Shown here piece after piece: positions 1-33,021 of a stretch of 33,021 nt of DNA. A model generated the notes under the pieces. That model had not been told where the DNA came from, searched no databases, and saw nothing but the letters and a program-made list of their open reading frames with translations. A program made the translations under genes and the position numbers. Every line of letters starts with the position of its first letter. The first letter of the stretch is position 1. Source of the DNA: an uncultured Flavobacteriales bacterium. GTDB taxonomy: Bacteria > Bacteroidota > Bacteroidia > Flavobacteriales_D > Crocinitomicaceae. The DNA lies in contig CAJXMN010000023.1 in the NCBI GenBank assembly GCA_913056215.1, forward strand, positions 1 through 33,021. The letters run 5' to 3'.

Positions 1-192
1 TTGAAAGAAGCAGGAGACTGGGAGGCACTTCAAAAATTACCGAAGAATTCATCGAAAGTGCGGATGCACAATCGTTGCAGTTTAACGGGGCGTCCGAAAG
101 GATATATGCGCCAGTTCGGAATATCACGTGTGATGTTTCGGGAAATGGCACTTTCTGGTAAAATACCAGGAATCAAAAAATCAAGTTGGTAA
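1..192 (+). CDS. rpsN: Ribosomal protein S14 (uS14), 3' part
   Basis: The last 63 codons of S14, a 30S head protein that contacts 16S rRNA near the decoding and tRNA sites. The reading frame is open from the first base, so the 5' end (about 26 codons of the usual 89) lies outside the window. The conserved block with [18 protein letters not shown] and the C-terminal IPGIKKSSW is intact. Only one cysteine is present, so this is the zinc-independent long form rather than the CxxC...CxxC form. rpsH follows after 18 bp, the standard spc-operon order. Confidence 0.97.
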
Positions 193-210
193 TCTATAGT
201 TAGGAAAGAT

Positions 211-609
211 ATGAATACAGATCCTATAGCAGATTTTTTAACTCGCGTAAGAAATGCGAGTAGTGCACGTAAAAAAGTAGTTGAAATTCCTGCTTCGAAA
301 ACGAAGGCTGCAATGACGAAAATCCTTTTTGATAAAGGATATATAAGCAATTATAAAGTCATTGAAGACGACAAGCAAGGAGTCATCAAGATTGCACTCA
401 AATATAACCCCTCAACGAAGACACCTGCAATTACAAAATTGCAACGTATCTCTTCACCAGGGTTGAGAAAGTATAGTAACGCAAAAGATTTACCCCGCGT
501 TCTGAACGGTTTGGGTATCGCCATAATATCTACTTCAAAAGGTGTTGTGTCTGATAAAGAAGCTCGAACACAGAAAATCGGTGGTGAAATCTTATGCTAC
601 GTTTATTAA
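211..609 (+). CDS. rpsH: Ribosomal protein S8 (uS8)
   Basis: Complete 132-aa S8, a primary 16S rRNA binding protein of the 30S platform. It starts with MNTDPIADFLTRVRNA and ends with the typical block TSKGVVSDKEARTQKIGGEILCYVY. The length matches the family. The start ATG follows rpsN by 18 bp and has only a weak AG-rich stretch (taggaaag) before it. In E. coli S8 is the translational repressor of the spc operon; nothing here shows whether that holds in this organism. Confidence 0.98.
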   Translation: MNTDPIADFLTRVRNASSARKKVVEIPASKTKAAMTKILFDKGYISNYKVIEDDKQGVIKIALKYNPSTKTPAITKLQRISSPGLRKYSNAKDLPRVLNGLGIAIISTSKGVVSDKEARTQKIGGEILCYVY

Positions 610-631
610 TTAATTAAAGGATTATTTAGAA

Positions 632-1183
632 ATGTCAAGGATAGGTAAATCCCCAATAAGCATCCCGAGTGGTGTCGAAGTTAAAGTTGATGACAATGTC
701 ATTACTGTGAAAGGACCGAAAGGAGAATCTACTGAAGAACTAGGTGGCGGTATCACAGTGGAAAAAAATGATGATGTATTAACTTTTCACCGCGCATCGG
801 AAGCTCCTGTTCATAAAGCAAAACACGGTCTTTATAGAGCGTTGGTTTTAAATATGATCGAAGGTGTATCGGAAGGGTATAAGAAAGTACTGGAAATTAT
901 AGGTGTTGGTTTTCGTGCCGACGTGAAAGGTCAAGTGTTGACCCTTTCTGTTGGACACTCACATCCTATTGTATTTGAACTTCCAGAGGAAATTAAGGTA
1001 TCTGCTGAAACCGCTAAAGGTAAGGCGCCAGTTGTTACATTGGAATCTCACGATAAACAACTGTTGGGACAAGTAGCTGCCAAAATACGTTCCTTCCGTA
1101 AACCTGAACCTTACAAAGGAAAAGGAATCCGATTCCAGGGTGAACAAATAAGAAGAAAAGCTGGTAAAGCCGCAGGTAAATAA
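632..1183 (+). CDS. rplF: Ribosomal protein L6 (uL6)
   Basis: Complete 183-aa L6, a two-domain 50S protein next to the sarcin-ricin loop and GTPase centre. The N-terminal MSRIGKSPISIPSGV and the C-terminal KPEPYKGKGIRF signature are both present. It sits 22 bp after rpsH and 19 bp before rplR. The spacer to rpsH is AT-rich with a short aaagga stretch. Confidence 0.98.
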   Translation: MSRIGKSPISIPSGVEVKVDDNVITVKGPKGESTEELGGGITVEKNDDVLTFHRASEAPVHKAKHGLYRALVLNMIEGVSEGYKKVLEIIGVGFRADVKGQVLTLSVGHSHPIVFELPEEIKVSAETAKGKAPVVTLESHDKQLLGQVAAKIRSFRKPEPYKGKGIRFQGEQIRRKAGKAAGK

Positions 1184-1202
1184 CCTTAATAATTAGAAGA
1201 TC

Positions 1203-1556
1203 ATGGCATTTAGTAAAATAGCAAGAAGAGCTAAAATTAAAAAAGGTATCCGTAAGAATTTAACGGGTACAGCAGAACTTCCGAGGTTGACGGTGTATAG
1301 AAGTAACAAACAAATCTATGCGCAAATTATCAATGACCTGAAAGGTGAAACACTTACATCTGCCTCTTCGCAAGGTATGAAAGATTGCGAAGGGTTGCCC
1401 AAAGTTGAACAAGCAAAAGTGGTAGGTAAAACTATCGCTGAAAAAGCTTCAAAGGCAGGCATCGAGAATGTGAAGTTTGATCGTAATGGTTATTTATACC
1501 ATGGAAGAGTTAAATCACTTGCTGACGCAGCAAGAGAAGGAGGACTAAAATTTTAA
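1203..1556 (+). CDS. rplR: Ribosomal protein L18 (uL18)
   Basis: Complete 117-aa L18, which binds 5S rRNA in the central protuberance with L5 and L25. The [20 protein letters not shown] block and the C-terminal [26 protein letters not shown] block are diagnostic. Only 3 bp separate its stop from rpsE, suggesting translational coupling within the spc operon. Confidence 0.98.
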
Positions 1557-1559
1557 AAA

Positions 1560-2078
1560 ATGGCAGCAAAAGTAAACAATCGAGTTAAACCTGGTGACTT
1601 GGAATTAGTCGATAAGTTAGTCGGTATTAACAGAGTTACCAAGGTAACAAAGGGTGGTCGTACATTTAGCTTCTCAGCAATCGTTGTTGTTGGTGATGAA
1701 AATGGTATTGTCGGTCACGGCCTTGGTAAAGCGAATGAAGTAACAGAGGCAATTTCAAAAGGAATTGACGATGCGAAAAAGAATTTGATTCGCGTACCAA
1801 TTATTAATGATACGGTACCGCACCTTCAAAAAGGAAAGTATGGCGGAGCACGCGTACTTCTAAAACCCGCATCGAATGGTACTGGTGTAATTGCTGGTGG
1901 TGCGATGCGTGCAGTTTTGGAGAGTGTTGGAATACATAATGTATTGGCGAAATCTCAAGGTTCGTCAAATCCGCATAACGTGGTAAAAGCAACAGTAGAT
2001 GCATTAGCTCAAATGCGCGATGCAGTAGCTGTTTCTAAACAACGCGGCGTGTCAATAGAAAAGGTGTTTAACGGTTAA
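1560..2078 (+). CDS. rpsE: Ribosomal protein S5 (uS5)
   Basis: Complete 172-aa S5, a 30S protein at the mRNA entry region involved in decoding fidelity. The N-terminal double-stranded-RNA-binding-like domain contains the [36 protein letters not shown] block. The C-terminal domain has the [18 protein letters not shown] signature. It starts 3 bp after rplR, and rpmD begins 13 bp downstream. Confidence 0.98.
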
Positions 2079-2091
2079 TAAATAGTACAAA

Positions 2092-2268
2092 ATGGCTACA
2101 ATTAAAATCAAGCAAGTTAAAAGTGCAATTAACCGTCCAAAACGTCAAAAAGATACGGTGAAAGCATTAGGACTGAGAAAAATGAACCATATCGTAGAAA
2201 AAGAGGATACGCCTCAAATCCGCGGTATGATCGCGAAAGTTCAACATATGGTTGAGCAAGTTGACTAA
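2092..2268 (+). CDS. rpmD: Ribosomal protein L30 (uL30)
   Basis: A short 58-aa gene beginning [20 protein letters not shown] and ending [13 protein letters not shown]. The pattern of IKQVKS-x-I, then a KALGLRKM block, then [12 protein letters not shown] is typical of bacterial L30. It lies in the expected place between rpsE (13 bp upstream) and rplO (20 bp downstream). Confidence 0.96.
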
Positions 2269-2288
2269 TCCAATAAAATTAGAAAGTA

Positions 2289-2735
2289 ATGAGCTTAAAT
2301 AATTTAACTCCAGCAAAAGGATCTGTGAAGCGTCAGCGTCGAATAGGTCGTGGTGAAGGTTCTGGCTACGGTGGAACTGCAACGCGAGGACACAATGGTG
2401 CAAAATCAAGATCTGGATACAGCAAAAAAATCGGATTTGAAGGTGGACAAATGCCACTTCAAAGACGTGTTCCTAAGTATGGTTTTAATAATATTAATCG
2501 TAAGGAATATAAAGCTGTCAATCTCGATGTGATACAGGAATTGATTGATCGTAAGGACGTTTCTGAAATCAATCCAGAAGTCTTGCGTGAGAACGGTTTG
2601 CTAGGAAACAGAGAACAAGTAAAAATCCTCGGTAGAGGAGAGTTGAATGCAAAGATTAACGTGAAGGCACATCGCTTTTCTGCTTCCGCAAAAGCGGGAA
2701 TTGAAGCAAAAGGTGGTGATTGTACAGAAATCTAA
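2289..2735 (+). CDS. rplO: Ribosomal protein L15 (uL15)
   Basis: Complete 148-aa L15, a 50S protein with an extended Gly/Arg-rich N-terminal arm that threads into 23S rRNA. The arm (RIGRGEGSGYGGTATRGHNGAKSRSG) and the MPLQRRVPKYGF block are visible. The C-terminal half ends in KAGIEAKGGDCTEI. It precedes secY by 26 bp, the ancestral spc-operon arrangement. Confidence 0.98.
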   Translation: MSLNNLTPAKGSVKRQRRIGRGEGSGYGGTATRGHNGAKSRSGYSKKIGFEGGQMPLQRRVPKYGFNNINRKEYKAVNLDVIQELIDRKDVSEINPEVLRENGLLGNREQVKILGRGELNAKINVKAHRFSASAKAGIEAKGGDCTEI

Positions 2736-2761
2736 TTAACTTTGCAAACTATTTTACCCCA

Positions 2762-4066
2762 ATGAAGAAACTGATAGAGAACTTTAAAAATATTTGGAAA
2801 GTCGAAGAACTGAGGAAAAGGTTAATGGTAACCTTGTCTCTGATTCTCGTCTTCCGGATAGGATCCTTCATCGTACTACCTGGCGTGGACAGTGCCAAGC
2901 TGGGCGCTGAAAGTGCCGATGCTGGAACAATCGAAGGCTTACTTGGATTGCTTTCTGGTGGTGGATTTACGAATGCATCCTTTTTGGCACTCGGTATTAT
3001 GCCTTATATATCTGCTTCCATTATCATGCAGTTGATGGGGATGGCCGTGCCAGCTGTGCAGAAAATGCAGCAAGAAGGTGAAAGTGGTAGAAAGCGCATT
3101 AATAACTATACGCGCATACTGACAATTATTATTTGTGCTGTTCAAGCACCTGGTTATTTGTCGTTGTACGTGGCTGGTAAAAATGCAATTCCTGCTGAAT
3201 TTATGAATTCACCACTTTGGTGGACCCAGTCGGTTCTGGTCCTAGTTGCTGGTGCCATGTTTGCAGTGTGGCTTGGTGAAAGAATTACGGATAAAGGTGT
3301 AGGAAATGGTATCTCTTTGTTAATAACTGTGGGTATTATTTCGCGCTTACCACAATCTTTTGTAGCAGAAACGGTTTCGAATTCGATGCTTATCGTAATT
3401 CTGGAAGTAGTTGTTTTTGTGTTGATAGTGATGGTTACAGTGCTGGTCGTTCAGGGGGTACGAAAAGTTCCCATGAATTATGCCAAACGTGTTGCAGGTG
3501 CTCGTGGAGCATCTTCTACATCCCAAGGAGCCCGGTCTTACCTGCCTATTAAGGTGAATGCTTCTGGTGTGATGCCGATTATTTTTGCTCAGGCGATCAT
3601 GACTGTACCAGTAATGTTTGCTGAACAGCAGTTTGGAATATTCGGGTTGTGGTATAATCTAGTGTTGGCATTTTTGATTATCGTGTTTACGTACTTCTAT
3701 ACTGCGATAATGATCAACCCTAAAAAAATGGCTGATGATATGAAGCGTAATGGCGGTTTTATACCTGGTGTACGTCCTGGAGAGGAAACCGCGAGCTTTA
3801 TAGATACGTTGGTCTCGAAAATCACATTGCCCGGTTCTGTATTTCTGGCAGTCATTGCGATCTTACCAGCTATAGCAGTGCAGTTCGGAGTTGGTGATGG
3901 GTTTGCACTGTTTTTTGGTGGTACTTCATTGCTGATAATGGTTGGCGTGGTACTAGATACATTACAGCAAATTGAATCATATTTATTAAATCGTCATTAT
4001 GATGGTTTAATGGAAGGTACAAAGATCCGCGGACGACGTTCGCAAGGTGAATTATCTGGAATGTAA
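2762..4066 (+). CDS. secY: Preprotein translocase subunit SecY
   Basis: SecY, the channel-forming subunit of the SecYEG inner-membrane translocon. I chose the ATG at 2762 (MKKLIENFKNIWKVEELRKRL), giving 434 aa. An in-frame ATG at 2720 would overlap the end of rplO and add 14 residues not typical of SecY. About ten hydrophobic segments are visible. Signatures include the plug-domain Gly-rich segment GLLGLLSGGGFTNASFLALGI, the LGERITDKGVGNGISLLI block, and the cytoplasmic loop with ARSYLPIKVNASGVMPIIFA. infA follows after 13 bp. Confidence 0.97.
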   Translation: MKKLIENFKNIWKVEELRKRLMVTLSLILVFRIGSFIVLPGVDSAKLGAESADAGTIEGLLGLLSGGGFTNASFLALGIMPYISASIIMQLMGMAVPAVQKMQQEGESGRKRINNYTRILTIIICAVQAPGYLSLYVAGKNAIPAEFMNSPLWWTQSVLVLVAGAMFAVWLGERITDKGVGNGISLLITVGIISRLPQSFVAETVSNSMLIVILEVVVFVLIVMVTVLVVQGVRKVPMNYAKRVAGARGASSTSQGARSYLPIKVNASGVMPIIFAQAIMTVPVMFAEQQFGIFGLWYNLVLAFLIIVFTYFYTAIMINPKKMADDMKRNGGFIPGVRPGEETASFIDTLVSKITLPGSVFLAVIAILPAIAVQFGVGDGFALFFGGTSLLIMVGVVLDTLQQIESYLLNRHYDGLMEGTKIRGRRSQGELSGM

Positions 4067-4079
4067 AATATAAATAGAG

Positions 4080-4298
4080 ATGGCAAAACAAGCACCAATA
4101 GAACAAGATGGTACGATTCTCGAGGCATTATCCAACGCGATGTTCCGTGTGGAACTAGAAAATGGTCACGTGATTACAGCACATATCTCTGGTAAAATGC
4201 GTATGTATTATATCAAGATATTACCTGGAGATCGCGTGAAAGTAGAGATGTCTCCATACGATTTAACTAAAGGGAGAATTTCATTTAGATATAAATAA
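4080..4298 (+). CDS. infA: Translation initiation factor IF-1
   Basis: A 72-aa single OB-fold protein that occupies the ribosomal A site during initiation. The sequence from [20 protein letters not shown] through the [23 protein letters not shown] end matches IF-1 throughout its length. The order secY-infA-rpmJ-rpsM is a common bacterial arrangement. No methionine aminopeptidase gene lies between secY and infA. Confidence 0.98.
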
Positions 4299-4328
4299 GG
4301 GGTATATTCCCGCAAAAAAGAAAATGAT

Positions 4329-4445
4329 ATGAAAGTTAGAGCTTCAGTCAAAAAGCGGTCGGAAGATTGCAAAATTGTAAAAAGAAAAGGAAGAGTTTAC
4401 GTTATAAACAAGAAGAACCCTAAGATGAAACAACGTCAGGGTTAG
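4329..4445 (+). CDS. rpmJ: Ribosomal protein L36 (bL36), zinc-free type
   Basis: A 38-aa gene with the signature MKVRASVKK at the start and KMKQRQG at the end. It keeps one cysteine ([17 protein letters not shown]), while the other positions of the usual zinc-binding CxxC...C..H set are replaced. It is therefore the C-minus form that does not bind zinc. The gene lies 30 bp after infA and 16 bp before rpsM and terminates with TAG. Confidence 0.95.
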
Positions 4446-4461
4446 AAATTAGTTTGAAATT

Positions 4462-4836
4462 ATGGCGAGAATTGCAGGTATAGATTTACCAAAAAACAAA
4501 AGAGGTGTTGTCGGTTTGACTTACATCTACGGTATTGGACACAGTCGGGCGAAAGAGATCCTCGAGGCGAGTAAAGTTGATGAAAATATCAAAGTCGATG
4601 ATTGGTCTGACGAACAAGTAGGGAAAATACGAAATGCACTTGAAGAGATAAAAGTTGAAGGTGCGTTACGTTCTGAAGTTCAAATGAACATCAAACGATT
4701 GATGGATATTGGATGTTACCGTGGAGTTCGTCACAGAGCCGGACTACCGTTGAGAGGTCAACGTACGAAAAACAACTCTAGAACGCGAAAAGGTAAAAGA
4801 AAAACTGTTGCCAACAAGAAGAAGGCAACTAAATAA
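4462..4836 (+). CDS. rpsM: Ribosomal protein S13 (uS13)
   Basis: Complete 124-aa S13, a 30S head protein that contacts the P-site tRNA and forms intersubunit bridges. The start [26 protein letters not shown] and the [22 protein letters not shown] block are canonical, followed by a Lys-rich tail. It begins the alpha-operon part of the cluster; rpsK follows after 10 bp. Confidence 0.98.
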
Positions 4837-4846
4837 TTGTTGAGAA

Positions 4847-5236
4847 ATGGCAAAAACAAATCAAAAGAAGAAGAAGAAAAATGTTAAAGTTGATGCAGTT
4901 GGCGAAGCGCATATACAAGCTACCTTCAATAACATCATCGTATCTTTAACCAATGCTCAAGGACAGGTGATTTCCTGGTCTTCTGCTGGAAAAATGGGCT
5001 TTAAAGGATCTAAGAAAAACACTCCCTACGCTGCACAAGTTGCAGCTGAAGAGTGTGCCAGAGAAGCACATGACTTCGGACTACGTCGAGTAAAAGTTTT
5101 TGTGAAAGGTCCTGGGTCTGGTCGTGAATCAGCTATCCGTTCCATCCACAATTCTGGTATTGAGGTAACTGAAATTATTGATGTTACTCCTTTGCCGCAC
5201 AATGGGTGTCGCCCACCGAAAAGAAGAAGAGTATAA
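4847..5236 (+). CDS. rpsK: Ribosomal protein S11 (uS11)
   Basis: Complete 129-aa S11 of the 30S platform, lining the mRNA exit (E-site) region. A basic N-terminus ([14 protein letters not shown]) is followed by [42 protein letters not shown]. The end [15 protein letters not shown] is the conserved S11 signature. The next gene, rpsD, is 75 bp away, the widest spacer in this operon, and the spacer holds a potential RNA hairpin. Confidence 0.98.
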
Positions 5237-5249
5237 TTATTTCAAACCC

Positions 5250-5295
5250 GAGGAGTCACGCTGGCGAAGGAGGATGCCTTAATTCCCAGTGCCTC
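5250..5295 (+). promoter_or_regulatory. Potential structured RNA element before rpsD
   Basis: The rpsK-rpsD spacer can fold into one long interrupted hairpin. GAGG (5250-5253) pairs with CCTC (5292-5295), CAC (5257-5259) with GTG (5289-5291), TGG (5262-5264) with CCA (5286-5288), and AAGG (5267-5270) with CCTT (5277-5280) around a 6-nt loop. S4 is known to autoregulate in several phyla through leader RNAs, so an S4-binding leader is a reasonable inference. I do not recognise this as a named family, and folding was done by eye. Confidence 0.4.
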
Positions 5296-5311
5296 ATAAT
5301 ATTTAAATAGA

Positions 5312-5917
5312 ATGGCAAGATATAGAGGTCCAAAATCAAAAATCGCACGTCGATTTAGAGAACCAATTTTTGGTCCGGACAAGGCGTTAGAACGTCGTAG
5401 TTACGGTCCTGGACAGCACGGTCCAAACAAAAGAAGAGGAAAACAATCTGAGTACGCAGTTCAGTTGGCTGAAAAACAAAAAGCTAAACATACGTATGGT
5501 ATTCTAGAGCGTCAATTTTCAAACCTTTTCAAGAAAGCATCTGCTTTGAAAGGAATTACAGGTGAAAACTTACTTGTTTTATGTGAATCACGTCTGGATA
5601 ATACAGTTTTTCGTTTAGGAATTGCTCCAACACGCCGAGCAGCTCGCCAATTCGTTACACACAAGCATATCACTGTGAACGGTAAATTGGTTAACATTCC
5701 ATCTTATACATTGCGCGTTGGTGATGTTGTGGGGGTGCGTGAAAAGTCAAAATCATTAGAAGCGATCACCAACTCGTTGGCCGCTAGTTCGAAGAAATAC
5801 GATTGGTTAGATTGGGATCCTGCTAAAATGGTAGGTACCATCATGAGCGAACCGACGCGTGAAATGATTCCTGAAAACATCAAGGAACAGCTAATCGTCG
5901 AATTATATTCTAAATAA
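5312..5917 (+). CDS. rpsD: Ribosomal protein S4 (uS4)
   Basis: Complete 201-aa S4, a primary 16S rRNA binder that nucleates assembly of the 30S body. The N-terminus [15 protein letters not shown] and the [21 protein letters not shown] block are typical. The central S4 RNA-binding domain includes [34 protein letters not shown]. The end is the conserved [10 protein letters not shown]. rpoA starts 15 bp downstream. Confidence 0.98.
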
Positions 5918-5932
5918 AAATAACGAATTAAC

Positions 5933-6925
5933 ATGGCTATTTTAGATTTTCAAAAGCCGGATAAGGTTATCATGATTGAATCCAATGAGCACGAAGGTCA
6001 ATTCGAGTTTCGTCCATTGGAGCCAGGTTATGGTATTACCGTAGGTAACGCTTTAAGACGTATATTACTTTCCTCATTGGAAGGATTTGCGATCTCATCT
6101 ATACGAATCGAAGGAGTTGAACACGAGTTTTCTACTATTAAAGGAGTAGTTGAGGACGTGACTGAAATCGTTCTGAATCTGAAACAAGTTCGCTTTAAAC
6201 AGCAAATCGAAGATCAAGACGAGGAGACAGTTGTAATTTCTATCGGAGGACAGGAAACATTTACTGCTGGAGATATTGGTAAATTTACTTCTGCTTTTCA
6301 GGTATTAAATCCGGATCTCGTGCTTTGCAATATGGAGCCTTCTGTAAAACTGGATATCGAACTCAAGATTATTAAAGGTCGTGGGTATGTTTCCGCAGAA
6401 GAAAATAAAACGGCGGGTGCGCCTTTCGGAACGATTTTTATAGATTCAATATTTACCCCTATAAAAAACGTGAAATATGCAGTTGAGAATTTCCGCGTTG
6501 AACAGAAAACGGACTACGAAAAGTTGATTTTCGATATTAAAACGGATGGCTCAATTCATCCGAAAGATGCGCTTCAAGAAGCTGCTAAGATTTTGATTCA
6601 CCATTTCATGTTGTTCTCTGATGAGCGCATTACGCTTGATAGTGAGATCAAATCTGAAACGGAAGAATTTGATGAAACGTCACTTCATATGCGACAACTG
6701 TTAAAGACAAAGTTGGTTGACTTAGATCTTTCAGTGCGCGCATTGAATTGTTTGAAGGCAGCGGATGTTGAAACATTAGGTGACCTCGTCTCTTACAACA
6801 AAAATGACTTGTTGAAGTTCAGAAACTTTGGTAAGAAGTCATTGACAGAACTCGAGGACCTTGTGGAATCAAAAGGACTGTCTTTTGGAATGAATGTGTC
6901 TAAGTATAAATTAGACAAAGAGTAG
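5933..6925 (+). CDS. rpoA: RNA polymerase subunit alpha
   Basis: A 330-aa RpoA. The N-terminal assembly domain (about 1-230) includes [22 protein letters not shown], the dimerisation signature. A linker leads to the C-terminal domain (about 255-325) that binds UP elements and activators. That domain contains [21 protein letters not shown] and the helix-hairpin-helix [25 protein letters not shown]. The gene ends with TAG, showing that TAG works as a normal stop in this genome. rplQ follows after 21 bp. Confidence 0.98.
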
Positions 6926-6946
6926 AAATTGAATTAAGCTATTAAA

Positions 6947-7699
6947 ATGAGACACGGAAAGAAATTTAATCATTTGAGTAGAAAGTCGGCGCACCGTAAA
7001 GCGATGTTGTCCAATATGGCATGTTCTCTTATAGAGCACAAACGCATTGAAACGACAGTAGCTAAAGCGAAGGCTCTACGCGTATATATTGAACCGCTTT
7101 TAACAAAGTCAAAAACGGATGATACTCACTCCAGACGTATTGTTTTTCGCTATTTGCAGAGCAAAGATGCTGTAACGGAACTGTTCCGCGAAGTGGCTCC
7201 AAAGATAGGTGAACGACCTGGAGGTTACACGCGAATCATTCGCTTAGGCAATCGCCTTGGTGATAATGCAGAGATGTGTATGATTGAGCTTGTTGACTTT
7301 AATGAATTGATGACAAAAGAGCCAAAAGAGAAGAAAACGAGACGTTCACGTCGCGGAGGAGGTTCCAAAGCAAACAAATCATCTGATAAAGGTGCTGGAA
7401 AGCAAACTGAAGGCAATAAGGAAGAAACGAAAGAAGCGAAGTCAAAAGCGGAAACTCCGAAAGGTGAAGCTAAAAAGGAGGAGGCTCCAAAGGCTAAGGC
7501 TAGCGAAGAAGCTCCGAAAGGTGAAGCCAAAAAGGCACCGAAGAAGGATACTGCGAAAGCAGATGATGCTGATGCGAAGAAGGATACTGCTAAGAAAGCT
7601 AAGAAGGACGATGCTCCGGAAGCTAAAAAGGAAGCTCCTAAGACAAAAAAATCAGCTCCTAAAAAGGATGATGATAAAAAAGACGACGAGAAGAAATAA
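6947..7699 (+). CDS. rplQ: Ribosomal protein L17 (bL17) with long charged C-terminal tail
   Basis: Residues 1-123 are a normal L17, a 50S protein near the tunnel exit: [21 protein letters not shown] at the start and the [20 protein letters not shown] block at the end. Residues 124-250 form an unusual tail made almost only of Lys, Ala, Glu, Asp, Pro and Thr. The tail has short imperfect repeats such as EAPKGEAKK and KKDTAK, an Arg/Gly-rich start (RRSRRGGG) and an Asp/Lys-rich end. It is probably disordered. Lys/Ala-rich L17 extensions occur in other Bacteroidota, but this one doubles the protein. It is the last gene of the superoperon. Confidence 0.96.
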
Positions 7700-7719
7700 T
7701 TTCTTCCTAAGACGTTGTG

Positions 7720-7757
7720 AGAGGCTGTCTATTCAATAGATGGCCTCTTTTTGTTTA
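7720..7757 (+). terminator. Intrinsic terminator of the ribosomal superoperon
   Basis: AGAGGC (7720-7725) pairs with GCCTCT (7743-7748). An inner stem is formed by TCTATT (7728-7733) and AATAGA (7735-7740) around a single C, the two stems being separated by a TG/TG internal loop. A T-rich run (ttttgttt) follows immediately. The position 21 bp after rplQ fits termination of the ribosomal operon. Confidence 0.85.
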
Positions 7758-7766
7758 TAGAATGTG

Positions 7767-7774
7767 TAAATTTG
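7767..7774 (+). promoter_or_regulatory. Likely -7 promoter element for era-der
   Basis: TAAATTTG exactly matches the Bacteroidota -7 consensus TAnnTTTG. It lies just after the superoperon terminator and 16 nt before the preferred era start. No convincing -33 TTTG is visible at the usual distance, because the upstream DNA is occupied by the terminator stem. Confidence 0.45.
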
Positions 7775-7790
7775 TAGTCTAGAATTGACG

Positions 7791-8681
7791 ATGATGAGTG
7801 AAGAGAATACCCATAAGTCGGGTTTTGTGAATATTGTGGGTAGCCCTAATGTGGGTAAATCAACCCTGATGAATCAGCTGTTGGGTGAGAAATTATCGAT
7901 TGTGACCTCAAAGGCTCAAACGACCCGCCATCGAATTCACGGTATCCTCAACGAAAAGGACTATCAAATCGTTTTTTCGGATACTCCTGGTGTTCTTGAG
8001 GCTTCTTACGAATTGCACGATACGATGATGTCGTATGTCGAAACGGCGCTAAAAGATGCTGATGTATTACTTTTTATAACAGATGTATTTGAGCGAACCG
8101 TTAATCATGAACAAACGCTGGAACGTATCCAACGATTAGATGTTCCTGTTATTTGTCTAGTCAATAAAATTGATCTTAAACAACAAGAAGAAGTGGCTGA
8201 ACGACTCGAACATTGGCAAAAGACTTTGCCAAATGCGCAAGTTCTGCCGGTTTCTGCAAAGCACAATTTCAATATTGCACCAATTCTAGAGTTAATTCTG
8301 GAACAGTTGCCAGAAGCTCCGGCTTATTTTGATAAAGAGAGTGTATCTGATCGTCCAGTGCGTTTTTTCGTCGCTGAAATTATTCGAGAGAAGATATTTT
8401 TGAATCTCAAAAAAGAAGTGCCTTATGCTTGTGAAGTTGAGGTGACAGATTTTGTGGAGGAACCGGATCTTATACGTATTCGAGCTGTGATCATCGTAGA
8501 GAGGGACTCACAAAAAGGTATAATTATCGGTGCTAAAGGACGACAATTGAAATATATTGGCAGGGACAGTCGTATCGATATCCAAAAGTTTCTGCGAAAG
8601 AAAGTTTTTCTAGAGACATTTGTGAAAGTCGATAAGAACTGGCGCGATAATGAAAAGAAATTAAAAAAATACGGCTATTAA
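7791..8681 (+). CDS. era: GTPase Era
   Basis: Era is a ribosome-assembly GTPase that binds the 3' end of 16S rRNA and helps mature the 30S subunit. The GTPase domain has G1 GSPNVGKST (about 17-25), G3 DTPG, and G4 NKID. The C-terminal KH RNA-binding domain carries the GxxG-type loop IIIGAKGRQLKYIG. I chose ATG 7791 (296 aa); the reading frame also opens at a TTG at 7785, too close to the predicted promoter, and ATG 7794 is a further option. The protein has the family's usual length of about 300. der follows 3 bp downstream. Confidence 0.96.
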   Translation: MMSEENTHKSGFVNIVGSPNVGKSTLMNQLLGEKLSIVTSKAQTTRHRIHGILNEKDYQIVFSDTPGVLEASYELHDTMMSYVETALKDADVLLFITDVFERTVNHEQTLERIQRLDVPVICLVNKIDLKQQEEVAERLEHWQKTLPNAQVLPVSAKHNFNIAPILELILEQLPEAPAYFDKESVSDRPVRFFVAEIIREKIFLNLKKEVPYACEVEVTDFVEEPDLIRIRAVIIVERDSQKGIIIGAKGRQLKYIGRDSRIDIQKFLRKKVFLETFVKVDKNWRDNEKKLKKYGY

Positions 8682-8684
8682 GCT

Positions 8685-9989
8685 ATGGGGAATATAATTG
8701 CTATTGTTGGAAGACCAAATGTCGGTAAATCAACACTATTTAATCGCTTGACAGAATCAAGGCACTCAATTGTAGAAGGTCAGTCTGGAGTAACGCGCGA
8801 TCGTATCTACGGCAAAGGTTTATGGAATGGACAGGAGTTTTCTGTTGTCGATACCGGGGGCTACGTTAAAGGATCGGATGACGTGTTTGAGAGCGCGATC
8901 CGAAAGCAAGTGGAAATTGCCGTTGAAGAAGCCAATGCGATCATATTTATGGTCGATGTTCAAACGGGTATAACGGATTTGGACGAACGCGTAGCAGCAT
9001 TGTTGCGAAAAACAAAAAAAGATGTCTACATTGCTGCTAATAAGGTAGACAATAGTAAATTGATCGGAATGTCCTCGGAATTCTGGTCATTGGGAGTAGG
9101 CGAAGTTTTCGATCTTTCGGCTACGAACGGTTCCGGAACGGGAGATTTACTCGATGCCATTGTGGAAAAATTTACACCAGATGATGCCGATGTAGAAGAG
9201 GATTTACCGCGTTTTGCCATTGTTGGGAAACCAAATGTCGGTAAGTCTTCTTTGGCTAATGCGCTGATTGGAAAGGAACGCAATATTGTTACACCTATTT
9301 CAGGAACGACCAGGGATTCCGTGAACACGCGATACAATGCCTTTGGATTTGATTTTCTTTTAATTGATACGGCAGGAATACGAAAAAAAGCTAAGGTGCA
9401 CGAGGATATTGAATACTATTCGGTGTTGCGTTCAGTGCGCACCATCGAAAGTGCTGATGTCTGTATCTTTTTGATCGATGCAACGGAGGGGATACAGAAG
9501 CAAGACCTCAATATTTATTACATGTGCGAGAAGAATCACAAAGGCGTGGTCGTGCTCGTGAACAAATGGGATTTAATAGAGAAAGATCACAAGACCACAC
9601 GCGATATGGAACTCAAAATCAAGCGTCAACTATCACCGTTTAATGATGTGCCGATTGTTTTTACCTCTTCACTACATAAACAACGCATTCATAGAGCACT
9701 CAAAGCTGCTATGCGTGTCTATGAAAATCGCATTAAAAAGATCCAGACATCTGTATTGAATGAAGTGATGTTAAAGGAGATTGAACACAATCCACCACCT
9801 TCTATAAAAGGGAAATTCATCAATATCAAGTTTGTTTCACAGTTACCAACGCATGCACCCGCTTTTGCGTTTTTCTGTAACCTACCACAATATATCCGCG
9901 ACAATTATAAACGATTTTTAGAGAATAAATTGCGCGAACATTTCGATTTTGAAGGGGTCCCTGTTCGGGTCTTTTTTAGAAAGAAATAA
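8685..9989 (+). CDS. der: Ribosome-assembly GTPase Der (EngA)
   Basis: Der has two tandem GTPase domains and a C-terminal KH-like domain, and acts in late 50S assembly. The first G domain has GRPNVGKST near residue 8, DTGG, and NKVD. The second has GKPNVGKSS near residue 180, DTAGIRKK, and NKWD. The C-terminal domain ends FDFEGVPVRVFFRKK, a conserved Der ending. The 434-aa length matches the family. It is probably co-transcribed with era, from which it is separated by 3 bp. Confidence 0.97.
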   Translation: MGNIIAIVGRPNVGKSTLFNRLTESRHSIVEGQSGVTRDRIYGKGLWNGQEFSVVDTGGYVKGSDDVFESAIRKQVEIAVEEANAIIFMVDVQTGITDLDERVAALLRKTKKDVYIAANKVDNSKLIGMSSEFWSLGVGEVFDLSATNGSGTGDLLDAIVEKFTPDDADVEEDLPRFAIVGKPNVGKSSLANALIGKERNIVTPISGTTRDSVNTRYNAFGFDFLLIDTAGIRKKAKVHEDIEYYSVLRSVRTIESADVCIFLIDATEGIQKQDLNIYYMCEKNHKGVVVLVNKWDLIEKDHKTTRDMELKIKRQLSPFNDVPIVFTSSLHKQRIHRALKAAMRVYENRIKKIQTSVLNEVMLKEIEHNPPPSIKGKFINIKFVSQLPTHAPAFAFFCNLPQYIRDNYKRFLENKLREHFDFEGVPVRVFFRKK

Positions 9990-10175
9990 TAGAAATACTA
10001 TTGCTGCAGTGCGAAACTTTCTTAGATGATGATTAGTTCCGAAAGGACCGCTATTCGGGATACATTCGCGAGTAGAGATTTTGGAATTTACCACGAGTTT
10101 AATGAGTTGTATAAAAACGGATAATTATTTTATCGGAACGGACAATTATGAAAGGTGCGTATCGATAGCTTAGTG

Positions 10176-10211
10176 TTCTATTGCCAAGAGTTGAAACCCT
10201 TGGCAATAGAA
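10176..10211. repeat. 13-bp perfect inverted repeat, 10-nt loop
   Basis: TTCTATTGCCAAG (10176-10188) is exactly complementary to CTTGGCAATAGAA (10199-10211). It lies about 190 bp after der. There is no T-run on either side, so it is not a standard intrinsic terminator. A factor-bound operator, a processing site or a terminator lacking a U-tract are possible. Confidence 0.6.
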
Positions 10212-10296
10212 GATGATGACATAAAGCCACTCAGGGGATATATTCAATACTTTTACGCTTTGCTTAGCTACTACATTCGTCGTGAATTCTAAAGTC

Positions 10297-10337
10297 GAAT
10301 AAAAAACAAAACGGTCACATTTAAAAATGCAACCGTT
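10297..10337 (-). terminator. Terminator-like hairpin reading on the minus strand
   Basis: AACGGT-ca-CATTT (10310-10322) pairs with AAATG-ca-ACCGTT (10325-10337) around a 2-nt turn, with a small CA/CA internal loop. Read on the minus strand, the hairpin is followed by TTTTGTTTTTT (complement of the A-run at 10300-10310). This has the form of an intrinsic terminator for leftward transcription. No leftward gene is evident to its right, so it may end antisense transcription or be a relic. Confidence 0.35.
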
Positions 10338-10369
10338 CTGCCTTAAACCAATCATAAACCAACCAGAAA
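10333..10369 (+). repeat. 37-bp exact repeat, copy 1 (distal block of the duplicated upstream region)
   Basis: Identical to 13087-13123. It is the left boundary of the recognisable duplicated region. Between this block and the 317-bp block (10370-10484 here, 13124-13239 in the other copy) the two copies are alignable but clearly diverged and differ in length by one base. Confidence 0.9.
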
Positions 10370-10665
10370 ATTACTTTATAAACGTTTGAAAGTGATAAAA
10401 GGTTGGAAAAAATTGTACTTTTTCTTTGCGCGGGTATTTTGCGAAGGATAGTAGTGGAGTGGGTAATATCGACTGCTTTTAAACTGCTGTATTTGGCAAT
10501 ACCTGACAAGGTTAGTAAGTAGAAGGATTGCCCGTTTTGTAGAAGGTGAAAACGAGAATAAGAATATAAACCCTCTTCAGGTGAAAGCGGGGCATATTTT
10601 CATTCACATAATTCGTGCAAAAAATGTTAAAAAAATTGGATTTATAAAAAATGAATTAGTAAAAC

Positions 10666-10695
10666 TTGGTGAGCCGTTTTTATTTTTTAAACTTG
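10666..10695 (+). promoter_or_regulatory. Predicted promoter in repeat copy 1
   Basis: TTG (10666-10668), 19 nt, then TAAACTTG (10688-10695), a 7 of 8 match to the Bacteroidota -7 consensus TAnnTTTG with suitable spacing to a -33 TTG. Transcription would start near 10701, giving a 5' leader of about 90 nt that contains the stem-loop at 10744-10766. An identical promoter lies at 13421-13450. Confidence 0.45.
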
Positions 10696-10743
10696 CACTG
10701 TTTAGCTGATAACGAAGGCCTTATTGAGTATCTATTGAACCAC

Positions 10744-10766
10744 TTAAGTCGAATATTTCGGCTTAA
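10744..10766 (+). promoter_or_regulatory. Leader stem-loop / palindrome, copy 1
   Basis: TTAAGTCGAA (10744-10753) pairs with TTCGGCTTAA (10757-10766) around the loop TAT, giving ten pairs including one G-U. It ends 25 nt before the ATG at 10792. An identical copy is at 13499-13521. It could be an RNA hairpin acting on stability or translation, or a DNA operator; no T-run follows, so it is not a terminator. Confidence 0.55.
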
Positions 10767-10791
10767 TAACTTAAATTAAAATTGAATAATT

Positions 10792-11379
10792 ATGAAAAGA
10801 GTGATGGTAAGCAGCGTAATGGTAATTGCTGCAATGTTGTTTTCCTGTGAAAAAGAGCAGGTGGATACGAATGAAGATATTTCGAATGAGTTGGCACAGC
10901 GCTCAGATCATGGAAGTGCAAACGATCAAAAGGAAGGAGAGAACGCTACGAAAGAAGTAGGAGATGAACTCTGTGAATGTACTGGCTTTGAGCTTAGAAG
11001 GGATGAATCGGGCTACAGCTGCCCGCGGTCTGCTGAAGATAATTGCTCAAAAGTTCAACCTTGCCCTTGTGACTTAATTGCAGATGTTGGTTTGGAAACT
11101 CATTTTGATAAAGATAATTTCGATCTTTTTCAGGAAGCACTAGCAGATAATACGTTGACTGAGTTTTTCTCGTCCAAAGCCTGGGTTGGTGTTTTTAATG
11201 GGTTAAAAGAAAAACCTGAAATACATGAAGCACTAAAATCTGGTGAAGCAACGGTTGTGGAGTACATGCAATCCGATAAAGTATACTATTTTATTGTTGA
11301 CGAAGCGTTGGATAACGCCGATAATATTCAGGTTTCAGATGCCATGTTGACCTTAGAAGTTCCAGTTGCTGAGTTATAA
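10792..11379 (+). CDS. Cysteine-rich lipoprotein of unknown function (cassette A, first gene)
   Basis: A 195-aa predicted lipoprotein. The signal peptide runs from MKRVMVSSVM to the lipobox LFSC, with Cys19 as the lipidation site. An acidic, hydrophilic stretch (20-60) follows. Then six cysteines occur within residues 61-93 in the order CxC, C77, C85, CxC, followed by a less polar C-terminal domain (about 97-195). The cysteines suggest disulfides or metal binding in the envelope; I do not recognise the family. Its first three codons and the whole upstream region are identical to those of the gene at 13547, although the proteins are unrelated. A propeller lipoprotein follows after 38 bp. Confidence 0.85.
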   Translation: MKRVMVSSVMVIAAMLFSCEKEQVDTNEDISNELAQRSDHGSANDQKEGENATKEVGDELCECTGFELRRDESGYSCPRSAEDNCSKVQPCPCDLIADVGLETHFDKDNFDLFQEALADNTLTEFFSSKAWVGVFNGLKEKPEIHEALKSGEATVVEYMQSDKVYYFIVDEALDNADNIQVSDAMLTLEVPVAEL

Positions 11380-11393
11380 TTGAATAAGCGAAA

Positions 11394-11414
11394 AGCTATT
11401 TTACTAAATTAGCT
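11394..11414 (+). promoter_or_regulatory. Hairpin just before the cassette A propeller gene
   Basis: AGCTA (11394-11398) pairs with TAGCT (11410-11414), continued after a T/T mismatch by TTT with AAA around a 3-nt loop. It ends 3 nt before the ATG at 11418, so it could cover the ribosome landing site. Cassette B has a much stronger hairpin in the equivalent place. Confidence 0.3.
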
Positions 11415-11417
11415 GAT

Positions 11418-12548
11418 ATGATACAACAAAAAATTCTTGGACTTTTCGTCTTCTTCGGAGGAATGCTTTTGAGCTGCACTTCGAAGAGCGAAAAGGTCAA
11501 GGATATACGAGCGCATGATTTCAAAATACCCACCGAGATAGCTGCGGTTGAGAACATGGGCTGGAGAGTACAATCGGAGGGCGGAATGGATTTTATCACC
11601 TATATTGATACTGCTTCAAACTTATACCTTTTTGATGTAATGCGCAATCGCGTTGTCGATACCGTAAAACTGCAAATGAGTGAAACCGGAATTGACTTTA
11701 ATTACTATCCAAGGAGGGTATATTATCACTCGAAAGATTCAATTTTCATCCTCCCCGATGATGGGAGTCGCTCTATATTTATGGTCAATGCAAGAGGCGA
11801 AATTGAACGAAAGTGGGATATTGATCTGAAGGTAGATTATCCTTATTTAGTTTCTGGTTACCATTGGAATCCACTTTGCTTTAAAGACGGTAAGTTGATT
11901 GTTCGCTTCATTCCAAATATCAATTTTAATAACAACCGCAATACTTTCTTTAATATACCACCTGATTTAGTGATTAATACTAATAATGATTCTATCTGGC
12001 GTATTGGGAAATGGCCGAAAAAGTATCGAACTCAAAATTTTAACGCTGCACAAACACATCGAATTGTATTGTCTAATAGAGAAGTTCAAATAATTTATTC
12101 GCATGATGCGGACCATAATCTCTATGTTTTTAATGAGAAAGATTTCAAAGGGAAAGTGACTGCTAAGAGCAATTATATTAGTGAATTTGACATCTATTCT
12201 GATGATAGTTTAGATAATATAGCCTATACGATGCGCTATCTTTCAACTGCCCCTAGATACAAAGACATATTTTACGATGCTCAGCGCAAGGAATATTATA
12301 GGGTAGCGCTGCACCGAACAAATTATATCGATAAAGAGACCAATCGAAAAAAACGTGGATTTGATCGTCCCTGGTCCATCATTATTCTTGATTCTACGTT
12401 TGAAAAAATCGATGAAGTCAAGTTTGACCCTGATGAGTATCGAGCGGGTCCCCTGCTCATGACTAGTGAGGGGTTGTGGATACCACGCACTTCAGAGAAT
12501 GGAGATTTTTACAACTATTCATTTAGTAATTTCAATCAGTTGAGATGA
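11418..12548 (+). CDS. Beta-propeller-like lipoprotein, DUF4221-like (cassette A)
   Basis: A 376-aa predicted lipoprotein. The signal peptide MIQQKILGLFVFFGGMLLSC ends in a lipobox with Cys20. The mature part is rich in short beta-strand motifs separated by polar turns, such as DTASNLYLFDVMRNRVVDTV and EKIDEVKF. A late block (APRYKDIFYDAQRKEYYRVALHR) resembles the Bacteroidota DUF4221 and 6-bladed propeller lipoproteins. The family call is by eye. These proteins are envelope-anchored, and their ligands are generally unknown. Its 3' end overlaps the next start (ATGA at 12545-12548), indicating translational coupling. The stop-interrupted gene at 15622 is a probable paralogue. Confidence 0.8.
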   Translation: MIQQKILGLFVFFGGMLLSCTSKSEKVKDIRAHDFKIPTEIAAVENMGWRVQSEGGMDFITYIDTASNLYLFDVMRNRVVDTVKLQMSETGIDFNYYPRRVYYHSKDSIFILPDDGSRSIFMVNARGEIERKWDIDLKVDYPYLVSGYHWNPLCFKDGKLIVRFIPNINFNNNRNTFFNIPPDLVINTNNDSIWRIGKWPKKYRTQNFNAAQTHRIVLSNREVQIIYSHDADHNLYVFNEKDFKGKVTAKSNYISEFDIYSDDSLDNIAYTMRYLSTAPRYKDIFYDAQRKEYYRVALHRTNYIDKETNRKKRGFDRPWSIIILDSTFEKIDEVKFDPDEYRAGPLLMTSEGLWIPRTSENGDFYNYSFSNFNQLR

Positions 12549-13012
12549 GGTTTTTGTTGGCTATAGCAATAGCATTGCTTCTCGTGGGAGCAGGATGTAG
12601 TCAGAGAACTAGCGAAAGCGCTAATGATCGAAAAACGCAGGTTTTTTCAAGCTACTTACAGGAAGAGTTGTCACTTAGCATTCCGAATCAAGAACACTAC
12701 TACTTAATTGTTCACAAGGTTGGATGCCAGGGAGTGATCGAGTCAGCGCTCATGGATTTAAATCATGATTTTATGGAGCAAAAGAATATAGCGGTCATAA
12801 CTTCCAACAGACAGCTCGTGGATAAGTATTTTTCCGATGAAAAAGTGAAAATATACTATGATAGAACTATTGATGTTATCAATCTTCCCCTTTATAATGT
12901 TAGCCTGATTAAGACCAGTAAAAAGCAGGTCTCATACATTCTTTCCGAACGAAAATGTTCGATAGATTTCGGCGAAGTAATTAAAGATTCATTAACCAAT
13001 GGCTTACCATGA
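12545..13012 (+). CDS. Thioredoxin-like lipoprotein with degenerate active site (cassette A)
   Basis: A 155-aa predicted lipoprotein: signal peptide MRFLLAIAIALLLVGAGC, lipid Cys18. The core (YYLIVHKVGCQGVIESAL) has the strand-loop-helix pattern of a thioredoxin-type fold, but the active-site-like motif is C61-Q-G-V64, without a second cysteine. Two other proteins in this island have CxxC at the same place (CSNC in the 13963 product, CSSC in the 16707 product). It may therefore have lost redox activity or act as a binding module. A further cysteine lies near residue 139. It starts inside the stop of the propeller gene. The thioredoxin-like call is inference from pattern, not a search. Confidence 0.7.
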   Translation: MRFLLAIAIALLLVGAGCSQRTSESANDRKTQVFSSYLQEELSLSIPNQEHYYLIVHKVGCQGVIESALMDLNHDFMEQKNIAVITSNRQLVDKYFSDEKVKIYYDRTIDVINLPLYNVSLIKTSKKQVSYILSERKCSIDFGEVIKDSLTNGLP

Positions 13013-13086
13013 GTTTTGTATGCAACATTTGCTTGTGTATCACTCACCAATCAAATCGACTTAACAGTCGCACGCTTCAAACGCAG

Positions 13087-13123
13087 CCGTTCTGCCTTAA
13101 ACCAATCATAAACCAACCAGAAA
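13087..13123 (+). repeat. 37-bp exact repeat, copy 2
   Basis: Identical to 10333-10369. It marks the left edge of the second copy of the duplicated upstream region. Confidence 0.9.
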
Positions 13124-13420
13124 GTTAACTCCTAAACGTTTGAACAATATAAATGGTTGGAAGAAAGTGTACTTTTTCTTGTGCATTCCAATTTTACCAT
13201 GGATAGTGTTGGAATTGAAAACATTGACTGAGTGCGGAATGCTGTATTTGGCAATACCTGACAAGGTTAGTAAGTAGAAGGATTGCCCGTTTTGTAGAAG
13301 GTGAAAACGAGAATAAGAATATAAACCCTCTTCAGGTGAAAGCGGGGCATATTTTCATTCACATAATTCGTGCAAAAAATGTTAAAAAAATTGGATTTAT
13401 AAAAAATGAATTAGTAAAAC

Positions 13421-13450
13421 TTGGTGAGCCGTTTTTATTTTTTAAACTTG
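13421..13450 (+). promoter_or_regulatory. Predicted promoter in repeat copy 2
   Basis: TTG (13421-13423), 19 nt, TAAACTTG (13443-13450); identical to the predicted promoter of cassette A. The leader would be about 90 nt. Confidence 0.45.
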
Positions 13451-13498
13451 CACTGTTTAGCTGATAACGAAGGCCTTATTGAGTATCTATTGAACCAC

Positions 13499-13521
13499 TT
13501 AAGTCGAATATTTCGGCTTAA
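13499..13521 (+). promoter_or_regulatory. Leader stem-loop / palindrome, copy 2
   Basis: Same 10-pair stem with the TAT loop as at 10744-10766, again ending 25 nt before the start codon. Confidence 0.55.
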
Positions 13522-13546
13522 TAACTTAAATTAAAATTGAATAATT

Positions 13547-13915
13547 ATGAAAAGAGGAATTTATTTGTCGCTCATTAGTGTTTTTATGTGTTTTATTGCT
13601 TTCTCTCAATCTAATCACAAGTTGGATGGGAAGAGTAAAGGTTTCAAAACAATTGTTAATCATTCTTCTGGTCTGAAAGCTATCTATTCAGATAAAGTCA
13701 AAACACAAAGGGACGGTAAAACCTACGAATTTGAAGGAAATGTTCGAGTGGAAGATTTGGGAGGACCTATCCCTCCTGCAGCTGGATGTGGAGGAAAAAA
13801 ATGGGTTTGTGGAGAGGCTGTAGCAGTTTCAGAATCAGGAGAAATCACTAAGGTTACCTGTGTTGGAACAGAAAAGAAATGTCTTAAATTAAAAAAGGCT
13901 AAAGTTCAAAAATAA
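13547..13915 (+). CDS. Small secreted four-cysteine protein (cassette B, first gene)
   Basis: A 122-aa protein with an N-terminal signal peptide (hydrophobic core about residues 5-19, likely cut after AFS or FSQ near 20-21); no lipobox. The mature protein is basic and ends in a Lys-rich tail. Its C-terminal half has four cysteines in a symmetric pattern, C81-x6-C88 and C105-x6-C112, separated by 16 residues, preceded by a Gly/Pro-rich turn (LGGPIPPAAG). The layout of a small Cys-containing exported protein before a propeller protein recalls NVEALA-type genes of Bacteroidales, but I see no NVEALA motif and do not claim membership. A strong hairpin follows the stop. Confidence 0.8.
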   Translation: MKRGIYLSLISVFMCFIAFSQSNHKLDGKSKGFKTIVNHSSGLKAIYSDKVKTQRDGKTYEFEGNVRVEDLGGPIPPAAGCGGKKWVCGEAVAVSESGEITKVTCVGTEKKCLKLKKAKVQK

Positions 13916-13925
13916 ACGTAATAAC

Positions 13926-13959
13926 GCATCGTTACCATTTTTGGTAACGATGCTATTTT
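13926..13959 (+). terminator. Strong hairpin between the two genes of cassette B (terminator or attenuator)
   Basis: GCATCGTTACCA (13926-13937) pairs perfectly with TGGTAACGATGC (13942-13953) around a TTTT loop, followed by TATTTT. It has the form of an intrinsic terminator. It begins 10 nt after the stop of the 13547 gene and its tail ends 3 nt before the ATG at 13963. It should therefore both stop most transcripts after the small gene and block ribosome access to the next one. Confidence 0.75.
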
Positions 13960-13962
13960 GCC

Positions 13963-15480
13963 ATGAAGTATTTCGCAACTATACTCCTGCTATTACCAAC
14001 AATGAGTCTACTATCACAAACTGATAAGTCGCGTTGTGAAGAATTAGATGGTCTTTATTCAGCATCAAAATCCAGAGCAATCACGTTTGTTTATCTCAAT
14101 ACGAACGGTTGCTCGAACTGTCTTGCAAGCTTGGAAAAAATATTTAAAAGCGATGAAAAAGGGGTTGTTAGTAATGTATATTATGTAGTTGGAGGTATAG
14201 AAGCCGAAGAGATTAACTATTATTTTCAGCACGTTATGGGTGAAAAAGCTGAAAAATTTGCAATACTTAAAAGCCCTCAATGCTCAAACGGATTCAAATC
14301 GAATGAACAATCAAAAGTTCGTGTTATAAGCAATGGCGAGGTGATTTTCGAAAAACTATTAAAAAACATCGCGTTTGATAGTATTCCATTCGATCAACCC
14401 CAATCTGTTCACGTGAATCTTTTGGGTGAGTCTCCAATTGAAATGGAAAATGATTTTTTGTTGAAAGGCGGGGTTTTCCATATTCTTGATTCATCCACTA
14501 TCTTGTGCTTAAACACCAAATACCAGAGCTTGTTGTCAATTGATATAGAAACAAATGAAGCAAGTGAAATACTAAAGTCAAAGGATATTCCTATTAATTT
14601 TGACACTGTCTTACGCAATCGATTTGACGATTCCGTCAAAAGAACGATTTTATCAGATGGACTTCTGAAGCAATTTGAATTAACTAACCTTTCAGTAAAT
14701 GAAGCGGGTAGTATTTTTTTTAGTGGAAAAGTTCGATACAAACAAATTGAGGATTCGATTCAAAGTACCATGAATTTTCCAGTTATTCTTAAGACGAACA
14801 AAGAATTGGATACTTTCGATGTTTTTCCAGTAAAAGGACTTAAAGAAAAAGGATATGCTGTCTTTCCTGACCATTTTTACATAAGAAATCGTGCGTGTTT
14901 TATTAAGGTCTTCAAAACAGGTGATAAATCATTAAAAGAGCGTTATCACTCTGTAGCTAAGTTGGCAAGAGACGACGGCCAATTTGAGTTTTCGGAGTTT
15001 GTTCTAACATTACCGAATTACTTCTATTCCAATCAGCTATTATTTAACTTTTCGAATGGGACCTTTTACAAGTACGGAAGTTCAATCTACCATATCTTTA
15101 ATGTTTTTCCGAAAGTATTTGATATTTCTCAAGAAAACAGTAGTCATTATTTTCCTCGTCATGAACATCAGCAATCCGTTTTTAATTTTGAAGATTACCA
15201 TTTTGATATTCGTTACCGCTCGCTTGATTTCCATAAGTTCAAAGGATATTCCTTTCTAATTTCAAGGGACAAAACAGATGAATCCTCATCAACGCTACTT
15301 GAGATATGGGATAATAATATCAGGAATAAGCCTTACTTTAAAACAGTAAAATTATTTTCCCAGGATAAGCCAACCAATAATCAGACAGTAGAAGCTTTTT
15401 CCTCTAAGGACAAGCTCTTTGTGCTTCGTTTAGAGAATGGGAAATATAAAATTTATCAATTTGAAATAACTGTATCTTAA
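13963..15480 (+). CDS. Exported thioredoxin-like / beta-propeller fusion protein (cassette B)
   Basis: A 505-aa protein with a signal peptide (MKYFATILLLLPTMSLLSQ, no lipobox). Residues about 35-150 look like a thioredoxin fold: strand ITFVYLNT, then C50-S-N-C53 at the start of a helix. Residues about 160-505 are beta-rich with repeated strand-turn motifs (for example LCLNTKYQSLLSIDIETNEA and KLFVLRLENGKYKIYQFEITV), consistent with a propeller like that of the 11418 product. Cassettes A and C encode these two parts as separate adjacent proteins, so the fusion supports a shared function. The gene lacks its own clear promoter and starts just after the strong hairpin. Domain calls are by eye. 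Confidence 0.75.
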   Translation: MKYFATILLLLPTMSLLSQTDKSRCEELDGLYSASKSRAITFVYLNTNGCSNCLASLEKIFKSDEKGVVSNVYYVVGGIEAEEINYYFQHVMGEKAEKFAILKSPQCSNGFKSNEQSKVRVISNGEVIFEKLLKNIAFDSIPFDQPQSVHVNLLGESPIEMENDFLLKGGVFHILDSSTILCLNTKYQSLLSIDIETNEASEILKSKDIPINFDTVLRNRFDDSVKRTILSDGLLKQFELTNLSVNEAGSIFFSGKVRYKQIEDSIQSTMNFPVILKTNKELDTFDVFPVKGLKEKGYAVFPDHFYIRNRACFIKVFKTGDKSLKERYHSVAKLARDDGQFEFSEFVLTLPNYFYSNQLLFNFSNGTFYKYGSSIYHIFNVFPKVFDISQENSSHYFPRHEHQQSVFNFEDYHFDIRYRSLDFHKFKGYSFLISRDKTDESSSTLLEIWDNNIRNKPYFKTVKLFSQDKPTNNQTVEAFSSKDKLFVLRLENGKYKIYQFEITVS

Positions 15481-15529
15481 TCATTGTTGTCCCAAGTTGT
15501 GATATGGAAATGGTACACTTCCACCAGGA

Positions 15530-15622
15530 ATGAGTTTTGAAGAATTTCGAGAGGCATGGAATAATGAGGATACCAGAAGTGAACTTGAGGCTGATGGATA
15601 CGAATCAATAGATGAGAAGTGA
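15530..15622 (+). CDS. Tiny ORF coupled to the cassette C propeller gene (possible remnant)
   Basis: A 30-aa acidic ORF beginning MSFEEFREAWNNEDTRSEL. Its TGA (15620-15622) overlaps the ATG of the next gene (15622), the arrangement of translational coupling. The frame stays open upstream to a TGA at 15500-15502 with protein-like sequence (YGNGTLPPG) and no other start, so it may be the 3' end of a decayed small gene equivalent to the first genes of cassettes A and B. No signal peptide is present in what remains. Confidence 0.35.
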   Translation: MSFEEFREAWNNEDTRSELEADGYESIDEK

Positions 15623-16725
15623 TGAAAGTTCTATTAACGCTTACCTTTATAGTTGTTTTAGTGGGGTTCTTTTCCTGTGAGAGAACCCCGCAAAATGACG
15701 ATAGTTCTCCTGCTAGACCTCGTGTGTTAGATTTTTCATACGACACGGTGTCAGTTATCGGTCGACCTAACTACATTACGAATTTTAGTGATTACTATCA
15801 ACCCTTTAAGAGCAACCATGTTTACTTTTTGGATGAGCAATCGAGCTGTTTATCGCGAATCAATATTAAAAATGGAAAGATGGACTCTCTATTCAGTTTA
15901 AATCCATCGGAAAAACCGATAACATTTACAGTTTCTCAGCGGGAAGAGCGCTGTTATTTCTTTTATGCGGATCATATTTCCGAGTATGATTTGAACGGTA
16001 ACCGACGAGAAAAGCATGCCATCGAAGGAGTATGCGGTAACCGTGGCGAGATGACAATACAAAGTAAGCGATTTAGACCGTTGATCATAAAGTCTAATCT
16101 TTATATGCATTACTTTCCATACACCGAACGAGGTTATAAAAATCCAGAATTTTATGCGGAACCAATCGAAGCTCAATTTAGTCTTTCCAAAGGGAAATGT
16201 AAATTTTTAAACACGACCTATCCCCGAAATTTTCAACAACAATGTTACGGTTTAAATTATTGCCCTGAACGCTTTTTGATGGACGATGCTGGTAATTAGG
16301 GTTACACCTTCACTTATAACGATAGTTTGTTTATTGAAAATCCTGCAACGGGGGAACAATCTACTCATTTCTTTGGGACGAGATGTGAAGACTTGCAATT
16401 CAAACATTTAAACTTCAAAGATGTGCCAAACCTTAATAAAACCGTATTCCACGATATGCTGCAAGAAAATCCATATTATGGTTTCTCAGCGTCGCTTCCC
16501 TTAGCGGGATATTACGTGCGGTTTTATATGAGAAGTGATCAGGCAGACAAAGGTTTCCGAAGAGCGATTTGTGTGTACAATGAATCGCTGGAATATGTGG
16601 GAGAATCTCAATTAGGTGGTTTGATTAACAAAACCGTTGGCCTTGGTGATTCAGCATCAGGAATAACAACTTTTGATCTGAGTAAGAACAAAAATAACAT
16701 TATAATATGCCGTGTAAATTTTTAA
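15622..16725 (+). pseudogene. Beta-propeller-like lipoprotein gene interrupted by TAG (cassette C)
   Basis: One reading frame of 367 sense-length codons, broken only by TAG at 16297-16299. The signal peptide MKVLLTLTFIVVLVGFFSC ends in a lipobox (Cys19). The part after the stop continues in the same frame (GYTFTYNDSLFIENPATGEQ) and aligns by eye to the 11418 product (DADHNLYVF there, DAGN-stop-GYTF here). It is therefore a propeller paralogue of similar length. ATG 15622 is preferred over the GTG at 15619. It could be a recent pseudogene or a sequencing error; the lack of other damage suggests the lesion is new. The next gene overlaps its end. Confidence 0.75.
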
Positions 16726-17201
16726 TGTTGTATTGCATATTCATCTTTATTAATTCCTCCTGTGATGAGCATTCCATTACAAGTAACAAGGAATCTGGGG
16801 ATTCTCTGGAATTTGATTCTGAAACATACGAATTGGCGAACTATATCCAAAGAATGAATGCTTTCTTAGACCACAATTCTCAAAAGGTCAATAAGTCAAC
16901 CGATTATATAGTAGTACTGAATGCTTCGCAATGTTCTTCATGTGTCCAGGCACAGTTTTCTAATTTTACTAACAAACTCAACGACTTCAGTGGAAAGTTT
17001 TTAGTAATCTCAGATGATTCCTCATTTATTCATTCGACACATGACTCATCCATTCGTTTTGAAATATTTCCACGCGATTTATTTGACCGATTCGACGTTG
17101 TTCATCGAAATATATATATTTATTCCATGGATAAAGGTAGGATTCATTCTACCGAATTATTAACAAATGACAAAATGGATAGTTTGATTCATAGTGAATA
17201 A
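16707..17201 (+). CDS. Thioredoxin-like lipoprotein with CxxC (cassette C)
   Basis: A 164-aa predicted lipoprotein with a short signal peptide ending NSSC (Cys19). An in-frame ATG at 16725 overlaps the stop of the upstream gene (TAATG) and is an alternative start, but it would lose the only positive charge of the signal peptide. The core DYIVVLNASQC76-S-S-C79VQ has the strand-CxxC-helix pattern of a thioredoxin-like oxidoreductase. It is the equivalent of the 12545 product, which lacks the second cysteine. A role in disulfide handling at the cell envelope is possible but not shown. Confidence 0.7.
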   Translation: MPCKFLMLYCIFIFINSSCDEHSITSNKESGDSLEFDSETYELANYIQRMNAFLDHNSQKVNKSTDYIVVLNASQCSSCVQAQFSNFTNKLNDFSGKFLVISDDSSFIHSTHDSSIRFEIFPRDLFDRFDVVHRNIYIYSMDKGRIHSTELLTNDKMDSLIHSE

Positions 17202-17247
17202 CTGTGAGGACGTGAATGGTATCAAGATGGTGTACAAATTTTTACCC

Positions 17248-17915
17248 GGGCGGTGGGGGGCGCTACCCAATATTGGCTTATCGTGGAATTTTTAGTAAAT
17301 TGAAGGTGTATGAAATCGCTTGTTTTTTTGAGTTTCGTTTTCTTATTCAGTTCCGTTATTTGTGGACAAACATCCTCATTTGCACGAAAGCTAAGCGTAG
17401 AAATAAACGGCTCTTATTACTGGATCAATGAGCTCGGAAATACTAATGACAATCTGGGGTTTAATAAAACATTCAGTGAGTTGAGTTTCAGTCCTTCGTT
17501 CAATGTCAATATCAGTGACCGCTTTTATATTGGATTGCGCAATTACCTCGTTCGGGCGAGAGGTCATATTTTACCTGGATTCACCAGTTGGCATTATTTA
17601 ATCGGACCTACAGTAAAGTATACGCTCCTTAGCGAAACCCGGGTGGAATTGAACGCGGAGGTTGCCTATTATTTTGGGAACTATTGTTCAATATGTAAGC
17701 CAACAAACGAGGACTACAACACTTCGATGCAGTACATTGGATTAGCAATGAACATCAACTTACAGTTGTTCAAAGATATTCCCGAATGGTGGCTTAAGTT
17801 GGGCTTTGCCGTCAACCGGACGCTCTACGTGAAGCACAAAAATGGTTCTGCCAGAAATTATAACCTTCCGCTGCTTGGCTTGCAATACCGTTTTGGAAAG
17901 TGGGGTGAAAATTAA
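17248..17915 (+). repeat. Tandem duplication, unit 1
   Basis: Directly repeated, with divergence, at 17989-18657. The unit includes about 60 bp upstream of the gene and the whole coding sequence. The 30 bp at 17277-17306, ending 3 nt before the ATG, are identical to 18017-18046 and so are more conserved than the coding parts. Confidence 0.85.
17310..17915 (+). CDS. Outer-membrane beta-barrel-like protein
   Basis: A 201-aa protein with a cleavable signal peptide (MKSLVFLSFVFLFSSVICGQ). Alternating amphipathic strands follow (SVEINGSYYWI, LSFSPSFNVNISDRFYIGLRNYLV, RVELNAEVAYYFGNYC). The end is LLGLQYRFGKWGEN, with aromatic residues close to the C-terminus as in small outer-membrane barrels. 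A CSIC motif lies in a predicted loop after the YYFGNY strand. Function unknown. The gene sits 108 bp after cassette C and is tandemly duplicated as a broken copy downstream. Confidence 0.75.
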   Translation: MKSLVFLSFVFLFSSVICGQTSSFARKLSVEINGSYYWINELGNTNDNLGFNKTFSELSFSPSFNVNISDRFYIGLRNYLVRARGHILPGFTSWHYLIGPTVKYTLLSETRVELNAEVAYYFGNYCSICKPTNEDYNTSMQYIGLAMNINLQLFKDIPEWWLKLGFAVNRTLYVKHKNGSARNYNLPLLGLQYRFGKWGEN

Positions 17916-17988
17916 TGGAAATGCGCAACCCAATAGTTGAATACAGGTCATTTGTTTTACCTGCTCATAATTCATCAATTGTTTAACT

Positions 17989-18657
17989 GGGCGATGGGTG
18001 CCATACTCAATACTGACTTATCGTGGAATTTTTAGTAAATTGAAGGAGTATGAAATCGCTTGTTTTATTGAGTTTTGTTCTCGTATTCAGTTCCCTCCTA
18101 TGGAGACAAACATCCTCTTTTGCGCGAAAGCTGAGCGTGGAAATGAATGCTTTTTACTATTGGATTAGTGAGGGAACTGCCAACTTGAATGACAACTTTG
18201 GGCTGAATAAAGTGAAGACTTTTGGAGAATTGATTTTCATTCCTGCCTTTTCTATCAGTATCACCGATCGCTTTTTTTTGGACTGCGCACCTATATCGTC
18301 CGCGCCCGAGGTCATATTACTCCCGTTTTTACCAGTTGGCATCACTTAATTGGTCCCACCGTCAAATATCATATTGTGAACAAAGACAGAGTGGAATTGA
18401 ACGCGGAAGTTGAATGTTATTTTGGAAATTATTGTTCTATATGTGAACCAGGTAGCGAGGACGACAATACTTCGATGCAGTACATTGGTGGGGTGTTCAG
18501 TGTGAACTATCAGCTTTTGAAGGAACGCCGAGACTAGTGGTTCCAGTTGAGTTTTGCCTATAATCGCCCGTTTTACGTAAAGTACAAGAGCGGATCTCCC
18601 AGAACGTATAATATTTTTCTGCTGGGCTTACAATACCGTTTTGGTAAGTGGGATTAA
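17989..18657 (+). repeat. Tandem duplication, unit 2
   Basis: Second unit of the tandem pair described at 17248-17915; it contains the degraded paralogue. Confidence 0.85.
18050..18657 (+). pseudogene. Broken paralogue of the barrel protein (frameshift and stop)
   Basis: It starts MKSLVLLSFVLVFSSLLWRQ, closely matching the intact neighbour. The frame is lost at the run of eight Ts (18272-18279), one base short of what the paralogue requires. In the restored frame the sequence continues as GLRTYIVRARGHI, then meets TAG at 18535-18537, where the paralogue has TGG (EWWLKLGF). After that, WFQLSFAYNRPFYVKYKSG and the barrel end LLGLQYRFGKWD are intact. Two independent lesions make sequencing error unlikely as the only cause. 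Confidence 0.85.
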
Positions 18658-18893
18658 CTGATAATTTACAGAAAAGAATAGGGTGGTTTCAATGATTGCT
18701 CATGAATCCATAAACAGCCCAATACCGCTAAATTTTCCAACTGATGTACGATCGTGAGGGGCGTTTTATTTTTGATCTTTCACCAAAAAATAACCGGACA
18801 TGAAGTGGTGCGCTCTAAAAAAGGTGGAAAAAAATTATATTTCCTCTCTATTTACCCGTTCTTTTGTATCTTCATCCTTGAAAAGTAAGCTGT

Positions 18894-20432
18894 ATGCCGT
18901 TTAATACAATTTTTGGGTGGTTAATCAAAAAACGGATTCACCAAATAGAACTGTTTCGGAAATACCCGAAGGAAGTTCAAAAAGAGTGGCTTGAACGCTT
19001 AGTTCATCATGGAAGGAGTACGCTTTTTGGTGAAAAATACGGTTTTGATTCCATTCAAAATTATGAAGACTTCAAGGCCAAAGTACCGCTTCAGGATTAC
19101 GAAGATGTAAAAGCATGGGTTGATCTCGCGGTATCCGGAGAAGATCACGTTTTATGGCCGGGAGAGACCAAATGGTTTGCGAAATCTTCGGGTACCACTT
19201 CGGATCGCAGTAAATTCATTCCAGTAACCAAAGACTCCCTGGAAGATTGTCATTACAAGGGAGGAAAGGATTTATTGGCTATTTATTATTCGCATTTTCC
19301 ATCGACTAAACTCTATAAAGGGAAACACCTCGTTGTAGGAGGAACGGCAACGCAGAATCAACTCCGACCGGATAGCTATTCGGGTGACCTTTCAGCAATT
19401 ATTCTTAAAAATCTGCCGTGGTGGGTGGAAATTAAACGTACCCCTGCGCGACACATTGCTTTGATGAGTGAATGGGAGGAAAAAATTGAACAGCTCGCTG
19501 ATTCTACCATGAAGGAGGATGTTTCGAGTATTTCTGGTGTTCCAAGCTGGACGCTGGTGCTTTTAAATAGAATTTTGGAAAAAGCGGGTGCAACCGATAT
19601 TCGTGAAGTCTGGCCTAATCTTGAGTTGTTTATGCACGGTGGTGTCTCTTTTAAACCTTACGAAGAAGAATTCAGACGAATTATCCCCCACGATGACATG
19701 AATTATATCGAATCCTATAATGCCTCTGAAGGCTTTTTTGGAATTCAGGATGAAATCGACGGAGATTTGTTGTTGATGCTTGATTATGGCGTCTTTTTTG
19801 AATTTATTCCGATGGATGAGTATGCCGGTACGGATTCGAAATCGGTTGTGGGTATACAAGATGTGGAGCTGGATAAAAATTACGCGGTGGTCATCTCGAC
19901 AAACGGAGGACTCTGGCGCTACATTATTGGCGATACCGTGAAATTTACCAGTATTGCTCCGTATCGCGTTGTCGTTTCGGGGCGCACCAAACACTTCATC
20001 AACGTATTTGGGGAAGAAGTTATAGTAGAGAATGCCGATCGGGCACTCGAACAAGCTTGTCGCGAAACTTCGGCGCTGCTTAAAGATTATACGGCCTGTC
20101 CCGTTTTTATGGAAGGGGGAAAGCAGGGTGGACACGAATGGTTGGTTGAATTTTCGAAGGAACCAACCGACATCGAAAGATTTACCGCGTCTCTGGATAG
20201 CGCACTGCGAGCAATTAACTCAGATTATGATGCCAAACGCACGAATAATTTGACGCTGGATTTTCCAAAAGTACATCACATGGCTTCGGGAACCTTTGAA
20301 AAATGGTTGAAATCGAAAGGAAAATTGGGAGGACAGCATAAAGTGCCTCGTCTTTCCAATAGCCGTGCGGTAGTCGAAGAGATTTTAACCGCAAACAACG
20401 GAACGGTTCTTGATAATGTCAAATCAGTATGA
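18894..20432 (+). CDS. GH3 family acyl-acid amido synthetase
   Basis: A 512-aa cytosolic protein of the GH3 (auxin-responsive GH3-like) branch of adenylate-forming enzymes, which activate a carboxylic acid with ATP and couple it to an amine. The nucleotide motifs are in order: SSGTTS (98-103), YNASEGFFG (around 280) and GRTKHFINVFGEE (around 365). The C-terminal domain ends with KWLKSKGKLGGQHKVPRLSNSR. Length is normal for bacterial GH3. Bacterial substrates are mostly unknown and cannot be read from the sequence. The next gene overlaps its stop by 4 bp. Confidence 0.92.
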   Translation: MPFNTIFGWLIKKRIHQIELFRKYPKEVQKEWLERLVHHGRSTLFGEKYGFDSIQNYEDFKAKVPLQDYEDVKAWVDLAVSGEDHVLWPGETKWFAKSSGTTSDRSKFIPVTKDSLEDCHYKGGKDLLAIYYSHFPSTKLYKGKHLVVGGTATQNQLRPDSYSGDLSAIILKNLPWWVEIKRTPARHIALMSEWEEKIEQLADSTMKEDVSSISGVPSWTLVLLNRILEKAGATDIREVWPNLELFMHGGVSFKPYEEEFRRIIPHDDMNYIESYNASEGFFGIQDEIDGDLLLMLDYGVFFEFIPMDEYAGTDSKSVVGIQDVELDKNYAVVISTNGGLWRYIIGDTVKFTSIAPYRVVVSGRTKHFINVFGEEVIVENADRALEQACRETSALLKDYTACPVFMEGGKQGGHEWLVEFSKEPTDIERFTASLDSALRAINSDYDAKRTNNLTLDFPKVHHMASGTFEKWLKSKGKLGGQHKVPRLSNSRAVVEEILTANNGTVLDNVKSV

Positions 20433-21235
20433 GGTGGTTAATTGTTGGTGCTGTTGTCTGTTTTTCTGTAACGATTGCGTTTACGCAAACGGCACGATGG
20501 TCAAAAATTCATGAGTACAAAGCGAAATCTATTCACGCCTGGGACGTTGATCCGATGGGGAAAGTCGTCATTTCGCAAGGTGACATACTCACGAAACTGG
20601 ACACCTCTTTTGCCGAATTGTTTTCTCAAAGCACGAAGCGATTGGGCGATATTGCTGTGCTCGATGCAAGACATTCTTTAAAAACGCTCGTTTTTTCAGA
20701 AGATCAGCAGGTCATCACTTTTGTCGATAATACCTTGACATTTCAGGATAGAACGAATGATCTCGCAGATTTTTCCGTGGCTTATGCTACGAATGTCTGT
20801 TACTCGAATCAAACGAATCGATTCTGGATATATGATGGCGATAATGCGCGGTTATTACTGATTGATGATCGCGGCAGACAAAATTCTACGATCAATAATC
20901 TTACTGCCATTACGCGGGAATCAGAACCAGCGTTATTGTTTGAACAAGGCAACGAGTTGATGCTTTTTTATCCGAGCAAAGGCATTTACCTATTTGATTA
21001 TTACGGTAGTTTGATGCGTTTTTATCCGATGACAGGAGCGCAAACGGTTTATTTTGATCGCAATTATTTTTATTTCATAAAAGGAAGTGAAATCGTGCGT
21101 ATTGATCGAAAGACGGATGAAAAATTAAAAGTGGCGTTGCCCGTTAGCGATGTCAATGCTTTGCGGGTCAGCGGTTCCTTCATATTCCTGGAGGTTCCCC
21201 ACGCTATTCAAAAATATAGCCTGCGGTGGGAATGA
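20429..21235 (+). CDS. Exported beta-propeller-like protein of unknown function
   Basis: A 268-aa protein with a signal peptide (MRWLIVGAVVCFSVTIAFTQ, likely cut after AFT-Q). The rest is a chain of short beta-strand repeats such as VDPMGKVVISQGDILTKLD, RFWIYDGDNARLLLIDDRGR and KGIYLFDYYGSLMRFYPM, consistent with a propeller. It is coupled to the GH3 gene by an ATGA overlap, so the two are co-translated although one product is cytosolic and the other exported. I do not recognise a named family. Confidence 0.8.
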   Translation: MRWLIVGAVVCFSVTIAFTQTARWSKIHEYKAKSIHAWDVDPMGKVVISQGDILTKLDTSFAELFSQSTKRLGDIAVLDARHSLKTLVFSEDQQVITFVDNTLTFQDRTNDLADFSVAYATNVCYSNQTNRFWIYDGDNARLLLIDDRGRQNSTINNLTAITRESEPALLFEQGNELMLFYPSKGIYLFDYYGSLMRFYPMTGAQTVYFDRNYFYFIKGSEIVRIDRKTDEKLKVALPVSDVNALRVSGSFIFLEVPHAIQKYSLRWE

Positions 21236-21404
21236 CTGAAAATGATGGGGCAAGTTTGTCAAGTTACCATGTTCACTGCTTGAAATGCGCACTATGAGGC
21301 TTGCAGGTACAAAGAAAATCGATTGAAGCGGTTAATTTTGCGATCCAATTTAGCCAGCCAATCCAACAATATTTGTATTTTAGTCCTTCTAAACAGATGG
21401 AATT

Positions 21405-22019
21405 ATGCATATCGCAGTAGCAGGAAATATTGGATCAGGGAAAACGACGTTGACAGAGTTGTTGGCTAAGCATTATAATTGGGAGACCCACTATGAGGAT
21501 GTGGCCCAAAACCCTTACCTCAATGATTTTTATGAAGATATGCAGCGCTGGTCGTTCAATTTGCAAATCTATTATCTGAATTCACGCTTTACGCAAATTC
21601 AGGAAATTCAGCAAACGGATCGCATGGTCATTCAGGATCGTACCATCTATGAAGACGCTTTTATTTTCGCTCCCAACCTACATTCTATGGGGCTCATGAC
21701 GACGCGTGATTTCGAAAATTATTTTTCGCTTTTCAACTTGATCGAGTCTTTCGTATCCGCTCCAGACCTGCTTATTTATCTTCGTGCGAGTGTACCGACC
21801 TTAGTGAATCAGATACAAGAACGCGGACGGAATTATGAGGAGAGCATTCGACTGGACTACTTAAAACGTTTGAATGAGCGCTATGAGGCTTGGATCAGCA
21901 CGTATGATAAGGGAAAGTTATTAATCATTGATGTGGATCACAACAATTACCACAAAGATCCTGAAGATCTTGGGAAAATTATTTCTGCAATCGATGCTGA
22001 AATAAATGGTTTATTCTAA
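21405..22019 (+). CDS. Deoxynucleoside kinase (dAdo/dCyd/dGuo kinase family)
   Basis: A 204-aa dNK-type kinase that phosphorylates deoxynucleosides in the salvage pathway. The P-loop GNIGSGKTT is at residues 7-15. The catalytic/substrate motif is VIQDRTIYED (the ERS/DRS-type motif), and the lid has RGRNYEES (RxR type). Length and order match bacterial deoxyadenosine/deoxycytidine kinases; the exact nucleoside preference cannot be decided here. Its stop overlaps the 3' end of the convergent LytTR regulator gene by 9 bp. Confidence 0.92.
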   Translation: MHIAVAGNIGSGKTTLTELLAKHYNWETHYEDVAQNPYLNDFYEDMQRWSFNLQIYYLNSRFTQIQEIQQTDRMVIQDRTIYEDAFIFAPNLHSMGLMTTRDFENYFSLFNLIESFVSAPDLLIYLRASVPTLVNQIQERGRNYEESIRLDYLKRLNERYEAWISTYDKGKLLIIDVDHNNYHKDPEDLGKIISAIDAEINGLF

Positions 22020-22700
22020 TCTTTTTCTTAAAATTCTCAGCAATTCATTTTTGTATTTTCGACCGATGGGCAATTCGTGCTTATTGTTGACTACCAAAAC
22101 TTGCTTGTTATGTTTCGTAATATGTTTGAGTTGTACTATATAAGAACGATGAATTCTAAAAAATTGATGGTTGTTCAGTTTTTCTTGCCACTTCCAAAGT
22201 CTTTCACTCGATAAATGCTTATCATCTGTTGTAACAACTTCAGTGTAATCCAGGTCACTATGTATGTATAATATCCTATCCATTTCGATTCGATGAACGT
22301 CAATCCCCGATTTTATATTTATAAATCTGCTATTATCCAGGTTGAAATCTGATTGATCTTGTAGACGTTTTACACTTTGTTCGAAACGCTCAAAAGAGAA
22401 TGGTTTAAGCAGATAATCAACAGCATGGAGACTGTAGCTTTCGACTGCATATTCAGAAAAGGCAGTTGTAAAAATAACATGATAGTTACGAGGTAATGAC
22501 CGGACAAAATCCATACCTGATATTTTTGGTAGATTGATATCTACAAACAAAACACTCACATCAGGATTCTGTTTTAAGAATGATTGTGCCTCGCTTGCGT
22601 TGTTAAAGGTCCCGTATAAATTGAGCCTCACTGTTTGTTTGATATACCTTTTAAGAATCCGCTGAGCAGGAACTTGGTCTTCGATAATGATACATTTCAT
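22011..22700 (-). CDS. LytTR-type response regulator
   Basis: A 229-aa two-domain regulator. The receiver domain (about 1-115) has the acidic pocket IIIEDQ, phospho-acceptor D54 in VLFVDINLP, and the conserved Lys in DYLLKPF. The LytTR DNA-binding domain (about 130-229) includes INIKSGIDVHRIEMDRILYI and FFRIHRSYIVQLKHI. It starts within the stop of the kinase gene (4-bp overlap), so the two form a cognate pair. The likely target is the divergent outer-membrane gene at 23882 or the operon itself. Confidence 0.94.
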   Translation of the reverse strand: MKCIIIEDQVPAQRILKRYIKQTVRLNLYGTFNNASEAQSFLKQNPDVSVLFVDINLPKISGMDFVRSLPRNYHVIFTTAFSEYAVESYSLHAVDYLLKPFSFERFEQSVKRLQDQSDFNLDNSRFINIKSGIDVHRIEMDRILYIHSDLDYTEVVTTDDKHLSSERLWKWQEKLNNHQFFRIHRSYIVQLKHITKHNKQVLVVNNKHELPIGRKYKNELLRILRKRLE

Positions 22701-23695
22701 TCTCCTGTAATTTTAAGCTGGACGATGTATCGGTCATCATCTTTCTTGACTTTCAGTTCATAGTTATTAGGGTAGAGCAGTTCCAGTCGTTTACGAACAT
22801 TTTGAAGACCGATTCCCGTTTGGACAGTTGAAGAAGTATCTTGTTGTAAAAAGTTGTTTTCACATGTAAAGATGATTCTGCCTTCTTCGGTGTTCGTTAA
22901 ATCAATGTCAATTTCAATGTTGTTGGTTTGAGATAAAGAACTGTGTTTAAAAGCATTTTCAATAAAAACGAGAAATAAAAGCGGAGCAATTCGTTGTTGT
23001 GGATAACTCAGGTTATGGTTGAAATTCACACAGCTGCGCTCTTCGATTTGCAACTTGTTAAGCTCAATATAGTTGGAAAGCTGTTCTACTTCGCGGCTGA
23101 TGATAATAGTTTCTTTTTGGCATTCATAAAGTGTATAACGCAGAAAAGAGGATAGTTCCAGGATGAGTTGGGGAGTCTTTTTAGATGACTCCAGCGCATA
23201 CGAATATATGTTGTTCAAATTGTTGAATAAAAAGTGTGGATTAATCTGTGATTTCAGGAATTGAAGCTCACTTTCCTTCACTGCACTTTCTAATTCTTCA
23301 ACTTCATGTTGTTTTAGTATAGCGTCCCACGCAAACTTGATCCCCGTTAGAATGACAATTGGAGGAAGCGAACCTACTAGCGTAAAAAAAATACCTGGAA
23401 AGTTCGAGCCGCGTGTATCTGGGAAAAATATCTGTTCTAAAAGCAATTCTTCTGTGGCCATAACCAAAGCTATTGTTAGAATAACGTAAACAGCAAATCT
23501 TAAGTATTTTTTTTGGTATAAAAAACACGGTAATAAAAAGTAATTGATGAAGGCAGCGGCAACCATGTAAGAAGTAAAAAAAACAACTTGATATTCTTGT
23601 ATACTGGTCTGTCTTCGATTAAAAGAGTAAAAAATAAAAACAATGATATGGATAATGACTTGAAATAAGACTTCAAAGAAATGACGACGTTTCAT
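22697..23695 (-). CDS. LytS/YehU-type sensor histidine kinase
   Basis: A 332-aa kinase. The N-terminal half has about four membrane helices between residues 8 and 122 and no large periplasmic sensor domain. A short coiled segment leads to the His_kinase motif LQFLKSQINPHFLFNNLNNIYS with phospho-acceptor H154. The ATPase domain has the N-box IENAFKHSS and the G-box GIGLQNVRKRL. The gene is divergent from the outer-membrane receptor gene with a 186-bp shared control region. Confidence 0.94.
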   Translation of the reverse strand: MKRRHFFEVLFQVIIHIIVFIFYSFNRRQTSIQEYQVVFFTSYMVAAAFINYFLLPCFLYQKKYLRFAVYVILTIALVMATEELLLEQIFFPDTRGSNFPGIFFTLVGSLPPIVILTGIKFAWDAILKQHEVEELESAVKESELQFLKSQINPHFLFNNLNNIYSYALESSKKTPQLILELSSFLRYTLYECQKETIIISREVEQLSNYIELNKLQIEERSCVNFNHNLSYPQQRIAPLLFLVFIENAFKHSSLSQTNNIEIDIDLTNTEEGRIIFTCENNFLQQDTSSTVQTGIGLQNVRKRLELLYPNNYELKVKKDDDRYIVQLKITGE

Positions 23696-23881
23696 AATGC
23701 TAATTTACAATCAATCTTCTGAATGATGAAGGAGGAATCCATCAACAGCAGCTTTTTCAGGATTAACTTCCTCTTTTATGAATATTAGATTACGTTTACC
23801 GATTTAATAGAGTTATTCATGGATTGAACTTTTTATTTCAATTAATACGTGTGATATTAGACAAATTAAATAAGTAGTGTG

Positions 23882-26254
23882 ATGAGTAAATACGTGATTT
23901 TAGTTTTGCTTTTCTTTTTTCAAGGTGGATTATTTAGTCAATCAGATGCAGAAAAACTAATAATTTCAGGTAGGTTAATTGAAGATAAAAAGGGAAAACC
24001 AATACCATACGCAACAGTAGTCGCTAAAAACATAAACTCAGAAGAAGTGTTGGATGGAGCGACAACTGATGAAAGTGGTTCTTTTCAAATCAAGGTAGAT
24101 AATAAGAAAGTATACGTCGAGATTAAGTTCATGGGTTACCAGGAGAAGCGAATTGATTCGGTCATTTTTGAAAATGGTCATTCAGATTTGGGATCTATCG
24201 CTCTGGAAAGTAATGTTACGGACCTGGATGAAGTCGAGATAAGAGCAGAGAAATCATCCTTAGAATTTGAATTGGATAAGCGTGTTTTCAATGTGGGAAA
24301 AGATATCAGTAGTACGGGTATGGGAGCACTGGAAGTATTGAATAATGTTCCTTCTGTTAATGTCGATATCGAAGGAGCGATTACCTTGCGAAACAACGGT
24401 GGAGTTCAGGTATTAATTAATGGAAAACCTTCTGTGCTCGCTGATGAGCAAAGTGGGGCGCTCGGGAGTATCACAGCGGATCAGATTGAAAAAATTGAGG
24501 TGATTACCAATCCTTCCGCTAAATACCAGGCAGAGGGTTCGTCGGGAATTATTAATATCGTCTTGAAAAAAGATGATAAAAAAGGACTGAATGGATCTGT
24601 TTCGGCCAATACGGGATGGCCACACAATCATAGTCTGGGCGGAAGTATGAATTATCGTACAGAAAAGTTCAACTTTTTTACGCAGTTCGGAGCTGGTTAT
24701 CGTTCTCTTCCCGAGTACTTCAATAATGAAAATTCCAATTTTAATGATAGTACAACTGTGCTCAGTGATGGGGTGAATTATCGTAACGAGAACTTTTACA
24801 ATATAACATTGGGTACTGATTACCACATTAATGAGCGCAATGTTATTACGCTTTCCGGTAGTTTTGCTTACGAGATTGAGGATCAACCTTCATCCACAAC
24901 GTTTGAACTGCTCGATTTTAATAACAAAACGCTCGCAGAATGGTCGCGTGATGAAACGACGGACGCTATCAATCCAAAGTGGGAATACGATTTGCAATAT
25001 GCTAAGACTTTTAAAAATAATGAGGATCATCAATTTTCAATGAGTGCTTTGGGGCGGTATTTTGGTAAAGATCAATCGTCTATGTTTGTCAATCGCGGTA
25101 TTCAAGGAATGGATCCCTCACCCAATCAACGAACGAGAACAGACTATCAAAAAACAGACTATACTTTTAAAATCGACTATACAAACCCTTTAACTGATAA
25201 AATTACGCTCGAGACGGGGGCACAATATGATATCAATGATGTCGGGAATGATTACGCTGTTTATAATCGGGAAAATAATGATTGGGTGGCTGATTCCAAT
25301 TTGACCAATAACTTCGAATACCTTCAAAAAGTGTTAGGTGTATATGCAACGGGATCCTATGAAGGTGAGAAATGGGGTGTCAAAATGGGGCTGCGAGGAG
25401 AAAATACAATCTTAAATACGTTGCTTGTAACGACTAATGCATCGAACGAACAGAATTATTCCAATCTATTCCCCTCGCTTCACACGTCTTATAAGTTTTC
25501 AAAGCGCTATTCTATTCAGGCGGGGTATTCGAGACGAATTTACCGACCGCGACTGTGGGACTTGAATCCATTTTTTAATATCCGTAACAACTTTAACATT
25601 CGCCAGGGAAATCCGAATTTGATGCCGGAGTTTACAGATTCTTACGAATTAACAGGTATCTTTATTTGGAAAAAATTGACCCTTAACTCCAGTATCTATC
25701 ACCTTTACACGACTGAAGTGATTGAACGGGTCTCCTTTTTCGAAGGCAATGTGAATGTCAGGCGACCTGAAAATGTTGGACAAAGTAATACCTCAGGATT
25801 AGAGGTGAATGCGAAGTATAAGGCAACTGGCTGGTTGACTTTTAACGGTGAACTGAATATGAGTTATTTTACCAGAACAGGAAATTTCAATGAGCAGGAT
25901 TTTGATTTTACCGGTCAGAAAGGATCGGCAGAATTAACGTCTAAATTGAAATTTAAAAACGGATATGATATTGAACTCACCGGGGAGTACAGGTCACCTT
26001 ACATTACTATTCAGGGACGGCGATCTGGATTTGCCTTTATGAATGCAGGTGTCCGTAAAAAGGTGTTGGACGGTCGATTGATTTTTAGTCTCTCGGTGCG
26101 CGATATTTTTGCCTCCAGAATTCGAGAATATGTGGTCGATCAAGGGCAAAACTACACATACAGTTTTGAACAGCGTCGCCGCTTTTTTACATTTGGCGTG
26201 AGCTTCGGTTTTGGCAAAGGGGAAGCTATGACGTACTCGGGTCGAAGAAGATAA
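23882..26254 (+). CDS. TonB-dependent-receptor-like outer-membrane beta-barrel protein (OMP_b-brl_2 type)
   Basis: A 790-aa protein (ATG 23882 preferred to GTG 23879) with a signal peptide (MSKYVILVLLFFFQGGLFSQ). A carboxypeptidase-regulatory-like domain follows (about 28-105, ISGRLIEDKKGKPIPYATVVA). Then comes a plug-like domain (about 115-235, LNNVPSVNVDIEGAITLRNNG ending in GSSGIINIVLKKD). The large barrel runs to an end in FTFGVSFGFGKGEAMTYSGRRR. It resembles the TonB-receptor-like outer-membrane beta-barrel family frequent in Bacteroidota. The cargo is unknown. No SusD-like partner is nearby; the divergent LytS/LytTR pair is the likely regulator. Confidence 0.9.
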   Translation: MSKYVILVLLFFFQGGLFSQSDAEKLIISGRLIEDKKGKPIPYATVVAKNINSEEVLDGATTDESGSFQIKVDNKKVYVEIKFMGYQEKRIDSVIFENGHSDLGSIALESNVTDLDEVEIRAEKSSLEFELDKRVFNVGKDISSTGMGALEVLNNVPSVNVDIEGAITLRNNGGVQVLINGKPSVLADEQSGALGSITADQIEKIEVITNPSAKYQAEGSSGIINIVLKKDDKKGLNGSVSANTGWPHNHSLGGSMNYRTEKFNFFTQFGAGYRSLPEYFNNENSNFNDSTTVLSDGVNYRNENFYNITLGTDYHINERNVITLSGSFAYEIEDQPSSTTFELLDFNNKTLAEWSRDETTDAINPKWEYDLQYAKTFKNNEDHQFSMSALGRYFGKDQSSMFVNRGIQGMDPSPNQRTRTDYQKTDYTFKIDYTNPLTDKITLETGAQYDINDVGNDYAVYNRENNDWVADSNLTNNFEYLQKVLGVYATGSYEGEKWGVKMGLRGENTILNTLLVTTNASNEQNYSNLFPSLHTSYKFSKRYSIQAGYSRRIYRPRLWDLNPFFNIRNNFNIRQGNPNLMPEFTDSYELTGIFIWKKLTLNSSIYHLYTTEVIERVSFFEGNVNVRRPENVGQSNTSGLEVNAKYKATGWLTFNGELNMSYFTRTGNFNEQDFDFTGQKGSAELTSKLKFKNGYDIELTGEYRSPYITIQGRRSGFAFMNAGVRKKVLDGRLIFSLSVRDIFASRIREYVVDQGQNYTYSFEQRRRFFTFGVSFGFGKGEAMTYSGRRR

Positions 26255-26315
26255 GCACAGTTATCTTAAAAACATAAATTCAGCTTGCTGTACAAATGAT
26301 CTTGAACGCTCCGAA

Positions 26316-26891
26316 TTAGAGCAAATCAACGTTTTGTTGCTCCATGTTCTTGAGAACCGTACGTAATTCACCGATGAGCTTGAGCTTTTTATCATCTTCA
26401 ACCGCATTTTTTTGGTGTTTTTCAGCATACTCGCGAAGGATGATTTCAGCATCCAGGAAATGATGTTCTGGGAAAGGGCCGTCCATGTTCTCAATAATCG
26501 TCAGACATTCCAGCGTTACCATAAAATCATGTTGAATGGCGAGCGTTACAAAATCTACTAAGTATTCAGAGTAATCAACTTTACTATTCCAGATCGTTGT
26601 AAGTAGAGGTAAGTGGATGTTCTTGAATGTATTATCAAGTAAGATTTCCATGATAATATCGGCACTTGAAGAGGATTTGATATCTCCGATAAAAGTAATA
26701 ATGGCGTTTTCAGTGCGTGGAGACACACCTGCTGACCAAACTTCGATGATGGGAAGGATGGCTTCGTCATCACCATGAACCTGGAGTCCTTTGAGTGATT
26801 TAGAAACCTTTTTCTCTTCGCCAGACTTTAGGTCTGTAAGGAGAGCATTCATTTTCGCTTTTCGTTCTTTCTCTTGATCTGTTGGCGCCAT
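26316..26891 (-). CDS. Helical (HEAT-like) conserved protein of unknown function
   Basis: A 191-aa cytosolic protein starting MAPTDQEKERKAKMNALL. The middle has repeated amphipathic helix pairs (SLKGLQVHGDDEAILPIIEVW, TENAIITFIGDI, ADIIMEILLD, LVDFVTLAIQHDFMVTLECL) that look like HEAT or ARM repeats. The C-terminus is charged. A longer frame opens at 26927, but the perfect -7 element TACTTTTG lies inside that extension, so ATG 26891 is preferred. No function can be assigned. Confidence 0.75.
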   Translation of the reverse strand: MAPTDQEKERKAKMNALLTDLKSGEEKKVSKSLKGLQVHGDDEAILPIIEVWSAGVSPRTENAIITFIGDIKSSSSADIIMEILLDNTFKNIHLPLLTTIWNSKVDYSEYLVDFVTLAIQHDFMVTLECLTIIENMDGPFPEHHFLDAEIILREYAEKHQKNAVEDDKKLKLIGELRTVLKNMEQQNVDLL

Positions 26892-26914
26892 ATTTTTTTC
26901 TTTAAAAGTGGGCA

Positions 26915-26922
26915 CAAAAGTA
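26915..26922 (-). promoter_or_regulatory. -7 promoter element TACTTTTG (leftward)
   Basis: On the minus strand this is an exact TAnnTTTG. It lies 23 nt before the ATG at 26891, giving a leader of about 17 nt. This decides the start codon against the upstream ATG at 26927. Confidence 0.55.
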
Positions 26923-27087
26923 GTCATTTCAGTTTGCTAAAAAAAATGTAAAACAATGACGCATAGTCAATACATTGGAAACTTGAAAAAGATCATTTAT
27001 AGGTTGCAGGAAATGCGATACACAGATGATTAATTCCTACTAGGTGGTAGCAGTGACTGAAATGCGTGGAAGTACACTTGTTTTAAC

Positions 27088-27095
27088 TACTTTTG
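27088..27095 (+). promoter_or_regulatory. -7 promoter element TACTTTTG (rightward)
   Basis: An exact TAnnTTTG that overlaps the TTG at 27093 where the reading frame opens, so that TTG cannot be the start. With transcription beginning near 27102, ATG 27129 has a normal leader of about 27 nt, whereas ATG 27108 would have about 6 nt. Confidence 0.55.
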
Positions 27096-27128
27096 GTAGA
27101 AAAGAAGATGAAGGTAAGGGATCAAGAA

Positions 27129-27578
27129 ATGAATTATTGTGGTATTGGTATAATGGGGCATAAGCGCGACCATAACATTGGTACGTTATGGCGATCTGCA
27201 TATATTCTTGGTGCATCATATATTTTTACGATTGGCAAAAAATATAAAAAACAAACAAGTGACGTGTTAAAGACCTGGACGCGAATGCCGCTTTTTCATT
27301 ATGAAGATTTTGACGACTTTCGAAAACACATTCCTTATGATTGTCGTTTGGTTGGTATAGAACTGGAAGATCGTGCAACACCACTGGTTGATTTTGAACA
27401 TCCGCAAAGAGCAGTTTATTTGTTAGGTGCAGAGGATAATGGTTTGCCACCAAAAGTTCTTGATCAATGTCATGAATGGGTGCGTTTACCAGGTTACCGT
27501 TCATTAAATGTGGCGGTTACAGGTAGTATTTTGCTCAATGATCGGGTAGAAAAAATACCCACAAAACTCCCCCAATAA
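27129..27578 (+). CDS. SpoU/TrmH-family RNA 2'-O-methyltransferase
   Basis: A 149-aa single-domain SPOUT methyltransferase, expected to transfer methyl from S-adenosylmethionine to a ribose 2'-OH of tRNA or rRNA. The knot motifs are visible: IGIMGHKRDHNIGTLWRSA at the start (Asn and Arg of motif 1), YLLGAEDNGLPPKVL (motif 2), and VRLPGYRSLNVAVTGSILL (motif 3). No N-terminal substrate-binding domain is present. I chose ATG 27129 because MNYCGIGI matches where such short proteins begin and because of the promoter element; ATG 27108 is possible. The target nucleotide is unknown. Confidence 0.88.
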   Translation: MNYCGIGIMGHKRDHNIGTLWRSAYILGASYIFTIGKKYKKQTSDVLKTWTRMPLFHYEDFDDFRKHIPYDCRLVGIELEDRATPLVDFEHPQRAVYLLGAEDNGLPPKVLDQCHEWVRLPGYRSLNVAVTGSILLNDRVEKIPTKLPQ

Positions 27579-27608
27579 AAAAGCCGTCTGGTAATGACCA
27601 AACGGCTT
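27575..27608 (-). terminator. Terminator of the rpsF-rpsR-rplI operon
   Basis: AAGCCGT (27581-27587) pairs with ACGGCTT (27602-27608), and after a C/A mismatch TGGT (27589-27592) pairs with ACCA (27597-27600) around the loop AATG. On the minus strand the stem is followed by TTTTTT (the A-run before 27583), as expected for a leftward intrinsic terminator 26 bp after rplI. On the plus strand it could also weakly stop the methyltransferase gene, whose stop codon it touches. Confidence 0.8.
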
Positions 27609-27633
27609 GTAGAGCGAAAATAATTGCAATATT

Positions 27634-28080
27634 TTATTCTCCAGTTACTTCAAACTGAAATTCAGCGGAAACATCTTTGTGAAGATTAGCCGCAGCGTTG
27701 TAGGTACCTACTTCTTTAATCGGTTCATCCTTTATTTTCAAAGATTTACGGTCTACGTCAATATCTTTGGCTTTAAGGGCTTCAGATAATTGTACGGTAT
27801 TGACAGAACCAAAAATTCGTCCATTTTCACCTACTTTGGCACCAATCTTAATAGTGATGCCTTCAATTTTGTTGGCTACTTCTTGAGCTTCTTCTTTGAT
27901 CTTTTCCTCTTTGTGTGATCGTTGTCTCAAAACTTCCTGATGTGCTTTCTTAGCAGAAGGGTTAGCGATGATACCATATCCTTGTGGAATCAAGAAGTTA
28001 AGTGCATATCCAGGCTTTACTTCGACAATATCGTCTTTATAGCCTAGTTTATCTACATTTTTCTTTAATATAAGTTCCAT
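27634..28080 (-). CDS. rplI: Ribosomal protein L9 (bL9)
   Basis: Complete 148-aa L9, a dumbbell-shaped 50S protein that helps maintain reading frame. The N-terminal domain MELILKKNVDKLGYKDDIVEVKPGYALNFLIPQGYG is canonical. A charged connecting helix (about 45-75) follows. The C-terminal domain contains KVGENGRIFGSVNTVQL. It is last in the rpsF-rpsR-rplI operon. Confidence 0.97.
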   Translation of the reverse strand: MELILKKNVDKLGYKDDIVEVKPGYALNFLIPQGYGIIANPSAKKAHQEVLRQRSHKEEKIKEEAQEVANKIEGITIKIGAKVGENGRIFGSVNTVQLSEALKAKDIDVDRKSLKIKDEPIKEVGTYNAAANLHKDVSAEFQFEVTGE

Positions 28081-28115
28081 TGTTCTATGTTCTTGTTATG
28101 AGTGAATAAAAAGGA

Positions 28116-28379
28116 CTAACGCAATTGATCTCCAGCGTATGGAAGGATTGCCAGGTGACGTGCTCGCTTCACCGCCTTGTTAACTTTTCGTTGATATTTT
28201 GACGACGTCCCAGTAATGCGACGTGGTAAAATCTTACCTTGCTCATTTAATAATTTAAGCAAGAAATCTGCGTCTTTGTAATCAACAAACTTAATTCCAC
28301 TCTTCTCGAAGCGACAATACTTCTCTTTCTTTATCTCTATGTTTACCGGCGTAAGGTATCTTACATCATTTTGTGCCAT
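28116..28379 (-). CDS. rpsR: Ribosomal protein S18 (bS18)
   Basis: Complete 87-aa S18, the partner of S6 on the 30S platform. The core from [29 protein letters not shown] to [17 protein letters not shown] is characteristic. It has a single cysteine (YCRF) and is of the zinc-free type. It sits between rpsF and rplI with no ssb gene in the operon. Confidence 0.97.
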
Positions 28380-28411
28380 ATCTCAATTCTTTTGTTCAGT
28401 TTTTACTTTAA

Positions 28412-28768
28412 TTACTCTGCAGTTGCTGGTTTCGCATTTTTCTTCATGCGTGACTTTCGCTTTTCTGCCCATTCTTGATGGTGCTTCTCCATTTTTACTG
28501 TAAGGAAACGCATCACGCGCTCATCGCGCTTGAAGGATACCTCCATTTGAGAAATGATGTCACCTTCTCCTTCAAATTCTAACAAAAAGTAAAAACCTGT
28601 GGTTTTCTTTTGAATTGGATAAGCTAATTTCTTGAGCCCCCAAGATTCTGTGTGGTTCACTTTACCACTCAATTCCTTGATTTCGCCCTCGAACTTTGTG
28701 ACTGCTTCCTTTGCCTGCTCTTCAGACAAAACGGGAGTTAAAATGAAAACAGTTTCGTACTTGTTCAT
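28412..28768 (-). CDS. rpsF: Ribosomal protein S6 (bS6)
   Basis: A 118-aa S6 with the ferredoxin-like fold signature MNKYETVFILTPVLSEEQ and GLKKLAYPIQKKTTGFYFLLEFEG. The start is ATG 28768; the frame also opens at 28795, but a perfect -7 element overlaps that codon. The C-terminal tail is basic. First gene of the S6-S18-L9 operon, divergent from yidD. Confidence 0.96.
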   Translation of the reverse strand: MNKYETVFILTPVLSEEQAKEAVTKFEGEIKELSGKVNHTESWGLKKLAYPIQKKTTGFYFLLEFEGEGDIISQMEVSFKRDERVMRFLTVKMEKHHQEWAEKRKSRMKKNAKPATAE

Positions 28769-28792
28769 ATTACTTGTTTTTAAATGAATGCG

Positions 28793-28823
28793 CAAAGATA
28801 GTTTATTTTTTCATTCCCTGAAA
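28793..28823 (-). promoter_or_regulatory. Promoter of the rpsF operon
   Basis: On the minus strand: TTTC (28820-28823), 19 nt, TATCTTTG (28793-28800). The -7 element matches TAnnTTTG exactly and the -33 element is one base from TTTG. Transcription would start near 28786, giving a leader of about 18 nt for rpsF. Confidence 0.65.
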
Positions 28824-28892
28824 GTTACAGTGTGATTTTTTTAGTGATGGAAACCGCGTAACACCTATCACTGAAATTGCGCAACTTTTGAG

Positions 28893-28900
28893 TAATTTTG
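28893..28900 (+). promoter_or_regulatory. Possible -7 element before yidD
   Basis: TAATTTTG matches TAnnTTTG exactly but ends only 4 nt before the yidD ATG, so the transcript would be almost leaderless. It may be real or a chance match in AT-rich DNA. Confidence 0.3.
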
Positions 28901-28904
28901 TAAT

Positions 28905-29153
28905 ATGAAGTGGTTGAAACGTATTGTCGCTTTTCCTTTTATCGTCCTGATACGGTTTTATCAATATGTGATCAGCCCATTAACCCCTGCGAGTTGCCGC
29001 TACCATCCGACCTGCTCTCAATATTCTGTTCAGGCCATCAAAGAGTGGGGTGTGATTAAAGGTGGATGGATGGCCGTCAAACGCATAGCCTCCTGTCATC
29101 CTTGGGGTGGGTCAGGACATGACCCGGTTCCCAAACGTGAAAAAAAACGTTAA
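28905..29153 (+). CDS. yidD: Membrane protein insertion efficiency factor YidD
   Basis: An 82-aa YidD, an inner-membrane-associated protein that aids YidC-dependent insertion. The family signature is complete: an amphipathic N-terminal helix ([22 protein letters not shown]), the three conserved cysteines C31, C37 and C64 ([21 protein letters not shown]), and the DPVP end. The usual rnpA-yidD-yidC context is absent here, as in many Bacteroidota. Confidence 0.96.
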
Positions 29154-29177
29154 TTGTATTTTTTATATATTGCAATG

Positions 29178-29210
29178 TTGAATTGGAGTCGCTAAAGTGT
29201 ATATCTTTTG
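29178..29210 (+). promoter_or_regulatory. Possible promoter of the collagen-like gene
   Basis: TTG (29178-29180), 21 nt, then TATCTTTTG (29202-29210), which is the -7 consensus with one extra T. Transcription would start around 29216. Confidence 0.35.
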
Positions 29211-29246
29211 CATTGCAGCATGTCAAATAATAAAAAGTTGAGTCTT

Positions 29247-30278
29247 ATGATCCATTTGAACAGAAATGGTATTAACCGTATTCAAAGAATAGCGTTGATC
29301 GTCGTATTCTTAATCCTGGTGTCAGCTTGTGGAAACAATAAAATTGCCATAGAAAACAGTGAAAACATCGAGGTAGAACTACAGAAAGAATCCTTTACTT
29401 ATGGTGATACAGTCCCGGTTAAAATTTATAATGTGAACGCAGCCGGCAAAAGAACGGATGTTTCGCGCAGTCATCAAATTGATGTTAAAGGAGAAGAGCT
29501 GACTTACAATTTTAAATACCAAGAACTTTATATCGCCAGAGGTCCGAAGGAATTTGATCAAAAATCGTTAGATTATCGGGTGATTTTGACGGAAGATAAT
29601 GATTCACTGGTTTACAACAAGGAACTCGTATTGGATTTTTCAGCTCCTTTGACGATTGATTTAAGTGGAGCGGATGGAGCTGATGGAAATGATAAAGGTT
29701 CGCGTTTGCGACCAGTACTGCTTTCTGACGGAAAAAACGGAAAAGACGCAGCAGATGGGGAAGATGGAAAAAATGCTTCCTCTGCAAAAATTAATATCTG
29801 GCGAGAAAAAGATATGTTTTTTATACGGGCGGAAATGCTCGACAGCAATGCGGTTTATTTTTACCAAACGACAAACCCTACAGATCTTTTGTTTGATATT
29901 TCTGGCGGTGATGGTGGCGACGGTGGCGACGGTGGCAATGGTAGTCGAGGTAAAAAGGGTAAAGATGATCGAGAACCTGGCGATGGCGGCGATGGCGGAT
30001 CTGGTGGGGACGGCGGTGATGGTGCAAACGGTGGTAACGTTATTGTGCTGATCCATCCAAATGCTTCTAGTATTGAGCCCCGGTTAAATATTATTAACGA
30101 AGGTGGTGCGCCGGGAAAAGCTGGAGCAGCTGGTGATCCTGGAAAAGGGGGTGAACCAGCGCCTGGTCAATCTCCCGGTGCAGATGGAAAGCCTGGTCAA
30201 GCAGGCGAGAAGGGACAAGCCGGTATATCTGGTCCTGCCCCCTATGTCGAGGTAAAGACATTTGAAATTCCTGATTAA
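29247..30278 (+). CDS. Collagen-like glycine-rich lipoprotein
   Basis: A 343-aa predicted lipoprotein starting MIHLNRNGINRIQRIALIVVFL with lipobox LVSAC. In-frame ATG 29220 is an alternative; the frame itself opens at a TTG at 29208. An N-terminal beta-rich domain (about 30-130) is followed by three Gly-rich blocks. The first contains SGADGADG and GKNGKDAADGEDGKN. The second is nearly pure GGDGGDGGDGG. The third is a collagen-type Gly-X-Y run with Pro and Lys (GAPGKAGAAGDPGKGG to GEKGQAGISGPAP). A short non-repetitive tail ends EVKTFEIPD. A surface-exposed or periplasmic structural role is plausible; the family is not recognised. Codon use in the repeats looks like the rest of the window. Confidence 0.8.
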   Translation: MIHLNRNGINRIQRIALIVVFLILVSACGNNKIAIENSENIEVELQKESFTYGDTVPVKIYNVNAAGKRTDVSRSHQIDVKGEELTYNFKYQELYIARGPKEFDQKSLDYRVILTEDNDSLVYNKELVLDFSAPLTIDLSGADGADGNDKGSRLRPVLLSDGKNGKDAADGEDGKNASSAKINIWREKDMFFIRAEMLDSNAVYFYQTTNPTDLLFDISGGDGGDGGDGGNGSRGKKGKDDREPGDGGDGGSGGDGGDGANGGNVIVLIHPNASSIEPRLNIINEGGAPGKAGAAGDPGKGGEPAPGQSPGADGKPGQAGEKGQAGISGPAPYVEVKTFEIPD

Positions 30279-30361
30279 AACGATTGGAGACATTTGAGTA
30301 CTATTTTAGCTTTAGCTTTTAGCGGTTTACTGAAATGCTGAAGCCTTCTTTTTAACCACTT

Positions 30362-30472
30362 ATGCGGATTCTTATTTTGTTTGGACTGGTTGTCATGGTC
30401 TTGCCTGGACGTTTCTTCAGACTCATCATAACTTCTTTACCGCTTTTTTACCGATTTCAGTTGTTCAAATGA
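30362..30472 (+). CDS. Possible small membrane protein (36 aa)
   Basis: A 36-codon frame starting MRILILFGLVVMVLPGRFFR: one hydrophobic helix of about 14 residues followed by a basic segment and a second hydrophobic stretch (LIITSLPLFYRF). No ribosome binding site or clear promoter supports it; small single-helix proteins are easily missed but such frames also occur by chance. Confidence 0.2.
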   Translation: MRILILFGLVVMVLPGRFFRLIITSLPLFYRFQLFK

Positions 30473-30578
30473 GTGTATCAAAGGGCTACTTGAATTGATT
30501 GCCTTGAAGCGCGTATACAATTATTCTGGATAAAATAAGGTGTGTATATAAAAAAAGGTATAATTATTCAAAAAATAA

Positions 30579-30609
30579 TTTAGACAAGTCTAAAAATAAT
30601 GTATATTTG
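30579..30609 (+). promoter_or_regulatory. Promoter overlapped by a DtxR/MntR-like palindrome
   Basis: TTTAGAC-AA-GTCTAAA (30579-30594) is a perfect 7+7 inverted repeat. Its first bases (TTTA) sit where the -33 element is expected, 19 nt before an exact -7 element TATATTTG (30602-30609). Transcription would begin near 30616 and the ATG is at 30622. The TTTAG...CTAAA form resembles operators of DtxR/MntR-type metal-dependent repressors; assignment to that family is inference. Confidence 0.6.
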
Positions 30610-30621
30610 CATCAAAAAAAC

Positions 30622-32913
30622 ATGTTTAAATACGTTGTACTCTTATTCTTCTTGTGTTCTGCAACTGCGATTATTGCGCAGCGTGCTACCTTTAGAGGTG
30701 AGATTCGGAATACCAGTGATGAACCACAGGCATGGATTGATGTTATACATGTTGAAACTGGTCAGGGAACGACAACCGATAGAAGCGGACGTTTTGAGTT
30801 TGCGGAATTAACGCAAGGCGCTCATCACTTTATAATTCGTTCACGAGAATACAAGAATGACACTGTTCTGGTTAAACTCAAAGAAAACCAAACAGTAACG
30901 CGTACCATAAATCTAAACCAGTCTGTAAAACAATTTGATGAGGTAGTCGTTTCGGGCCATTTGCGCGCCCGAAGAAAATCAGATAGCCCAGTACCTATTG
31001 AGGTCTACGGTGCTGAGTATTTCGAGGCGAACCCTACGCCTTCCATTTTCGAATCGCTGCAAAATGTGAATGGTGTACGACCGCAAATCAATTGTGGGGT
31101 GTGTAATACGGGCGACATTCATATCAACGGGCTCGAAGGTCCTTACACCATGATTCTGCTGGACGGTATGCCTATCGTGTCTGGTTTGGGCACCGTTTAC
31201 GGATTGAATGGAATTCCGCAGTCGATGATTGAGAGTGTAGAAATTGTTAAAGGTCCGGCGTCCACGTTGTACGGTTCTGAGGCCGTAGGTGGTATTATTA
31301 ATATTATCACCAAAAATGGCGCGAAAGCACCGAAGTTCAGCGCTGATGTTTTTACAACTTCCTGGCTGGAGCACAATGTCGATCTCGGTTACCGGATGGA
31401 TATTGCAGACAACGTAGAATCGCTCCTGGGAATCAATTATTTTAATTTTGATCAGATCATCGATAATAACAATGACAATTTTACCGATGTGGCACTACAG
31501 GATCGCGTATCGATTTTTAATAAATGGAATTTTCAACGCCCGGGTAATAAGGTGTTCTCTTTAGCGGGTCGTTATGTTTATGAAGATCGATGGGGAGGAG
31601 AAACGAACTGGACACCAGATAATCGTGGTGGAGACGATATTTACGGAGAAAGTGTGTACACCAGTCGCTATGAATTGCTCGGTCGCTACGAATTGCCCTG
31701 GGTGGACAATTTGATTTTCGCTTTTTCGGGTGTAGGACATCAGCAGAATTCGTTTTATGGTGACTTGAGTTATCAGGGAACACAGAACATTGGGTTCGGG
31801 CAACTCACCTGGAATAGTGATGGCGAAACACACAACTGGCTGTTGGGTGCAGCTTCGCGCTATACTTATTACAACGATAACTCGACGGCGACAGAGTCCT
31901 TTTCTGGTGACAGCCTTTTGGTTGACGACCCTTCACGCGTCATGCTGCCTGGTATCTTTGTTCAGGATGAAATAGTCTGGAGCCAATCGCACCGCTTGTT
32001 GTTAGGGATGAGGTATGATTATCATTCGAAACACGGATCTATTTTTACTCCGCGTGCGAACTACAAATGGACGTCCAAAGATAAGTTGCAGACGCTCCGC
32101 ATCAGTACTGGATCTGGATACCGCGTGGCCAATATATTCACTGAGGATCATGCTGCGCTAACGGGGTCTCGCGAGGTTGTGTTTTTAAATGAATTGAAAC
32201 CTGAACGTTCCTGGAATGCAAACATCAACTATGAATACGTAGCTACTTTAGGGGAAGCGTTTTTTGCGACCTTTGATGCAACTGCATTTTACACCTATTT
32301 TAACAATAAAATAATTCCCGACTATAGTACTGATCCCACAAAAATTATTTATGACAATCTCGGCGGTTATGCCGTTTCTACAGGTGTTTCGCTCAATGCA
32401 GATATTCGCTATAAATCGTTTACAGCTCGCTTGGGTGGTACACTTATGGATGTTTCTCAAATTGAAAATGGCCAGCGTATTCGACAAGAATTTCAAGAAC
32501 GCTACACCGTTACCTGGAATATTGGATACGAATGGAGTAGGTACGGATTGAAGTTCGATTATACGGGAAGTCTATACGGACCAATGAAATTGCCGCTGCA
32601 GGGTGAACTGGATCCAAGGCCAGAATTTGCTGCCCCCTGGAGTATTCAAAATATCAAAATTTCTAAGCATCTGGGTGATCGATTTAAATTGTATGGGGGA
32701 ATTAAAAATTTGTTGAATTGGACGCCAGGTCAAAACATACCATTTCTCATTGCTAGAGCACATGATCCTTTCGATGAGGAGGTTGCTTTTAATGCAGAGG
32801 GAGATGTCATGGCAACAGAAAATAATCCTTACGCGCTCACTTTTGATCCAGAATATATTTATGGTCCGAACCAGGGTATACGCTTTTTTATGGGGCTAAA
32901 GTATTCGTTTTAA
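30622..32913 (+). CDS. TonB-dependent receptor (probable metal-related cargo)
   Basis: A 763-aa outer-membrane receptor. The start at ATG 30622 gives a clean signal peptide (MFKYVVLLFFLCSATAIIAQ); the TTG at 30607 where the frame opens lies inside the -7 element. A carboxypeptidase-regulatory-like domain (about 22-100) is followed by a TonB-box-like DEVVVSG (about 106-112). The plug (about 120-235) has NGLEGPYTMILLDGMPIVSG and GPASTLYGSEAVGGIINIITK. The plug also has a CxxC (C158, C161 in NCGVCNTGD). The barrel ends RFFMGLKYSF with the terminal Phe. The palindrome over its promoter suggests metal-controlled expression, so iron- or manganese-linked uptake is a fair guess. Confidence 0.93.
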   Translation: MFKYVVLLFFLCSATAIIAQRATFRGEIRNTSDEPQAWIDVIHVETGQGTTTDRSGRFEFAELTQGAHHFIIRSREYKNDTVLVKLKENQTVTRTINLNQSVKQFDEVVVSGHLRARRKSDSPVPIEVYGAEYFEANPTPSIFESLQNVNGVRPQINCGVCNTGDIHINGLEGPYTMILLDGMPIVSGLGTVYGLNGIPQSMIESVEIVKGPASTLYGSEAVGGIINIITKNGAKAPKFSADVFTTSWLEHNVDLGYRMDIADNVESLLGINYFNFDQIIDNNNDNFTDVALQDRVSIFNKWNFQRPGNKVFSLAGRYVYEDRWGGETNWTPDNRGGDDIYGESVYTSRYELLGRYELPWVDNLIFAFSGVGHQQNSFYGDLSYQGTQNIGFGQLTWNSDGETHNWLLGAASRYTYYNDNSTATESFSGDSLLVDDPSRVMLPGIFVQDEIVWSQSHRLLLGMRYDYHSKHGSIFTPRANYKWTSKDKLQTLRISTGSGYRVANIFTEDHAALTGSREVVFLNELKPERSWNANINYEYVATLGEAFFATFDATAFYTYFNNKIIPDYSTDPTKIIYDNLGGYAVSTGVSLNADIRYKSFTARLGGTLMDVSQIENGQRIRQEFQERYTVTWNIGYEWSRYGLKFDYTGSLYGPMKLPLQGELDPRPEFAAPWSIQNIKISKHLGDRFKLYGGIKNLLNWTPGQNIPFLIARAHDPFDEEVAFNAEGDVMATENNPYALTFDPEYIYGPNQGIRFFMGLKYSF

Positions 32914-32925
32914 ATAACCATAGAG

Positions 32926-33021
32926 CTAGTTTACTGCCGGTAGCGTAAAGTGCACACTAGTTCCCTGGCCTTTCTCAGAAGTAATCCAAATCTGACCGTT
33001 GAGGCGTTCGATAATCTTTCT
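32926..33021 (-). CDS. Histidine kinase, C-terminal end only
   Basis: The last 31 codons of a gene entering from the right edge, read on the minus strand: RKIIERLNGQIWITSEKGQGTSVHFTLPAVN, then TAG. This is the end of a HATPase_c domain, with the G2-box-like GQGTSVHFTLP that closes classical sensor kinases. The gene converges on the TonB receptor with 12 bp between stops. The rest of the kinase lies outside the window, so its sensor type is unknown. Confidence 0.85.
   Translation of the reverse strand, partial: RKIIERLNGQIWITSEKGQGTSVHFTLPAVN

Follow-up and report, generated by a model that had tools for sequence, protein, structure and literature searches.

Two genes for small exported proteins, A and B, lie in the 33,021-nucleotide stretch analysed here (the window) and open with the same 317 bases. 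The question is why two unrelated reading frames should share a promoter, a 5' untranslated region (5'UTR) and their first codons without a single difference. The features on which the analysis draws are collected in Table 1.

Two identical leaders beside a duplicated spacer

Blocks A and B are equal at 317 of 317 bases, with a mismatch at either edge and no extra matching base, and their starts lie 2755 bases apart. The full identity of the two leaders, as originally noted, is therefore borne out, as is its end within codon 4 (the coding part is ATG AAA AGA plus one base); among the proteins compared, blastp did not match A to B even at E<=1, in line with the claim that they are unrelated. 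If the expected identity were 90%, an identical run of this length would have a chance of about 10^-14.5, and the 95% upper bound on the divergence of the blocks is 0.94%. The sequence upstream had been described as diverged apart from an exact 37-base block further out. This block is present in the alignment, and positions 10431-10484 are only 68.8% identical to their partner upstream of block B (48 aligned bases, 12 gap columns), but the outer flank (10312-10430), a duplicated ancestral spacer, retains 87.0% identity (115 aligned bases, 8 gap columns), so that identity runs 87, 69 and 100% from the outer flank to the block. Since the outer flank aligns in part with the spacer between der and a GH3-like gene of a congener, about 490 bp were duplicated, 317 of them identical.

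Table 1. Features of the island and its neighbours, with the basis of each assignment
Feature	Position	Strand	Basis
der, left neighbour of island	8685-9989		name by eye
Lineage-specific island between der and GH3-like gene	9990-18893		gene names by eye
Ancestral der-GH3 spacer, copy 1, upstream of leader A	10301-10430	+	10301-10412 aligns with G009 L042:18264-18376
Identical block, copy A (promoter, 5'UTR, codons 1-3)	10485-10801	+	direct sequence comparison
Predicted promoter A: CTTG, 19-base spacer, -7 box TAAACTTG (10688-10695)	10665-10695	+	consensus TTTG/TANNTTTG
Predicted 5'UTR of A	10700-10791	+	start site set 4 nt past -7 box
Helix P1 (A)	10700-10704 with 10736-10740	+	modelled on other three leaders; read directly in A/B
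Hairpin P2 (A)	10744-10753 with 10757-10766	+	covariation on four distinct leaders
A cargo, 195 aa, lipoprotein by eye, 7 Cys including lipobox Cys	10792-11379	+	reading of translation
DUF4221 protein, lipoprotein by eye	11418-12548	+	PF13970, E=2e-12
155-aa protein; by eye only, a thioredoxin-like lipoprotein	12545-13012	+	translation
Ancestral der-GH3 spacer, copy 2, upstream of leader B	13067-13190	+	13097-13168 aligns with L042:18307-18378
Identical block, copy B (promoter, 5'UTR, codons 1-3)	13240-13556	+	direct sequence comparison
Predicted promoter B, same as A at +2755	13420-13450	+	consensus TTTG/TANNTTTG
Predicted 5'UTR of B	13455-13546	+	start site set 4 nt past -7 box
B cargo, 122 aa, exported by eye, 5 Cys (one in signal peptide)	13547-13915	+	translation
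Terminator-like hairpin after B, 12 pairs	13926-13953	+	hairpin search
505-aa exported protein, N-terminal CxxC; thioredoxin-like part and propeller by eye	13963-15480	+	translation
Third cassette, without this leader	15622-17201	+	ORF reading
GH3-side spacer remainder, island right edge	18819-18893	+	18820-18898 aligns with L042:18362-18442
GH3-like gene, right neighbour of island	18894-20432		name by eye

The leader belongs to a family matched in one of the genomes searched

A search of the whole genome revealed three further full copies of the leader (C27, C61 and C27b, the last found by model search) and one, C108, cut by a contig end, which brings the total to at least six, five of them full. 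Synteny across the contig break suggests that C108 continues to C27. The module spans about 210 bp of promoter-like sequence and 5'UTR and ends at ATG-AAA. Counted over aligned positions without gaps, identity to A/B is about 73-87% in the other copies (C27 80%, C61 73%, C108 79% over its partial length); for C27, C61 and C108 the match starts only at base 115-118 of the 317-bp block. Selection alone, one of the causes originally put forward for the identity of A and B, is thereby excluded; the existence of copies at other loci means, on the other hand, that shared function also conserves the leader sequence. Ahead of the leader no common sequence rose above shuffles in the four of six possible pairs compared among A, C61, C27 and C27b.

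A model of the leader (R2) matched one of 150 genomes of the family, its own, in filtered searches that scored 23 candidates per genome, and had no match on 27 congener stretches (322,614 bases). A further candidate copy, C54 (E 0.161), was unconvincing on reading and was left out of the count. The start-codon end of the leader also had a 24-base match in G015 (E 8.6e-4). Searches of plasmids gave no match to the leader or to the 505-aa protein.

The predicted promoter and its T tract

The predicted leader promoters are of the Bacteroidota type, for which the consensus TTTG/TANNTTTG is given in PMC6847099. Their -7 boxes depart from it (TAGACTTG at -10 and -8, TAAACTTG at -8 in A/B), the spacers range from 17 to 23, and most contain a T tract. 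Directly before the -7 box, or at a contig end, there are T runs of 12 (C27), 15 (C61), 11 (C27b), 11 (C108, to the contig end), 15 (C123) and 16 (C8); these are six of the nine T runs of at least 9 in the listed loci of this genome (86,554 bases), most of which were fetched for having the leader or a T tract. In A the tract (10677-10688) is interrupted and, as in B, reads TTTTTATTTTTT.

Such tracts raise the possibility of a phase-variable contingency system, in which slippage would alter the -33/-7 spacer and turn expression of every cassette on or off separately, in the manner of mycoplasma vlp. The long runs in six loci and the variable spacers speak for it, and the pattern T9-A-N-N-Y-TTG occurs four times in the genome, each time as T9-AGACTTG. 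However, the reversed-pattern control gave 2, which makes the bare count of 4 weak, the selection of loci just mentioned favours T runs, and the interruption in A/B means that A and B would be locked; according to the part of PMC2268961 consulted, moreover, the T tract of the Mycoplasma agalactiae vpma promoter is not the driver of variation. We regard phase variation as unlikely here.

The 5'UTR as a candidate structured RNA

The distance from the -7 box to GUU is 4 nt in all four distinct leaders, and the 5'UTRs are 92-100 nt long. If the G of GUUC/GUUU is the transcription start, the mRNA would begin with a 5'-terminal helix (P1), followed by a hairpin (P2) just before the A/U-rich start region. 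On four distinct leaders 94.4% of P2 cells are paired and five of nine pairs have changed on both sides, with helices picked from the same sequences and the A/B hairpin register set by hand. The covariation score was reached by 0 of 500 shuffles, the pair count by 9 and the number of pair types by 272. For P1 and P2 together, 5 of 15 pairs covary on three leaders, which 3 of 500 shuffles equalled. The energy z-scores of P2 are modest (-2.22, 0.01, -2.31 and -2.01), and the stretch covering the entire A 5'UTR scores -0.60. By its compensatory changes, seen in three to four distinct sequences, the 5'UTR can be classed as a probable structured RNA element.

Rfam at gathering score had no match in the window or on loci L010, L012, L013 and L014, and a loose search of four leader loci for a known RNA family returned three sub-threshold matches, all on the minus strand (L20_leader at 29.6 bits against a threshold of 58.7, mir-7 and snR82). 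The hairpin pattern matched two contigs (an archaeon and Prochlorococcus) and one viral contig; R2 scored E 0.65 at the pattern's place on the viral contig and E 2.9 on Prochlorococcus, which we took as chance, and the exact A/B hairpin was absent from the viral contigs searched.

That a promoter-like sequence, the start distance and covariation in the hairpin persist in distant copies already disfavours a plain recent tandem duplication of leader and spacer, with a leader free of functional constraint. The 2755 spacing and the duplicated spacer on the flanks of cassette A would suit it, but not 100% identity in one part beside 69-87% in the next, and we consider it improbable.

Cassettes of exported proteins

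Behind each of the five full leaders lies a different small protein with Cys residues, judged by eye to be exported, and the genes that follow are propeller- and/or thioredoxin-like. None of the five small proteins reaches a Pfam cut-off, and neither A nor B an NCBIfam cut-off. The N-terminus of the A cargo is clearly related to that of C27, the sole clear pair among the cargos; in a set of 18 proteins B-C61 (E 0.017) and A-C27b (E 0.08) matched weakly, and the signal-peptide region is not conserved. Protein B had a match in its own genome only among 20 genomes searched, and in a wider collection of genome contigs 33 pattern stretches yielded no tblastn relative; its single-sequence structure model (mean pLDDT 42.4) is too low for use.

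We take the DUF4221 protein of cassette A to have a propeller fold. It scores 47.8 bits against a curated cut-off of 23.4, which places it within PF13970, unlike the small leader-headed proteins, and it matches PDB 3s9j (E=6.1e-7). The 155-aa protein has no Pfam match and NCBIfam matches all far under cut-off; the 505-aa protein has nothing above either cut-off and nothing among PDB sequences. In the third cassette a propeller-like gene is broken by an in-frame stop (15622-16299, 16327-16725) ahead of a CxxC lipoprotein assigned by eye (16707-17201). PADLOC recognised no defence system among nine proteins. The hairpin after B is single-site evidence only, as four terminator-like sites were found against a shuffle mean of 5.1.

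The island and its junctions

A and B sit in an 8.9-kb island; in eight of nine congeners der and GH3 are directly adjacent across 155-307 bp, and the ninth (G007) has some 2.4 kb of other DNA inserted there. At the right edge, 18819-18842 weakly resembles 10397-10420 in spacer copy 1, a 24-base match without control. In a comparison covering the loci other than that of C27b, three leader-bearing loci split gene pairs that remain neighbours in some or most congeners. Besides der and GH3, these are a CoA-transferase and Tex, adjacent in three of nine (G007, G008, G009), and a kinase-like gene and HutU, adjacent in one of nine (G007). The C61 cassette is flanked by 60-bp direct repeats (57/60 identical); in G009 the two align with a single spacer, over stretches that overlap.

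Might the leader then belong to a mobile element that brings in complete cassettes and duplicates its target? The uninterrupted junctions, and direct repeats of the local target at two of four loci, would fit. Against this, the repeats (60 and about 120 bp) differ in sequence between sites and were not found at the other two loci, inverted repeats of at least 25 bp were not found in the window, and nine island ORFs gave no transposase or integrase match (the fragment 16327-16725 lay outside the scan). With no recombinase in those ORFs, no terminal inverted repeats and no common attachment site, an insertion sequence or integrative element has a low probability.

Discussion

Two explanations can be set aside as very improbable. 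An assembly artefact, in which one shared stretch was written twice, might be suspected in a draft of 192 contigs where the contig with the C108 copy breaks off within the T tract, but a single contig contains both copies, each with flanks of its own, the ends are fixed by der and GH3 as in relatives, and the remaining copies are clearly diverged. Leader-peptide attenuation is hardly credible: a 14-codon frame (LNHL...N) is common to A/B, C27 and C61, but starts with TTG, is missing in C27b and owes its sharing partly to gap-free alignment there.

The best reading of these sequences is a lineage-specific leader family that would drive exchangeable exported-protein cassettes, in which recombination has recently made A and B alike. 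The 317-bp repeat is probably the latest-homogenised part of a multi-copy expression leader that would provide shared expression and cassette recombination. A common leader may give all cassettes equal expression through a protected 5' end, an open start codon or one shared regulator and, since the cassettes have it in common, it is also a site at which cargo can be swapped, duplicated or lost by recombination. A and B may have arisen by tandem duplication or same-locus integration, the ancestral spacer being copied along, and later conversion or crossover would have made the 317 bp identical. The earlier interpretation (conversion, insertion or selection) is thus partly supported: recent conversion or cassette insertion fits 0% divergence beside flanks at 13-31% and an island absent from eight of nine congeners, and, read directly, recombination between the copies would delete 2755 bp and leave leader and gene B intact, as predicted. 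A bolder version is doubtful: a portable "expression site" of a Bacteroidota lineage whose 210-bp or so leader, combining a slippage-prone promoter with a 5'-capping RNA, would let recombination swap and stack cassettes of unrelated small Cys-rich exported proteins and their partner genes at several chromosomal junctions.

The closest known kind is the mycoplasma Vlp/Vpma families. In the part of PMC2268961 consulted, vpma and vsp are paralogous loci with a common 5'UTR and largely different coding sequence, vlp switches by length change in the promoter spacer, and the vpma promoter has a T tract. Here, likewise, several loci combine a conserved promoter and 5'UTR with differing coding sequence. 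For a homopolymer in the promoter spacer the picture is mixed: C27, C61, C27b and C108 (to the contig end) have one, while that of A and B is interrupted. On the other hand, no recombinase was found among the nine island ORFs scanned, the signal-peptide region is mostly unshared, the loci are spread over the genome and include further genes, the promoter is of the Bacteroidota type, and switching here is conjectural. Flavobacterial structured 5' regulatory RNAs, including Flavo-1 (PMC9723704), also have a structured 5'UTR in a presumably related group, but here several exported-protein genes of a single lineage make use of one and the same leader.

If our reading is right, a short leader labels lineage-specific exported proteins that are otherwise unrecognisable and, as such a mark, is usable for finding them. 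It would also offer a concrete route by which surface or secreted proteins are gained or swapped without a new promoter each time. The layout of a shared leader with exchangeable proteins is best known from mycoplasmas and would then extend beyond them.

An exact repeat inside a lineage-specific island

The genes der and GH3-like adjoin, with 155-307 bp between them, in eight of the nine other genomes of the genus, and in the ninth, G007, this junction holds a different insert. Because of this arrangement the 8.9 kb between the two genes in the window is, judged by gene order, a lineage-specific island, and the junction may be insertion-prone. As the original prediction had held, the blocks heading cassettes A and B (promoter, 5'UTR and first three codons) match at all 317 bases, with mismatches directly beyond each edge; the identity begins 215 bases before the predicted transcription start and ends with the opening base of codon 4. 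Its further claim, that the sequence immediately upstream is diverged apart from a 37-bp block, calls for correction: 10312-10430 and 10431-10484 are 87.0% and 68.8% identical, gaps left out, to their partners upstream of B. The duplication therefore covers ~490 bp, with identity limited to the leader-proximal 317 bp. Since the upstream sequences of both A and B align to the der-GH3 spacer of the related genome G009, two copies of spacer plus leader bracket cassette A.

Elsewhere in the island, the gene split by TAG suggests decay. The second of two tandem paralogues has a shortened open frame, yet similarity continues past its end.

Identity of A and B with the remaining leader copies of the genome is about 73-87% (aligned positions), and the matches of C27, C61 and C108 to A/B start only from block base 115-118, so that constraint cannot yield 317 identical bases. 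A-B divergence within the block is <0.94% (95% confidence), against 13-31% in the adjoining duplicated flank. The simplest cause is a recent exchange between these two copies, by conversion or crossover.

Coordinates and cargo of the island and leader loci (export, lipoprotein, propeller-like and thioredoxin-like labels without a cited profile were assigned by eye from sequence)
Feature	Position	Description
der	8685-9989	left neighbour of island
Block A	10485-10801	heads cassette A
Block B	13240-13556	heads cassette B
Split gene	15622-16725	propeller-like lipoprotein; in-frame TAG at 16297-16299
Tandem paralogues	17310-17915; 18050-18349	exported by eye
Repeats at the paralogues	17237-17740; 17977-18488	include shared upstream sequence, 75-80%
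GH3-side spacer remainder	18819-18893	from alignment with G009
GH3-like gene	18894-20432	right neighbour of island
G007 insert	L043 (reverse strand), about 15587-17998	~2.4 kb
Cys-rich protein tail	L006:3-134	ends ...CASTQAFCC
Leader C27b	near C27:21080-21215	
C123	L097:637-757 (-)	weaker leader-like match
C8	L041:240-345 (-)	weaker leader-like match
TTG-started frames	10735-10779; L006:2529-2573; L007:1644-1688	14 codons, LNHL...N
Cassette A		195-aa lipoprotein, DUF4221 protein, 155-aa lipoprotein
Cassette B		122-aa exported protein, 505-aa protein with N-terminal CxxC
Cassette C27		154-aa lipoprotein, 215-aa lipoprotein
Cassette C61		123-aa exported protein, 387-aa propeller-like protein, CxxC lipoprotein
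Cassette C27b		200-aa Cys-rich lipoprotein, thioredoxin-domain lipoprotein (PF13905, E 2.1e-9)

The leader family

The suggested search for further genomic copies was fruitful. By DNA comparison the leader recovered C27 (80%, query 118-314), C61 (73%, 115-314) and C108 (79%, 118-203), whose match ends at a contig end; a covariance model added C27b, and a second model, R2, recovered all five full copies including A and B. Each full copy precedes a different protein. C123 and C8, which share the T tract and a TAGACTTGCA box, gave E 0.0016 and 0.029 over 86,554 selected bases; with R2 over the whole genome C123 gave E 0.059 and C8 was absent from matches at 0.1. Both are excluded from the count of six copies. 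Downstream of each lies the gene of a larger protein, by eye exported, within which the contig ends; the two proteins are related.

Of 10 genomes in the genus, the own one alone was matched by the first model; R2, run with strict filters and with 23 candidates scored for each genome listed, likewise matched it alone among 150 of the family. When 59 genomes were searched by DNA, the matches were the own genome and, in G015, a single stretch of 24 bases.

C27 precedes Tex, and C108 ends just past a CoA-transferase; these genes are adjacent in three of nine congeners (G007, G008, G009), the remaining six having other genes directly upstream of Tex. The adjacency suggests a second island, spanning the contig break and holding at least two leaders. 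C27 and C108, placed at one junction by synteny across that break, are 92.5% identical over 80 promoter bases, nearer to each other than to the remaining copies. The first bases of contig C27 code for the end of a small Cys-rich protein, which is probably what the C108 leader heads. A histidine kinase gene (by eye) and HutU, neighbours in one of nine congeners (G007), enclose the C61 cassette, which is flanked by 60-bp direct repeats (57/60 identical) that both align to overlapping parts of the single spacer before HutU in G009. Neither C27/C108 nor C27b yielded such flanking repeats.

The small leader-headed proteins contain 4-11 Cys (n=5, signal peptide counted in), that of C61 only two beyond its signal peptide. 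In an 18-protein comparison only the A-C27 pair was clearly related (38% identity over the N-terminal 55 residues, E 6e-10); B-C61 (21% over 107 residues, E 0.017) and A-C27b (E 0.08) show at most weak likeness. Proteins A and B, each searched in 20 genomes, matched the own genome alone. The DUF4221 protein of cassette A (PF13970, E 2e-12; PDB 3s9j, E 6.1e-7) gave, in 10 genomes, itself and a weakly matching stretch of G008 (E 0.005). By these searches leader cargo is rare in the genus.

Promoter and RNA leader

The Bacteroidota promoter has been described as TTTG / TANNTTTG, with TAHHTTTG as the refinement, the gap from the -7 box to the start being 4-5 nt (PMC6847099). The leaders carry TTTG (CTTG in A/B), a T-tract-containing spacer that measures 17-22 bases among the four distinct full copies and 23 in C8, and -7 boxes TAGACTTG, TAAACTTG or TTGATTTG, each departing from the consensus at one or two positions, an argument against high promoter strength. 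This promoter type, together with DUF4221, points to Bacteroidota as the source group. If the start lies 4 nt beyond the -7 box, transcription of all four distinct leaders would begin at the G of GUUC/GUUU, and this G opens a predicted helix, P1 (GUUCN with NGAAC; one G-U pair in A/B, by eye). A predicted hairpin, P2, comes after GAACCAC. Across four sequences, from which the helix itself was picked, 94.4% of P2 cells are paired and five of nine pairs changed on both sides; folding energies are modest. Its covariation score was reached by 0/500 shuffles and its pair count by 9/500, and its number of pair types was no better than shuffled (272/500). A TTG-started frame of equal length lies inside three of the four distinct leaders. 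Such a layout, with a helix at the 5' end and a hairpin before a start region rich in A/U, would fit protection of the mRNA or control by one shared regulator.

Likeness to mycoplasma surface lipoproteins

The closest known kind is the mycoplasma surface-lipoprotein families, described as having common 5'UTRs and differing proteins (PMC2268961), just as here a leader is common to loci whose proteins differ. In that account, vlp switches by changes in promoter spacer length, whereas in A and B the T tract is interrupted; vpma switches by a recombinase, the T tract there having been found not to matter (PMC2268961), whereas among the nine island ORFs scanned we saw no recombinase. Switching here being a candidate only, the leader-cassette set is therefore not classed as a member of these families, which it resembles in layout: one leader placed before different proteins.
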